In this document: one piece after another, positions 1-37,808 of the stretch
Position numbering within the stretch: position 1 is the stretch's first letter
Layout: the number at the start of each line of letters is the position of its first letter
Virus record (IMG/VR): IMGVR_UViG_3300013286_000003
Coordinates: 1 to 37,808 of that record
Source of the DNA: a virus
Length of the DNA: 37,808 bases
Strand: one strand, 5' to 3'
Notes under the pieces: generated by a model
What the model was told of the DNA's origin: nothing
Seen by the model: the letters and a program-made list of their open reading frames with translations, nothing else
Database searches by the model: none
Translations under genes and position numbers: made by a program

Positions 1-123
1 CTTCCACTTATTGCGCTAAATGAGACCAGTCCAAAAGCGTATGTAACTGCCGTTCTTGCTGGTGTAATTGCACCTGCTTTGCGCGCACTTGATAAGAAAG
101 ACCCTGCATTTGGCTTAATTGCC
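1..123. repeat. Exact 123-bp terminal repeat, left copy
   Basis: Bases 1-123 are identical to 37686-37808. A reading frame entering at position 1 continues exactly from the frame that runs off the right end, so the two copies are one locus and the contig is a closed circle of about 37,685 bp. An overlap this short and perfect looks like an assembler overlap on a circular or circularly permuted molecule. A true short direct terminal repeat cannot be excluded from sequence alone. Confidence 0.95.
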
Positions 124-162
124 AATGCTCTTGATCCAAAGAATTCAGATAAAGCCGCGTAA
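1..162 (+). CDS. Holin-like small membrane protein, C-terminal part (gene split by contig end)
   Basis: This is the 3' part of a 73-residue protein whose ATG lies at 37626. Joined across the circle it has an N-terminal hydrophobic stretch at about residues 15-27 (RGVVVACLPLIAL) and a second at about 33-50 (AYVTAVLAGVIAPALRAL), then a charged tail ending NSDKAA. Two short membrane segments, small size and position directly after the CHAP endolysin fit a class II type holin that would permeabilise the membrane for the endolysin. No residue motif proves holin function, so the role rests on topology and neighbourhood. It is the last gene before the hairpin at 182-247. Confidence 0.7.
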   Translation, partial: LPLIALNETSPKAYVTAVLAGVIAPALRALDKKDPAFGLIANALDPKNSDKAA

Positions 163-175
163 CACGCGCGCCTAA

Positions 176-225
176 TCCACGAAAACCCCTGTTTGTCCTA
201 TAACCTTACCCGCAAGGGAGGTCTT
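176..225 (+). promoter_or_regulatory. Candidate early promoter -10 (TATAAC) with Shine-Dalgarno for the first early gene
   Basis: TATAAC at 199-204 matches the -10 consensus at five of six bases. The hexamer 17 bases upstream (176-181, TCCACG) is a poor -35. A start near 211 would give a leader of about 15 bases carrying GGGAGG at 216-221, four bases before the ATG at 226. The whole element lies inside the loop of the hairpin at 182-247. The -10 and SD are visible; promoter activity is inferred. Confidence 0.4.
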
Positions 226-247
226 ATGGATAAGCAGGGGTTTTTTT
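182..247 (+). terminator. Long-loop terminator-like hairpin spanning the start of the first early gene
   Basis: AAAACCCCTG (182-191) is perfectly complementary to CAGGGGTTTT (235-244), and the T run continues to 247. This is the shape of an intrinsic terminator with a 43-base loop. The loop contains a small inner hairpin (CCTT 204-207 with AAGG 214-217), a -10-like box, the SD and the ATG of the next gene. It sits right after the last lysis gene, where a late terminator is expected. The long loop weakens the call; an attenuator or translational control element is the alternative. Confidence 0.5.
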
Positions 248-483
248 CGGCTTTATCTGAACTGGAACAAAATTACACTTTAGCAACAGGTTTTCCATGC
301 GCTACGGGGTCTTTTCTCAAAACTTTGACAGATAAAGATAAACAGGCGTTTGAGGGCATTCTTTTTGAGAAACGCGTACCTGTTACCGTACTTGTGGAAT
401 TTCTTCTAAAACAAGGCGTTAGCGACCTTGGGGAATCTTCGTTGTATAAACACCGCAGTAAGAAATGCAGGTGTTTTCGATGA
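226..483 (+). CDS. Small HTH-like protein preceding the phosphoesterase
   Basis: 85 residues from ATG 226, chosen because GGGAGG (216-221) precedes it; an in-frame TTG at 193 has no such site. The C-terminal half (residues about 50-75, VPVTVLVEFLLKQGV then SSLYKHR) looks like a helix-turn-helix followed by a short basic tail with CRC. It overlaps the phosphoesterase start by four bases (ATGA), so the two are probably translated together. The T-tract of the upstream hairpin encodes its FF residues. I infer a DNA-binding partner of the downstream enzyme, but the family is not firmly recognised. Confidence 0.75.
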   Translation: MDKQGFFSALSELEQNYTLATGFPCATGSFLKTLTDKDKQAFEGILFEKRVPVTVLVEFLLKQGVSDLGESSLYKHRSKKCRCFR

Positions 484-1535
484 GCCTTGCAGATGATTTA
501 GCCGCTTTGGAAAAAGAAGGCGATCCACAAATAAATGAATTGCGTAAGGCGTTAATCAACACGCAAAAGCAATTACAGAAAGCCAAGCAACGCACCGATG
601 AATTGGCTGAGGCAACATTTAGAGCCGCCTACGATGCAACTCTTTCTATGGGTGCAATCAAACCTGTGCCAGCACCTAAGACCGACACACGCAAAGCCAA
701 AGTAGAAGTTGCACTTGTTCACGCAACCGATTGGCAAGGCGCAAAAGTTACTACATCTTACAATTCTGAAGTGATGAAACGCCGCGTTATGGAGTTTGCT
801 GAGAAATGCGTAAGGATTACAAACATTCAACGCAACGATCACCCAGTTAAAGATTGTTTTATTATGTTTGGTGGCGACATGGTTGAAGGGTTATTTAATT
901 ACCCTGCGCAATTATGGGAAGTTGATTCCAGCATCTTTGAACAATACACAAAAGTATCTCGCCTTATGGTGGATTTTGTTCGCTATTTCTTGGCTAACTT
1001 TGAAAAGGTAACTGTGGTTGCAGAATTTGGAAATCATGGGCGAATTGGTAGCAAGCGCGATCATGTTCCTAAAGGCGATAACTTTGATCGTATGTGTTAT
1101 GAATTTGCGCGATCTATTCTTGAAAATGAAAAGCGTTTAACTTGGGAAGATTGTCCTGAAGACATACAAAAAGTTCACATTCCTGACCCAACTGGAAAAG
1201 GGTTTGGCTACCGCGCTTTGCTCATGCACGGTGACGAAGTAGGTCGCGCTGGATTTGCCAGCCCTAGTGCATGGCAAGCCGCAGGTAATCGCTGGAAAGC
1301 AGGGGCATACCGTTGGGAAGGTTGGAGCGACATTTACTTAGGTCACTACCACCGCACCGCCAGCGAGCCCCTAAGCGCCCAAGACGGCATGATTTACTGG
1401 ACTGGCTCAACCGAATCCGATAACCGCTATGCGCGCGATTCTATGGCTGTATCGGGCATCCCAAGCCAGCGCCTACATTTCATTGACCCGATCAAGGGGC
1501 GAGTTACTGCCCAGTATCAGGTGTGGCTGGATTAG
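480..1535 (+). CDS. Calcineurin-like metallophosphoesterase (probable DNA-processing nuclease)
   Basis: 351 residues. The metallophosphoesterase signature is complete: a DWQG motif near residue 82, GGDMVE near 131, GNHGR near 184, HGDE near 251 and GHYHR near 287, giving the Asp/His/Asn set that binds two metals. A charged helical segment occupies residues 1-45. Family members include SbcD/Mre11-type nucleases and other phosphodiesterases; a role in phage recombination or DNA turnover is likely, the substrate unknown. I chose ATG 480 over ATG 465 because AGGTG sits six bases upstream and the start forms an ATGA overlap with the preceding gene. Confidence 0.85.
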   Translation: MSLADDLAALEKEGDPQINELRKALINTQKQLQKAKQRTDELAEATFRAAYDATLSMGAIKPVPAPKTDTRKAKVEVALVHATDWQGAKVTTSYNSEVMKRRVMEFAEKCVRITNIQRNDHPVKDCFIMFGGDMVEGLFNYPAQLWEVDSSIFEQYTKVSRLMVDFVRYFLANFEKVTVVAEFGNHGRIGSKRDHVPKGDNFDRMCYEFARSILENEKRLTWEDCPEDIQKVHIPDPTGKGFGYRALLMHGDEVGRAGFASPSAWQAAGNRWKAGAYRWEGWSDIYLGHYHRTASEPLSAQDGMIYWTGSTESDNRYARDSMAVSGIPSQRLHFIDPIKGRVTAQYQVWLD

Positions 1536-1599
1536 AACAGATGTTCGGATAAAGCGTTAATACCGCTTAAAAATTAAAGCAAGAAACAAAGCAAGGCGG

Positions 1600-1788
1600 T
1601 TAATCATCTTCGTAATTGCCATTATGCGCTATGTTGAACAAATCAATGTTGTTATTTTTGAGCGCAGTTACCCCTAATACAAATGCTTGGCTTGCTCGAT
1701 TTACCAAATCGGTAAGGGCATCAGGGTAGGTTTCGCTGGTCTGCAATTCTACTTCTAATTCGTAGGCGCGGATTTTGATACTCAACAT
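1600..1788 (-). CDS. Small acidic protein of unknown function, lone reverse-strand early gene
   Basis: 62 residues, acidic tail (NGNYEDD). No forward gene competes for this stretch, so it is not an obvious shadow. It has no recognised motif; secondary structure looks like a beta strand pair (SIKIRAYELEVEL) followed by helices. It is the only reverse-strand gene in the early region and would need its own promoter within 1789-1894. The SD is weak (GTGAGA-like). Bases 1536-1599 between it and the convergent phosphoesterase gene contain only a weak 5-bp hairpin. Confidence 0.6.
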   Translation of the reverse strand: MLSIKIRAYELEVELQTSETYPDALTDLVNRASQAFVLGVTALKNNNIDLFNIAHNGNYEDD

Positions 1789-1820
1789 AAAAAAATTATC
1801 TCACACTTGGCTTCAAATCC

Positions 1821-1849
1821 TTGATTTTGTCGGTGGATTGCTTTACTTT
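1821..1849 (+). promoter_or_regulatory. Candidate promoter for the recombination/replication operon
   Basis: TTGATT (1821-1826) and TACTTT (1844-1849) are separated by 17 bases, about 45 bases before ATG 1895. The -35 matches four of six and the -10 three of six consensus bases, so the call is weak. A promoter is expected here because the reverse gene at 1600-1788 interrupts the forward gene string. Confidence 0.3.
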
Positions 1850-1894
1850 TGGTAGCGGTTCAAGGCGAACCAGCAAGTTATCAAGGAGGCAAGT

Positions 1895-2446
1895 ATGGCT
1901 AAATTCAACTTAGACGAATATGAAACGGTTGATTCGCGGTTAAAAAAATTCAGAGCAGATTATCCTGCCAGCCGCGTTTTGACATTTCTTGTAAGCAATC
2001 CAGACGACCCAACTAGATTCGTGTTCCGTGCAGAAATCTACACAGACCTAGAAGATAGTCGCCCGATTGCAACTGGGTGGGAAGAAGAAATTACTAATAA
2101 TGGCTCACCTGTAAATCGCACTTCGGCTATGGCTAACGCAGAAACCAGCGCAATCGGTAGAGCATTAGCCAACTTTACCTACTCAGGTAATAAGCGCCCA
2201 TCGCGTGAAGAAATGGAAAAAGTAGCGCGCGCAGATCAAACTAAAAGCGCACCTGTTGTTACCGATGAGCAGTTGCATTTAGCCCAGGAAGCATTAGCGC
2301 AATTACCTGAAATTGCAGACATAAATGAATTACGCAATTTCTACACAGGCGCACAAGAGGCAGGGTTGCTCTACATCACCGTAAATAACACCACAATCAA
2401 TACAGCAATTACCGCGCGCAAGCGTGAATTGGAGGCAATCAAATGA
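1895..2446 (+). CDS. Putative Erf/Rad52-like single-strand annealing protein
   Basis: 183 residues, with a near-perfect AAGGAGG at 1883-1889. The central block has the pattern ATGWEEE, then NRTSAMANAETSAIGRALA at about residues 75-93. That alternation of Ala, Glu, Thr and Gly-Arg-Ala resembles the core helix of phage Erf/Rad52-type annealing proteins and a common actinophage family. The C-terminal 60 residues are helical and charged. Neighbours (Cas4/RecB-like nuclease, RusA, SSB) support recombination-dependent replication. The assignment is by motif resemblance; a structure-based profile search would settle it. Confidence 0.55.
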   Translation: MAKFNLDEYETVDSRLKKFRADYPASRVLTFLVSNPDDPTRFVFRAEIYTDLEDSRPIATGWEEEITNNGSPVNRTSAMANAETSAIGRALANFTYSGNKRPSREEMEKVARADQTKSAPVVTDEQLHLAQEALAQLPEIADINELRNFYTGAQEAGLLYITVNNTTINTAITARKRELEAIK

Positions 2447-2619
2447 TGAATAACACACCTTATTGGCAGGAAATTTGGGATGACCAAACTTGGCAGATGT
2501 TTGAACCGCGCGCTGCTTATTCTCGTACTTATTACAAAGTGCGCTCGGTTATTCGTACTGTAATTTGGCTACCAACTACTGTTGTTGTAATTATTGTGGG
2601 CTTGGGGGTATTGCGATGA
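2443..2619 (+). CDS. Small membrane protein, unknown function
   Basis: 58 residues starting at the ATG that overlaps the preceding stop (ATGA); a second ATG follows immediately. The SD GGAGG lies about ten bases upstream inside the previous gene. The N-terminal 35 residues are aromatic-rich and polar (YWQEIWDDQTWQMF), and residues about 38-56 form one hydrophobic membrane helix (VIRTVIWLPTTVVVIIVGLG). Its stop overlaps the next start. Overlaps at both ends and the SD make it a convincing gene, but its role is unknown. Confidence 0.7.
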   Translation: MMNNTPYWQEIWDDQTWQMFEPRAAYSRTYYKVRSVIRTVIWLPTTVVVIIVGLGVLR

Positions 2620-2831
2620 ATCACCCTGAAGGTCGTTTGTTAGCGATACAGCAACAGATTCATTTCGCTAATCTTTTAAGTGAAATTATGGAAATGTCGC
2701 CTGAGTTAGTTTTAAAGCATTTAGCCTTTGTTGGTATGCGATTAGTGACAGATGAAAACGAGATCGCGGTAGATGCGGCAGCCTTATTGCCTAAACTTAA
2801 CAACATGAAACCGAATTTGAGGCAAGTATGA
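2616..2831 (+). CDS. Conserved-looking small helical protein, unknown function
   Basis: 71 residues. I start it at ATG 2616, which overlaps the stop of the membrane gene (ATGA), rather than further upstream where the frame merely shadows that gene. The protein is mostly helical, rich in Leu and Met (LLSEIMEMSPELVLKHLAF), with no Cys, membrane segment or recognised motif. It ends in a four-base overlap with the coiled-coil gene, so the group 1895-4190 is one coupled unit. Confidence 0.75.
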   Translation: MNHPEGRLLAIQQQIHFANLLSEIMEMSPELVLKHLAFVGMRLVTDENEIAVDAAALLPKLNNMKPNLRQV

Positions 2832-3178
2832 GCCTAACGCCTATGCAGGTAGAAAAGCGTTTGCTGGATTTGGCTAAAGAAATTGATGATGCCCACGAGG
2901 AGTTAATTGTTTCTGAGCAGGTTTATCACACCGCTAAAGCCAGTTTAGAAATTGCTATGGCGCGCAGTCGCATGAACGCCAGTCACCCTGATTTTAAATT
3001 GACCAGCGTTCAACGCGAAGATCAGGCGCTTATAGAAAATGCTGAACAACACATGAAGTTAGCAATAGCCGAAGCCCAAGTTAAAGCGGCAAGAGGTAAT
3101 GCCAACCGCATCAGAACACAGGTGGACATTGCCCGTTCTATTTCGGTATCGGTGCGCGCTTCTATGGAAGTTGCTTAA
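2828..3178 (+). CDS. Coiled-coil protein of unknown function
   Basis: 116 residues, almost entirely predicted helix with heptad-like hydrophobic spacing (VEKRLLDLAKEIDDAHEEL near the start and AEQHMKLAIAEAQVKAARG in the middle). No catalytic residue pattern is visible. It overlaps both neighbours by one to four bases, between the putative annealing protein and the Cas4-like nuclease, which suggests an accessory role in DNA metabolism; this is inference from position. Similar coiled-coil proteins occur in comparable positions in actinophages, as I recall. Confidence 0.75.
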   Translation: MSLTPMQVEKRLLDLAKEIDDAHEELIVSEQVYHTAKASLEIAMARSRMNASHPDFKLTSVQREDQALIENAEQHMKLAIAEAQVKAARGNANRIRTQVDIARSISVSVRASMEVA

Positions 3179-3825
3179 TGGACATACAAGGATTACTTAA
3201 AGTAGCCCTAACCGATAACGACAAATCGCGTGATCGGTCAATGCAAGTGGAGATCGGTGCTTCAAGTGTTGGCGGGTGTAAAAGGCAAGCGTGGAACATT
3301 ATTCATCAAAAGCCTAAAACCAACCTTGACACCGAATCACTTGCAGCCATAATTGGTACTGCGGTGCATGAGGTAATTGCTAAGTCACTTTCTCAACAGA
3401 ATGAGTTTAACGATTTCCTTATTGAACAAGGATTTGCAACACCTGACATTAAAGGGCATTGTGATCTTTACATTAAATCCACTAAAACTGTTGTGGATTG
3501 GAAAACGACTAGCCTAAAAAACTTATCTCGATTTCCTTCTACGCAACAGAAAATGCAAGTAAACATTTATGGATACTTGTTAGAAGAAAATGGCTACCCA
3601 GTTGAAACAGTATCGTTGGTGGCAATTCCTAGAGATGGGCGAATGAGTGAGGTAAAAGTTTGGCAAGCACCTTATGATCGTGCAATAGCATTAGCGGGTA
3701 TTGAATGGGTGCGAGATTTACAAAATACCGTATTCCCACCTGAACCTGAACGACCTAGACAATTCTGCAAAGATTTTTGCGAATTCTATGATGTAAGCGG
3801 GGAGATTGGATGCCGAGGAAAGTAA
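3178..3825 (+). CDS. Cas4/RecB-like PD-(D/E)XK exonuclease with probable Fe-S cluster
   Basis: 215 residues. Nuclease motifs in order are C34 (VGGCKRQAW), H64 (GTAVHEV), D96 (GHCDLY), the D107-W-K109 core and the motif IV helix near 125-133 (KMQVNIYGYLL). Three C-terminal cysteines (C197, C201, C212) plus C34 match the four-cysteine iron-sulfur arrangement of Cas4 and AddB-type nucleases. It probably resects DNA ends for the annealing protein encoded upstream. TAATG junction with the preceding gene and a 16-base overlap with WhiB show tight coupling. Confidence 0.85.
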   Translation: MDIQGLLKVALTDNDKSRDRSMQVEIGASSVGGCKRQAWNIIHQKPKTNLDTESLAAIIGTAVHEVIAKSLSQQNEFNDFLIEQGFATPDIKGHCDLYIKSTKTVVDWKTTSLKNLSRFPSTQQKMQVNIYGYLLEENGYPVETVSLVAIPRDGRMSEVKVWQAPYDRAIALAGIEWVRDLQNTVFPPEPERPRQFCKDFCEFYDVSGEIGCRGK

Positions 3826-4190
3826 ATCGTAAAACCGTTGATTGGGATAAGGCAAATTGTTTAGGGATGCCTACCGATTGGTTTTATTTTCAGAAAGGAG
3901 AACTCATGGCGCAAGAAGGCATTTTTTATGTGCAGTTGCGCGAGATTTGTTTTCGTTGCCCTATTTGGAAAGAGTGTTTAGAAGTAGGCGTTGCCTACGA
4001 ACGCTATGGCTGGTGGGGCGGTTTAAGTGAACTTGAACGCAATCATGTTTATCTCAATTTACAAAGTCGCACTATTGAGTATTTAAAACGCGATTTGCGC
4101 TACTTAGGTAAGAAATTTGAGGAAATTAAAACTATGGTGCAAGATGTTGAACGCAATTTAGATGACGGGATTGATAAATGGCAAAGATAG
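3810..4190 (+). CDS. WhiB-family iron-sulfur transcription regulator
   Basis: 126 residues. Cysteines C17, C47, C50 and C56 give the WhiB spacing CX29CX2CX5C that ligates a 4Fe-4S cluster, followed by the turn motif GWWGG (67-71) and a basic/helical C-terminal region (about 77-126) that may contact DNA or sigma factor. WhiB proteins are confined to Actinobacteria and their phages, so this gene is the best host marker in the window. A mycobacteriophage homologue (TM4) is known to interfere with host WhiB2 and block superinfection; a similar role here is inference. The C-terminal coiled extension of about 45 residues is longer than in minimal WhiB proteins. Confidence 0.95.
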   Translation: MPRKVNRKTVDWDKANCLGMPTDWFYFQKGELMAQEGIFYVQLREICFRCPIWKECLEVGVAYERYGWWGGLSELERNHVYLNLQSRTIEYLKRDLRYLGKKFEEIKTMVQDVERNLDDGIDKWQR

Positions 4191-4918
4191 ACACTTTTGT
4201 AGCATCCGATAATTACTTTTCGCAAATTCCTCATTGGGTGCTGTATTCGCAGATTTCGCCACAAGCCATACGCCTGTATGCAATTTTGTATCATTATGCC
4301 AACCGTGAATCTCATGTGGGCTGGCCCAGTAGGGAAAGTCTTGCCAGGGATTTACAGGTTAAAAGCGCCCGTACTGTGGATTCTTGCATAGACGAATTAG
4401 AAGCAATAGGGGCGGTTAAAGTTGATAAACGCTTTAGCGATAAGGGCTGGCAGACTTCAAATTACTACACGGTTATTACCGCTTTTCCAGTCGATAGGGG
4501 CGCAGCAGATTGCGCACCAGCCCTGCAAAGTATTGCGCACCCGCCTAGCAAAGAATTGCGCACGAAAGAGAACCAATTAACTATAACCAATGAACAACAA
4601 CCAAAAGAATACACATTTGAAGAATTTTGGATTGCATACCCTAGAAAAGCAGGAAAAGGCGCAGCGAGGATTGCTTTCTTAAAGGCGCTTAAAAAGGCAA
4701 CCTTTGAAGAAATCCTGGCAGGAGCGCACAGGCTGGCAAGTGACCCCAACCTTGATTTGCAATTTTGCCCACACGCTTCTACTTGGCTGAATCAAGAACG
4801 CTGGACAGATGAACCATTACCTAGTGCGCAAAGTAAGATAACCAGTAAGGCTAATCGGGCGCTTGCATTTGCAGCGACTTTAGAGAAGGAGAATCATGCA
4901 GCCATCGGAGGTTTCTAA
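4178..4918 (+). CDS. Replication initiator/replisome organiser (winged-helix, DnaD-like layout)
   Basis: 246 residues. Residues about 15-95 form a winged helix (YAILYHYANRES, then WPSRESLARDLQV and a wing at KVDKRFSDKG). A polar linker follows, and a C-terminal module at about 147-205 has the FEEFWIAYPRKAGKG motif and CPHASTWLNQERW typical of phage replication proteins. Such proteins bind the phage origin and recruit helicase through a loader; the next gene is a plausible loader. No origin iterons are evident inside the gene, so the origin is unlocated. Confidence 0.8.
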   Translation: MAKIDTFVASDNYFSQIPHWVLYSQISPQAIRLYAILYHYANRESHVGWPSRESLARDLQVKSARTVDSCIDELEAIGAVKVDKRFSDKGWQTSNYYTVITAFPVDRGAADCAPALQSIAHPPSKELRTKENQLTITNEQQPKEYTFEEFWIAYPRKAGKGAARIAFLKALKKATFEEILAGAHRLASDPNLDLQFCPHASTWLNQERWTDEPLPSAQSKITSKANRALAFAATLEKENHAAIGGF

Positions 4919-5300
4919 GTTAATTGGGTACATAGAAATTATTGACCCGCGTGTGGCATTTGATGAACTTAAAGTGCTGGCGTGGTCAAAGATTCTTAAC
5001 CCCCATCTGCATTTTGATCTTGCTATGGAGTTTGCCAACAAGCATTACGGGCAAACAACCGAGGTGCTAATGCCTAGTCATCTCAACGAATACTTTAAAA
5101 ATTACCGTAATAACGATTCTCAACGGGCAATTTTAGATCAATTCAACGAGCAGGGCGAAGAAAGAAAACCCGCAGAAGTTGAACGCGTGGCATTTTGGAT
5201 AGAAACTATAAAAAAGAAGTTACAACCCACCGACACAGATGCCCCTAATAAGCCCTCAGAGGCGGTTTTAACGGGCGATGAACCGCAAGGTGAGGTATGA
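4896..5300 (+). CDS. Putative replicative helicase loader-like protein
   Basis: 134 residues with a good SD (AAGGAG near 4886). The helical N-terminus and the pattern FANKHYGQTTEVLMPSHLNEY at about 49-67 resemble small helicase-loader/inhibitor proteins and a frequent actinophage family following the initiator gene. The C-terminal 35 residues are disordered and acidic. It starts inside the initiator gene. With no phage helicase or primase present, a loader acting on the host DnaB is plausible but unproven. Confidence 0.6.
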   Translation: MQPSEVSKLIGYIEIIDPRVAFDELKVLAWSKILNPHLHFDLAMEFANKHYGQTTEVLMPSHLNEYFKNYRNNDSQRAILDQFNEQGEERKPAEVERVAFWIETIKKKLQPTDTDAPNKPSEAVLTGDEPQGEV

Positions 5301-5338
5301 GTATGGGTAAAACATTCTCGGCGTGTCTGAAGCGTAAG

Positions 5339-5368
5339 TTAAGCGTTTGTAAGTAAGTAAGATAAAAT
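5339..5368 (+). promoter_or_regulatory. Weak candidate promoter upstream of the 63-residue gene
   Basis: TAAAAT (5363-5368) matches five of six -10 bases; TTAAGC (5339-5344) is a poor -35 at 18-base spacing. The intergenic stretch 5301-5386 also carries a short GTAA repeat and the SD AGGAGGCAAGGGGG. Only the -10 is convincing. Confidence 0.25.
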
Positions 5369-5386
5369 AGGAGGCAAGGGGGAACT

Positions 5387-5578
5387 ATGAAAACTCTAAA
5401 ACTAATTGATGTGGACAAAGTTGAGGCTGGCGATGTGCTGGTTTTCAATCATGTGCGCTTGGTTGTGGATTATGTAGAAAAGAATGGCTTTTCTTACGAT
5501 CTGCAACTTCACGATTGGAAAGGCGTTAAGGTGCAAAAGTGCCTAGTGCAAGGAGATCGGGTCAGCCTAGAAATTTGA
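5387..5578 (+). CDS. Small beta-rich protein of unknown function
   Basis: 63 residues, preceded by AGGAGG and a G run. The pattern VEAGDVLVFNHVRLVVDYVE then VQGDRVSLEI suggests a small barrel (SH3-like) with paired GD turns. I recall similar short proteins in actinophage early regions but cannot name a function. Its stop overlaps the likely TTG start of the RusA gene. Confidence 0.7.
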   Translation: MKTLKLIDVDKVEAGDVLVFNHVRLVVDYVEKNGFSYDLQLHDWKGVKVQKCLVQGDRVSLEI

Positions 5579-5967
5579 TTGAATTCGCGCTGGAAGGCGT
5601 GAAACCCATACCGCAGGGGTCAATGCGGCACATTGGCAACGGCAAAATGATTCACAGCCGAGCCACCGAATTAGCCACCTATCGGGCAGGGCTGGCGTTG
5701 GTCGCTAAACCCCATTTTCCAATACCCCTAGATAACCCCATAGCCCTAACCCTCAACTTCGGTCTAATAGCCCCTAGAACCGTTAAACGGGCTATGCCTA
5801 CCGTGCCACCTGACTTGGATAAACTGGTCAGGGCGGTGCTAGATGGGCTTACAGGCGTGGTTTACGCTGACGATTCCCAGGTTGTGAGCATAAAAACAGC
5901 CAAGTATTACCACCCGCGCTATGAAACACGCGTGGGGGTCGAAATTGCGGGGTTTGAGGCGCTGTAA
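5575..5967 (+). CDS. rusA: RusA-family Holliday junction resolvase
   Basis: About 130 residues, close to the family's usual 120. Diagnostic RusA motif PDLDKLVRAVLDGL followed by GVVYADDSQVV holds the catalytic aspartates; the N-terminus IEFALEGVKPIPQGS is the usual first strand and basic loop. RusA cuts four-way junctions, which fits a recombination-based replication module and DNA packaging. The start is uncertain: TTG 5575 overlaps the previous stop (TTGA) and gives the classic N-terminus, while GTG 5539 is an in-frame alternative lying inside the previous gene. Confidence 0.88.
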   Translation: MIEFALEGVKPIPQGSMRHIGNGKMIHSRATELATYRAGLALVAKPHFPIPLDNPIALTLNFGLIAPRTVKRAMPTVPPDLDKLVRAVLDGLTGVVYADDSQVVSIKTAKYYHPRYETRVGVEIAGFEAL

Positions 5968-5997
5968 AAAATAATTAAAGAATCTTGCTCTAGGTGG

Positions 5998-6027
5998 TTG
6001 AAACCGTAAGGTTTGCAAGTCTAAGAT
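5998..6027 (+). promoter_or_regulatory. Candidate sigma-70-type promoter
   Basis: TTGAAA (5998-6003, five of six) and TAAGAT (6022-6027, four of six) are separated by 18 bases. A start near 6034 places the hairpin at 6034-6053 at the very 5' end of the transcript, before the AGGAGG of the gene at 6073. This is the best-looking promoter in the early region. Confidence 0.5.
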
Positions 6028-6033
6028 AGGGGC

Positions 6034-6053
6034 ATAAGCCAAACGGGGCTTAT
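6034..6053 (+). promoter_or_regulatory. 5' leader stem-loop
   Basis: ATAAGCC (6034-6040) pairs with GGCTTAT (6047-6053) around a 6-base loop. There is no T-tract, and it falls just downstream of a promoter and just upstream of an SD, so an mRNA-stabilising leader hairpin is more likely than a terminator. Confidence 0.45.
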
Positions 6054-6059
6054 ACGAGC

Positions 6060-6075
6060 AGGAGGCAAAATAATG
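6060..6075 (+). repeat. Exact 16-base translational leader, copy 1
   Basis: AGGAGGCAAAATAATG, ending in the ATG of the gene at 6073, is identical to 6374-6389. It combines SD and start codon and represents the early-gene leader type seen with small variations at 1884, 2432, 7195 and 8469. Confidence 0.7.
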
Positions 6076-6267
6076 GCTACAACAAAAGTTAATTTAGAAA
6101 AATTTATGCTTGAACTTCATCAAGCATCAGGTATGACTTTTGATACTTTTCATGCTGTATTTCATTATGTAAAGGATCGTAATTTCGGTCGCACTTCGTA
6201 TCAACAAATTAAAAATGGCGAAATTTCTGTAGAGCAAGTTGCGTGGCAAATGAAAGCGGTAATGTAA
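6073..6267 (+). CDS. Small protein of unknown function
   Basis: 64 residues, first gene after the promoter at 5998. It has a strong leader AGGAGGCAAAATAATG that is repeated exactly before the gene at 6387. The protein is helical with aromatic spacing (FDTFHAVFHYVKDRNFG) and ends in a second amphipathic helix (EQVAWQMKAVM). The layout resembles a minimal HTH, but no convincing recognition helix can be assigned. Confidence 0.7.
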   Translation: MATTKVNLEKFMLELHQASGMTFDTFHAVFHYVKDRNFGRTSYQQIKNGEISVEQVAWQMKAVM

Positions 6268-6387
6268 ATGGAACGCTACGAAGCAATTTGCGCAGATTGC
6301 GGTACTTATGTAATTAACCGCCAAACCAACCACAAACTTTATGGTGAATGTGAAAAAGAGCAATTAAAAAATAAGGAGGCAAAATAA
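6268..6387 (+). CDS. Tiny CxxC protein
   Basis: 39 residues starting immediately after the previous stop. It has CADCG at residues 8-12 and a third Cys at about 28, so half a zinc ribbon is visible. The C-terminus (NKEAK) is encoded by the SD of the next gene, and its TAA overlaps the next ATG. The continuous chain of stop-start overlaps argues it is translated; the function is unknown. Confidence 0.55.
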   Translation: MERYEAICADCGTYVINRQTNHKLYGECEKEQLKNKEAK

Positions 6388-6389
6388 TG
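6374..6389 (+). repeat. Exact 16-base translational leader, copy 2
   Basis: Identical to 6060-6075 and ends in the ATG of the tiny membrane protein at 6387. A recent local duplication or selection for a fixed leader could explain it. Confidence 0.7.
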
Positions 6390-6491
6390 TTAATTGCTCT
6401 ACTTGTAATTGGCGTACCCTTTATTGTGTCATTGTTTTTATACGCAGTAGCCAAAGTAGAGGAGCGCATCAGCGATGAAAGTTATTTGTAA
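6387..6491 (+). CDS. Tiny single-span membrane protein
   Basis: 34 residues, preceded by the exact 16-base leader AGGAGGCAAAATAATG. Residues 2-21 form a membrane helix (LIALLVIGVPFIVSLFLYAV), followed by a short charged tail (KVEERISDESYL). It overlaps the next gene by 17 bases. Size and topology are those of a phage membrane micropeptide that could alter host envelope functions; nothing more specific can be said. Confidence 0.6.
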   Translation: MLIALLVIGVPFIVSLFLYAVAKVEERISDESYL

Positions 6492-6726
6492 AGAAAATCA
6501 CTGGCAGATTAAAGATAACCAGTTGTTGTTAGACACTCCTGATGGGCAAAAGGCGGTGAAGTCAATGGTGCAGGTCTTAGAGAAGCAAATCCGTCAGCGA
6601 ATCTATGACGAAATCTGCGCTATTGATTTCACTTCCGATCGCAAGCGCATTGTCAAAAATGGAATAGATAATGCGCTACTTACCGTGCAAGATTTATGTG
6701 CAAAGGTGGTGTTGGGTGATAAATAG
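6475..6726 (+). CDS. Small protein of unknown function
   Basis: 83 residues. A beta-like N-terminus (MKVICKENHWQIKDNQLLL) precedes two charged helices (VLEKQIRQRIYDEICAI and DNALLTVQDLCAKVV). No known motif is visible. It starts inside the tiny membrane gene and its end overlaps the GTG start of the winged-helix gene by 11 bases, so it belongs to the same coupled string. Confidence 0.65.
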   Translation: MKVICKENHWQIKDNQLLLDTPDGQKAVKSMVQVLEKQIRQRIYDEICAIDFTSDRKRIVKNGIDNALLTVQDLCAKVVLGDK

Positions 6727-7024
6727 AAATGTAGCCATTTATGGCAAGCAGCGCACTTCAATTGCTACCGCAGATGCTGTATTGCCTAAAACTGGAACTT
6801 GGCGCAGAAAGATTTATGACTATGTGCAAGCGCGCGGTTTTGATGGCGCTACCGATCAAGAAATTGAAATAGCCCTACAACTATCAGGCAACACCGAACG
6901 ACCAACTCGAATCACCTTAGTCCGAGATGGTTATTTAATAGATACTGGGCGCATCCGCAAAAACCAACTTGGGCATGATTGCATTGTGTGGGCTTGTGCC
7001 AACCAAGACGGGTTGCTTTTCTGA
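6716..7024 (+). CDS. Winged-helix DNA-binding protein
   Basis: 102 residues from GTG 6716, chosen because AGGTGG lies about six bases upstream; the longer in-frame ATG at 6671 would overlap the previous gene by 56 bases. The core GTWRRKIYDYVQARG, ATDQEIEIALQLSG, RPTRITLVRDGYLID and a final wing ending CIVWAC matches a common actinophage winged-helix family (helix, recognition helix, two-stranded wing). It probably binds DNA as a regulator or replication accessory. Its stop overlaps the next ATG. Confidence 0.7.
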   Translation: MINRNVAIYGKQRTSIATADAVLPKTGTWRRKIYDYVQARGFDGATDQEIEIALQLSGNTERPTRITLVRDGYLIDTGRIRKNQLGHDCIVWACANQDGLLF

Positions 7025-7203
7025 TGCCGCGCTATGACTATAAATGCTTTAAGTGCGGGGCATACGAAATTATTGCGCACGATTTTCACGCTGATGAGCA
7101 ACACAATTGTCCTATGGACAACTGCAACGGCATTATGCAAAAACTTATTAGTCCAGCGCCAGTTCATTTTAAAGGCACTGGCTTTTACAAAACAGGAGGC
7201 TGA
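7024..7203 (+). CDS. FmdB-family zinc ribbon protein
   Basis: 59 residues with the family layout: PRYDYKCFKCG at the start, CPMDNC in the middle and a C-terminal LISPAPVHFKGTGFYKT motif. Four cysteines (two CxxC-like pairs) form one zinc ribbon. FmdB-type proteins are small putative regulators found widely in bacteria and phages. It begins at the ATG overlapping the previous TGA, and its last codons supply the GGAGG SD of the next gene. Confidence 0.85.
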   Translation: MPRYDYKCFKCGAYEIIAHDFHADEQHNCPMDNCNGIMQKLISPAPVHFKGTGFYKTGG

Positions 7204-7204
7204 A

Positions 7205-7357
7205 ATGGAAAAAACCGTAGCAATACAAATGAAAGAACTTTTGGAACGAATTGAAAATGAATTTCAACACATGAAGCGTGGCGATAATGATTGTTGCCAT
7301 GATTACGAACGCAGAATGTTAGATGTGTTGGATTACGAAAAAGGTAAATTGAAATAA
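7205..7357 (+). CDS. Small charged helical protein
   Basis: 50 residues with SD ACAGGAGG directly upstream. It is a single charged helix region (MKELLERIENEFQHMKRG), then a Cys pair and another charged helix. No motif is recognised. Its TAA overlaps the start of the nucleotide kinase gene. Confidence 0.65.
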   Translation: MEKTVAIQMKELLERIENEFQHMKRGDNDCCHDYERRMLDVLDYEKGKLK

Positions 7358-7890
7358 TGATTATTGGATTAAGCGGGTATGCGCAATCAGGCAAAGATAC
7401 AGTTGCCGAAATACTGGTGGAGGAGTATGGCTACACCAGGGTTGCATTTGCCGACATCATCAAGCAAGCCGTTTATTTGCTTGACCCAATTGTTAATGTT
7501 TCAGGTATGCGCTTGCGCTACTTTGTAGATCAGAACGGGTGGGATGAGGCTAAGCATTTACCTGAAGTGCGCCGATTGCTGCAAGTAATGGGAAGCGAAG
7601 TAGGCAGGGATTTAATTGACCCGCAGATTTGGGTTGAACTAACTATGTACAGCGTGATGCCAAGTGACAACATAGTTATTAGCGATGTGCGCTTTAAAAA
7701 TGAGGCTTCCGAAATTAAATTCAAGGCAGGTCAGATTTGGCGCATTACTCGGATAGATCGCAGTAAACCAATTAACTTACATCGTTCAGAAACAGAGTTA
7801 GATAATTGGAACTTTGACCAGTATGTAGCCAACAATGGCACTATTGATGATTTACGAGCAGAAATAAGGGGGCTAATGTGGAGGCAATAG
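7357..7890 (+). CDS. Deoxynucleoside monophosphate kinase
   Basis: 177 residues. P-loop GYAQSGKDT at residues 7-15; the lid/core shows EVRRLLQVMGSEVGRDLIDPQIWV and the strand NIVISDVRFKNEA characteristic of phage dNMP kinases (T4 gp1-like fold). The enzyme phosphorylates dNMPs from host DNA to dNDPs for phage replication in the cytoplasm. Its last codons overlap the GTG start of the zinc-ribbon gene. Confidence 0.9.
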   Translation: MIIGLSGYAQSGKDTVAEILVEEYGYTRVAFADIIKQAVYLLDPIVNVSGMRLRYFVDQNGWDEAKHLPEVRRLLQVMGSEVGRDLIDPQIWVELTMYSVMPSDNIVISDVRFKNEASEIKFKAGQIWRITRIDRSKPINLHRSETELDNWNFDQYVANNGTIDDLRAEIRGLMWRQ

Positions 7891-8054
7891 GTAGATGTAA
7901 GGGTTGTGGAGTGTGGATTATTGCAACATACGGGTTTTGCCGTAATTGCGATAAAATAGATACACCTAACGAAAGGATAAGCAGCAATGCAGAAGCCAAT
8001 CAAGGGAAGGTCACTATGAACGCTACTAACAAACGGGGTCAGGGCGAAAACTGA
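7878..8054 (+). CDS. Small zinc-ribbon protein
   Basis: 58 residues from GTG 7878, with AAGGGGG about six bases upstream and overlapping the end of the kinase gene. Cysteines C7-x2-C10 and C21-x2-C24 form a compact zinc ribbon; the rest is polar and probably disordered. Its TGA overlaps the CTG proposed as the start of the secreted lysozyme-like gene (CTGA). Function is unknown. Confidence 0.6.
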   Translation: MEAIGRCKGCGVWIIATYGFCRNCDKIDTPNERISSNAEANQGKVTMNATNKRGQGEN

Positions 8055-8470
8055 AGTTACTTCAACGATGCTTTTTAGTTGCGGTATCAGCCGTAAGCAT
8101 TGTTGTAGCCACACCAGCGATTGCGCAAAGTCCAAGGTTGTTTGACATGAGAACGCCTATTGCGGTTAAAGCCCACGCAAAATCTCAACTGCCCTACTGG
8201 GGCTGGAACAAGAACGAGTGGAAATGCTTAAACCAACTATGGACTAATGAATCAAATTGGCGACCAAATGCTGTAAATAAAACACCCGTCAAGGTGTTAA
8301 AAAATGGCAAATGGGTCAAGGTTCACGCAGGAGGTGTGCCACAGATTCTAGGTTTATCACCTAATACTTCTACGCAAGAGCAGGTGCGCCAAGGATTTAT
8401 TTACATTCAATCTCGCTATGGTTCGCCTTGTAAGGCAATAGCGTTTTGGAATCAACATTATTATTATTAG
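8051..8470 (+). CDS. Secreted lysozyme-like/lytic transglycosylase protein with apparent CTG start
   Basis: 139 residues from CTG 8051. The frame encodes a textbook Sec signal peptide: KLLQR, a hydrophobic core (CFLVAVSAVSIVVAT) and AIA-Q cleavage near residue 25. The mature part has the actinobacterial transglycosylase-like pattern ECLNQLW-type helix with candidate catalytic E67 (TNESNW), GVPQIL and SRYGSPCKAIAFW; C59 and the later Cys could pair. No ATG, GTG or TTG occurs between the upstream in-frame stop (8027) and TTG 8138 or ATG 8147, and those starts would delete the signal peptide. CTG overlaps the previous stop, suggesting re-initiation. A weak SD is the main doubt. Confidence 0.75.
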   Translation: MKLLQRCFLVAVSAVSIVVATPAIAQSPRLFDMRTPIAVKAHAKSQLPYWGWNKNEWKCLNQLWTNESNWRPNAVNKTPVKVLKNGKWVKVHAGGVPQILGLSPNTSTQEQVRQGFIYIQSRYGSPCKAIAFWNQHYYY

Positions 8471-8478
8471 GAGGCAAA

Positions 8479-9594
8479 GTGAAGGCAATAAGTTTATTTG
8501 CAGGTGTGGGGGGTTTTGACCTTGCGCTTGAAAGAAATGGCATTGATGTTGTTGCCTCTGTGGAAATAGATAAACATGCCCGTTCAGTATTGGCTAAACA
8601 ATTTCCTAAATCTCATTTATTGGAGGATGTAAAAAATGTCACAGGAGAACAATTATTTGAATATGGATTTAACTCAGATGGAATTATTGTCGGTGGATTC
8701 CCTTGCCAAGACCTCAGTGTCGCTGGAAAGCGTAGAGGATTGGCTGGCGAACGCTCAGGATTATTTTGGGAAATCTACAGATTACTTGACGAAACAAAAG
8801 CCAAATGGTTCATACTTGAAAATGTCCCTGGTTTATTGTCATCAAATGGAGGAAGGGATTTGGGAATCATTCTTGGGTCGCTGGCTGAACTCGGGTATGG
8901 GGTCGCATACAGGATTCTTGACGCTCAGCACTTTGGAGTACCCCAACGCCGCAGAAGAATCTTCATTGTCGGATGTCTTGGAGATGACGGGAGAACACCT
9001 GCAGAAATACTTGCTATCGCCGAAGGCCGCTCAGGGTATTTTGAGAAGGGCAAAAAACAGAAAAAAAGTTCTGCCACAACCATTGCTAGAGGTCTTGGAG
9101 CGACAGGCGTTGCAGGAACTTTAGCGGCTAGAGATTACAAAGGTTTAGCGGCTGATGATTTATTAGATAATAAAGCAATAATTTTTGACCCACACCGCTC
9201 AGATGGCGTAAGAATTCAGGGTGAAACAACTAATACTTTAACTAGCATGATGGGTACAGGTGGAAACAATATGCCTATGGTTGCTTATCCAATGCACGGT
9301 GCGATGGTTGGTAGAAGTGATACTGCTGGCCCAGGTGGTTCAGGATTTTTAGATAAAAACGAACCTAGTTATACATTAACAGCCTCATCACAGGCTAGGC
9401 ATGGGGTAGCGGCTATTGATGAAAACACTTCAATAGTGCGCCGATTAACCCCTATTGAATGTGAACGCTTACAAGGATTTCCTGATAATTGGACAGCGGG
9501 GCAAGCAGATGGACATAGGTACAAACAAATGGGTAACGCGGTAGCCGTACCTGTGGTTGAGTGGGTTGTTAAAAGATTATTGGAAACGCAATGA
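8479..9594 (+). CDS. dcm: DNA cytosine-C5 methyltransferase
   Basis: 371 residues from GTG 8479, eleven bases after the start of AGGAGGCAAA. All key motifs are present: I (SLFAGVGGFDLAL, 5-17), IV with catalytic C76 (GGFPCQDLS), VI (ENV, 114-116), VIII (QRRRR, 156-160), a target recognition region at about 190-310, IX (RRLTPIECERLQGFPDNW) and X (YKQMGNAVAVPVVE). It methylates phage DNA, probably to evade restriction. No partner restriction enzyme is evident. Codons 53-215 are also read in another frame by the nested gene 8636-9124. Confidence 0.95.
   Translation: MKAISLFAGVGGFDLALERNGIDVVASVEIDKHARSVLAKQFPKSHLLEDVKNVTGEQLFEYGFNSDGIIVGGFPCQDLSVAGKRRGLAGERSGLFWEIYRLLDETKAKWFILENVPGLLSSNGGRDLGIILGSLAELGYGVAYRILDAQHFGVPQRRRRIFIVGCLGDDGRTPAEILAIAEGRSGYFEKGKKQKKSSATTIARGLGATGVAGTLAARDYKGLAADDLLDNKAIIFDPHRSDGVRIQGETTNTLTSMMGTGGNNMPMVAYPMHGAMVGRSDTAGPGGSGFLDKNEPSYTLTASSQARHGVAAIDENTSIVRRLTPIECERLQGFPDNWTAGQADGHRYKQMGNAVAVPVVEWVVKRLLETQ
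8636..9124 (+). CDS. Overlapping gene nested inside the methyltransferase (+1 frame)
   Basis: 162 codons entirely within dcm, with its own SD GGAGG (8622-8626) nine bases before ATG 8636. The product does not look like a random shadow. SLAKTSVSLESVEDWLANA, a WESFLGRWLNSGM block, TLEYPNAAEESSLSDVLEM and a C-terminal KYLLSPKAAQGILRRAK with basic helix match, by my recollection, a widespread phage protein family found next to Dcm-type methylases. The PNAAEESSL segment is the +1 reading of the conserved QRRRR motif VIII, implying the family arose by overprinting dcm. Function is unknown. Confidence 0.65.
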   Translation: MSQENNYLNMDLTQMELLSVDSLAKTSVSLESVEDWLANAQDYFGKSTDYLTKQKPNGSYLKMSLVYCHQMEEGIWESFLGRWLNSGMGSHTGFLTLSTLEYPNAAEESSLSDVLEMTGEHLQKYLLSPKAAQGILRRAKNRKKVLPQPLLEVLERQALQEL

Positions 9595-9692
9595 TTTGCT
9601 TCAACTGCGGTACAGATAGTAAAGTTAGTGATAACTCGGAACAAGCCATTGCGCGGGAATCAGCAATGGTAAGCGAAAGGACATCATCATAG
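9591..9692 (+). CDS. Tiny CxxC peptide after dcm
   Basis: 33 residues, ATGA overlap with the dcm stop. It begins MICFNCGTDSK, the first half of a zinc ribbon, then becomes polar with no second Cys pair. It may be a remnant or a real micropeptide; the coupling to dcm is the only support for translation. Confidence 0.35.
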   Translation: MICFNCGTDSKVSDNSEQAIARESAMVSERTSS

Positions 9693-9697
9693 AGTTA

Positions 9698-9788
9698 CCG
9701 TGAGCCGTTTCTCATGGTATGGCGATAGGAAGGGAAGCCTCATCGCACCGCAAGACCCGCTAGAGATTTGCCTCCCTAGCGGGTTTTT
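9698..9788 (+). ncRNA. Structured RNA segment: three consecutive hairpins ending in a terminator
   Basis: Hairpin 1 pairs CCGTGAG (9698-9704) with CTCATGG (9711-9717), including one G-U pair. Hairpin 2 pairs GCGATAGG (9722-9729) with CCTCATCGC (9738-9746), with one bulged base. Hairpin 3 is the terminator at 9755-9784. No reading frame covers this stretch. It could be a discrete small RNA or simply a structured 3' UTR; no clear promoter was found for it. Confidence 0.35.
9755..9788 (+). terminator. Rho-independent terminator of the early region
   Basis: ACCCGCTAG (9755-9763) pairs perfectly with CTAGCGGGT (9776-9784) around a 12-base loop, followed by TTTTT (9784-9788). It separates the dcm operon from the HslV-like gene. 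Confidence 0.88.
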
Positions 9789-9814
9789 GCATTTCTTACA
9801 GATAGTCTTTCTAA

Positions 9815-10351
9815 GTGACTACGATTATTGGGCTTAAATTGCTTGATCGCGCTGTGATTTATTCTGATAACCAAGTAACTAGCGGGCATCTGCGCTACAA
9901 CGATAAGCGCATGGTAAAGATTACAAAGCGCGGCGACTTTCTTATTGCTGGCGCTGGTGAAGTATTGGCTTGCGACATAGCCCAACATTTATTTGAACCG
10001 CCAAGCCCTACGCCTAAAGATTATCGAAACCTTTATCATTTTATGATTGCCAAAGTAATGCCAGCCTTACGCGGGTGCTTAAAAGATAACGCGTGGAATT
10101 TTGAAGCCGAAGTTGATGATGATTACCGCTTTAGATTTTTATTTGCCATTAACGGTGAAATCTTTGAAATAGATGACGATCTTTCAGTATGCGTAAGAGA
10201 TGACGGATTTTACGGAATTGGTTCAGGTAGTGAGTTCGCATTAGGCGCACTTCACGCAGGGGCTACGCCACGCAAAGCGCTAGAAATTGCAGCCAATCTT
10301 GATGTTTACACTTCCAAGCCATTTATGAAGCGCGAGAGCCGCGTTGAATGA
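9815..10351 (+). CDS. HslV-like threonine peptidase (proteasome-type Ntn hydrolase)
   Basis: 178 residues, the size of HslV. After Met removal the chain begins TTIIG, placing the nucleophile Thr1 as in HslV. D17 lies in YSDNQVTSG (HslV has GDGQVTLG), a Lys follows at 34, then IAGAGEVLACD, YGIGSGSEFALGALHAGAT and ALEIAANLDVYTSKPF match the HslV strands and helices. The GTG start is fixed because an in-frame TAA immediately precedes it; no SD is visible. No HslU or other unfoldase is encoded in the genome, so it may use a host partner or degrade peptides alone. Self-assembly into a ring is inferred. Confidence 0.8.
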   Translation: MTTIIGLKLLDRAVIYSDNQVTSGHLRYNDKRMVKITKRGDFLIAGAGEVLACDIAQHLFEPPSPTPKDYRNLYHFMIAKVMPALRGCLKDNAWNFEAEVDDDYRFRFLFAINGEIFEIDDDLSVCVRDDGFYGIGSGSEFALGALHAGATPRKALEIAANLDVYTSKPFMKRESRVE

Positions 10352-10698
10352 AAAAGGAAATAGCAGAGATAGTTTTAGAACGAGCAGGGTCGTATTGCGA
10401 GGCGTGTGGAGGCGCAGGGGGTAACTTTGCCCTACACCATAGAAAATTGCGCTCTCAGGGGGGCAAGGATGAGCCATGCAACCTGATTGCCGTACACCAC
10501 GCTTGCCATAACCTAGCCACCAACTCCATACACCTAAATCCCGCCAAATCGGTTAAAAAGGGCTGGATTGTGCCTAGTTGGGGCGAGCCAAACGAGTTTC
10601 CTTTGCACCTTCCAGACGGATCAGTTGTAAGGTTAGACAACGAAGGCAACTATTTAGAGATAGAGGGCGAAAATGGCAACGATAGAGATTACTGGTAA
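10348..10698 (+). CDS. HNH endonuclease
   Basis: 116 residues. CEAC (17-20) and the later Cys bind the structural zinc; H30-H31, N45 and H54 (NLIAVHHACHN) give the HNH catalytic motif. It starts in an ATGA overlap with the peptidase gene. The C-terminal 50 residues (LHLPDGSVVRLDNEGN) form a small beta extension seen in some phage HNH proteins. It could assist packaging or act as a homing or defence nuclease; it is not adjacent to terminase, so a packaging role is less obvious. Confidence 0.85.
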   Translation: MKKEIAEIVLERAGSYCEACGGAGGNFALHHRKLRSQGGKDEPCNLIAVHHACHNLATNSIHLNPAKSVKKGWIVPSWGEPNEFPLHLPDGSVVRLDNEGNYLEIEGENGNDRDYW

Positions 10699-11059
10699 TG
10701 CTGGTTCGGATGCAGAACTTAAATTCATTAAGGGCGCTAAAGGCGAATTTGCAATAGCCAATTTTAGTTTGGCTGAAACTCCACGCGAGTATAAAAATGG
10801 CGAATGGGTACAAGGCGAAACCGTGTGGTGGAAAGTATCTGCAACTGGTGAATTGGCAGAAGCCTGTGCCGACCTTGTGATTAAAGGTAAGAAGTTTTTT
10901 GTTAAAGGCGATTTAAAAGCATTTGAATACAAAACTCGTGATGGCGAAACTAAGTCAGGATGGGAAGTTCGGGCTAAATTGGTGGCAGAAGTAGCAACAC
11001 TCAAGCGCAAGAGCGCACCAGCGACTAGCAACAATGAGGAGTCAGCGTGGCCGTTCTAA
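10673..11059 (+). CDS. ssb: Single-stranded DNA-binding protein
   Basis: 128 residues with an OB fold: ITGNAGSDAELKFI, FSLAETPREYKNG, the strand VWWKVSATGELAEACAD, GKKFFVKGDLKAFEYKTRDG and VRAKLVAEVATL. The C-terminus ends SAWPF, the acidic/aromatic tail type that docks SSB partners. It coats single-stranded DNA during replication and recombination. It begins inside the HNH gene and its stop region holds the next gene's start. Confidence 0.9.
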   Translation: MATIEITGNAGSDAELKFIKGAKGEFAIANFSLAETPREYKNGEWVQGETVWWKVSATGELAEACADLVIKGKKFFVKGDLKAFEYKTRDGETKSGWEVRAKLVAEVATLKRKSAPATSNNEESAWPF

Positions 11060-11238
11060 ATGATTTGATGAACACGCAGGAAGTCTGCGAGTATCTTGGC
11101 GTTTCCATTAACAACCTTAATCAGATTCAATTTCGAGGTCACATTAAATGGGTAAGCAAAGAAGGCAAGCGTGTGTTCTATAACCGTGTTGATGTGGAAG
11201 CGTATAAAGTGAAAAGAGATTCGCGCGGTAAGAAATGA
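11047..11238 (+). CDS. Excisionase/MerR-type HTH protein
   Basis: 63 residues from GTG 11047, with GAGGAG about seven bases upstream inside ssb. The sequence NTQEVCEYLGVSINNLNQI then RGHIKWVSKEGKRVFYNRVDVEAY is the compact winged helix of the HTH_17/excisionase family. No integrase is visible, so a regulatory or replication role is more likely than excision. ATGA overlap with the next gene. Confidence 0.8.
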   Translation: MAVLNDLMNTQEVCEYLGVSINNLNQIQFRGHIKWVSKEGKRVFYNRVDVEAYKVKRDSRGKK

Positions 11239-11849
11239 AATGTGCGCTATGCCGAAGAGTTACCAAGCATTCTTTATGTCAAAATTGTTGGAATTACGCA
11301 GTAGAGAAGTTACAAATCTTTCCTGCCAAATACCATGAATTAGCCAAAGAATTATTGCCCAGTAAAGGCAACGGCGAGCGCGTAGGTGGCTCGCGTACTC
11401 CACCCATACCTGTAAGACTTGAAACCTTACATTTGCGTACAGGTGGGATTAGCAAACCTTTAATGGAGCATGAGCAAATAATCCGCATAGAGCAACGCCA
11501 TACCCGCATTACATTTCGCGGGCAAGAAATCAACCGCATAACAATTACTTGCCAATACCTTACGGCTCAGGCTGAATGGATTTTTGATAATTACGCTGAT
11601 GCTGACAAATTGGCTGAAGAAATCAACGCTATCCATAAGCGCATTAACGCAGTTCTTGGCTATCGTTCAGAAATGATGACGATTGGCACTTGCCCTGCAA
11701 TAGATGAAAACGGTGGCACTTGCGGCGCACCGCTTCGGATCAATCCAGCAGCCCTTACCAGTTTTGGCGACATACAATGCAAAGCCTGTGACACAGTATG
11801 GAAGTCTGAACAATGGCGATTATTAGGAAAGATGATTCAATCTCAATGA
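11235..11849 (+). CDS. Double zinc-ribbon protein
   Basis: 204 residues. The N-terminus carries CALC (3-6) and CQNC (15-18), and the C-terminus CPAIDENGGTCG and CKAC form a second zinc ribbon followed by VWKSEQWRLLGKM, which looks like a short HTH. The middle is mixed helix, with a low-complexity linker near residues 45-65. This arrangement recurs in actinophage proteins near SSB and terminase; a DNA-binding or regulatory role is likely but undefined. Confidence 0.7.
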   Translation: MKCALCRRVTKHSLCQNCWNYAVEKLQIFPAKYHELAKELLPSKGNGERVGGSRTPPIPVRLETLHLRTGGISKPLMEHEQIIRIEQRHTRITFRGQEINRITITCQYLTAQAEWIFDNYADADKLAEEINAIHKRINAVLGYRSEMMTIGTCPAIDENGGTCGAPLRINPAALTSFGDIQCKACDTVWKSEQWRLLGKMIQSQ

Positions 11850-11859
11850 ATGGATTGAT

Positions 11860-12030
11860 GTGCTAACCCTTGAAGAAGCCGCCAAATTGTTTAAAGTATC
11901 CAAACCCACTATTTACAGGTGGGTAGCCCAAGATGAAATTTCTTACCAGGTCATTAATGGAATTAAACATTTTGACATAGACGAATTGCAAAACGCTTAC
12001 CAAATAAGGCATTCGGTAAGTAACGCGTGA
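11860..12030 (+). CDS. Second small excisionase-type HTH protein
   Basis: 56 residues from GTG 11860, the only start available after the in-frame stop at 11833. LTLEEAAKLFKVSKPTIYRWVA is a clear helix-turn-helix and GIKHFDIDELQNAY the following wing and helix of the HTH_17 family. The SD is weak. It is a distant paralogue in type of the 11047 gene, so two small DNA binders flank the zinc-ribbon gene. Confidence 0.65.
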   Translation: MLTLEEAAKLFKVSKPTIYRWVAQDEISYQVINGIKHFDIDELQNAYQIRHSVSNA

Positions 12031-12085
12031 TAACATACGAAGTATCTTGGAATAGGTGTATAAGGAGGCAGTTAGGGCGGGTCAA

Positions 12086-12274
12086 ATGCAGGTAGTCATA
12101 GACGATCTTACGATTGCCGACATAGACGAAGCGCTAGGACATTTACGCCTAAAACTGCAAGACCGTTATCAAAACCGCTTAACTTACCAACAAAGAGAAT
12201 TTTACCTAGCAAGCGTTAATGACTTGCTTGATGCACGATTATCAATAACGGGGGGCAACCGTGCAAGCAACTGA
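12086..12274 (+). CDS. Small helical protein of unknown function
   Basis: 62 residues from ATG 12086; GTG 12056 is an in-frame alternative. A strong AAGGAGG (12062-12068) is 17 bases from this ATG, longer than usual, so the exact start is unsettled. The product is helical and charged (IDEALGHLRLKLQDRYQ, then YQQREFYLASVNDLLDARL). No motif is recognised. Bases 12031-12085 hold no other gene. Confidence 0.6.
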   Translation: MQVVIDDLTIADIDEALGHLRLKLQDRYQNRLTYQQREFYLASVNDLLDARLSITGGNRASN

Positions 12275-12422
12275 TTTAGAAAAACTAATTGCTAAACAAT
12301 TGTGGCATTATTTTGAGTTTGAATTACCCGATACCCCGCAAAGAGTCGCCAAAGCCTTGCTTGTAATTCTTGAAAAAAGCAACTACACCATTGCTAAAGC
12401 CGAATTAGTGAATAGTAAGTAA
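12261..12422 (+). CDS. Small helical protein preceding terminase
   Basis: 53 residues from GTG 12261, preceded by GGGGGGCAACC and overlapping the previous gene by 14 bases. The sequence LEKLIAKQLWHYFEFELP then VAKALLVILEKSNYT is helical without known motif. Position suggests it closes the DNA-metabolism string just before the small terminase gene. Confidence 0.6.
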   Translation: MQATDLEKLIAKQLWHYFEFELPDTPQRVAKALLVILEKSNYTIAKAELVNSK

Positions 12423-12429
12423 TCAAACC

Positions 12430-13053
12430 ATGCCAAATCACAATTCACCCATACCAGCACCTGAGTTAATAGACAAAGAGATCAAAGTCCTAGAATTACG
12501 CAGGGCAGGACTTACTTGGCAACGCATAGCCGAGGAAACAGGCTACGCAGATCACACAGGCGCATACGCGGCATACAAGCGCGCAATCAAGCGCACTATG
12601 CAACAACCAGCCGATGAACTTCGTGAGCAAGAGTTAGACCGTATAGATAGATTGCAATTAGCGGCTTGGCCTAACGCTATGAAGGGCGATACCAAGTCCA
12701 TTATGACAATTGTTAAACTTATGGAAAGGCGCGCTAGACTTCTAGGGTTAGATACTCCTATCAAGATCGAGCAAGACATTACAACTTGGAATGGCGATGA
12801 TTCTATTGACCGAGCAGTTAAAGACCTTGCCGCGTTATTCAGAGCCAACACTTCAGATGGCACAAGCGAGAGTGAATTGGCAGGAAGTACAAGCCCGATC
12901 CTCGCAATTACCGCCAATGGAGAACTGGCTGACATGGTTGATTCTCTCGGGTCGCGGATGGGGCAAGACGAGAACGGGCGCGGAGTGGATAGTCTGGGAA
13001 GCAATACGCCAACCGAAAACCCGTTGGGCGGTAATAGCCAAGACCCACGCTGA
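12430..13053 (+). CDS. Terminase small subunit-like protein with long overlap into terL
   Basis: 207 residues. KVLELRRAGLTWQRIAEE then GAYAAYKRAIKRTM is an HTH followed by helices ending MERRARLLGLDTPIK, the layout of actinophage small terminases that recognise the packaging site. The last 70-90 residues are Ser/Gly/Asn-rich and lie over the start of the large-subunit gene in another frame. The first 120 residues carry the recognisable function; the tail may be tolerated overprint. The SD is weak, so expression may be coupled to the gene upstream. Confidence 0.75.
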   Translation: MPNHNSPIPAPELIDKEIKVLELRRAGLTWQRIAEETGYADHTGAYAAYKRAIKRTMQQPADELREQELDRIDRLQLAAWPNAMKGDTKSIMTIVKLMERRARLLGLDTPIKIEQDITTWNGDDSIDRAVKDLAALFRANTSDGTSESELAGSTSPILAITANGELADMVDSLGSRMGQDENGRGVDSLGSNTPTENPLGGNSQDPR

Positions 13054-14197
13054 CATTAGAGATACCTGCTTTGAAGGTGAAAGCGGGATTATCTCGGTAT
13101 TAAAGCGTTATGGCATTTACACCGATAAGTCTTACAACCGATCTAACTATTCCTATTTGTTGCCTAATGGCTCACGCATTAAGGGATTTAGCGCAGAAGA
13201 GCCTGACCGACTTCGCGGCCCGCAACATCATGGCGGTTGGTGTGATGAGTTAGCCGCTTGGGATAAACCCGATGCTTATGACCAGTATAAATTTGGATTG
13301 CGCTTAGGCGATGATCCTAAAACCGTAATTACAACAACGCCTCGACCTACCAAACTTATTAAAGAGTTAGTAGGCGATAACCGAACATTTGTTACACGCG
13401 GTTCAACTTTTGATAATGCGCAAAACCTTGCCGAATCAGCACTTGTAGAATTCCAACGCAAGTACGCCAACACGCGTTTAGGACAACAGGAGTTATACGG
13501 GGCAATCCTCGATGATAACCCTGGCGCGCTATGGACTAGAGCCATGATTGAAGGCGTTCGCGTTACAGATGAGAACCTGCCAACCTTTGTACGCGTTGTA
13601 GTCGGGGTTGATCCAGCCGTTACCAGTAGCGAAGATTCAGACCTTACTGGAATTGTCACAGCGGCTATGAGCGCCGATGGACATTATTACATTCTTGCCG
13701 ATGACACAGTTAAAGCCAGCCCGCAAGATTGGGCGCTTAAAGCCATCGCAGCCTTTGAAGCACATAAAGCAGACCGCATCATCGCAGAAACGAATAACGG
13801 CGGAGATTTGGTGCTTCATTTATTTCAGCAAGTCAAAGCAAGTATCCCAGTAAAGAAAGTCACAGCCACACGCGGCAAGCAATTACGAGCCGAGCCGATC
13901 GCAGCCCTGTATGAACAAGGGCGCGTTCACCACATTGGTTATTTCTCAGAGTTAGAGAATCAAATGTGTGAGTGGGAGGCAGGGGCAAACATGAAAAGCC
14001 CTGACCGATTAGATGCTCTTGTATGGGCGCTGACAGAATTGAGTGAAGGCTCAAATGCTTTGAACTTCCTAGCCGCCCTATCTGTGTTCTGCCCTAAATG
14101 CAAAATGCCAGCCCCGAAATCCACACGAATCTGCCCTAAATGTGGAACAGCCATTGGAGAAAATAATGCCAGCACAGTCAATCAGTCAGACTCCTGA
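12791..14197 (+). CDS. terL: Terminase large subunit with C-terminal zinc ribbon
   Basis: 468 residues from ATG 12791; ATG 12857 is a credible alternative that still keeps the conserved QARSSQLPP segment. Walker A GRGWGKT (54-60), Walker B GGWCDEL near 150, and a coupling motif with TTTPRPT form the packaging ATPase. The RNase H-like nuclease shows GVDPAVTSSEDSD near 272-285, ETNNGG near 334 and DRLDALVWAL near 406. The final 40 residues add CPKC and CPKCG, a zinc ribbon not typical of terminases. It drives genome packaging through the portal. Confidence 0.95.
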   Translation: MAMILLTEQLKTLPRYSEPTLQMAQARVNWQEVQARSSQLPPMENWLTWLILSGRGWGKTRTGAEWIVWEAIRQPKTRWAVIAKTHADIRDTCFEGESGIISVLKRYGIYTDKSYNRSNYSYLLPNGSRIKGFSAEEPDRLRGPQHHGGWCDELAAWDKPDAYDQYKFGLRLGDDPKTVITTTPRPTKLIKELVGDNRTFVTRGSTFDNAQNLAESALVEFQRKYANTRLGQQELYGAILDDNPGALWTRAMIEGVRVTDENLPTFVRVVVGVDPAVTSSEDSDLTGIVTAAMSADGHYYILADDTVKASPQDWALKAIAAFEAHKADRIIAETNNGGDLVLHLFQQVKASIPVKKVTATRGKQLRAEPIAALYEQGRVHHIGYFSELENQMCEWEAGANMKSPDRLDALVWALTELSEGSNALNFLAALSVFCPKCKMPAPKSTRICPKCGTAIGENNASTVNQSDS

Positions 14198-14525
14198 CCC
14201 ATTAAACATTACTGTTCGTCAAAACCAAGAATGGGCTATTAACTTCACTTATCAAGATTCATCAGGTAATCCAATCTCACTTGCTGGTTACACACCGCTT
14301 TTGCAATTTCGTACTAGCGCGCTTGCCAAAACTTCTGCGTTATCTCTTACATCAGGTAGTGGCATTACATTTAACGCAACTACCGCGCCACAAGTGCAAG
14401 TCAATACAGGTATTACTTGCGCATCAGGTAAATACGAGTGGGATTTAAAACTTACTCCTAGCAATGGGGAAGCAATCTTTTTAAGTCGCGGAGTCGTGCA
14501 AGTAGATGCTGAGGTATCGCGCTAA
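14166..14525 (+). CDS. Ig-like/BppU-type fibre accessory protein
   Basis: 119 residues from ATG 14166 with GGAG upstream; it starts inside terL. After a Pro/Ser/Gln-rich start, ITVRQNQEWAINFTYQDS, a GYTPLLQFRTS strand and KYEWDLKLTPSNGEAIFLSRG form an all-beta domain like the N-terminal modules of baseplate/fibre upper proteins. Its TAA overlaps the start of the collagen-like gene, so it is probably the anchor or connector for that fibre. Exact function is unproven. Confidence 0.6.
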   Translation: MPAQSISQTPDPLNITVRQNQEWAINFTYQDSSGNPISLAGYTPLLQFRTSALAKTSALSLTSGSGITFNATTAPQVQVNTGITCASGKYEWDLKLTPSNGEAIFLSRGVVQVDAEVSR

Positions 14526-16027
14526 TGGCTGACAACATTTATGTAACACCTGTAACGCCTAGCATTGTAATTTCATCTGCTGGCGCTCGCGGTGTTCAAG
14601 GTGCAACAGGCACAGGCGCGCAAGGACTTCAGGGTGTCCAAGGTCTGCAAGGCGTACAAGGCACAACAGGCATTCAAGGCACACAGGGTACGCAAGGACT
14701 TCAAGGCGCACAGGGATTGCAAGGGGTTCAGGGAACTCAAGGTGTGCAGGGGCTTCAAGGCGTTCAAGGCACTCAAGGATTACAAGGCAATACAGGTATT
14801 CAAGGTTCTTTAGGTATTCAGGGAACTGTTGGCGCGCAGGGAACTACAGGCGCACAAGGATTAGTCGGAATTCAAGGTACAACGGGAACACAAGGATTAA
14901 CTGGAATTCAAGGCACAACTGGTAGTCAAGGCATTACTGGTTTGCAAGGAACTACGGGAACACAAGGCACTACTGGTACTCAGGGCGTACAAGGTCTGCA
15001 AGGAACAATCGGTAGTCAGGGAACAACTGGTACTCAAGGATTAACAGGCATTCAAGGCAATACTGGTTTACAAGGAATCACAGGCACAGGCGCGCAAGGA
15101 ACGCAAGGCATTCAAGGGTTGCAAGGTTTAGGCGATCGTTACCAAACAACATCCTCATCTTCATTAACACTTCCTGCAACTGGTTCTATTTCGTTTACTG
15201 TTGGCGCGAATCTTTCGTATTCAACAGGTCAAACCGTAATTATTGCTAACACAGTTTCTAATTACATCATTGCTGACATTGCAACTTATACAGTTGGTAC
15301 TGGCGCTATGACCGCTACAGTTACTCGATCATTAGGTGTTGGAACATTTACATCATGGTCAGTAAACTTAGATGGCGCAGTTGGTATTCAAGGTGTTCAG
15401 GGAACTTTAGGTAATACTGGTTCGCAAGGAACACTAGGCGCACAAGGTATTACTGGTACGCAAGGCGCAGTTGGTACACAAGGTTTAACAGGAATACAAG
15501 GGCGAATTGGCAATCAAGGAACTACTGGCACAAACGGTTCTAATGGTGCGCAAGGTACAACTGGCTTACAAGGTTTAATCGGCAGTCAAGGAACAACAGG
15601 CAGTAATGGCTCCAACGGCGCACAAGGAACAACTGGAAGTCAAGGAACTGTTGGAACTCAGGGCGCTACAGGTGCGCAAGGATTAGTTGGCAATCAAGGT
15701 TTAACTGGTTCACAAGGCACATCAGGTACTAATGGTACAAATGGCTCGCAAGGTATTACTGGTCTGCAAGGTTTAACTGGCACACAAGGTACAAGCGGAA
15801 CTAATGGTTCGCAGGGTACGCAAGGTCTGCAAGGTACGATCGGTAGCCAAGGCACGACAGGAACACAAGGCTTAACTGGCTTACAAGGTTTAACTGGCTT
15901 GCAGGGTATTCAAGGTTTGCAAGGATTACAAGGAACGCAATCAGTCCAAGGTATTCAGGGCTTGCAAGGTACAACAGGTAACGATGCAACCGCTTTACCA
16001 AATATCCTCATGTTAGGTGGAATGTAA
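14525..16027 (+). CDS. Collagen-like fibre protein (Gly-X-Gln/Gly-X-X repeats)
   Basis: 500 residues. Two long Gly-X-Y tracts (about 22-203 and 284-480) consist of units such as GLQ, GVQ, GTQ, GIQ and GTT. They are separated by a non-collagen beta domain (about 204-282: LPATGSISFTVG, then TATVTRSLGVGTF). Gln dominates the Y position; proline and charged residues are essentially absent from the tracts. Trimeric fibre or virion decoration is likely, as for other phage collagens. A short cap follows the second tract (LPNILMLGGM). Synonymous codons vary between repeats, so the DNA is less repetitive than the protein. Confidence 0.85.
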   Translation: MADNIYVTPVTPSIVISSAGARGVQGATGTGAQGLQGVQGLQGVQGTTGIQGTQGTQGLQGAQGLQGVQGTQGVQGLQGVQGTQGLQGNTGIQGSLGIQGTVGAQGTTGAQGLVGIQGTTGTQGLTGIQGTTGSQGITGLQGTTGTQGTTGTQGVQGLQGTIGSQGTTGTQGLTGIQGNTGLQGITGTGAQGTQGIQGLQGLGDRYQTTSSSSLTLPATGSISFTVGANLSYSTGQTVIIANTVSNYIIADIATYTVGTGAMTATVTRSLGVGTFTSWSVNLDGAVGIQGVQGTLGNTGSQGTLGAQGITGTQGAVGTQGLTGIQGRIGNQGTTGTNGSNGAQGTTGLQGLIGSQGTTGSNGSNGAQGTTGSQGTVGTQGATGAQGLVGNQGLTGSQGTSGTNGTNGSQGITGLQGLTGTQGTSGTNGSQGTQGLQGTIGSQGTTGTQGLTGLQGLTGLQGIQGLQGLQGTQSVQGIQGLQGTTGNDATALPNILMLGGM

Positions 16028-16351
16028 ATGGCAACTACTAAAGTATTAGGGCAGTCTTATCCGAGCGCCGCTACTGCGACAACGCTGTACACAGCAAGTG
16101 CGGCTGCTGGAACTATTGTTTCAACAATCAATGTTGCCAACACTAGCGTCACAGCAGATACAATTCGTATTGCTATTCGACCAGCAGGTGCGACTTTGGC
16201 TAACCAGCACTATCAAGCCTACAATGTATCTATCCCTGCTAACGGTGTTTACACTTGGACAGTTGGTGCGACCCTTGCCAATACAGATGTTGTAACAATC
16301 TATTCGACAAACGGAACTTGCGCCTTTAGCGCATTTGGACAGGAGTTGTAA
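16028..16351 (+). CDS. Small beta-rich fibre/virion protein
   Basis: 107 residues starting directly after the collagen stop. The pattern LYTASAAAGTIVSTINVANTS then NGVYTWTVGATLANTDVVTI is an all-beta fold with Ala/Thr-rich strands typical of small phage tail accessory or head fibre proteins. It lies within the adhesin string and overlaps the next gene by one base. The specific role is unknown. Confidence 0.65.
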   Translation: MATTKVLGQSYPSAATATTLYTASAAAGTIVSTINVANTSVTADTIRIAIRPAGATLANQHYQAYNVSIPANGVYTWTVGATLANTDVVTIYSTNGTCAFSAFGQEL

Positions 16352-16713
16352 TGTCAGTCAGTCTAATCTCTAGTGCGGCATCTCCTATTGGCTCAGTCAC
16401 AATCAATGCTCAGACTGGTACCTCATACACCTTTGTTGCATCTGATTCTTTCAACACTCTAGTCACGCTAACTAACGCCTCTGCTATCGCAGTGACTATT
16501 CCGACCAATGCCACTACGCCATTTCCAGTCGGCACAGTCTTGAACTTTTCTCAAAATGGCGCAGGACAGGTGACGGTATCGGGTGCATCGGGTGTGACTC
16601 TTACTTCCGTTGGTGCAACTGCGGCTACGCCTAAGACTCGCGTTCAATACTCGGCTGGTTCTGCTATTCAGACTTCGGCAAATAACTGGTTGGTCATCGG
16701 AGACATTGCTTAA
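16351..16713 (+). CDS. Tail fibre/spike beta domain protein
   Basis: 120 residues. The order GTSYTFVASDSFNTLVTL, SAIAVTIPTNA, FPVGTVLNFSQNGAGQVTV and a final NNWLVIGDIA matches a beta domain frequently found at the end of phage fibres and spikes. Here it is encoded as a separate gene, coupled to both neighbours by one-base overlaps. It probably contributes to a receptor-binding assembly with the following paralogues. Confidence 0.7.
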   Translation: MSVSLISSAASPIGSVTINAQTGTSYTFVASDSFNTLVTLTNASAIAVTIPTNATTPFPVGTVLNFSQNGAGQVTVSGASGVTLTSVGATAATPKTRVQYSAGSAIQTSANNWLVIGDIA

Positions 16714-17252
16714 TGTCACCTATCTTTGGTATTTACGCATCTCAAGTTACGGGTCATCCCTGGGCGCCGACTGGTGCCTATGATGCTATTGCCTCAACTA
16801 CGCTAAGTGCGACTGCTGCTTCTATTACCTTTAGTGGTATTCCTAGCACTTATACTCATTTGCAAATTCGTTTATCAACACCGACAAGCGCAGCAGCAAA
16901 CTTTTATTTTCAAGTTAATGGCGATACTGGTAGTAATTATTCTTGGCACGAACTTTATGGAGATGGCGCATCTGCTAGTTCAGGTGGTACTGGGGGCGCA
17001 ACAGCAGGTTATTTTATTTATTCACCAAGCACAAACCCAACGGCGGCTGTTCTTGATTTTCTTGATTATGGAAACATTTACAAATACAAAACAATTCGCG
17101 GGCTGGCTGGACAAGATAACAATGGTTCAGGTCGCGTTGAATTTACAAGCACTGCTTGGCGTAACACTGCCGCAATAACAAGTATTACTATTTATCCAAG
17201 CACAGGTACTTTTTCTACTTATGGTATTTTTTCACTCTACGGAATACGGTAG
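16713..17252 (+). CDS. Fibre-associated beta protein, paralogue copy 1
   Basis: 179 residues. It shares the frame TLSATAASITFSGIPSTYTHL at the start and TAAITSITIYPSTG then FSLYGI at the end with the next two genes. The middle is variable and glycine-rich (SASSGGTGGATAGYF). All-beta, probably a jelly-roll-like carbohydrate-binding or fibre tip domain. The variable centre between conserved ends suggests diversification after duplication. Confidence 0.7.
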   Translation: MSPIFGIYASQVTGHPWAPTGAYDAIASTTLSATAASITFSGIPSTYTHLQIRLSTPTSAAANFYFQVNGDTGSNYSWHELYGDGASASSGGTGGATAGYFIYSPSTNPTAAVLDFLDYGNIYKYKTIRGLAGQDNNGSGRVEFTSTAWRNTAAITSITIYPSTGTFSTYGIFSLYGIR

Positions 17253-17261
17253 GAGATAACT

Positions 17262-17747
17262 ATGGCTACCTCAACTTATACTCCGATTGCAACTACAACG
17301 CTGGCTAGTGCTGCTAGTTCCTATACTTTTAGTTCTATCCCACAAACTTATACAGATTTAGTAATTGTTGTAAATGGTTTTACTTCTTATAGTGCAGGTG
17401 CTGATGCCTACCAATTAAGTTTTAATGGTGGCTCAAGTGGTTTATCTGCAACTAGATTACTTGGTAATGGAAGTTCTGCTACTAGCGATAGATTCAGCAC
17501 TCCTTATGCTGGTTGGATGAGTACCACCAGAGGCGCAGATGTTATTAACATTATGAATTATTCCAACACAACAACTTACAAAACTGCAATAACAAGAAGT
17601 TCAAGTGAAGGTAGTTATTCAATTGTGGGAGCAACTGCTGTCTTATGGCAAAGCACAAATGCTATTACTTCTGTAACAATTAGTGACACAAGCGGTAATT
17701 GGCAAATCGGCTCAACCTTCTCGCTATACGGCATTAAGGCATTTTAA
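17262..17747 (+). CDS. Fibre-associated beta protein, paralogue copy 2
   Basis: 161 residues, with SD AGGAGATAACT before ATG 17262. It starts with TTLASAASSYTFSSIPQTYTD and ends NAITSVTISDTSG then STFSLYGIKAF, clearly paralogous to both neighbours. The centre (DRFSTPYAGWMSTTRG) differs. It supports a tandem duplication history for this adhesin cluster. Confidence 0.7.
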   Translation: MATSTYTPIATTTLASAASSYTFSSIPQTYTDLVIVVNGFTSYSAGADAYQLSFNGGSSGLSATRLLGNGSSATSDRFSTPYAGWMSTTRGADVINIMNYSNTTTYKTAITRSSSEGSYSIVGATAVLWQSTNAITSVTISDTSGNWQIGSTFSLYGIKAF

Positions 17748-17778
17748 TGGTTATTACATTTAATAAGGAAGAAAACTA

Positions 17779-19137
17779 ATGGCAAACACACTTGTTCTAT
17801 TAGAACGCATCACAGTTGGAGCGGCTGGCGCAGCCAGCGTTACCTTCAACTCAATCCCTCAAACTGGGTATAACGATTTAGTTATCAAGGTTTCTGCTAG
17901 AGGTGTTAATTCTAATCCTTATTGTTATACTTCTATGGGTTTCAATGGTGTCACCACTAACCAATCTGCAAGAGGCATTAATGGTACCGCGACAAGTCCT
18001 AGCAGTTTTACTGTTTCAAACTTTCAGTTTTTTATTAACGGAGCAACTTCAACATCTAGTACATTTAGCAATAATGAATTTACTATTCCCAATTACGCTA
18101 GCGCAAACTATAAATCTGTTTCATTAGATGGTGTTTTTGAAAGCAATTCAACTGCTAGTAGTAATAACTACCTGCAATTAATGGCAGATTTATGGTCATC
18201 AACTGCGGCAATAACTTCCGTTACTTTTACTGGTGTCACAGGCGACTTCGCCCAATACTCAACATTCTCCCTCTACGGCGTATCCAATGTAAACACCACA
18301 CCTACCGTTGCTCCTAAAGCAACAGGCGGTGACATTATCCAGACTGACGGTACTTACTGGTATCACGCCTTTATTAACTCAGGTTCATTTGTTCCTGCTA
18401 CTGGGCTTACTTGTGATTTATTAGTTGTTGCTGGTGGAGGTTCGGGTGGTTGGGGTGCTGGATTAGGTGGCGGTGGTGGTGCAGGTGGACTTCAAGGATT
18501 TACTGGACAATCACTTAGCGCAACTGGATACACTTGTACCATTGGCGCTGGTGGCGCACTTGCTACAAATGTTAATCAAGGTAGTCGTGGCGGAAGTGGA
18601 ACTAACACTACTTTTGGTTCTTTAACTGCATCAACAGGCGGTGGTGGCGGTGGTGGTGGTGCTACAGCATTAGCGCAACAAGCAGGCGCTAGCGGCGGTT
18701 CAGGCGGTGGTGGTGCCGAACAAAGCGGTAACAATGGCGCAGGCGGTTCTGGTACATCTGGTCAAGGAAATGCTGGTACTACCGCTCACTCTCCTGGAGT
18801 TGGCGCGGGTGGTGGTGCAGGTACTGCTGGTGTAGTTAAATCAGGTTCACTTTCTGATTATGGTGGAACAGGTTCTTCTTCTTATTCTTCTTGGGGTTTA
18901 GCAACTAACACAGGTGAATTAGTTTCTAGCACTTACTACTACGCAGGCGGTGGCGGAGGTGGAGGTTATTCAGGTTATGCAACTCCTGGTTTAGGTGGAG
19001 CAGGCGGTGGCGGTGCTGGTGGAAACACATCAGGTACGGCTGCACTTGCAAATACTGGCGGTGGCGGTGGAGGTGGAACGCTAAACGTTGGCGGCGCTGG
19101 CGGTTCAGGTATAATTATTGTTCGATACACAGTCTAA
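17779..19137 (+). CDS. Glycine-rich adhesin with paralogue domain at N-terminus
   Basis: 452 residues. Residues 1-172 are the third copy of the paralogue domain (FNSIPQTGYNDLVI near the start, TAAITSVTFTG and STFSLYGV near the end). A linker then leads to a glycine-rich domain at about 190-452: it opens LLVVAGGGSGG, contains several runs of five or more glycines and closes GGSGIIIVRYTV. This is the layout of the glycine-rich adhesin domains that cap phage fibres. Receptor recognition is likely. Confidence 0.8.
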   Translation: MANTLVLLERITVGAAGAASVTFNSIPQTGYNDLVIKVSARGVNSNPYCYTSMGFNGVTTNQSARGINGTATSPSSFTVSNFQFFINGATSTSSTFSNNEFTIPNYASANYKSVSLDGVFESNSTASSNNYLQLMADLWSSTAAITSVTFTGVTGDFAQYSTFSLYGVSNVNTTPTVAPKATGGDIIQTDGTYWYHAFINSGSFVPATGLTCDLLVVAGGGSGGWGAGLGGGGGAGGLQGFTGQSLSATGYTCTIGAGGALATNVNQGSRGGSGTNTTFGSLTASTGGGGGGGGATALAQQAGASGGSGGGGAEQSGNNGAGGSGTSGQGNAGTTAHSPGVGAGGGAGTAGVVKSGSLSDYGGTGSSSYSSWGLATNTGELVSSTYYYAGGGGGGGYSGYATPGLGGAGGGGAGGNTSGTAALANTGGGGGGGTLNVGGAGGSGIIIVRYTV

Positions 19138-19146
19138 GGGAGAAAA

Positions 19147-19458
19147 ATGGCACACTTTGCAGAGATAGATTCAAACAACATAGTCACTCGCGTACTTGTC
19201 GTAGCAAACGAGCAAGAACATCGCGGGCAAGACTTCCTAGCCAATGACCTTGGCTTAGGCGGAAACTGGATTCAGACCAGTTACAACGCAAACTTTCGTA
19301 AGCACTACGCAGGTATTGGCTATTCCTATGACGCATCACTAGATGCCTTCATTCCGCCAAAATGCCACGATAGCGCAACACTCAATACCGAAACTTGCCT
19401 ATGGGATTGCCCTGATGCAAGTCACGTCATCATCATCCAAGGAGAAGAGAATGTCTGA
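19147..19458 (+). CDS. Small fibre-locus protein (cyanophage-type)
   Basis: 103 residues. MAHFAEIDSNNIVTRVLVV, GGNWIQTSYNANFRKHYAG, IGYSYDASLDAFIPPKCHD and a Cys-Trp containing end match, as I recall, a small family abundant beside tail fibre genes of aquatic phages. Function is not established; it may be a structural or chaperone protein. SD GGGAGAAAA precedes it. Confidence 0.7.
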   Translation: MAHFAEIDSNNIVTRVLVVANEQEHRGQDFLANDLGLGGNWIQTSYNANFRKHYAGIGYSYDASLDAFIPPKCHDSATLNTETCLWDCPDASHVIIIQGEENV

Positions 19459-19681
19459 TACACCAAAGAAACTTGTGGTTGATGTCGCAAAAGGCACACA
19501 CGAGTACATTGACCTAACCCCTGCCGAGATTGCAGAGCGCGACCAGATGGCAGCACAGGCAGAGGCAGAGCGCCTAGAGCGCGAAGCGGCAGAAGCGGCT
19601 AAGGCAGATGCAAAACTTCGTGCGCAAGCCAAACTTCAAGCACTTGGTTTAACTGGCGAAGAGATTATTGCTTTAGGCTAA
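19451..19681 (+). CDS. Small coiled-coil protein, possible fibre chaperone
   Basis: 76 residues from ATG 19451 (SD AAGGAGAAG), overlapping the previous gene by eight bases. LTPAEIAERDQMAAQAEAER and the following Ala/Glu/Lys helix end in LQALGLTGEEIIALG. The layout resembles small helical proteins at the ends of phage fibre operons (XkdW-like). Its stop codon overlaps the stop of the convergent FkbM gene. Confidence 0.65.
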   Translation: MSDTPKKLVVDVAKGTHEYIDLTPAEIAERDQMAAQAEAERLEREAAEAAKADAKLRAQAKLQALGLTGEEIIALG

Positions 19682-20340
19682 CTAACCCACAGCATTCCAA
19701 CATCGGCAGTTGGTCTAAGCCCCGATAATTTCCATTTATCTTCAACCCACTCTTGGCTCGCCCAAGATAACCAAGCAGTAAAATCAAATTTATCTAAAGC
19801 AAACCACATTTCAGGTTGCTGACAATGATGCTCAATAAATTGCGGGGCTACTTTTGTATAGCCGCCGTGATGTAGGTACTCAAGTTGTAGTTGGTGATCG
19901 GCAATAGTGGCTAAAGTCCACTCAAAGGCAATCGTTCCCATTTTGCGCGATAAACCCTTAAACACAGACCACTCAGCACCTTCTACATCTATTTTTATCA
20001 GATCAGGTTCGCCGTAGCGTAAGGCAAGTGAGTCCAAAGTAATAGTAGTTGCGCCAATAGTCCTAAATGGCTTGCCAGCGTAAGGCATAGTTTCTTTTGT
20101 AAGCCAATCTTGATTGAGGCTTGATAGCCCATCTTCATCGGCTTCGTAGAATTCAACCCATTCATCATTGCTACCGCTTACAGCAAACTTTAATGGCGTA
20201 ACGCGTGAATTGTAAATAAAGTTTTCAATCAATTTAGCAAAAACTCTAGGGGCAGGTTCAAGGGCAATTACTTCGTAGCCTTTAGCAAGCGCGGCAGTAG
20301 TCCAATCGCCTCGGTTAGCGCCTATGTCAAATGCCAACAT
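19678..20340 (-). CDS. FkbM-family SAM-dependent methyltransferase
   Basis: 220 residues from the ATG at 20340; an upstream in-frame start would run further into the TPR gene. MLAFDIGANRGDWT is the SAM-binding loop (motif I), VIALEPAPRVF the acidic second strand, and DLIKIDVEGAEWSVFKGL the FkbM signature. FkbM enzymes O-methylate sugars or related small molecules, often on surface glycans. Last gene of the reverse-strand cassette; overlaps the TPR gene by 14 bases. Confidence 0.85.
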   Translation of the reverse strand: MLAFDIGANRGDWTTAALAKGYEVIALEPAPRVFAKLIENFIYNSRVTPLKFAVSGSNDEWVEFYEADEDGLSSLNQDWLTKETMPYAGKPFRTIGATTITLDSLALRYGEPDLIKIDVEGAEWSVFKGLSRKMGTIAFEWTLATIADHQLQLEYLHHGGYTKVAPQFIEHHCQQPEMWFALDKFDFTAWLSWASQEWVEDKWKLSGLRPTADVGMLWVS

Positions 20341-20887
20341 CAATTTTTTCCAAATTAGAACGGACAACGCTGGCGTAAGTTGGATGTAAATCCTGACTGG
20401 CAAGAGATCGCAAAATAGATAAAGATTCTTCTTGGCGACCTATCCACCAAGCAGATACGCCCATTTGAAAGCGTAAGCAATAAGAGCCGTAATAGCCCAC
20501 ATCAGCAGGTAATGGGTCACTACCAAATGACCATCCATAACCTATTGAAGCAAAAGTGTAACATTCTTGCCAATTACCAACTCGTTCGTGATACTGAGAT
20601 AAAAGTAAATACGCTTCAGGTCGGCAATCATCATAGGCAAGTGCTTGCAGCAAGCAATTAGTTACGCTGTATTCCCTACCCTTTTGATCGTCAAAACATT
20701 GAGCCATTTTTAATAAAGAAGCATACACTTTAGGATTATTCTCACCACCGTATTCAGCGCAACGCAAATAAAAAGATACGGCTGATGCGGTTTGATTTAA
20801 TTGTAAGTATTCTTGCGCCACATCAAAGTTTAAGTCCGAATTAAAGGGTTGATGTGATAATCTTACGATTAGACTAGCAAGACTCAT
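20327..20887 (-). CDS. TPR-like helical repeat protein of the glycan cassette
   Basis: 186 residues. Repeated helix pairs are visible (VAQEYLQLNQTASAVSFYL, then VYASLLKMAQCF, AYLLLSQYHERVGNW and SAWWIGRQEESLSILRSL), spaced like tetratricopeptide repeats. Such modules accompany glycosyltransferases in phage genomes and hold partner proteins. Overlaps of 14 bases at both ends indicate co-translation with the propeller and methyltransferase genes. Confidence 0.7.
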   Translation of the reverse strand: MSLASLIVRLSHQPFNSDLNFDVAQEYLQLNQTASAVSFYLRCAEYGGENNPKVYASLLKMAQCFDDQKGREYSVTNCLLQALAYDDCRPEAYLLLSQYHERVGNWQECYTFASIGYGWSFGSDPLPADVGYYGSYCLRFQMGVSAWWIGRQEESLSILRSLASQDLHPTYASVVRSNLEKIDVGI

Positions 20888-21881
20888 AATTAAGTGCCTC
20901 CAAAATTAAATCTTCAACTACAAGATTAGGTACTCGTAAGATAAAAGCAGCGTTATCTTGAAAGCCAAATGTAAGCAACAAATCTTCACCTAATTTAGCA
21001 GCGCCAACGCAGAATTCAACGCGAGCATCAAGAAACGAAAATGGCTCAGACATACCAGCAAGATTAAATGCTTCATCCCAAATGATTAAACGATGGCGAT
21101 AAACAGCATCTTTTTGGTTGAGATAATTCATAAATAAATTTACTTCATGGGTGATAGCAATAAACATACTGCCCCAACGCAAAACCTGAGAACCACCGCG
21201 TTGATCTGCTGGTGGTGCGATTGTCTGCCGAATGTAAAGTTGCTCACAAGTTTTATTTAATGGGTCTGCATAAACTACTTCGGTAGGCATTGACCATTTA
21301 ACAAATTGATGCGGTCTTTCAAGAATCGGCATCCAATTCTTTTCGCAATAAGATGTATTTGGTGTAGGAGCAGGAATACGGGTTCGATGGATTTCGCTAA
21401 CTTTCCAATTAGTTTTATCTATCTCAATTTGCGAATACTCCATGCGACCTACGCCATTATCGGTAGTATCTCGCCTGACACCAACAAGGTAATAATCGTC
21501 ATGCCATTGGACAAGGCGAGCATCTTCTAGCCCCACAAACTCCCAAATGGGTTCGTGCAAGGTAAGCATTTCAACTAAAGCGTGATCGGTCATTTCCAAA
21601 TTATTATTAAGTCGGCAAAGGTAATTAGTAGTAATTAATCGCTGATCTTTTTCAGGATGTAAATACGATAGTGGCCCAAACCGCGAAGGATAAAGTTGTT
21701 GATTTTCTGCGTGGTATAAGGTGTAATTCACATGGCGTAGGTTTACTAAAATTTCCCCATCGTTATCAATGAATACAGATGGATTCATCAAGCCTGTGCC
21801 TGATGTAAGCCCATTAGAAATAACAAGTGGGGCTAATTTGCCCCCGTAAGATACAGCCTTCTCAACTAAGTTCACACTCAA
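20874..21881 (-). CDS. Beta-propeller glycosidase-like protein (GH43/GH130-type fold)
   Basis: 335 residues from a TTG at 21881. Blade-like repeats carry NPSVFIDNDGEILVNLRHVN, FGPLSYLHPE, a GLEDARLVQWHDDYYLVGVR motif that resembles the ED-R signature of GH130-type enzymes, EKNWMP and the late DARVEFCVGAAK. It may trim or phosphorolyse a glycan, or have become a binding protein. No SD precedes TTG; a GTG two codons later could be a leaderless start. First gene of the reverse cassette. Fold assignment by motif resemblance. Confidence 0.65.
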   Translation of the reverse strand: MSVNLVEKAVSYGGKLAPLVISNGLTSGTGLMNPSVFIDNDGEILVNLRHVNYTLYHAENQQLYPSRFGPLSYLHPEKDQRLITTNYLCRLNNNLEMTDHALVEMLTLHEPIWEFVGLEDARLVQWHDDYYLVGVRRDTTDNGVGRMEYSQIEIDKTNWKVSEIHRTRIPAPTPNTSYCEKNWMPILERPHQFVKWSMPTEVVYADPLNKTCEQLYIRQTIAPPADQRGGSQVLRWGSMFIAITHEVNLFMNYLNQKDAVYRHRLIIWDEAFNLAGMSEPFSFLDARVEFCVGAAKLGEDLLLTFGFQDNAAFILRVPNLVVEDLILEALNYESC

Positions 21882-21882
21882 T

Positions 21883-21891
21883 GCTATAACA
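21883..21891 (-). promoter_or_regulatory. Candidate extended -10 for the reverse-strand cassette
   Basis: On the reverse strand this reads TGTTATAGC, an extended -10 (TGnTATAGC). A start about seven bases downstream falls near 21875-21876, at the GTG third codon of the propeller gene, suggesting a leaderless transcript. It lies immediately beside the forward SD of the portal gene. No -35 is evident. Confidence 0.3.
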
Positions 21892-21905
21892 CATAAGGAG
21901 ATAAC

Positions 21906-23699
21906 ATGGGCTTGCTAGACCGCTTTGCTAAGCGCGTGGCAGATGAAATCACCAAAGCCCCAAGACTTCCTGCTGGTGCTAACACTATGACTGAAGCAGA
22001 AATGCGTTCACGCGGTGGTATTGCTCAAACTCAGTATGGTTTTGGCACAAGCACACCTTTGAATCGCGATCCAGTTTTAGCCAATGTACCTTTTGCACCA
22101 GGCTTACCTCTTATACCTGGCGCGCTTAACCCATTAACAGATCGTGGTCGCCCTGATCCACGCCGTTTTGAATTCTTAGTAGCGCAAAACATAAATGTTT
22201 CTGAAAATCGTCTTGTACCATTTAAGACATTACGAGCAGCCGCAGATCAAATTGACATTTTGCGCCGTTGTATTGAAGTGCGCAAGGCAAAAATTTCAGG
22301 TTTGGAATGGGATGTTGTAATTAGCGATGCAGCCAGCGAACGCATTATTGCAGGTTCGGGTGGCAATCACATCCGCGCTATGGCTGATGCCCGCGAAAAG
22401 TATTCATCTGAAATCGCCCGCCTTCGTAAATTTTGGGAAACTCCTGATCCTGCTAACGGTTTAGCCTTTGTAGATTGGCTTGGCATGGCATTGGAAGAAA
22501 TTGATGTATTAGATGCGTGGTCTATTTGGCCGCAATCTACTGTAGGCGGCGACATTCGTGGTTTACAAATTCTTGATGGCGCAACTATCAAACCACTTTT
22601 AGATGATCGCGGTATGCGCCCTGATCCTTCAGTTGGCCCTGCTTATCAACAAATTTTATACGGTTTTCCTCGTAGCGAATTTAATGCAACTATTGATGAA
22701 GAAGCAGCCGATGGACAGTTCAGCGCAGATGAACTTGCTTACTTTGTACGCAATCGCCGTGCCAATAGTGTTTATGGGTATTCCCCTGTAGAGCGCGCTT
22801 TGCCTTTGGCAGACATTTATTTGCGCCGCCAACAATGGCTTCGCGCAGAATTTACCGATGGCGTAATGCCTAAAACTTTCCTTGAATTGCCTGAATCTGC
22901 AAATCTTACACCCGATCAGATTCGCGCTTATGAGGACATTTTTAACGATTCACTTGCTGGTCAAACAGAACAACGCAATCGTATGCGCTTTATGCTTCCT
23001 GGTGGTAAATTGCAATTTGAACCAGGTTATTCAGAAAAATTTAGCGACCGTTTAGATGATTACCTAATAACTTCTATTACTGGTCATTTTGGCGTATTGC
23101 CTACTGAAATTGGTTTTAGTGCCAAATCAGGTTTAGGCGGTTCAGGTCATCAAGCAGGAGAACAAGAAGCCGCAGAACAAATTGGCATTGTGCCTACTGC
23201 CCGTTGGGTTTCGACAATGATTAGTGCGCTTTCTTATCGTTGGCTTGGTATGCCACGCGAACTTGAATTTCGTTTAGCACCTAGCGAACGCCTTAACACC
23301 GAAGAAGCCGCTAAACGCGATGACATTCGCAAAAGAAGTGCTGGTATTACAGTTAATGAAAGCCGCGCTGAATCAGGGTTGCCTTTACTGGATTCACCTG
23401 AAGCCGACACTCCATTTCTTGTTGCAGGTAACGCTGTTTATTTATTTACACCTGAAGGCATGGTTGCCGCAGGTACTTCATTAAACAACGAGGGCGCACC
23501 TGTAGAAACACCTGTTGAGCCAACAAATGCGCAAGAGGAAGTAAAAAAATTCATTCGTTGGGTGCGCAAGGGTAATTCTAGTCGCGCATTTAACTTTGAA
23601 ACCCTAGACCCAACTTACGCCGAGGTTCTAAATAAATTCGTTGAAGCGAAAGATTTAGATGGCGCTCGTTGGTATGCTGAACGCTATTTAGGGTTGTAG
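21906..23699 (+). CDS. Portal protein
   Basis: 597 residues, SD ATAAGGAGATAAC. The portal core is recognisable: ILRRCIEVRKAKISGLEWDV (wing/stem strand), FVDWLGMALEEIDVLDAW, VYGYSPVERALPLADIYLRRQ and the crown segment DDYLITSITGHFGVLPTEIGF. It forms the dodecameric DNA gate to which terminase docks. It lies 7.7 kb from terL instead of directly after it because the fibre module and glycan cassette intervene. Confidence 0.9.
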   Translation: MGLLDRFAKRVADEITKAPRLPAGANTMTEAEMRSRGGIAQTQYGFGTSTPLNRDPVLANVPFAPGLPLIPGALNPLTDRGRPDPRRFEFLVAQNINVSENRLVPFKTLRAAADQIDILRRCIEVRKAKISGLEWDVVISDAASERIIAGSGGNHIRAMADAREKYSSEIARLRKFWETPDPANGLAFVDWLGMALEEIDVLDAWSIWPQSTVGGDIRGLQILDGATIKPLLDDRGMRPDPSVGPAYQQILYGFPRSEFNATIDEEAADGQFSADELAYFVRNRRANSVYGYSPVERALPLADIYLRRQQWLRAEFTDGVMPKTFLELPESANLTPDQIRAYEDIFNDSLAGQTEQRNRMRFMLPGGKLQFEPGYSEKFSDRLDDYLITSITGHFGVLPTEIGFSAKSGLGGSGHQAGEQEAAEQIGIVPTARWVSTMISALSYRWLGMPRELEFRLAPSERLNTEEAAKRDDIRKRSAGITVNESRAESGLPLLDSPEADTPFLVAGNAVYLFTPEGMVAAGTSLNNEGAPVETPVEPTNAQEEVKKFIRWVRKGNSSRAFNFETLDPTYAEVLNKFVEAKDLDGARWYAERYLGL

Positions 23700-23701
23700 T
23701 T

Positions 23702-24946
23702 ATGCGTTGGCCAGCACACGGCACAGCAACTAGACTTGCTGCAAAACACGCAACTAAAATCAGGAAGGCGTTTAAGTCTGCTCTGGATGGTGAGGAAATT
23801 GCTGCTTCATTTGCGCAAACTCACCCCGCAGGTGGCTCAGTTTCGCCTTCGTTGGCTAGAGATTGGGCGCAGATTCACATCAACGCTGCTAAAAAGCCGC
23901 TAATTGAGGCACTAACCCCGCTATACGCTGATGGGTATGTGTTAGGTGAAACTGCTGCAACTTATGTGTATGCACACCTGATCGGTTTCAAGAAATCGCC
24001 TACTGCGCAACAAATGGCTCGCGCTTCGGTGATTGATTGGCAAACATGGACACCTGGTAATAAGGCTGCTGCTGCTTTGCTTAGTCCTAAAAATGGATTG
24101 CAAAGTTTGTTAGATAACCGTGCAATTACCATAGATGGAATTATCAATACAAAACTAGATCGTATTGGCACAATTTTATCCCAAGCCCTAGAAGTCGGTG
24201 TCGCACCTAATCAAGTAGCAATTTTAGTAGATCAAGTTATAGATGATCCTGAACGCGCCATGATTATTGCCCAAACCGAAATGAGTCGCGCGGTATCTGT
24301 AGCCTCACGCGAGTTATACCAAGATTCTAATGTTGAGCAGGTTGAATGGCTTGTTGCAGAAGGTTGCGATGATTGCCAAGAAAATGCCGATGCTTCCCCT
24401 ATTGGTATTGATGAAGAATTTCCTTCAGGAGATACCGAACCGCCAGCACATCCCAATTGTATGTGTTCGCTTGCTCCTTACATTGTTGTAGATAACTCAG
24501 GCGAAGGTTATGCAGATGATGTTGAATTAGCGGTGCGCCCTGATTTAACTAAATTTGTGCCTAGCAAATCAGAAGTAAAACGCGCACTATCACGGTTAAA
24601 GATTTTGCCTAATCCACCCCATGTTGATGAAAACATTAATCCTGACAAATTGGTGGAAGTACCTTGGCAAAGCGTAGAACCAATTACAGTTGATCCTAAC
24701 ATTTGGGATAAGGCAGAACTGGCGTTAGTTAATTTTCCCGATCTTACCGCTACTGATAAATGGCTACGCCGCAAGAAATTAAAAGTACACATTGAAGCGA
24801 TGGGTCAAGCAGTAACCTCTTATCGCGCATTTGGTTTAGTTGTTCAACGCGGAGAACAGCAAATCATTATTGACGGTCATCATCGCTTAACGGCTATGTG
24901 GCTATTAGGTATGGAACAAGCCCCTGTTTGGCTCGCAAAAGAATAA
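23702..24946 (+). CDS. MuF-type head morphogenesis protein fused to a ParB-like domain
   Basis: 414 residues, two bases after the portal stop. The MuF (SPP1 gp7-like) region shows AQTEMSRAVSVASRELYQ, then CDDCQENADASPIGI and PPAHPNCMCSLAPY, the conserved Cys/His core. A linker leads to about 360-414, where VVQRGEQQIIIDGHHRLTAM (D391-GHHR) matches ParB/Srx-type nuclease-like domains. MuF proteins enter the capsid and sometimes carry effector domains; the ParB-like tail could be ejected with DNA. That role is inference. Confidence 0.85.
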   Translation: MRWPAHGTATRLAAKHATKIRKAFKSALDGEEIAASFAQTHPAGGSVSPSLARDWAQIHINAAKKPLIEALTPLYADGYVLGETAATYVYAHLIGFKKSPTAQQMARASVIDWQTWTPGNKAAAALLSPKNGLQSLLDNRAITIDGIINTKLDRIGTILSQALEVGVAPNQVAILVDQVIDDPERAMIIAQTEMSRAVSVASRELYQDSNVEQVEWLVAEGCDDCQENADASPIGIDEEFPSGDTEPPAHPNCMCSLAPYIVVDNSGEGYADDVELAVRPDLTKFVPSKSEVKRALSRLKILPNPPHVDENINPDKLVEVPWQSVEPITVDPNIWDKAELALVNFPDLTATDKWLRRKKLKVHIEAMGQAVTSYRAFGLVVQRGEQQIIIDGHHRLTAMWLLGMEQAPVWLAKE

Positions 24947-24960
24947 CTAAGGAGAAATAA

Positions 24961-25245
24961 ATGGCACTCGTACATCTCAATTCCACAGCAGGTACAACAC
25001 CTACTCTTATTTGCCAAATTGCGGCAGGAATTCAAAGAGGCGTAGCCGTACAAATTCAAAACGGTGATTCTGCTTCTATTTGGATTGGCGATAGTAGTAT
25101 TACTACTTCGGGCGCTACTAAAGGTCACTTAATTACAGCCGCCGCCTCTTTTCAGTTGTGGCTCAACCCTGGCGATAAAGTTTATGGAATTTCATCTGCT
25201 GGTACTGCTGCTGGTGCAGTTGTTATCACTTACTCAGGCGTATAA
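24961..25245 (+). CDS. Small beta-rich capsid-region protein
   Basis: 94 residues, SD AAGGAGAAATAA. All-beta sequence with LNSTAGTTPTLICQI, VQIQNGDSASIWIGD and FQLWLNPGDKVYGISS. It lies between the MuF fusion and the protease-scaffold gene, suggesting a head decoration or fibre protein; small beta proteins of this kind occur in several phage head operons. Not firmly assigned. Confidence 0.65.
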   Translation: MALVHLNSTAGTTPTLICQIAAGIQRGVAVQIQNGDSASIWIGDSSITTSGATKGHLITAAASFQLWLNPGDKVYGISSAGTAAGAVVITYSGV

Positions 25246-25254
25246 GGAGAAATA

Positions 25255-26940
25255 ATGACAATGGATTTTGCTAATGCGTATGCCGCAATTATTAAACAAG
25301 AAAAACAAGAAGATGGTTCATTACTTGTTTATGGTAAGGCAACAGATGATTCAATAGACATGGATCAGCAAATTTGCGATCCAACATGGTTAGATCGCGC
25401 TATGCCTGAATGGTTTAAATCAGGTGGCAACATCCGCGAACAACATTCAAACATTGCAGCAGGGGTAGCAAAAGAGTATGAAGCAAAAACCGATGGTCAT
25501 TACATTTCGGCTCTTGTGGTTGATCCTGTGTCTGTCAAAAAAGTCGAAGCGGGAGTCCTTAAAGGTTTCTCAATCGGTATCAAAGCCCCAAGAGTTGTAC
25601 GCGACACAAAAGCGGTTAATGGTCGCATCATTGATGGGCAAATTATTGAAGTATCGTTAGTAGATCGCCCTGCCAACCCAAATGCCAAATTGATTATGGC
25701 TAAAAGTGTTGAAGGCGAAACAAGTTTGGTTCAAGTAGAAGAATTACATGAATACAAAGCACCACTTCCTAGTGAATTGATAAAAGAATCTACTAATTAC
25801 GAGGACATTAACACAGGTGGCGAAGGTTCAGAACCCGCCGACAAAGAACTTTACAGTCGTGTAAAGGCAGAGGCTAAAAAGAAATTTGATGTTTACCCAT
25901 CAGCCGTTGCAAATGCTTGGGTTGTGCGCGAATACAAAAAGCGTGGTGGTAAGTATCGGAAAGAAACTAAAAAAACTACAGATGCCCAGAAAGGGTCAAA
26001 GATGGAAACAATTAAGCAAATTACGGAATTGGCTAAGTCATTGACCCCTGACTCCGTAAAATTTAACAAAGAAGCATTTGACAAGGCTCGTACCGCCCTT
26101 GCCGAATTGATTGTTGTTGAAGCAAACGAAATGGCAAATTCAGGTTCTAACGAAAAAGATTCCATTGAAGAATTATTAGATGCTGTTAAACATTTATTCC
26201 ATTGGTACGAAGGCGAAATCTCTGAAGGAGAGGTACAAACACCTATGAACGCTGAAGTCATGGAACTTGGCGCAGATGCAGAAACCATTAAAAGCGATGA
26301 ATGCGATTGCGAATGCGATGCTTGCAAGAATTACAAAGGTTGCGATTCCAAAATGTGCAAATGCGGCGCTATGATGGCTGCTAAGTCTGTAGATAAGTGC
26401 CTTGAATGCGGTTGCCACAAGCCAGTCGAAGATCATGGTCGCGCAGATGTATCAACTGCCGAAATTGTGTCACCTGACCAAACACCTAAGTCTGCTGAAG
26501 CAGATGAGCCTGTTGCCGAAGAAGCAACAATTGAAGTTGTAGCAGAAGCGCCAGCCGAAGTTGCAACAGAAGAAATTTCTGAGGTTGATTCCTCAGATGC
26601 CCCATCTATCGAGGATGTGGTTGAAAAAGCCGTAAAAAGTGCTATGGAATCGGTAAAAGCAGAGATTGATGCTCTACGCGCAGAAAAAGAGTCTGCTGTA
26701 GAAAAGTCAGTAAACCTTGAAACCGAACTAGCAACGGCATTGTCTAAGTCAGTTGCAGGTGGGCCAAAGCGCACCTCTATTAACTCAGGCGCACAATCAA
26801 ATGAATACTTGGTAAAAGCCGCAACCTACAAGGCTAAGGCTGATGCCACAACCGATCCCGTTCTTGCTAAAGGTTATCGCGCGCTTCACGCAGAGTTTTC
26901 TGCTAAAGCAGGATTGCCTGTAAATACCGAGAACGAATAG
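25255..26940 (+). CDS. Prohead protease (XkdF-like) fused to a KGGKY-type domain and Cys-rich scaffold
   Basis: 561 residues with SD TATAAGGAGAAATA. Residues 1-155 resemble XkdF/S78-type protease: candidate H64 (REQHSN) and S106 (KGFSIGI), then IEVSLVDRPANPNAKL. Residues about 195-238 (DVYPSAVANAWVVREYKKRG) match a short domain usually seen alone. A stretch at about 348-392 holds ten cysteines, and 460-500 is a coiled coil (VKAEIDALRAEKESAVEKS) typical of scaffolds. Protease and scaffold in one chain could self-process as in HK97-like assembly. ATG 25261 is an alternative start. Confidence 0.85.
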   Translation: MTMDFANAYAAIIKQEKQEDGSLLVYGKATDDSIDMDQQICDPTWLDRAMPEWFKSGGNIREQHSNIAAGVAKEYEAKTDGHYISALVVDPVSVKKVEAGVLKGFSIGIKAPRVVRDTKAVNGRIIDGQIIEVSLVDRPANPNAKLIMAKSVEGETSLVQVEELHEYKAPLPSELIKESTNYEDINTGGEGSEPADKELYSRVKAEAKKKFDVYPSAVANAWVVREYKKRGGKYRKETKKTTDAQKGSKMETIKQITELAKSLTPDSVKFNKEAFDKARTALAELIVVEANEMANSGSNEKDSIEELLDAVKHLFHWYEGEISEGEVQTPMNAEVMELGADAETIKSDECDCECDACKNYKGCDSKMCKCGAMMAAKSVDKCLECGCHKPVEDHGRADVSTAEIVSPDQTPKSAEADEPVAEEATIEVVAEAPAEVATEEISEVDSSDAPSIEDVVEKAVKSAMESVKAEIDALRAEKESAVEKSVNLETELATALSKSVAGGPKRTSINSGAQSNEYLVKAATYKAKADATTDPVLAKGYRALHAEFSAKAGLPVNTENE

Positions 26941-26965
26941 CACTTAATCGAAAGGAATAACCTTT

Positions 26966-28615
26966 ATGGCACAAATGCCAAAGGCTGCTGACCTTTTCGG
27001 TGATGTAAAGCCAAAGAAAGCCGCAGAACTCCAAGAGGAATACCTTGGCGAACTGAACAAGGCACTTTCAAACGCATCATCCGTTCCAGGACAAGCACCA
27101 ACACAAGATCCATCTGCACAGATTGAAGCCCTTGTTGCAAACAAGTCACTTTCACCTGATGCAGTAGGCGCGCTCAACGCAGCACTTGCAGCACAGCGCA
27201 CCGCAACAGCAGACATTGTTAAGGACATCTCCCTAACAAGCCCGCTTTCAACATCCTTCGCAGCCTTCGACCTTGAAGCCCCTGCAAAGTTGCTCACACC
27301 TCGCCCAACACCACTTCGTAACAAAATTGTTCGTAAGCGCGGCGTTGGTACTTCACACCGTGTAAAGCGTATTACTGGTTACACAGGTACAGGTACAGGT
27401 GGACAAGGCAACATTTGGCCAGGAATCACCGAAACAACAACAACTGCATTTGGTTCCATCAACTTTGAACGCGGCCCTAAGATTTCTTACACCGCCGATG
27501 ATTTGGTGCTTCCTTACAACAGTTACTCGCTATCTGATAGCGTTTCATTTGATGCTAACTTCTCAGGTCTTGGATACCAAGATTTGCGTCAGTTGTCATC
27601 AACAAGCACTCTTTACGCAACTATGTTGATGGAAGAGCGCATGATGCTTATGTCACGCGGTACTGCTTCAGGTTACTCAGGCGCACTTGCTGCTCCTACA
27701 GTAACTTTGACAACTCGCGCGGCTGCAGCAGGTGAAACTGCTCTTGCTGCAACAACTTACTATGTCTATGCAACTTCTGATGCTGGTTCATTTGGTGAGT
27801 CTGTTCTTTCTACAGTTCAATCACAGGCTGTTTCTAGCGGTGGCGTTCTTGTACTTACAGTAAACAATGTTGCTGGTGCAATCGGTACTAAAGTTTATGT
27901 TGGTACAACAACTGGTGCTGCTAACGCTCACCTTTTGGGTCGTATCTCATCACTTTCAGGTGTAGTTCAAGGCGCGGCTTCAACAGTTACAACTGGTGAT
28001 AACCTCGTTTACAACACAACTGGTACACTTGCTTCAACAATTTCAGCAGATACTTCTGCTTATGCAACAGGTTACGATGGAATCCTTGCAACTGTCTTGG
28101 GTGCAAACTCAGGTGCAATCAACGAAGTGAACGCAACTTTCTCAACTGCTAATCCAGGTGCGGAATTCCAAAGTGTATTCGCTACCCTTTACGATGCAGT
28201 TAAGGGCGATCCTGACGAAGTATTGCTTAACGGTGGAGATCGTAAGCAACTCTCAGATGCAATCAAAAACGGTTCAACCGCTAACTACCGTATCAATCTT
28301 TCACAGACCGATACTGGTGACTATGTTGGTGGCGCTGTAATTGGTGCGCTTCACAATGAGATCACAGGCAAAATGGTGGACTTAACTGTTCACCCTTGGC
28401 TACCACAAGGCGTTGCTCCAGTTCTTTCCTACACACTCCCAATCCCTGATACTGAGGTATCTGATGTTTGGGCAAATGTGATGGTTCAAGATTACATGGG
28501 TATCCAATGGCCAGTAACTCAGTTTGCTTATGAGTTCAGCACATACTTCCGTGGAACTTTCTTCTGCTACGCACCTGCTTGGAATGGTGTCGTATCAGGT
28601 ATTAAGTCTGCCTAA
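26966..28615 (+). CDS. Major capsid protein, HK97 fold with inserted Ig-like domain
   Basis: 549 residues, larger than most HK97-type capsid proteins. The N-terminal delta-like region (to about 110) is helical and precedes LLTPRPTPLRNKIVRKRGVG, the start of the mature shell. The E-loop/P-domain strands follow (ERGPKISYTADDLVLPYNSY). An insertion at about 241-347 (APTVTLTTRA, TYYVYATSDAG, TKVYVGTTTG) looks like an Ig/fibronectin-type domain. The A-domain resumes at YDGILATVLG. Many codons end in C, suggesting high expression. The gene follows the scaffold directly. Confidence 0.9.
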   Translation: MAQMPKAADLFGDVKPKKAAELQEEYLGELNKALSNASSVPGQAPTQDPSAQIEALVANKSLSPDAVGALNAALAAQRTATADIVKDISLTSPLSTSFAAFDLEAPAKLLTPRPTPLRNKIVRKRGVGTSHRVKRITGYTGTGTGGQGNIWPGITETTTTAFGSINFERGPKISYTADDLVLPYNSYSLSDSVSFDANFSGLGYQDLRQLSSTSTLYATMLMEERMMLMSRGTASGYSGALAAPTVTLTTRAAAAGETALAATTYYVYATSDAGSFGESVLSTVQSQAVSSGGVLVLTVNNVAGAIGTKVYVGTTTGAANAHLLGRISSLSGVVQGAASTVTTGDNLVYNTTGTLASTISADTSAYATGYDGILATVLGANSGAINEVNATFSTANPGAEFQSVFATLYDAVKGDPDEVLLNGGDRKQLSDAIKNGSTANYRINLSQTDTGDYVGGAVIGALHNEITGKMVDLTVHPWLPQGVAPVLSYTLPIPDTEVSDVWANVMVQDYMGIQWPVTQFAYEFSTYFRGTFFCYAPAWNGVVSGIKSA

Positions 28616-28630
28616 GTAAATTTACACTCC

Positions 28631-28653
28631 TGAGCATGAGTCAAAACTGCTCA
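28631..28653 (+). terminator. Weak hairpin after the major capsid gene
   Basis: TGAGCA (28631-28636) pairs with TGCTCA (28648-28653) around an 11-base loop, without a T-tract. It could attenuate readthrough or protect the capsid mRNA 3' end. Low stability makes it uncertain. Confidence 0.3.
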
Positions 28654-28674
28654 CTTATTAAATAGGGGGTTGGC

Positions 28675-28929
28675 GTGGGAAAAATGATTGGCCCAAAGGG
28701 TATGCGCGAGTTATCCGTAACTACATCTCGCGGTGAAAAAGTTTTAAAGGCTGGCAAGGATGGGATGTTTGAAATTAATAACCCTAAATTGCGCAAAAAG
28801 TTAAAAGAAGAAGGCTTGGGTGAGGCGAGTTTAGGCGGTGTAACAACTGCCGCAGGATACCCATGCAAGAAGTGTGGGTTTGGATCGTTTTTCAAACAAT
28901 GCTCAAAGTGCGGAGAAATAAATGGCTAA
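28675..28929 (+). CDS. Small head-region zinc-ribbon protein
   Basis: 84 residues from GTG 28675, with GGGGG upstream. RELSVTTSRGEKVLKAGKDG then INNPKLRKKLKEEGLGEASL is a compact beta/helix domain common after capsid genes, followed by CKKCGFGSFFKQCSKCG, a CxxC-x8-CxxC zinc ribbon. A minor head or neck role is inferred from position. It overlaps the next gene by eight bases. Confidence 0.7.
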   Translation: MGKMIGPKGMRELSVTTSRGEKVLKAGKDGMFEINNPKLRKKLKEEGLGEASLGGVTTAAGYPCKKCGFGSFFKQCSKCGEING

Positions 28930-29815
28930 TGCTTACACAGGTACAACTCATCAGTTCTCCACTCCCTATTTGACCCTTGATGAGTTTAAGAATGCGCCCA
29001 CAGCAATTGACATTGATAACCTTGTGTTTAATTCCCAAGACCCCGATGTTCAAGATGCTGAATTAAACAATGTTATTGCGCGCGCTTCCTCATGGATTGA
29101 CACATACTGCAACCAAGTTTTAGCGGCTACAACAGAACAAGAGCAACAACGCACACGCATTAGCGCAGATGGCACTATTCGCCTACACCCACGCTACAAC
29201 CCCGTTATTGCCCTCACAGCCTTCCAGTATGGCAATCCTTCCACCGACCTACAGACAATTCCTGATTGTTCTCAGGCATGGATTGAAGATCAAGTAATTA
29301 TTGTTCCTTACGCAAATCTTTCTTTAACTTATTCATCGCAAGGCGCACTTCAATTTGGTTTTCCAACCAGCCCACGCGTTGAAACTTACATTCGCTACAC
29401 CTACATCGCAGGATACGCCAACACAACTATTGCAACTGCCACAGCAACACAATCAACTCTTACTGTAACAAATGGCACAGGCATTGTTGCTGGTCAAATG
29501 ATGAAAATCTACGATGGCATGAGTAGCGAAAATGTTACAGTTGCTTCAACTTATACTTTTGGTTCAACTACCGTGCCGCTTGTATCACCTCTTGGGTATA
29601 GCCACGCATCAGGTATTTCTATTTCAGCATTGCCTCCTGCTATTAAAGAAGCAGCCATTTTAGTTACTACTGCTTTTCTTAAAGTTCGTGGTGATTCATC
29701 TATGACTATGGCTATTTCAAGCCGCGCGGGTTCATCGCTCCCAGGAGCAGACAAACTCGGTGAGGAGATTGCGTTAGCAAAAGAATTGCTAATGCCTTAT
29801 AGAAGGGTACGGTAA
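28922..29815 (+). CDS. Head-tail connector (gp6-like adaptor)
   Basis: 297 residues. The N-terminal helix bundle (AELNNVIARASSWIDTYCNQ) and the C-terminal helices (LPPAIKEAAILVTTAFLKVRG, then LGEEIALAKELLMPYRRV) are those of gp6/gp15-type adaptors that bind the portal. An inserted beta segment at about 175-235 (TLTVTNGTGIVAGQMMKIYDG) enlarges the protein beyond the usual 100-200 residues. It overlaps the next gene by one base. Confidence 0.8.
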   Translation: MANAYTGTTHQFSTPYLTLDEFKNAPTAIDIDNLVFNSQDPDVQDAELNNVIARASSWIDTYCNQVLAATTEQEQQRTRISADGTIRLHPRYNPVIALTAFQYGNPSTDLQTIPDCSQAWIEDQVIIVPYANLSLTYSSQGALQFGFPTSPRVETYIRYTYIAGYANTTIATATATQSTLTVTNGTGIVAGQMMKIYDGMSSENVTVASTYTFGSTTVPLVSPLGYSHASGISISALPPAIKEAAILVTTAFLKVRGDSSMTMAISSRAGSSLPGADKLGEEIALAKELLMPYRRVR

Positions 29816-30306
29816 TGGCTGTAGGTCGCGTACAAGTCCGTTCTACTCTTTACAATTTTATTTCGCCACCGCAAGTTGATGGCATCAATCAAGTATTTAC
29901 CTCATTTCCTAAGCGTATCAATTTTGAAGTGAATGCTTTGCCTAGTCAAATCAATCGTTGCGCAGCCGTAATTTTTATTGAGAGCGAGCGCGAACAGCGT
30001 ATTGCAGTAGGCGGTGCAACTAATGGTTGGAAGCGTATTGACTACACGGTAGCCATCCAACTTTTTCATCATTCTATGGAACGCAACGCCGAAGATTCTA
30101 TGGATGATTTTGATAAAACTGTAGATAGTTTAAAAAACCGCCTTCGATCCGATCACCGCTTTGGCGATAATTCAGGAACGCTGGTATGGCAAGGCGCAGA
30201 ACCTTTAATAGATGTTTCGTATGGTGAACCAATGTCACAAAATGGCAATTCAACAGAAACTTGGGCTACCTTGCGATTCGATGTAACCCAAATGATTCAA
30301 GCATAA
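29815..30306 (+). CDS. Neck/tail terminator-like protein
   Basis: 163 residues. The strand NRCAAVIFIESEREQRIAVGG, the WKRIDYTVAIQLFHHSMER segment, the helix DDFDKTVDSLKNRLRSD and the closing ETWATLRFDVTQMI fit tail terminator or head closure proteins that follow the adaptor in siphoviruses. Exact position in the neck cannot be fixed from sequence. Confidence 0.65.
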   Translation: MAVGRVQVRSTLYNFISPPQVDGINQVFTSFPKRINFEVNALPSQINRCAAVIFIESEREQRIAVGGATNGWKRIDYTVAIQLFHHSMERNAEDSMDDFDKTVDSLKNRLRSDHRFGDNSGTLVWQGAEPLIDVSYGEPMSQNGNSTETWATLRFDVTQMIQA

Positions 30307-30316
30307 GGAGAAACAC

Positions 30317-30481
30317 ATGGCTTCATTTACCTACACAGGTGAAGATGAGCGCAGTTTTCCTACTATCTCAACGACAGTAGAACCAGGGGATAAATTTGAT
30401 GCGCCTGATGATTTTAGCGCACCCGATGTTTCTCCATCCAAATCCACCAAGGCAACACCAGCCCCAACAGTAGGAGAGTGA
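30317..30481 (+). CDS. Small acidic protein before the major tail protein
   Basis: 54 residues with a strong SD (AAGGAGAAACAC). The first 32 residues, FTYTGEDERSFPTISTTVEPG then KFDAPDDF, resemble short actinophage proteins in the same slot; the C-terminus is Pro/Ser/Thr/Lys-rich. It may be a virion decoration or neck accessory. Its stop is four bases before the next ATG. Confidence 0.6.
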   Translation: MASFTYTGEDERSFPTISTTVEPGDKFDAPDDFSAPDVSPSKSTKATPAPTVGE

Positions 30482-30485
30482 ATAA

Positions 30486-31472
30486 ATGACCGTACAAAAT
30501 ACCCACCGAAGTTATTTGGGGATTGCTAAAGAAGCCACTAAGGGAACAGCAGTTACCCCAACAGATTTTATCCCAGTTACAGCCTCTAAAATTAAGCCAG
30601 TTGATTTAATTGGCGAATTATACGATGAGGGTTTGCGCGGTTCTCTTGTTAAAAACTATGCGTACATTCAAGGTCGCACTCATTCCACTTTTGATTTTGG
30701 TGGCCCTGTATTTGCAGATACTTTTGGTTATGCTTTAGGCGGTTTGCTTGGCGATGTAGCCACAACAGGCTCAACAGCCCCATACACCCACACTATTAGC
30801 ATTAAGAACGCTACAGCCACAGGTTCAGATGCTCAACCTACTGCTTTCACGCTAACTGATTATTATGCAGCCAATGTGCGCGCATACGCAGGTATCCAAA
30901 TCCACGAATTATCTTTGAAATTTACGGCTGACGGATTACTTGATTACGATGCTAAAGGAACTGGTTTTGCTTCTGCTACAGCATCAACTCCAACCCCATC
31001 ATTTTCAACTGTATTGCCTACACCAACTTGGGTTGCTACTGTATCTATCGGCGGCTCATCTATCTCAAACTCTGTAGAAGGCAATTTGGACATGATGCGC
31101 CCAGTAACTCCTATCTTTGGTATTTCTAATACTAAAGCGCCTTATTCAATTTTCTTAGGCGCGCTAGAAACTAAAGGCAAAATTCGCTTTGTTATGGAAG
31201 CAGATACTGAACTTACTCGATTCCTTACAAATACACAGCCAGCAATTACCTTTAACTGGTCACAAGGAACAGGTGCAAGCGCCACTCAAATTCAATTTAC
31301 TACTACAAAAGGTGCTTATGTAGCGAGCATGATTGATCGCTCTAAGGACTTTGTAGAAATTGATATTGACCTCAATGCGCAAGGTAACACCACAGATGCA
31401 GGTGCTAGTGCAGGATACTCAAACATTAAATGGGTATTACAAAATGCTAAGGCTTCAGGTACTTATCAGTAA
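30486..31472 (+). CDS. Major tail (tube) protein
   Basis: 328 residues. RSYLGIAKEATKGTAVTPTDFIPV is the usual N-terminus of this tube protein family, followed by YAYIQGRTHSTFDFGG, IQIHELSLKFTADGLLDYDA and the closing FVEIDIDLNAQGNT. It polymerises around the tape measure to form the tail tube. It precedes a strong hairpin and the tail chaperone genes, the standard order. Confidence 0.85.
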   Translation: MTVQNTHRSYLGIAKEATKGTAVTPTDFIPVTASKIKPVDLIGELYDEGLRGSLVKNYAYIQGRTHSTFDFGGPVFADTFGYALGGLLGDVATTGSTAPYTHTISIKNATATGSDAQPTAFTLTDYYAANVRAYAGIQIHELSLKFTADGLLDYDAKGTGFASATASTPTPSFSTVLPTPTWVATVSIGGSSISNSVEGNLDMMRPVTPIFGISNTKAPYSIFLGALETKGKIRFVMEADTELTRFLTNTQPAITFNWSQGTGASATQIQFTTTKGAYVASMIDRSKDFVEIDIDLNAQGNTTDAGASAGYSNIKWVLQNAKASGTYQ

Positions 31473-31483
31473 CCTGAGATAAT

Positions 31484-31525
31484 GTTGGGTGGGGGATGTG
31501 CCGCCTTCCCACTCCCCCACCTAAC
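31484..31525 (+). terminator. Strong GC-rich hairpin between major tail protein and tail chaperone
   Basis: GTTGGGTGGGGGA (31484-31496) pairs with TCCCCCACCTAAC (31513-31525) over 13 positions including one G-U, with a 16-base loop. No T-tract follows. Its place just after the abundant tube protein suggests partial termination or mRNA 3'-end protection that lowers chaperone expression. Confidence 0.5.
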
Positions 31526-31556
31526 CCAAACAAACGAAGGCAGTTGGAAGGAAATT

Positions 31557-31898
31557 ATGTCTAAAACAATTACATTACCTATTAGCAAAGCGCAGGTAAC
31601 TTTGCGCGATCCTAAAACTCTCAAAGTAAAAGATCGCCGTAAAGTATTTGAAGCCGCTAGTGGGCAAGAAGGTTTAATGCAAAGCCTAACTATGGTTGAT
31701 GGGCTTATTGCTATTTTAGTTGAGTCATGGACACTTGATCTTATTATTCCATCGGTAATGATTTCTTCTCTAGGCGAGATGGAATTGGCTGATTACGATC
31801 TTTTGGCTAAAGAAGCCCAAGATGTTCAGGTTATTTTATTTCCTGATTTTACGCAAGACTTAGGCGCTGATAGCCCTTTAGACAAATCTCTCGGCTAA
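31557..31898 (+). CDS. Tail assembly chaperone, short (zero-frame) product
   Basis: 113 residues from ATG 31557 (SD AAGGA), ending SPLDKSLG. ITLPISKAQVTLRDPKTLK then RRKVFEAASGQEGL and the helix MVDGLIAILVESWTL fit the gpG-type chaperone that binds the tape measure during tail assembly. The zero frame contains slippery CCCTTTA near its end, so a longer frameshifted protein shares its first 108 residues. Confidence 0.85.
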   Translation: MSKTITLPISKAQVTLRDPKTLKVKDRRKVFEAASGQEGLMQSLTMVDGLIAILVESWTLDLIIPSVMISSLGEMELADYDLLAKEAQDVQVILFPDFTQDLGADSPLDKSLG

Positions 31899-32083
31899 AA
31901 AGTTTATTAACAGGCACAGAGAGAAGCCCCGATTTTAATTATCCTGACGAGCAATTTTATTATTATCAAATCGCTAAAGAATTTGGTTGGACTCCATTAG
32001 AAGTAGATGAACAACCTGCGATTTTAATAGATTGGCTTGTATCCATCAGTTCTATGGTCAGAGAGATAAATAATGAGCAATAA
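31557..32083 (+). CDS. Tail assembly chaperone, -1 frameshift (gpGT-type) product
   Basis: Reading 31557-31880 and then re-reading from 31880 gives 175 residues. The -1 frame is open from just after a stop at 31871 to TAA 32081-32083 and encodes RQISRLKSLLTGTERSPDF, YPDEQFYYYQIAKEFGWTPL and ILIDWLVSISSMVREIN, typical of the gpT part. The downstream frame has no good independent start. Siphovirus chaperones with this fusion set the ratio of the two products and are needed for tail assembly. Confidence 0.85.
31874..31880 (+). other. -1 programmed ribosomal frameshift site CCCTTTA
   Basis: The heptamer is in the X XXY YYZ register of the zero frame (C CCT TTA), 16 bases before the zero-frame stop. 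A shift here joins the two chaperone frames exactly. Confidence 0.88.
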
Positions 32084-32492
32084 CATTTGGCAAGTCAAAG
32101 CCGCAGTTACTAAGGCTATGGACAAGTTAGATGCTGGCGCTCGCATGGCGCGCGATGAAATGATGACTCGCCTTATTCAGTTAGCCCAAGAAGAAATTAA
32201 AGGCGATCGCAAGAATTCTCCTTATCCTGCAACATCAGGGCAACCGCCTATGAATGTGACGGGTAATTTGCGCCGATCTATTCGTGGCGAGAAATTTAGA
32301 TCGGGTTTTGCTACTTATTATGCGCTAGTTGGGCCAACTATTGTTTATGGTCGAAGCGTTGAAATGGGTAGTCCGTATAACCCTCCAAACTGGCAAAGCG
32401 GACAAAAATTTCCATACATGAAGCCAGCATTTGATAAATACCGCCGTGAGCATTACGCAATTATGCGTAAACACCTAAGTCTGAGAGGATAA
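32073..32492 (+). CDS. HK97 gp10-like head-tail/tail component
   Basis: 139 residues, starting inside the frameshifted chaperone tail. KLDAGARMARDEMMTRLIQLA, SGQPPMNVTGNLRRSIRGEK and YGRSVEMGSPYNPPNW then FPYMKPAFDKYR are the hallmarks of gp10-family proteins. These normally sit before the major tail gene; here it lies between chaperone and tape measure, a mild reordering. Confidence 0.8.
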   Translation: MSNNIWQVKAAVTKAMDKLDAGARMARDEMMTRLIQLAQEEIKGDRKNSPYPATSGQPPMNVTGNLRRSIRGEKFRSGFATYYALVGPTIVYGRSVEMGSPYNPPNWQSGQKFPYMKPAFDKYRREHYAIMRKHLSLRG

Positions 32493-32495
32493 ACA

Positions 32496-33749
32496 ATGGA
32501 GTTCTTTCCACCAGTTGTCTTTGAAGTAAAGGCTAAGGCTAATGAGGCTATTGCTGCTTTTGGAGAAATCAATAGAGAATTAGCAGTTATGGAAAAAAAT
32601 GGTTTAGTTGCTACTGCTGCTATTGGTCGTTTAGAGCGCACTATGAAAATTGCTCGTGCTGCTGCTATTGGTCTTGGCGGCGCTTTTGCCGTATTAGCAG
32701 TAACCAGCCTTGAAGCAGTAAGCAAATTGCAAACATCTCAGGCTAAATTAGAAACTGCTGTAAGTAATACAGGTGTAAGTTTTAACGCAGCAAAACCTAT
32801 TATTGATGAACACGCTGAGTCAATGAAAAAACTTGGCTTTACTTATGATGAAACTTACACAGCCTTAGCCACAATGACGGCTGCTTCAGGTAGTCCTAAA
32901 ATGGCATTAGACACTCTTAGTGTTGCGGCAGACTTGGCTCGATTTAAACAAATTTCACTAGCCGATGCAGGGCGATTACTTGCTCGTGCCTCTATTGGTC
33001 AGGCTAGAGGTCTTGGCGATTTAGGCATTGCTATTGGCAAAACTATTCCTAAAGGCGCATCTTTAGCGCAAATTCTTAAAGCCGTTGAAGATCGCGCGGG
33101 CGGGGCTGCTCAAAAATTTGGTGACACCCTTCCTGGTAAATTGCGTATTTTGCAAGCAAGTTTTGAAGAGTTGCAAGTCAAATTAGGCACAGCACTTTTG
33201 CCTTACGCTATAAAATTTACCGATTGGGTGACAGGTACAGCGTTGCCAGCATTACAAAAGTTTGGCAAATGGTTTAGCGATAACAAAACTACTATTACCA
33301 ATTTTGGCGCTGCTTTACTTGGTTTATACGCTGGCGGCAAAATTGCGGCGGGTATTGAAGCACTTGCGGCTGCTTTTGTTGTTTTGCGTGATGCCGCTAT
33401 TGGCGCTGCAATTGCTGAGGCTTTTGCTACAGGCGGGGTAAACATTGGTCTAGGTTTAACTGCTGTTGCCGCAGTTGTTGGTACTGGAGTAGCAACCAAG
33501 ATGTTGCACGATGTATTAAGTAAAAAAACTTATACTCCTAGCACATTACCGTCACAAGACCCAACCGCGTATTCTGCGGCAACTCCTAATTTAACAGGTA
33601 AGCCAGTCAAATTATTACCTAAACCAGCATCTACATCACATACAACGGTAATACAAAATACAACTGTGTATGCTTCTGACACTAACGACATTTACAAGCA
33701 TTTATCCAAGTCTGCTAAAAACGGCGTACCAGTAGGGGCTAAACGATGA
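32496..33749 (+). CDS. Tape measure protein
   Basis: 417 residues, short for a tape measure. It has an amphipathic N-terminal coil (AFGEINRELAVMEKNG), a hydrophobic segment near 50-70 (ARAAAIGLGGAFAVLAVTSL), helical repeats such as DTLSVAADLARFKQ and PGKLRILQASFEELQVKL, and further membrane-like helices at about 270-335 (FGAALLGLYAGGKIAAG). It sets tail length; at roughly 0.15 nm per residue the tail would be near 60 nm. It follows the chaperone genes as expected. Confidence 0.85.
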   Translation: MEFFPPVVFEVKAKANEAIAAFGEINRELAVMEKNGLVATAAIGRLERTMKIARAAAIGLGGAFAVLAVTSLEAVSKLQTSQAKLETAVSNTGVSFNAAKPIIDEHAESMKKLGFTYDETYTALATMTAASGSPKMALDTLSVAADLARFKQISLADAGRLLARASIGQARGLGDLGIAIGKTIPKGASLAQILKAVEDRAGGAAQKFGDTLPGKLRILQASFEELQVKLGTALLPYAIKFTDWVTGTALPALQKFGKWFSDNKTTITNFGAALLGLYAGGKIAAGIEALAAAFVVLRDAAIGAAIAEAFATGGVNIGLGLTAVAAVVGTGVATKMLHDVLSKKTYTPSTLPSQDPTAYSAATPNLTGKPVKLLPKPASTSHTTVIQNTTVYASDTNDIYKHLSKSAKNGVPVGAKR

Positions 33750-34549
33750 CTCTTAGCAATTATCAAATGTCTTTTAACGGTTTGACTATTGGTGCTGGCA
33801 CTAATTATGTGGTAACTAACATAGACGGATTAGGCGGTACTTCGCCTTTGCGTATTCAAGATGAAAATCGTGGATACATTGACGGTTCGTATTCAGGTCG
33901 TGATTTTTATGATGAGCGTACCGTTACTCTTAGTATGTTAGTGCTTGGCGATAATTCCAATACAGCGCAGTATTATTACAAAAACTTGCAATCATACTTT
34001 GCTCCGCAAGTGCTTGGCTATTATGTTGATCCCACAGGTGCGACACCTGCTAGTAGTCAATTACAACTTTTTCAATACCAACTTACAGCCGATACAGGCA
34101 CTAAGCGTATGTATGGTCGCTCGCGTGGTTTTACAACTCCTATAAATCCTGAGTTTACTTACGGCTACATTGATACCCAAGTGCAATTATCTTTTCCTGA
34201 CCCACGCTATTACGATGATGCGGGTACAACTAAAACAGGTACTTCTTTTACTGTGTCAAATTTAGGTTGGGCTACTTCTGCCCCTGTTATTACTATTGCT
34301 TCAACAACTGCTACAAGCGGTTCTATCACCGATGGCACAATAACTATGTATTTTGCTAATCTTGCTACTGGACATTCTTTGGTAGTGGATTTGTTGCAAC
34401 GAGTCATTTATTACGACACGATTCCTACACGCAATCTTATGACGGCTTCATCTAATGGTTGGTTATCCATTCCTGCTAATACTTCTTCGGCAACATGGAC
34501 TAGCACCGTTGGCTCAATGTCGGTTACTTACCGAAATGCGTATGTGTAA
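33746..34549 (+). CDS. Distal tail protein (Dit)-like
   Basis: 267 residues, four-base overlap with the tape measure gene. LSNYQMSFNGLTIGAG at the start, YSGRDFYDERTVTLSMLVLG and VQLSFPDPRYYDD are typical of Dit N-terminal domains; a galectin-like C-terminal half follows (APVITIASTT, LVVDLLQRVIYYDT). Dit forms the ring joining tail tube to the receptor-binding apparatus. Confidence 0.8.
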   Translation: MTLSNYQMSFNGLTIGAGTNYVVTNIDGLGGTSPLRIQDENRGYIDGSYSGRDFYDERTVTLSMLVLGDNSNTAQYYYKNLQSYFAPQVLGYYVDPTGATPASSQLQLFQYQLTADTGTKRMYGRSRGFTTPINPEFTYGYIDTQVQLSFPDPRYYDDAGTTKTGTSFTVSNLGWATSAPVITIASTTATSGSITDGTITMYFANLATGHSLVVDLLQRVIYYDTIPTRNLMTASSNGWLSIPANTSSATWTSTVGSMSVTYRNAYV

Positions 34550-35682
34550 TGGCTACGGCGGAATTTCGCTATGTCACAACAAGCGTGTATCAATCGGGTG
34601 GGTCTGCTAACCCCATTATCGCTGAACTGCCTTTTACTAGCGTAAATTTTACACAACAACTTAATTCAATAGGTACATTTCAAGGCGAAGTTTTGCTTTC
34701 AGGTTTGAATTCTGCAAATCTCAATGTTTACAACGGCACGATTCCCAGCAAAACGATTTTATGGGTTCTTTATTCTGATCCGCAAACTTTAGCAACTATT
34801 CCTGTTTGGTCAGGAGTTATTTGGAACCGCGAGTATGATTCAGAAAACCAAAGATTGCACATTACGGCTCAGGAAATGCTTAGCCTTTATCAACGCCGCC
34901 GCATCAGCGATACTAAAACTTACACATCCAAAGATCCAACTTACATTGCTAAAGATTTAATGCAATACACCGAAGCCAAATCTTACGGCAAAACAGGTCT
35001 AACTTATGCGACTCTTCCAAGTAGCGGTTATTCAACTAACAGAACTTACAACAATTTTGAATTCAAATCTGTGTATCAGGCTGTTAAAGATTTAGCACAG
35101 AGTTATTTTGATTTTGCTATTAAACCTTACAATACAGGTGGGGTTTTAACTAATCAATTTGTTATTGGCATTCCATTAGGTACAGTTTACACAACTACAT
35201 CACCTATTGCTTCGGTCTTTCAATTTCCTGGCAATCTTATTTCTTACAAGTTTCCTGAAGATGGTAATACTGCTGCAAATAAACTTTATGGACTCGGTTA
35301 CGGTGCTAATGGCACAAAACTTGCTGCTACTGCTGTTGATTCATCAAAATACACAGATGGATTTCCATTATTAGAAGATGTTGCTAATTACATTGACATA
35401 GCCGATTTGAATTTACTTAAAGCAACAACACTTGGACAATTAAACGCTATTTCTTATCCACCGACAACTATTGAAATTGTCGTGCCACCTTATGTTGATC
35501 CTTATTATCCGCAATACAACATTGGTGATGAAGTTCGTTTAGACATAGTTGATGATTATTTTCCATCAGGTTTAAGTATTGTTTTGCGCATTGTTGCTAT
35601 CAGCGTAAGCCCTGGCGAGAATGGGCCAAGTCGCGTTAGTCTTACCCTTACACGGCAATTAGCCGCAGGTTCGGTTAGTTAG
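34549..35682 (+). CDS. Baseplate hub/tail-associated protein (Tal N-domain-like)
   Basis: 377 residues after Dit. The N-terminal beta region (QQLNSIGTFQGEVLLSG, WSGVIWNREYDSENQRLHIT), AQEMLSLYQRRRI, the helix KSVYQAVKDLAQSYFDF and the final YNIGDEVRLDIVDDYFP match the gp27-like hub domain of siphovirus tail tips. No peptidase or muramidase domain is attached, so it is a structural hub without visible lytic activity. Confidence 0.75.
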   Translation: MATAEFRYVTTSVYQSGGSANPIIAELPFTSVNFTQQLNSIGTFQGEVLLSGLNSANLNVYNGTIPSKTILWVLYSDPQTLATIPVWSGVIWNREYDSENQRLHITAQEMLSLYQRRRISDTKTYTSKDPTYIAKDLMQYTEAKSYGKTGLTYATLPSSGYSTNRTYNNFEFKSVYQAVKDLAQSYFDFAIKPYNTGGVLTNQFVIGIPLGTVYTTTSPIASVFQFPGNLISYKFPEDGNTAANKLYGLGYGANGTKLAATAVDSSKYTDGFPLLEDVANYIDIADLNLLKATTLGQLNAISYPPTTIEIVVPPYVDPYYPQYNIGDEVRLDIVDDYFPSGLSIVLRIVAISVSPGENGPSRVSLTLTRQLAAGSVS

Positions 35683-35690
35683 GAGAAGTC

Positions 35691-36818
35691 ATGGCATTTG
35701 TTAATCTTCCACCTAATTTGCAAGACATTTTTAATGGCATTGGCGATCGTATTGCAAAATTAGAAAGTGGGCCAAATTCTGCTGCTTATACAGCCGATAC
35801 TGCCTCAACTCAAGCGACTACAGCATCAAGTCAAGCAACGACAGCACTCGCAACTGCTAATACTGCGCTTGCGAATGCGGCTACTGCTTATAGCGCCGCA
35901 GTTAATTCGTTACAGCCAAATGCGTACACTATTACAAATAGTACGCAACAAATTACCGCAATCAATACTAACGGCATAACAGTTTATTCAGGTAGTTCAG
36001 CAACTTCAGGTGCTCGCGTAATCATGAACTCGGCTGGTATTGCTGGTTACAATTCAGGCGGTAGCCCAACATTTTCTGTTCTTTCATCAACAGGCGATGC
36101 TACCTTTTCAGGAACAATAACAGGCGCAAACATTGTTTCAACCACTATGAACATTGGTGGCAACGCAATTATTGATGCTAGTGGTTATCTTACAGCCACA
36201 GGCGCAACAGTCACAGGTACAGTTACAACATCAAACATAACTGCTACAGGTGGAACTATTGGCGGTTTCAGTATTACAAGTTCATACATAGGTAACCCAA
36301 GTACCAGTTATGGTATGAACTCATCTACTGGTTATGCTACTTTTTCCATTCTTGGAACTTCGGGAATTATCAATACTGGCATTACAACCAGTTCTGGCAA
36401 TGTTAATGCTAATGCTTATTTGTATAACTCAGGTCATGCTACAACCACTTCAACTGCTAATACTTTTATTAACTCTAGTACAGGTTTAATAGCCCGCGTT
36501 ACTTCATCGGAACGCTATAAAGTAGCCATAGAACCGCAATCTATTCCGATAAATTCCATACTTGCGTTGGAACCTAAATCTTATGTAGATAAAGCAGCAG
36601 CCGAAGAACAAGGAACCACCGATGGCTTGCCTCGTTTGCTTGGACTTATTGCGGAAGATTTAGCGCAAATTCCTGTGCTTAAAGATTTACTGGTTGTTTA
36701 TGACGACCAAGGGCAACCTGATGCAGTCAATTACGATCGTATTGCTATTGCTCTTATTCCTATTATTCAAGACATGGCAAAAGAAATTCAACAATTAAAA
36801 GCCCAACTCAATCCATAA
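35691..36818 (+). CDS. Tail fibre with C-terminal S74 intramolecular chaperone
   Basis: 375 residues. The N-terminus (FVNLPPNLQDIFNGIGDRI) is followed by an Ala/Thr/Ser helix region (ATTALATANTALANAAT), beta repeats (TATGATVTGTVTTSNITATG) and a C-terminal S74 peptidase/chaperone domain from about 272: SSERYK with the Ser-Lys dyad, ALEPKSYVDKAA, LLGLIAEDLAQIP and a terminal coiled coil. S74 domains trimerise fibres and then cleave themselves off. This is the main tail-tip fibre. Confidence 0.88.
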   Translation: MAFVNLPPNLQDIFNGIGDRIAKLESGPNSAAYTADTASTQATTASSQATTALATANTALANAATAYSAAVNSLQPNAYTITNSTQQITAINTNGITVYSGSSATSGARVIMNSAGIAGYNSGGSPTFSVLSSTGDATFSGTITGANIVSTTMNIGGNAIIDASGYLTATGATVTGTVTTSNITATGGTIGGFSITSSYIGNPSTSYGMNSSTGYATFSILGTSGIINTGITTSSGNVNANAYLYNSGHATTTSTANTFINSSTGLIARVTSSERYKVAIEPQSIPINSILALEPKSYVDKAAAEEQGTTDGLPRLLGLIAEDLAQIPVLKDLLVVYDDQGQPDAVNYDRIAIALIPIIQDMAKEIQQLKAQLNP

Positions 36819-36833
36819 CCGAAAGGTGCTGAA

Positions 36834-37115
36834 ATGCTTAATACCGCTAATACAACCGCTAACTTTATTTGGGCGGTTCTTGAATCATTGGTTTTAATTG
36901 GCGGTGGACTTAAATTCTTTTTTACTATAAAAATTCGTTTAGATCGTATGGAAAATTACACATACAAGCGTAATGGCGGTTCTTCTATGGCTGATTCATT
37001 AGCGCGACTTGAAGATAATTTAGAAAAAAATACAACCATGACTCAAAAAGTTTCACGCGAAGTTGCTAAATTGCAAGGTCGTTTAGACAATCACATTGAG
37101 GAGCATCAAAAATAA
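36834..37115 (+). CDS. Membrane-anchored coiled-coil protein of the lysis module
   Basis: 93 residues. One membrane helix at about 10-32 (NFIWAVLESLVLIGGGLKFFF), then a basic stretch and a coiled coil (DSLARLEDNLEKNTTMTQKV). Small one-span plus coiled-coil proteins next to the endolysin are common in actinophages and are considered holin or spanin-like candidates. The end overlaps no gene; the endolysin ATG follows after one base. Confidence 0.7.
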   Translation: MLNTANTTANFIWAVLESLVLIGGGLKFFFTIKIRLDRMENYTYKRNGGSSMADSLARLEDNLEKNTTMTQKVSREVAKLQGRLDNHIEEHQK

Positions 37116-37116
37116 C

Positions 37117-37617
37117 ATGGGTCAGCGCGCAGATTTTGTAACTAAAGCAAGAGCCGAAATTGGCACGGTTGAAGGGCCAAAAGATAATGAAACTAAATAC
37201 GGCGCTTTTACTAAAAAGAACTTTCTGCCTTGGTGTGGCAGTTTTATTATGTGGTGCGCCAATGAAGTCGGATTTAAGGTTATGCCTGATGTTGTTTATA
37301 CCCCTGCTGGCGTTGCTAAATTTCAAGGCATGGGCGCATGGAGTAGCGCCGCAAGCGCAAACCCTAAACCTGGCGACATTGTTTTCTTTGATTTTCCTGG
37401 TGGCGAAGCGGTAGATCATGTCGGAATCGTAGTTAAAGATAACCTTGATGGTAGTGTGGTAACTGTTGAGGGCAACACAAGCCCCGACTCTAAACCTGCT
37501 GGAAGCCAAGCAAACGGTGGAGAGGTATGTATGAAGGTTCGCGCTTACAAAAGCAACAACACACGCAAACTGCCTGTATTCATTATTGGCTTTGGCAGCC
37601 CCAAATTCAAAGATTAG
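37117..37617 (+). CDS. CHAP-domain endolysin
   Basis: 166 residues from ATG 37117; an in-frame ATG at 37096 lies inside the previous gene. CHAP catalytic residues are visible: C40 (PWCGSF), H101 (VDHVGIV) and E118/N120 (TVEGNTS). The GDIVFFDFPGG strand precedes the His. It cleaves peptidoglycan amide bonds at lysis. No signal peptide or cell-wall binding domain is attached, so release depends on a holin. Confidence 0.9.
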   Translation: MGQRADFVTKARAEIGTVEGPKDNETKYGAFTKKNFLPWCGSFIMWCANEVGFKVMPDVVYTPAGVAKFQGMGAWSSAASANPKPGDIVFFDFPGGEAVDHVGIVVKDNLDGSVVTVEGNTSPDSKPAGSQANGGEVCMKVRAYKSNNTRKLPVFIIGFGSPKFKD

Positions 37618-37625
37618 GAGAAATA

Positions 37626-37808
37626 ATGTCACCTCAGATTATTGCTATTCTAAAGTCCTATGCTCGCGGCGTTGTTGTCGCTTGCCTTCCACTTATTGCG
37701 CTAAATGAGACCAGTCCAAAAGCGTATGTAACTGCCGTTCTTGCTGGTGTAATTGCACCTGCTTTGCGCGCACTTGATAAGAAAGACCCTGCATTTGGCT
37801 TAATTGCC
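37626..37808 (+). CDS. Holin-like small membrane protein, N-terminal part (continues at position 1)
   Basis: The ATG at 37626 follows TTAGGAGAAATA, the late-gene type SD. The frame begins SPQIIAILKSYARGVVV and continues without a break into position 1 after 20 codons are read up to 37685; the last 123 bases duplicate the first 123. See the entry at 1-162 for topology. It is the terminal gene of the late operon. Confidence 0.7.
   Translation, partial: MSPQIIAILKSYARGVVVACLPLIALNETSPKAYVTAVLAGVIAPALRALDKKDPAFGLIA
37686..37808. repeat. Exact 123-bp terminal repeat, right copy
   Basis: Identical to bases 1-123; this is the circular overlap of the assembly. One copy should be removed when computing genome length or gene counts. 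Confidence 0.95.

Follow-up and report, generated by a model that had tools for sequence, protein, structure and literature searches.

A proteasome-fold threonine peptidase gene in a clade of freshwater phages with probable actinobacterial hosts

The stretch of DNA analyzed here (the window; 37,808 nucleotides, positions 1 to 37,808 of IMG/VR virus record IMGVR_UViG_3300013286_000003) carries at 9815–10351, on the forward strand, a coding sequence for a proteasome-like threonine peptidase of 178 amino acids, identified from its open reading frame, its match to PHROG_1040, its relatives, an AlphaFold2 model and its dN/dS. The GTG start lies directly 3′ of an in-frame TAA, the initiator methionine alone precedes Thr1 with no propeptide, and the 178 residues read in outline VTTIIGLKLLDRAVIYSDNQ...GIGSGSEFALGALHAG...YTSKPF.... 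The profile phrog_1040 ("peptidase HslV family", PHROGs) matched residues 1–171 with an E-value of 4.1e-31, each of the 17 proteins in a mixed alignment matched PHROG 1040 alone, and the Pfam Proteasome model (PF00227) scored 22.6 bits, just above its cut-off of 22.4. A first scan of IMG/VR returned 37 relatives at 49–97% identity, every one of which starts M-T-T-I at the identical position and has no residues upstream of the initiator Met, and a profile scan found at least 592 IMG/VR stretches that encode this peptidase clade. The dN/dS was 0.041 between the window gene and that of the related record L002, and 0.03–0.15 across the six computable pairs, which indicates strong purifying selection. 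This selection, together with the start shared by 37 relatives, rules out a chance open reading frame or a decayed gene, and 9815–10351 (+) is confirmed as a real gene for a proteasome-fold protein.

The peptidase gene of the window sits in an early DNA-metabolism region, flanked by a cytosine (5mC) methylase gene on one side and by HNH endonuclease and SSB genes on the other. The HNH gene (10348–10698, +; PF01844 8.5e-06, phrog_740 4.1e-24), which is syntenic in the related record L054, begins with an ATG that overlaps the peptidase stop codon (ATGA). In close relatives such as L054, the genes run transglycosylase-like, peptidase, HNH, SSB; in the window, the cytosine methylase lies between the transglycosylase-like gene and the peptidase. 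In L054 itself, a tRNA-Asn gene (7536–7608) fills the corresponding intergenic position upstream of the peptidase gene. Across lineages the position changes: an endolysin gene lies just upstream at 58 loci, and a portal gene does so at 21 loci of the L021/L037 type, where the peptidase gene has the portal gene as one immediate neighbour and a small Pro/Gln-rich gene as the other (L021, 4071–8988). This varied location argues for an accessory function in infection and, as the context differs between lineages, no partner within an operon hints at what the substrate is.

Elsewhere in the window, a collagen-like repeat protein of 500 residues (14525–16027, +) matches phage tail fibres, and three opposite-strand genes (19678–21881, −) lie inside the structural region, one encoding an FkbM-type methyltransferase and another weakly matching a glycosyltransferase; judged by these matches, the trio is possibly a glycan module. 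No named phage nearly identical to the first 25 kb was found.

Directly upstream of the peptidase gene, positions 9692–9790 (+) hold a conserved structured RNA (fold z-score −4.1) made up of two or three hairpins, one of which has a CCGUU loop, and a final hairpin that resembles a terminator. Its stems are fully paired despite differing sequence in L002, L004, L054, L066 and L219, and its downstream loops contain GCCUCC, which is complementary to Shine-Dalgarno sequences; it could be a small regulatory RNA. Rfam gave no match to it, and wider sequence-pattern scans returned mostly chance matches in coding DNA. A short open reading frame (9594–9693, +), roughly 34 codons long and encoding a CxxC motif, directly precedes this RNA, and L002 has a similar stretch. 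Between the RNA and the start codon, we noted a putative −10 element, TAGTCT (9803–9808, +), which ends 6 nt before the GTG in the manner of a leaderless-type promoter, and no Shine-Dalgarno sequence upstream of the window gene. A −10-like hexamer (TANNNT) ends exactly 6 nt before the start in the window, L002, L003, L004, L054, L064 and L067, and ends 5 nt before it in L039; none was present at such spacing in relatives that bear a Shine-Dalgarno sequence. The combination of this spacing with the missing Shine-Dalgarno sequence suggests that the peptidase transcript is leaderless and starts right after the upstream terminator hairpin.

In mature numbering (Thr = 1), the residues of a proteasome-type active site are all encoded. 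Thr1 (codon 9818–9820, +), which is expected to act as the N-terminal nucleophile once Met has been removed, and Asp17 (9866–9868, +) are invariant in 19 aligned relatives and in a 17-member distant set. Lys34 (9917–9919, +), which sits one residue later than its HslV counterpart and corresponds to Lys33 of HslV and the 20S proteasome, is invariant in close relatives and conserved in at least 90% of the distant set. The oxyanion-loop glycines are G45 and G47, and a GSGS motif equivalent to the Ser129 loop (residues 135–138; 10220–10231, +) is followed by YTSKPF; the oxyanion-loop glycines and GSG are likewise invariant across the 19 relatives, as is the catalytic lysine. The first-pass annotation had described a 178-residue frame after an in-frame stop, with a TTIIG-type N-terminus, D17, a lysine near position 34, GSGS and YTSKPF, and each of these is present, the frame spanning exactly 9815–10351 (+).

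Using the alignment of 19 relatives, AlphaFold2 produced one confident model out of five (pLDDT 90, pTM 0.87; the other four had pLDDT 37–49). The top Foldseek match of this model was the Thiobacillus BPH structure 5ovs (E 1.3e-10), with HslV and 20S beta subunits next. Alignment with VIA-align gave a Z of 17.9 against BPH (rmsd 2.6 over 163 residues) and of 16–17 against HslV, 20S and Anbu, values so nearly equal that the subfamily is not assignable from structure alone. The model thus supports an Ntn-hydrolase/proteasome fold with an intact Thr/Asp/Lys residue set. A non-Ntn fold or a missing Thr, Asp or Lys had been named beforehand as evidence against the assignment; upon checking, the predicted fold and the residue conservation both hold.

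Within the proteasome family, we could reject two specific identities. The peptidase is not a true HslV, since it scored 26.7 bits against a cut-off of 157.75 (TIGR03692) and 27.1 against 137 (NF003964), equivalog models that E. coli HslV passed as a positive control with 288 and 304 bits; the initial label "HslV-like" is therefore apt in the wide sense of proteasome fold and active site, but fails in the strict sense by more than 100 bits. PPH is excluded as well: proteins of that group are defined as about 140 residues long and missing the second helix H2 (Fuchs et al. 2021, PMC8665760), whereas the peptidase has 178 residues and its model contains both H1 and H2 (helices 50–59 and 73–91). 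A profile search of the PDB ranked BPH (33.7 bits) above HslV (28.1 bits), and the clade shares with BPH the lack of a propeptide, an extended acidic pore loop and the lack of an unfoldase. By hhalign, a cellular group from Streptomyces and Rhizobium was closer (score 117, E 8e-19) than E. coli HslV (score 54, E 3.5e-8). Genomes scanned with patterns from the phage alignment, which proved too specific, yielded no cellular relatives; when the Streptomyces/Rhizobium proteins served as seeds instead, 179 turned up. The cellular group is present in Streptomyces, Actinomadura, Actinoplanes, Frankia, Amycolatopsis, Rhizobium, Azospirillum and Mesorhizobium, along with a few Bacillota. This range is the AAH distribution published by Fuchs, Alva and Lupas in 2021 (PMC8665760), and these nearest homologues in alphaproteobacteria and actinobacteria are probably the AAH group. 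The phage proteins themselves are best termed AAH-like, a wording short of established AAH proper; in a tree with long branches and a poorly resolved deep order they form their own clade, and BPH is set apart, also on long branches with low resolution. The best explanation is that the peptidase belongs to group I of the proteasome family, the HslV/BPH/AAH/CPH/PPH branch.

A further departure from HslV lies at the predicted pore. An acidic segment, DNAWNFEAEVDDDY (10085–10126, +; net charge −6), aligns with the basic R86/R89/K90 cluster, whose residues we confirmed in E. coli HslV, and all 43 parsed relatives carry an acidic segment of 12–18 residues with a net charge of −2 to −6. BPH has a long acidic pore loop where HslV has R86/R89/K90; this loop accompanies the loss of HslU dependence and has been proposed to select substrates, and the purified protein showed no activity on either standard peptides or casein (PMC5777263). 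By analogy, this inertness makes an activator or a narrow substrate possible for the present clade.

A gene for a WhiB-like protein, a marker of actinobacterial hosts (3810–4190, +; PF02467 5.5e-10), occurs in 20 of 25 related phage records, window included, and among 14 control genomes WhiB was found in Corynebacterium only. Both observations make the hosts very probably Actinobacteria, which supports the actinobacterial host assumed by the first-pass annotation; the phage origin that it assumed is supported as well. A Cas4/PD-(D/E)XK-like nuclease gene (3178–3825, +) adjoins the WhiB gene. The initial claim that no HslU or other AAA+ partner is encoded was borne out within the 37,808-base record: AAA_2 (PF07724, HslU/Clp) was absent from all 25 related phage records including the window, and PF00004 had no match in the window. 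With that record as the searched part, such a partner is likely absent from the whole phage. Of the 296 Actinomycetota genomes sampled on the host side, just one had HslU at E ≤ 1e-100, which practically excludes borrowing of HslU; the earlier suggestion that the phage borrows a host ATPase could thus apply to other ATPases only. Among carriers of the cellular homologue, six alphaproteobacterial or Bacillota genomes had HslU and six actinobacterial genomes had none above the cut-off, so the homologue can persist without HslU.

The most likely reading, which we consider an even proposition, is that this accessory gene of freshwater phages of Actinobacteria encodes an ATPase-independent, self-compartmentalizing threonine peptidase whose task during infection is to eliminate or process particular proteins of the cell. 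Host methionine aminopeptidase would expose Thr1, and subunits would assemble into a closed (double) ring with the active sites facing inward, as in BPH and HslV. Access would be controlled by the acidic pore loop in place of an AAA+ unfoldase, and during infection the chamber would degrade or process peptides, unfolded polypeptides or one particular protein of the host or the phage. The fuller version, in which members of a widespread freshwater actinophage clade assemble a proteasome-type chamber of their own that needs no ATP, inside hosts devoid of HslVU, and use the acidic loop to pick substrates, is more tentative, and we would sooner bet against it than for it.

An alternative that we regard as unlikely, though worth weighing, is that the protein is a proteolytic half that docks on a host AAA+ protein other than HslU (Mpa/ARC, ClpC or ClpX) and redirects it to substrates chosen by the phage. 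Strong activity of HslV, the group I relative studied in most depth, depends on an ATPase. BPH alone is inert, as noted above (PMC5777263), and 16 other related phage records have PF00004 matches, weak ones (best E about 3e-8) that lie away from the peptidase gene. Against docking stand the near-absence of HslU from the phylum, the empty AAA_2 and PF00004 searches, the retention of the cellular homologue in actinobacterial genomes without HslU, and our failure to find the alpha ring on which Mpa would dock. Furthermore, Fuchs et al. report no AAA+ partner co-occurring with any such homologue (PMC8665760).

A role as a counter-defence or host-takeover protease with a single host target, such as a defence effector, a transcription factor or part of a toxin-antitoxin pair, we judge distinctly unlikely as a separate account. 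A small or disordered target would need no unfoldase, an accessory gene at variable positions under strong selection fits such a role, the window gene adjoins the 5mC methylase, and the acidic pore loop, which varies, could choose substrates in the way suggested for BPH (PMC5777263). Yet PADLOC returned no match that would place the gene in a defence system, no target emerged, and this account overlaps the self-compartmentalizing peptidase favored here, differing only in substrate breadth.

It is improbable that the peptidase trims head or tail proteins during virion morphogenesis. The slot after the portal gene is often that of the head-maturation protease, and the 21 portal-adjacent loci leave this possible for their lineage. 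For the window phage, the suggestion of the first-pass annotation that the enzyme processes virion proteins is unsupported, given the early-region position of the gene and a separate, weak S78-like prohead protease candidate at 25255–26940; in addition, Microbacterium phage WaterT encodes both gp15, of the PHROG 1040 family, and a separate capsid maturation protease (gp24), and at 58 loci the gene follows an endolysin gene instead. A non-proteolytic Ntn hydrolase, either ligase or amidase, is very improbable: connectase, a protein ligase, belongs to the proteasome family (PMC8665760), but the model has no connectase-like helical S3-S4 insertion (strands E21-23, E26-28 and E36-39 run directly) and the active-site set is the standard proteasome one.

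Orphan HslV-family genes are widely annotated in phages, PHROG 1040 spanning hundreds of them, and the paper on Salmonella phage pSal-SNUABM-04 remarks on its lack of HslU (PMC7823757). In 2021 Fuchs et al. described the proteasome homologues of phages as a class and could find no actinophage AAH (PMC8665760); the literature that we searched contained no study of how a phage HslV-family protein functions. To this known kind the window gene adds a large, uncharacterized actinophage clade, a host phylum nearly devoid of HslU and the evidence of the acidic loop, and it extends known but unexplained phage-borne proteasome homologues to an abundant clade of freshwater actinobacterial phages. Because the host phylum is practically without HslU, the clade offers a clean system for asking whether such enzymes can dispense with an unfoldase, which BPH, AAH and PPH have left unanswered. 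If true, the chamber reading would describe a self-sufficient viral proteolytic ring.

Compared with known systems, the peptidase belongs to the same phage protein family as PHROG 1040, an orphan family without HslU whose aligned members lack a propeptide; members from named phages (for example phAPEC8 gp175, WaterT gp15, DSL-LC01 WJZ48484 and CcrSwift gp266) share 29–40% identity with it, and the window protein falls in a separate clade of freshwater actinophages. The closest cellular sequences, in Streptomyces, Actinomadura, Frankia, Rhizobium and Azospirillum, match the published AAH range, but identity is about 26–35%, the aligned cellular rows have GCG where the peptidase has GSG, and the phage proteins keep to their own clade. 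BPH (5ovs, 5ovt, 5ovu) is the best structural match and likewise combines an acidic pore loop with no propeptide and no unfoldase, yet it is only 21–26% identical and is a 14-mer, whereas a ring of the window protein is a prediction. E. coli HslV (TIGR03692) has the same fold, T1/D17/K33-type site and GSG; it differs at 23% identity, with a score for the peptidase below the equivalog cut-off, no accompanying HslU, and a predicted pore that is acidic where HslV has R86/R89/K90.
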